Below, in pieces: positions 1 to 5,122 of a DNA stretch of 5,122 nt. This stretch comes from an uncultured Clostridia bacterium (lineage in GTDB: Bacteria > Bacillota_A > Clostridia > Oscillospirales > Oscillospiraceae), in NCBI GenBank assembly GCA_946410505.1, contig CAMKAP010000159.1, positions 1-5,122 of the forward strand. Direction: 5' to 3'. Each line of letters starts with the position of its first letter. Positions within the stretch are counted from its first letter, which is position 1. A program made the translations under genes and the position numbers. A model generated the notes under the pieces. The model searched no databases, had not been told where the DNA came from, and saw only the letters and a list, made by a program, of their open reading frames with translations.

Positions 1-1182
1 GGCGTACACGGCTGTCAGCAATGCCAGCACCAGGCCCTGCTTCAGGCGGTGCTCCGTGAGCAGACCCACAAATTCCCGCACGGCGGCGTTGGGCCAGAAA
101 TACCATTTTGTGGGCGCGCCCATGCCCACCGCGCGCAGCTTGACCCGCCGCGCCTTGAGACCGGAGCGGAACACATGGTAATTGGTGGTAAAGAAGGCAA
201 CCTTTCCTCCGGGCCGGACCGCGTCGATCTTCTCCTTGGAAAAGCGCATGTTCTCCGCCGTGTCGGTGGACTGCTCCTCCACCAGGATTCTACTTTTGGA
301 AACGCCCTGGCTCAGCAGATAGTCCCGCATGGAGGCCGCCTCCGAGCGCACCTCGTCCGGTCCCTGCCCGCCGGAGACCACAAACATGGCCTGCCGGCCG
401 GTCTGTTCCGTCTGCTCCCGGTCAAAGGCCAGGGCCAGATCCAGCCGCCCCTTCAGAAGCGGGGTGGGCGTGCCGTCCTTTTTGAGTCCGCAGCCCAGCA
501 CGATCAGAAAGTCCTTGTCCTTCTCCGGCACATAGCGCGCCGCCAGCAGGTCCGCCGTGATCGCGCCCACGATCATGCACTCAAAGTACAGGTAAAAGGC
601 CGCCATCAGGTTCACCGTCAGGTTCCTGGCCAGCACCGCCCGCTCGGAAAAAGCGCTGTATACGTCCAGCGCCGCAATCAAAAGCTCCCCAAGGATCAGC
701 GCCAGAGCCAGGAGGATGCCCAGGATGTTCACAAAGCGCCGCCCCTCGTGCCGGATCAGCGCAAGATTTGAAACAAAGAGCGCCAGTGAAAACAGCACGA
801 GAAAGGGGGAGGTCAAAAACATGTAGTTCTTGGCCGAATTGAGCAGGGTAAAGAGCATCTGCAGCGCCCGATACTCCGCCGGATAGAGGAAGCCCTGTAT
901 CGCCGCGTAAACATGGGTGAGGAAGAGAAAGAGCGCAAAGAGCGCAAATCCCGCGTACAGGATGGTATTGTAGGAATAGAGGTTATACTGGATCTGTTTG
1001 CGGAAGGCGTCGATGAGCACGAAGACCGCCGCCCCGAAATAGAGGGCCAGGACCGTGTTCCCCCAGGCCAGCAGCTTCTCGCCCCCGCTCAGGGTCAGCA
1101 CAGCCAGCGCCAGCACGGCGCAGGCGCTCAGCACGGCCAGGCTGTAGATTTTCGGTTTTTTATCACGTGTATCCAGTTTCAT
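1..1182 (-). CDS. YdcF/DUF218 family multi-spanning membrane protein (C-terminus cut by window edge)
   Basis: 394 codons are visible from the ATG at 1182-1180 to the left edge with no stop, so the gene is partial. The N-terminal half is strongly hydrophobic, with likely membrane segments near residues 14-32, 40-58, 73-96, 122-142, 152-172 and 188-210. A DUF218 (YdcF/SanA/ElyC) domain follows at about 224-375. Its hallmarks are visible: DFLIVLGCGL, LLKGRLDLAL, VVSGGQGPDEVRSEA, a Gly-x-x-x-x-x-Ile-x-x-Glu then STDTAENMRFS stretch, and FFTTNYHVFRSGLKA. A further hydrophobic segment begins near 382 and is cut. The start has AGGGG five bases upstream. Members of this family are linked to cell-envelope and undecaprenyl-lipid homeostasis (ElyC, SanA) or have no assigned role; no reaction can be given here. 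It is the last visible gene of the minus-strand operon, 67 nt after the phosphatase gene. Family assignment is secure, function is not. Confidence 0.93.
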   Translation of the reverse strand, partial: MKLDTRDKKPKIYSLAVLSACAVLALAVLTLSGGEKLLAWGNTVLALYFGAAVFVLIDAFRKQIQYNLYSYNTILYAGFALFALFLFLTHVYAAIQGFLYPAEYRALQMLFTLLNSAKNYMFLTSPFLVLFSLALFVSNLALIRHEGRRFVNILGILLALALILGELLIAALDVYSAFSERAVLARNLTVNLMAAFYLYFECMIVGAITADLLAARYVPEKDKDFLIVLGCGLKKDGTPTPLLKGRLDLALAFDREQTEQTGRQAMFVVSGGQGPDEVRSEAASMRDYLLSQGVSKSRILVEEQSTDTAENMRFSKEKIDAVRPGGKVAFFTTNYHVFRSGLKARRVKLRAVGMGAPTKWYFWPNAAVREFVGLLTEHRLKQGLVLALLTAVYA

Positions 1183-1202
1183 GCGATCCCCTGACTTTAT
1201 TT

Positions 1203-1241
1203 CGCCGGGCCCTCAATAAGAGGCCCCGGCGTTTTTGTTCT
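1203..1241 (+). terminator. Terminator-shaped hairpin oriented against the surrounding genes
   Basis: A 12-bp stem (1203-1214 with 1220-1231, one C-C mismatch at 1210/1224) encloses a 5-nt loop and is followed on the plus strand by TTTTTGTTCTCTTTT. Both flanking genes are on the minus strand. Read in their direction the hairpin is preceded by A-rich sequence and followed by AAATAAAG, so it lacks a U-tract and should not stop the operon. It would stop plus-strand (antisense) transcription, or could act as an mRNA-stabilising or processing hairpin between the phosphatase and YdcF genes. The structure is seen; the role is inferred. Confidence 0.55.
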
Positions 1242-1249
1242 CTTTTCGA

Positions 1250-2983
1250 TCAGGCCTGCGGCCCGCGGTATTCCAGACACAGCATGGTCAGATCGTCAAA
1301 GGGTGAGGCTGAGCCCACAAAGGCATCCACCGCGCCGTGCACCCGCTCCAGGATCTCCTGGGGGCTACGCTCCGCCGCGGCGTTCAACGCCGCCAGCGTC
1401 CGGTCCAGACCGAACATCTCCTGATGCTCGTCGGTGGCCTCGGGCACACCGTCGGTATAGACAAAGAGCTTGGCGCCCGGCTGCAGCCGCAGCTCATACT
1501 CCGTGTATTGCACGCCCTCCATGCCGCCGACCACAAAGCCGTGCTTATCCTTCACTACTTCAAAGGCGCCGCCCGGCTGCCGCAGCACGGGGTATTCATG
1601 CCCGGCGTTGGCCGCGGTCATGCGCCCGGTGCGAAGGTCGAGCACGCCGAACCAGATGGTGATGAACATTTCCTCCGGGTTGTTGGCGCAGATCTGTCCG
1701 TTAAGCTTTTCCAGCGCCGCCTTGGGGCCGAGCCCGGCCATGGCGTGGTTTTTCAGGATCGCCTTGGTGATGGCCATGAACAGCGCGCCGGGGATGCCCT
1801 TGCCGGACACATCCGCGATCACGAGGGCCAGATGCTCCTCATCCAGCAGGAAGAAATCATAGAAATCGCCGCCGACCTCCTTGGCGGGGATCATGCTGGC
1901 GTAGACGTCAAAGTCCGTCCGCTCGGGGAAGGCCGGGAACTTGGCCGGGACCATGGCCGCCTGGATCCGGCGGGCCAGGTTCAGCTCGGTGTGGATGCGC
2001 TCCCTGTCGGTAACGGCCCGGGTCAGATTCTCCTCATACTCGGCGAGGTCCCGCTCCATGTCTGCCATCACCAGGCTCAGGTTCTCGATCTCATCGCCGG
2101 TGCGGATGTTGAGCATGGAGAAGTGGTCCGTCATCTTGGCGCCGCTCTTCTTGTCCTGCACATAAAGCTGCGCGGTCTCTGCGATGTCGTTGATGGGCTC
2201 CACCAGGGTTTTGCGCATGCGCAGGGTCATCAGCAGGCCCACGGCGTTCACCGCGATCAGCATCGCAAGGATATACTGAAGCAGGAAGGCGCGCATACCC
2301 GCGGCCACTTCCGTCATGGTGATGTCCGCCAGCACAAAGGCCACGACCTCGTCCCGCTCGTTTCGGATCGGGACGCCCGCCGTGCAGATCCAGCCGTATT
2401 TCCGGGTAAAGCCCACGTCCGCCAGTCTCGCGTCTTCATCCCGTTTCTCGTCCAGGAAGCGCTCGCTCTCAGCGCTCTTCACTTCCTCCCATTGGCCCGG
2501 GGCAAACATGGTCTGCGGATCCGGGTCCGGGTCGGCGATGTAGACAAGACGGGAGGGGTCCCGGGTGTACATGGCCAGGTAAATGTCGCTCATCTCGCTG
2601 GCGTCGCGGAAATCGCCGAGAATGCTCCGGGCGGCAAGGTAATCCGGGTCCTCCTGCAGAGCGCTGAAGCGGGCACAGTACTCGCCGGAGTCCGACGCGG
2701 CGCGCTCTTCCTCACTCATGCCGTTGTAGATATCCATAACATACGAAGCAAGGCGGTCCACCTGCACGACGCGCTGCAGCACCGAAGCGGCCGCCCTTGA
2801 CTGGAGAAAGGCCGTGGAGGTATCCCTCTCAATGAGCGCGCTCGTATAGAGGCCCAGGCCGATGGCCAGAGCGACCAGGCCCAGGACCACCGATCCCATC
2901 AGGGTAGAGCGGAACACGCGGGCGGACAGCGAATAGTGCCTCCGCTCCGTGGTCGTCATCTCTCTTATGGTTTTTTCAGGCAT
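1250..2983 (-). CDS. Membrane sensor PP2C-type phosphatase (Cache-like sensor, HAMP, SpoIIE/RsbU domain)
   Basis: 577 aa. Order of parts: short cytoplasmic N-terminus; membrane helix about 27-51; extracytoplasmic region about 52-228 ending in a Cache-like pattern (KYGWICTAGVPIRNERDEVV, 195-214, then LADI); second helix about 233-253; HAMP about 254-315, with the EP pair at 262-263 and a GDEIENLSLVMADM second-helix motif; coiled coil to about 345; SpoIIE/PP2C phosphatase 347-575. Metal-binding motifs are intact: GGDFYD (D373), ADVSGKG (D391), NAGH at 459-462, YTDG (D511) and FDD (563-564). The protein is therefore expected to be an active Mg/Mn-dependent Ser/Thr phosphatase. Such proteins usually dephosphorylate an anti-anti-sigma (STAS) partner in a partner-switching pathway, under control of an external ligand. 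The substrate and ligand are not identifiable here. The start has AGGA six bases upstream; a later Met9 is possible. The gene lies 49 nt after the second leader-peptide gene, probably in the same transcript. Confidence 0.95.
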   Translation of the reverse strand: MPEKTIREMTTTERRHYSLSARVFRSTLMGSVVLGLVALAIGLGLYTSALIERDTSTAFLQSRAAASVLQRVVQVDRLASYVMDIYNGMSEEERAASDSGEYCARFSALQEDPDYLAARSILGDFRDASEMSDIYLAMYTRDPSRLVYIADPDPDPQTMFAPGQWEEVKSAESERFLDEKRDEDARLADVGFTRKYGWICTAGVPIRNERDEVVAFVLADITMTEVAAGMRAFLLQYILAMLIAVNAVGLLMTLRMRKTLVEPINDIAETAQLYVQDKKSGAKMTDHFSMLNIRTGDEIENLSLVMADMERDLAEYEENLTRAVTDRERIHTELNLARRIQAAMVPAKFPAFPERTDFDVYASMIPAKEVGGDFYDFFLLDEEHLALVIADVSGKGIPGALFMAITKAILKNHAMAGLGPKAALEKLNGQICANNPEEMFITIWFGVLDLRTGRMTAANAGHEYPVLRQPGGAFEVVKDKHGFVVGGMEGVQYTEYELRLQPGAKLFVYTDGVPEATDEHQEMFGLDRTLAALNAAAERSPQEILERVHGAVDAFVGSASPFDDLTMLCLEYRGPQA

Positions 2984-3032
2984 GGTTTATCCTGCCCTTC
3001 TGTCATATTCGGGCGTCCGGGCGCCTGGGTCC

Positions 3033-3377
3033 TCACCGTCCGAGCTTCTGCGAAATGCACCGGCCGATCTCCGGGGCGTAAGACTGCCCCAGCTGGAGAA
3101 GTCTCTTGTAAAGCTCGCTGTTATTTTCGTCGCGGCCCGCCAGCTCCAGCAGGAAACGCAGGCCGACGCTGGCCTTTTCCAGATTGATCGCGCCGCCCGC
3201 GATCTGGTCCAGCTTCTCATCCTCCAGCGCGACGAGTCCCTTGCCGTTCAGGATGCGGTTTTCCTCCTCGTTGAGCTCCACGCCCATATTCACCAGCAGC
3301 TCGGTCAGCTCACTCACGCTGCCGGCGTTTATGATGCTCTCGGCGTTGTTCATCAGGATATTTGTCCAGTCGTTCAT
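3033..3377 (-). CDS. Small protein with double-glycine leader (putative peptide precursor 2)
   Basis: 114 aa with no membrane segment. Residues 20-62 look like the C-terminal part of Nif11-like/double-glycine leaders: VSELTELLVNMGVELNEEE, then LEDEKLDQIAGG, with the Gly-Gly pair at 61-62. The 52 residues after it (63-114) are helix-prone, contain repeated Leu positions (GLRFLLELA, YKRLLQLG), and have one cysteine (C107), four serines and no threonine. Leaders of this kind are normally cut after Gly-Gly by a C39 peptidase domain of an ABC exporter or by a dedicated protease, releasing the C-terminal part. The start is supported by GGAGG seven bases upstream (3385-3389), inside the end of the preceding gene. 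The ATG overlaps that gene's TGA by four bases (ATGA), indicating translational coupling. The post-GG part matches no product I recognise. Whether it is a bacteriocin, a signal or a structural small protein is unknown. Confidence 0.83.
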   Translation of the reverse strand: MNDWTNILMNNAESIINAGSVSELTELLVNMGVELNEEENRILNGKGLVALEDEKLDQIAGGAINLEKASVGLRFLLELAGRDENNSELYKRLLQLGQSYAPEIGRCISQKLGR

Positions 3378-3820
3378 TTTAGTTCCTCCAGCGTATATTG
3401 ATAGCCGCCGCCATCCGCCGTGCGGAGGACCCGATAGCGCTTGCCGTCTATGCTGATCTCCCGCTGTAGCGGGCTCAGCTCGTTGGCCTTCGCCGGTCGG
3501 GCGGCGTCCTGTGCCATCAGCATGGACAGGATCGACACGAACCAGGAATTGCGGTTGACCCCGTTCTGGTTGAAGAGGATGCGGCCTCCTGCCACGTTTT
3601 CCAGCTCGTCATCCGCCAGGGCGGTTTTCCCGGCGGGCTTCCGCTCCGTGTTCCCTGTGCGGACTCCGGCCTCTTCCATGGCGCGCAGCATCAGCTCCTC
3701 GTTGATCTGCGTGCCGGGCTTGGCGGCAAGCCGCGCCAGAGAGGCCTCCAGCTTCTCCCTCAGGGCGCTGTCCTGCGCAAGCTGCCGCTCCAGGTTTTCG
3801 GCGTCAATGCTCTGCTTCAT
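3374..3820 (-). CDS. Small protein with Nif11-like double-glycine leader (putative peptide precursor 1)
   Basis: 148 aa. The N-terminal half resembles a Nif11-type leader: ENLERQLAQDSALREKLEAS near residues 8-27 is the typical 'LxxxLAQDxxLRxKL' helix, followed by a second helix (EELMLRAMEEAGV, 41-53) and the motif LADDELENVAGG with Gly-Gly at 78-79. The post-GG part (80-148, 69 aa) starts RILFNQNG, has a short hydrophobic stretch (SWFVSILSMLMA, 92-103) and ends in a beta-like segment (ISIDGKRYRVLRTADGGGYQ, 122-141). It has no cysteine, five serines and two threonines, so it does not look like a lanthipeptide or thiazole/oxazole core. AGGAG lies seven bases before the ATG. It is the first gene of the minus-strand operon and overlaps the next gene by four bases. 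The leader family is a moderately confident call made by motif; the function of the C-terminal part is unknown. Confidence 0.83.
   Translation of the reverse strand: MKQSIDAENLERQLAQDSALREKLEASLARLAAKPGTQINEELMLRAMEEAGVRTGNTERKPAGKTALADDELENVAGGRILFNQNGVNRNSWFVSILSMLMAQDAARPAKANELSPLQREISIDGKRYRVLRTADGGGYQYTLEELK
3385..3389 (-). promoter_or_regulatory. Ribosome binding site of precursor 2, inside precursor 1
   Basis: Minus-strand GGAGG with a 7-nt spacer to the ATG at 3377-3375. It lies within the last codons of the upstream gene, so the ATGA overlap can work by re-initiation as well as by direct ribosome entry. This fixes the start of the 114-aa protein and suggests its output may exceed simple coupling. 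Confidence 0.75.
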
Positions 3821-3882
3821 GCTCGTTCTCCTGTCCGCCCGCGCGCGGTCAAGCGCTCGGGCCGTGTTTTCATATTATTTTA

Positions 3883-3912
3883 AATATACTATAGAAGCCC
3901 CTGCAAAAGCAA
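3883..3912 (-). promoter_or_regulatory. Candidate sigma-A-type promoter of the minus-strand operon
   Basis: On the minus strand, TTGCTT (3912-3907) is separated by 18 nt from TATATT (3888-3883), about 60 nt before the first start codon. The surrounding block is markedly AT-rich within a GC-rich window. An alternative -10 (TATAGT, 3893-3888) overlaps it but has no well-spaced -35. Exact boxes are uncertain. Confidence 0.5.
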
Positions 3913-3913
3913 G

Positions 3914-3919
3914 TATAAT
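3914..3919 (+). promoter_or_regulatory. Plus-strand TATAAT box in the divergent region (upstream candidate)
   Basis: A perfect TATAAT lies almost directly beside the minus-strand -35 candidate (3907-3912). Its own -35 position (ATAGAA at 3891-3896, 17-nt spacing) is poor. An 11-bp inverted repeat, ATCCT-C-AGGAT (3918-3928), overlaps its last two bases and could be an operator. If active, it would give the ATP-cone gene a long leader. Low confidence. Confidence 0.3.
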
Positions 3920-3967
3920 CCTCAGGATATGGACTTCCCCCATTCTTTGATACGACGGCGGACACAC

Positions 3968-3992
3968 GCGGGCCGGAAGCCCGTCTGTTTTT
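3968..3992 (+). terminator. Weak hairpin with U-run in the leader region
   Basis: CGGGC (3969-3973) pairs with GCCCG (3979-3983) around a 5-nt loop, with an extra G-U pair outside. CTG and TTTTT (3988-3992) follow, with a second TTTTT at 3998-4002. The stem is short for an intrinsic terminator. It could end or attenuate transcripts starting at the upstream TATAAT box, giving a short RNA of about 65-70 nt, or be meaningless. No riboswitch class is recognised. Confidence 0.25.
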
Positions 3993-4015
3993 CCGGCTTT
4001 TTCCGCGCGGCGGGG

Positions 4016-4044
4016 CTGGCGAATCCGGAAAGCTGTGCTATAAT
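4016..4044 (+). promoter_or_regulatory. Extended -10 promoter of the ATP-cone gene
   Basis: TATAAT at 4039-4044 is preceded by TGTGC, giving the extended -10 form TGNTATAAT. The 17-nt-spaced -35 (CTGGCG, 4016-4021) is weak, as is common when an extended -10 is present. Transcription would start near 4051, leaving about a 50-nt leader before the start codon. Confidence 0.65.
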
Positions 4045-4090
4045 TATGATAATGATCGTCACGGATCGACCGGAACAAAAACCAAATAAA

Positions 4091-4095
4091 GGAGG
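4091..4095 (+). promoter_or_regulatory. Ribosome binding site deciding the ATP-cone start
   Basis: GGAGG with a 7-nt spacer to the ATG at 4103. The frame is open back to an ATG at 3929, but that stretch crosses the promoter and has no ribosome binding site, so the start at 4103 is preferred. Confidence 0.85.
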
Positions 4096-4102
4096 ACAGG
4101 AT

Positions 4103-4366
4103 ATGAAAATCACAAAGAGAAACGGAATCATCACACTCTACGACGACGAGAAGCTCATCGCCAGCATCCTGCGCGCCAACGCCGAGACAGCGGAGACGCT
4201 GATGGACAGGAAGCAGGCCGCCGCCATCGCCGACCAGGTTTTTCTCCGCCTGACCGCGGGCAGCGAGATCATCAGAACCGACGATGTGCGCCGCTGCGTG
4301 GATGCTCTCCTCCGTGAGCAGGGCTTTACGGAGACCGCCCGGCACTACATGGAATACAGAAAATAA
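4103..4366 (+). CDS. Stand-alone ATP-cone domain protein
   Basis: 87 aa, almost entirely one ATP-cone domain. Visible hallmarks are the opening MKITKRNGIITLYDDEKL (KR-x-G then Asp-x-x-Lys, as at the N-terminus of NrdD, NrdA and NrdR cones), ILRAN at 22-26, the IIRTDDVRRCVDALL helix (56-70), and the closing FTETARHYMEYRK, the usual 'A-x-x-Y-x-x-YR' end. ATP-cones bind ATP or dATP and normally act as an allosteric switch fused to ribonucleotide reductase or to the NrdR repressor. Here nothing is fused: there is no reductase domain and no zinc ribbon. It may regulate a partner in trans, or be a small nucleotide sensor of unknown target. The gene has its own extended -10 promoter and is divergent from the leader-peptide operon. 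The domain call is secure; the role is unknown. Confidence 0.9.
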   Translation: MKITKRNGIITLYDDEKLIASILRANAETAETLMDRKQAAAIADQVFLRLTAGSEIIRTDDVRRCVDALLREQGFTETARHYMEYRK

Positions 4367-4389
4367 GCCGCGCCGGCACACAGACGGAG

Positions 4390-4446
4390 AAAGCGCAAGG
4401 CGGCGGATGGGGCGCGCCGATACGGTCCATCCGCCAGCCGCTTTTT
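4390..4446 (+). terminator. Terminator between the convergent ATP-cone and methyltransferase genes
   Basis: A perfect 9-bp stem GGCGGATGG/CCATCCGCC (4402-4410 with 4427-4435) is extended by AAAGCG/CGCTTT (4390-4395 with 4439-4444) across a small internal loop. TTTTT at 4442-4446 follows on the plus strand. The 16-nt apical loop holds a GGCGCGCC palindrome. It ends the ATP-cone transcript; the minus-strand side offers CTTTCTCC and may partly serve the methyltransferase gene, whose stop codon abuts it. Confidence 0.75.
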
Positions 4447-4922
4447 CATCGCGCCGCCTCCAGGGTCAGAAGGTAACGCTTGTTTTCGATGCCGCCGGCA
4501 TAGCCGGTCAGGCTTCCGTCCGCGCCGATTACACGGTGGCAGGGGATGAGCAGGGAAACGGGATTGCGGCCCACCGCGCTGCCGACCGCCCGCGCCGAAG
4601 TGCCGAGGCGGGCGGCCAGGCTTCCGTAGCTCTCGGTCTCTCCGTAGGGGATCTCCAACAGCGCCCGCCAGACCGAGCGCTGGAAGGCCGTGCCCCGGGG
4701 CGACAAGGCAAGCGCGGCGGCGTTCGGCCGCTCTCCGGCGAAATAGGCGTCCAGCCAGCGCCGCGCCACCCGGAGTACCGGTGTCTCCCGCTCCCGCCCC
4801 TCGCCGTGCAGATGCTGCGCGGCATGTTTCTGCCCCTCGATCACAAGGGCGGTCACCGCGCCGTCCTCGGCGGCGACCGTCAGCATCCCCAGCGGGGATT
4901 CATAGCGAATATAATCGTACAT
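4446..4922 (-). CDS. ogt: Methylated-DNA--protein-cysteine methyltransferase (O6-alkylguanine repair)
   Basis: 158 aa, the usual length for a stand-alone Ogt/MGMT. It repairs O6-methylguanine (and O4-methylthymine) by moving the alkyl group irreversibly to its own cysteine. The N-terminal ribonuclease-like domain starts MYDYIRYESPLGMLTVA. The C-terminal DNA-binding and catalytic domain (about 76-158) contains GTAFQRSVWRALLEIPYGET, the recognition helix with Arg finger in ARAVGSAVGRNP (R111, hinge N120), the active-site PCHRV (Cys128), and GSLTGYAGGIENKRYLL. All key residues are present, so it should be functional. The ATG has GGGAGG six bases upstream. It is transcribed alone from its own promoter and converges on the ATP-cone gene. 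There is no Ada-type regulatory domain. Confidence 0.96.
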   Translation of the reverse strand: MYDYIRYESPLGMLTVAAEDGAVTALVIEGQKHAAQHLHGEGRERETPVLRVARRWLDAYFAGERPNAAALALSPRGTAFQRSVWRALLEIPYGETESYGSLAARLGTSARAVGSAVGRNPVSLLIPCHRVIGADGSLTGYAGGIENKRYLLTLEAAR

Positions 4923-4957
4923 ACCGGGCCTCCCTGTGTGCTTTGCTGGTCGTTCTG

Positions 4958-4988
4958 ATTATAGCACAAGAGCCCTTCCCTGTGCCAG
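4958..4988 (-). promoter_or_regulatory. Extended -10 promoter of the methyltransferase gene
   Basis: On the minus strand TGTGCTATAAT (4968-4958) is an extended -10. The best -35 nearby is a weak CTGGCA (4988-4983) at 19-nt spacing. The start codon is about 35 nt downstream, with GGGAGG before it. The same 11 bases occur at the ATP-cone promoter (4034-4044). Confidence 0.6.
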
Positions 4989-5005
4989 CTTCTTCCATTG
5001 AAAGC

Positions 5006-5045
5006 AAAACAGCGCTGCAGCCTCCACGGCCGCAGCGCTGTTTTT
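5006..5045. terminator. Bidirectional intrinsic terminator
   Basis: A perfect 13-bp stem, AAAACAGCGCTGC (5006-5018) with GCAGCGCTGTTTT (5032-5044), encloses a 13-nt loop. The plus strand continues with T at 5045 then GATCTT; the minus strand ends in TTTTGCTTT. It lies directly behind the reading frame that enters from the right edge and directly ahead of the methyltransferase promoter, so it most likely ends the right-hand gene and insulates that promoter. Confidence 0.8.
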
Positions 5046-5049
5046 GATC

Positions 5050-5122
5050 TTACACAAGAACCTCATAATAATGATTATAGGATGGCGAAAAGCGAAAGAG
5101 CTTTTCGCCGCGCAGCTTTGCT
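5050..5122 (-). CDS. C-terminal end of an unidentified protein (partial)
   Basis: About 23 codons enter from the right edge and end at TAA (5052-5050), reading ...KLRGEKLFRFSPSYNHYYEVLV. The stop lies only a few bases before the strong terminator, which is what favours this frame over the other two. A perfect 10-bp inverted repeat (5084-5093 with 5100-5109, loop GAAAGA) lies inside it. Too little is present to name a family. One alternative minus-strand frame stops earlier, near the TATAAT-like bases at 5079-5074, and another runs through the terminator; the region could also be non-coding. Confidence 0.4.
   Translation of the reverse strand, partial: AKLRGEKLFRFSPSYNHYYEVLV

What the first reader, a model, noticed from the sequence alone, without database searches (positions are those of the whole stretch)
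3033..3820. Tandem, translationally coupled pair of double-glycine leader proteins with unrelated C-terminal parts
Two adjacent small proteins both carry an acidic helix ending in a canonical 'E-L-x-x-V/I-A-G-G' motif (LADDELENVAGG and LEDEKLDQIAGG), yet their leaders and post-GG regions do not resemble each other. The ATGA overlap and a dedicated GGAGG suggest they are made together, as in two-component bacteriocins or paired signal peptides. I recognise neither C-terminal part. Motifs and overlap are seen; the leader role is family knowledge; the two-component idea is inference.
Basis: partly seen in the sequence, partly recalled or inferred. Interest (0 to 1): 0.7.

Follow-up and report, generated by a model that had tools for sequence, protein, structure and literature searches.

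The report
Double-glycine export cargo pair, rumen bacterium
Two small overlapping genes encode proteins with a removable double-glycine tag of the kind read by a peptide-export pump; relatives suggest the first is a conserved secreted cell-envelope protein rather than half of a two-part antibiotic, with the second found in only a few close relatives.

Summary
Two ORFs, P1 (148 aa) and P2 (114 aa), overlap by ATGA, have GGAGG before P2, and each carry one canonical GG leader end. GG is kept in homologues (P1 family 38 of 39 rows, one AG; P2 5 of 5 rows, 4 distinct).

The leader role is well supported. Both carry the residues at -4, -7 and -12 that a characterised C39 protease reads. All 22 genus genomes with a P1-family gene are among the 63 of 102 with an NHLM transporter, and each has a P1-family gene within about 3 kb of it.

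The two-component bacteriocin idea is not supported. A P1 orthologue exists without P2, P2 was found in 1 of 102 genomes, and P1 tracks a DUF218 membrane protein. The 27 residues after P1's GG are its most conserved part. None of 28 P1-family stretches has a LanM or radical-SAM hit by similarity search. Neighbouring cargo often is LysM or CW_7 wall-binding proteins behind GG leaders.

Best reading: P1 and P2 are unmodified cargo of an NHLM transporter that, in these Oscillospiraceae, often exports envelope proteins. What mature P1 does, perhaps with DUF218, is inferred.

The parts
3374..3820 (-). P1: 148-aa double-glycine cargo protein ('SWF' family), including stop
   Evidence: 13 database homologues, and 26 family members from genome stretches (one identical to P0002)
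3584..3820 (-). P1 leader, residues 1-79, Nif11-like helices and LADDELENVAGG
   Evidence: TIGR03798 E 2.4e-4, below cut-off; 12 of 39 family rows match TIGR03798 at E 0.1 or better; family profile hits solved Nif11 protein 9zn4, E 4.8e-5; hhalign to a chosen Nif11 set 82%
3377..3583 (-). P1 predicted mature part, residues 80-148: SWFV helix (90-106) then strands (120-147)
   Evidence: AlphaFold2, low confidence; residues 80-106 mean pairwise identity 90% against 60% in the leader and 63% in the rest, 10 full-length rows
3536..3547 (-). SWFV motif of P1 (residues 92-95); Trp in 39 of 39 rows
   Evidence: most rows from genome stretches were picked by a pattern that contains this Trp
3033..3377 (-). 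P2: 114-aa double-glycine protein, including stop
3192..3377 (-). P2 leader, residues 1-62, LEDEKLDQIAGG; probably a diverged Nif11-type leader
   Evidence: hhalign 94.9% to six Nif11-type leaders, a set found with the P1/P2 profiles; no hit to TIGR03798 itself
3036..3191 (-). P2 predicted mature part, residues 63-114, predicted helical, less constrained than its leader
   Evidence: (low confidence)
3385..3389 (-). GGAGG Shine-Dalgarno for P2, inside the end of P1
3374..3377 (-). ATGA stop/start overlap P1-P2
   Evidence: same overlap in L001
1250..2983 (-). SpoIIE-type phosphatase with two predicted membrane segments, same strand, 49 bp after P2
   Evidence: PF07228 E 2.4e-49; hydropathy; beside P1 also in L001/L021 and L048
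1..1182 (-). DUF218 membrane protein (six hydrophobic segments plus DUF218), cut by the window end; frequent partner of the P1 family
   Evidence: PF02698 E 1.4e-24

Best explanation
P1 and P2 are two co-translated cargo proteins of a double-glycine (C39-peptidase, NHLM-type) ABC exporter. Their leaders are read by the transporter's C39 domain, cut after GG, and the unmodified C-terminal parts are released outside. P1 belongs to a conserved family of Oscillospiraceae cargo marked by an N-x-x-SWFV-like motif soon after the GG. In 16 of 22 genus genomes a family member sits between the transporter's second ABC gene and a DUF218 membrane-protein gene, and many loci also carry cargo with LysM or CW_7 wall-binding domains. 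So mature P1 most likely acts at the producer's own envelope, probably with the DUF218 protein. P2 is an extra cargo protein of a few close relatives. Shown by sequence: GG, C39-recognition residues, family, linkage, no LanM/radical-SAM hit. Inferred: cleavage, export, envelope site, DUF218 partnership, any control by the SpoIIE phosphatase.
For: GG in 14 of 14 rows of the close P1 alignment, window included, 38 of 39 rows of the wider family with one AG, and 5 of 5 P2 rows, 4 distinct. Hydrophobic residues stand at -4, -7 and -12 in 39 of 39 and 5 of 5 rows (my pattern forces -4 and -7, only -12 is free); mutation of these impaired cutting by the C39 protease LahT150 (PMC6363468, passages). 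22 of 22 genus genomes with the family are among the 63 of 102 with NHLM_micro_ABC1 over cut-off, 0 of the 39 others (Fisher p 4e-6, genomes not independent). 23 of 23 P1-family genes in stretches with the transporter share its strand. DUF218 (over 200 aa aligned) is 57-96% identical to the window's in 18 of 25 P1-family stretches, against 35-40% in 12 of 40 other NHLM stretches. 51 of 51 LysM ORFs matching my LysM pattern in 65 stretches have a GG before the domain (44 by pattern, 7 by eye). LanM and radical-SAM queries hit 0 of 28 P1-family stretches but 4 of 40 other NHLM stretches (queries and hits confirmed by Pfam). By pattern 33 of 35 C39-ABC ORFs keep Cys, His and Asp.
Against: No transporter lies in the window, and its own genome is not held. 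In sister genome RUG11929 the two NHLM transporters are on other contigs, and there, as in G648, the family member near the transporter is a paralogue, not the orthologue of P1. P1 scores below the Nif11 cut-off and P2 gives no Nif11 hit. 19 of 40 other NHLM stretches show no LysM, CW_7, SGSF or P1-family cargo by my patterns, some being short contigs. The SWFV helix is not significantly amphipathic in P1. Structure models are low confidence. 7 of 25 P1-family stretches show no DUF218. No experiment shows export.
Confidence: 0.65

Rival explanations
1. Two-component (class IIb-like) bacteriocin: both mature peptides act together on competitors' membranes.
For: Tandem GG-leader genes with a 4-base overlap and a dedicated Shine-Dalgarno; a weak sub-cut-off hit of P1 to the class IIb model (11.5 against 21.5 bits).
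Against: P1 orthologue without P2 in G648; P2 in 1 of 102 genus genomes; P1's post-GG part under stronger constraint than its leader (dN/dS 0.09 against 0.22, one pair); the helix is not amphipathic in P1. No dedicated search for an immunity gene was made.
Confidence: 0.07
2. Modified RiPP precursors: Nif11-like leaders guide an enzyme encoded elsewhere in the genome.
For: Nif11-like leaders; Trp in all rows and mostly Asn/Asp and Ser around it after the GG; a DUF7005 protein with an HExxH motif lies in several loci of the paralogous type, and relatives of it also lie in three stretches (L074, L109, L111) that have a radical SAM.
Against: No LanM or radical-SAM hit in 28 P1-family stretches (tblastn, three queries only; YcaO and other enzymes not queried; a HemZ-like radical-SAM ORF, by my reading, about 7 kb away in L020, was not hit); no Cys after the GG in P1 (P2 has one); a 69-aa post-GG part is large for a RiPP core.
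Confidence: 0.13
3. Secreted signal: mature P1 is sensed by the neighbouring SpoIIE-type sensor phosphatase, coupling export to gene control.
For: SpoIIE phosphatase in the P1 locus of the window, RUG11929 and G648 and a SpoIIE hit in 14 of 62 genomes' NHLM stretches; the L020 one has a Cache sensor domain.
Against: No SpoIIE hit in 18 of 25 P1-family stretches; a 69-aa part with a second conserved element is long for a pheromone; DUF218 is the more constant partner.
Confidence: 0.12
4. The GG is not cut; these are cytoplasmic proteins.
For: No transporter in the window; no export experiment.
Against: GG (once AG) is kept when the leader shrinks from 79 to about 21-35 residues; linkage to C39 transporters.
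Confidence: 0.03

Closest known systems
NHLM/NHLP export cassette (TIGR03794/03796/03797) with Nif11- and nitrile-hydratase-type leaders (Haft 2010, PMC2887384: passages and one section read)
   Same: Leader type and GG site; C39 ABC over its NCBIfam cut-off in 3 of 3 relatives scanned, second ABC in 2 of 3.
   Different: That section treats the precursors as modified natural products; here P1-family stretches show no LanM/radical-SAM hit and many carry LysM or CW_7 cargo. The HlyD-like protein is short and below the TIGR03794 cut-off (2 of 2 scanned).
LahT/LahA of Lachnospiraceae C6A11 (PMC6363468: passages read) and PCAT1
   Same: C39 recognition residues at -4, -7, -12 and GG; the L007 transporter matches the solved C39 domain 6mpz (E 1e-72) and full-length entries such as 4ry2 (the name PCAT1 is recalled).
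   Different: LahA peptides belong to a lanthipeptide cluster with diverse cores; the P1 family has a conserved stretch after the GG.
Class IIb two-peptide bacteriocins (features recalled)
   Same: Two adjacent GG-leader genes.
   Different: P1 and P2 do not co-occur reliably, and the neighbours differ.

Membership tests
Nif11-like leader family (TIGR03798) | Score over curated cut-off (32.3 bits) | tested here: not met
   P1 21.3 bits; P2 no hit
Nif11-like leader family (TIGR03798) | Homology to Nif11-type leaders below the cut-off | tested here: inconclusive
   P1: TIGR03798 E 2.4e-4, family profile to 9zn4 E 4.8e-5. P1 82% and P2 94.9% by hhalign, but against six leaders that came from hits of the P1/P2 profiles; four of the six were scanned against TIGR03798 and one is over its cut-off
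Double-glycine C39 substrate | GG at the leader end with hydrophobic -4, -7, -12 | tested here: met
   (pattern fixes -4 and -7; -12 free); requirement from PMC6363468 passages
Double-glycine C39 substrate | Cut by the C39 domain | not testable with these tools
   needs the bench
NHLM export cargo | Linked to NHLM ABC1/ABC2 | tested here: met
   family level: 22 of 22 genus genomes. The window's own locus is not linked in its sister RUG11929, where the transporters lie on other contigs
RiPP precursor | Modification enzyme nearby | tested here: not met
   0 of 28 P1-family stretches with a LanM/radical-SAM hit (YcaO and others not queried)
Class IIb two-peptide bacteriocin | Two obligate partner peptides | tested here: not met
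   G648 lacks P2; P2 in 1 of 102
Class IIb two-peptide bacteriocin | Antimicrobial activity and immunity protein | not testable with these tools
   needs the bench; no immunity-gene search was made

The most novel reading that the evidence does not exclude
In Oscillospiraceae the NHLM 'bacteriocin' exporter has, in many lineages, become a dedicated secretion route for unmodified cell-envelope proteins (LysM, CW_7 and the SWF family of P1). The SWF cargo is the secreted partner of a DUF218 membrane protein, and some loci are controlled by a SpoIIE phosphatase or an ECF sigma factor.
Probability: 0.45. Interest if true: 0.7.

Novelty: new variant of a known kind. Interest (0 to 1): 0.52.

Why it matters
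NHLM cassettes and Nif11 leaders are usually read as signs of bacteriocin or RiPP clusters (the NCBIfam names say so). If many of them in gut and rumen Oscillospiraceae move wall-binding and envelope proteins instead, genome-mining counts are inflated and a non-Sec protein export route has been overlooked. The P1 family offers a compact test: one cargo, one transporter, one membrane partner.

Tried and rejected
Viral contigs: 56 stretches matched a pattern, none encoded a P1 relative, so a phage origin was not pursued; the plasmid and phage record collections were not searched. Promoter scan of 2900-4110: none found; one terminator-like site, against 1.5 expected. Two weak P2-like hits in the genus (G614, G583) are Nif11-type leaders with Cys-rich cores, not P2. 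Of four weak P2-like hits in the family search, G058 is a Nif11-leader peptide; G157, G077 and G086 were not resolved. The weak hits of the wider profile (16 of 38 genus genomes; 5 of 11 family genomes) match mainly the leader end and were not counted as P1 family. G093 is a Nif11-leader peptide beside a radical SAM and not counted. Of 27 P1-profile places in the genus, 26 gave a family member and one, L070 in G604, did not. The amphipathic-helix idea was tested and not supported for P1; of six helices one (G619) was below 0.05 against shuffles. No fold search was run because both models were of low confidence. DUF218 was missing in 7 of 25 P1-family stretches, some of them cut by contig ends.

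Limits of the counts: only one transporter stretch was taken for each of the 40 other NHLM genomes, though many have more than one; G634 was left out. LysM, CW_7 and P1-family ORFs were classed by my own patterns, made from examples, which can miss other kinds. The P1-family rows were picked with a pattern holding GG and the Trp (L064 by eye).

Literature: ten searches. None of the papers in the listings shown joins NHLM export with LysM or CW_7 cargo by title or abstract start; some searches listed only part of what they found. The library lacks most subscription journals, so this is not proof of absence.

Full report
What is there. The minus strand of the window reads P1 (3374-3820), P2 (3033-3377), a SpoIIE phosphatase (1250-2983) and a DUF218 membrane protein (1-1182, cut by the window end). 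P1 and P2 overlap by ATGA, with GGAGG seven bases before P2's start. Each has one canonical GG leader end, and these are the only two of 35 ORFs of 40 aa or more in my list that match a strict motif, against 1.4e-4 per shuffled ORF.

Relatives. A search of 5.8 billion proteins gave 13 P1 homologues and 4 for P2, one of them the window's own. GG is invariant in the P1 alignment of 14 rows, including three members without the long leader, and in the 5 rows (4 distinct) of P2. In 10 full-length P1 rows residues 80-106 are the most conserved part (90% mean pairwise identity; leader 60%, rest 63%). In P2 it is the leader (81%, post-GG 63%, 4 rows). dN/dS against RUG11929, one pair, agrees: P1 leader 0.22 and post-GG 0.09, P2 leader 0.07 and post-GG 0.29.

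The same locus lies in MAG RUG11929 (Ruminococcaceae, L001, 89% identity). That genome has two NHLM transporters elsewhere, both ABC1 proteins over the NCBIfam cut-off. One is followed by two GG-leader proteins with CW_7-type repeats, a DUF7005 protein, an ECF sigma factor and a P1 paralogue (Pfam was run on the first of the two repeat proteins).

The wider family. With the P1 profile there are matches in 22 of 102 genomes of the genus, 3 of 200 of the family (one of them only a Nif11 leader) and 1 of 394 of the order, RUG11929 itself being in each count. A second profile gave 38 of 102, of which the same 22 are strong (E below 1e-10), and 11 of 400 in the family, 6 strong, 3 of these outside the 102. 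All 22 have NHLM_micro_ABC1 over cut-off; 63 of 102 genomes do.

I fetched stretches around the family members and around one transporter in 40 of the other 41 NHLM genomes; G634 was left out. In 12 of the 22 genomes the order is HlyD-like, C39 ABC, second ABC, P1 family (within 140 bp), DUF218 (within 170 bp), on one strand; in 16 of 22 a family member lies within 170 bp of DUF218 and downstream of the second ABC. Three genomes outside the genus have the family 36-119 bp from DUF218 too (by ORF and match ends). DUF218 identity to the window's separates the groups: 57-96% in 18 of 25 P1-family stretches, 35-40% in 12 of 40 others, the rest having no match over 200 aa.

Other cargo. By pattern, GG proteins with CW_7 repeats appear in 26 and with LysM in 24 of 62 genomes' stretches, one or the other in 37; 19 of the 40 genomes without P1 family show no cargo that my patterns know. 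Pfam confirms examples (CW_7 E 8.4e-26 and 6.6e-29, LysM 3.5e-14 and 4.6e-15). All 51 small LysM ORFs found by my LysM pattern have a GG before the domain: 44 by pattern, 7 by eye. For CW_7 31 of 34 do; of the other three I judge one cut by a contig end and two read in a wrong frame. LanM or radical-SAM queries, confirmed by Pfam with their hits, hit 0 of 28 P1-family stretches and 4 of 40 other NHLM stretches; those four have no LysM, CW_7 or P1-family cargo by my patterns. So the genus seems to hold both RiPP-type and envelope-type NHLM loci.

Leaders. P1 and P2 both fit the C39 recognition rule (L-12, L-7, V/I-4), tested by mutation for LahT150 (PMC6363468, passages). P1 is near Nif11-type leaders by TIGR03798 (sub-cut-off) and by the solved protein 9zn4. 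For P2 the evidence is a profile comparison with leaders found through the P1/P2 profiles, so it is weaker. Neither passes TIGR03798. AlphaFold2 puts the P1 GG in a low-confidence coil between two helices, not inside a fold (mean pLDDT 61).

Pairing. G648 carries a P1 orthologue (58%) followed 42 bp later by SpoIIE and then DUF218, with no room for P2 and no P2 match elsewhere in that genome. P2 was found in 1 of 102 genus genomes. So P2 joined, or survived, in few relatives, and the family's more lasting partner is DUF218. For the window's own P1, P2 and the SpoIIE gene stand between them.

Conclusion. The leader reading holds; the bacteriocin-pair reading is not supported. The best account is unmodified envelope cargo of an NHLM exporter. 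Cleavage, export, site and function remain untested.

Noticed in passing
L020:15641-16645; L050:3029-4015; L080, L081, L076, L085: GG-leader proteins whose mature part is a LysM domain or two CW_7 repeats, beside NHLM transporters.
   Followed up: yes
L077:7852-8289; L080:9366-9818; L082:14163-14585; L085:6267-6722; L099:14600-15064: Another GG cargo family with a shared SGSFxSxTGTxLNL-like stretch after the GG; not identified.
   Followed up: no
L007:12515-14722; L049, L055, L056, L068, L152-L154: Cassette of DUF7005 (HExxH motif), ECF sigma gene and a P1-family member; in several a short GG ORF overlaps the sigma gene.
   Followed up: partly
L007:6410-6826: The HlyD-like protein is 138 aa and matches only positions 1-90 of 421 of TIGR03794.
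   Followed up: no
L023:651-6000: Three Nif11-leader peptides followed by a LanM-type (DUF4135 plus LANC_like) and a radical-SAM protein.
   Followed up: partly
L074, L096, L109, L111: NHLM stretches with a LanM-type or radical-SAM protein, so RiPP-type loci exist in the same genus.
   Followed up: partly
L001:172-450: Small GG-type protein with a Cys4 zinc-ribbon-like tail (my reading) near the P1-P2 locus of RUG11929.
   Followed up: no
window 4103-4366 (+) and 4446-4922 (-): A stand-alone ATP-cone domain gene and an O6-methylguanine methyltransferase gene.
   Followed up: no
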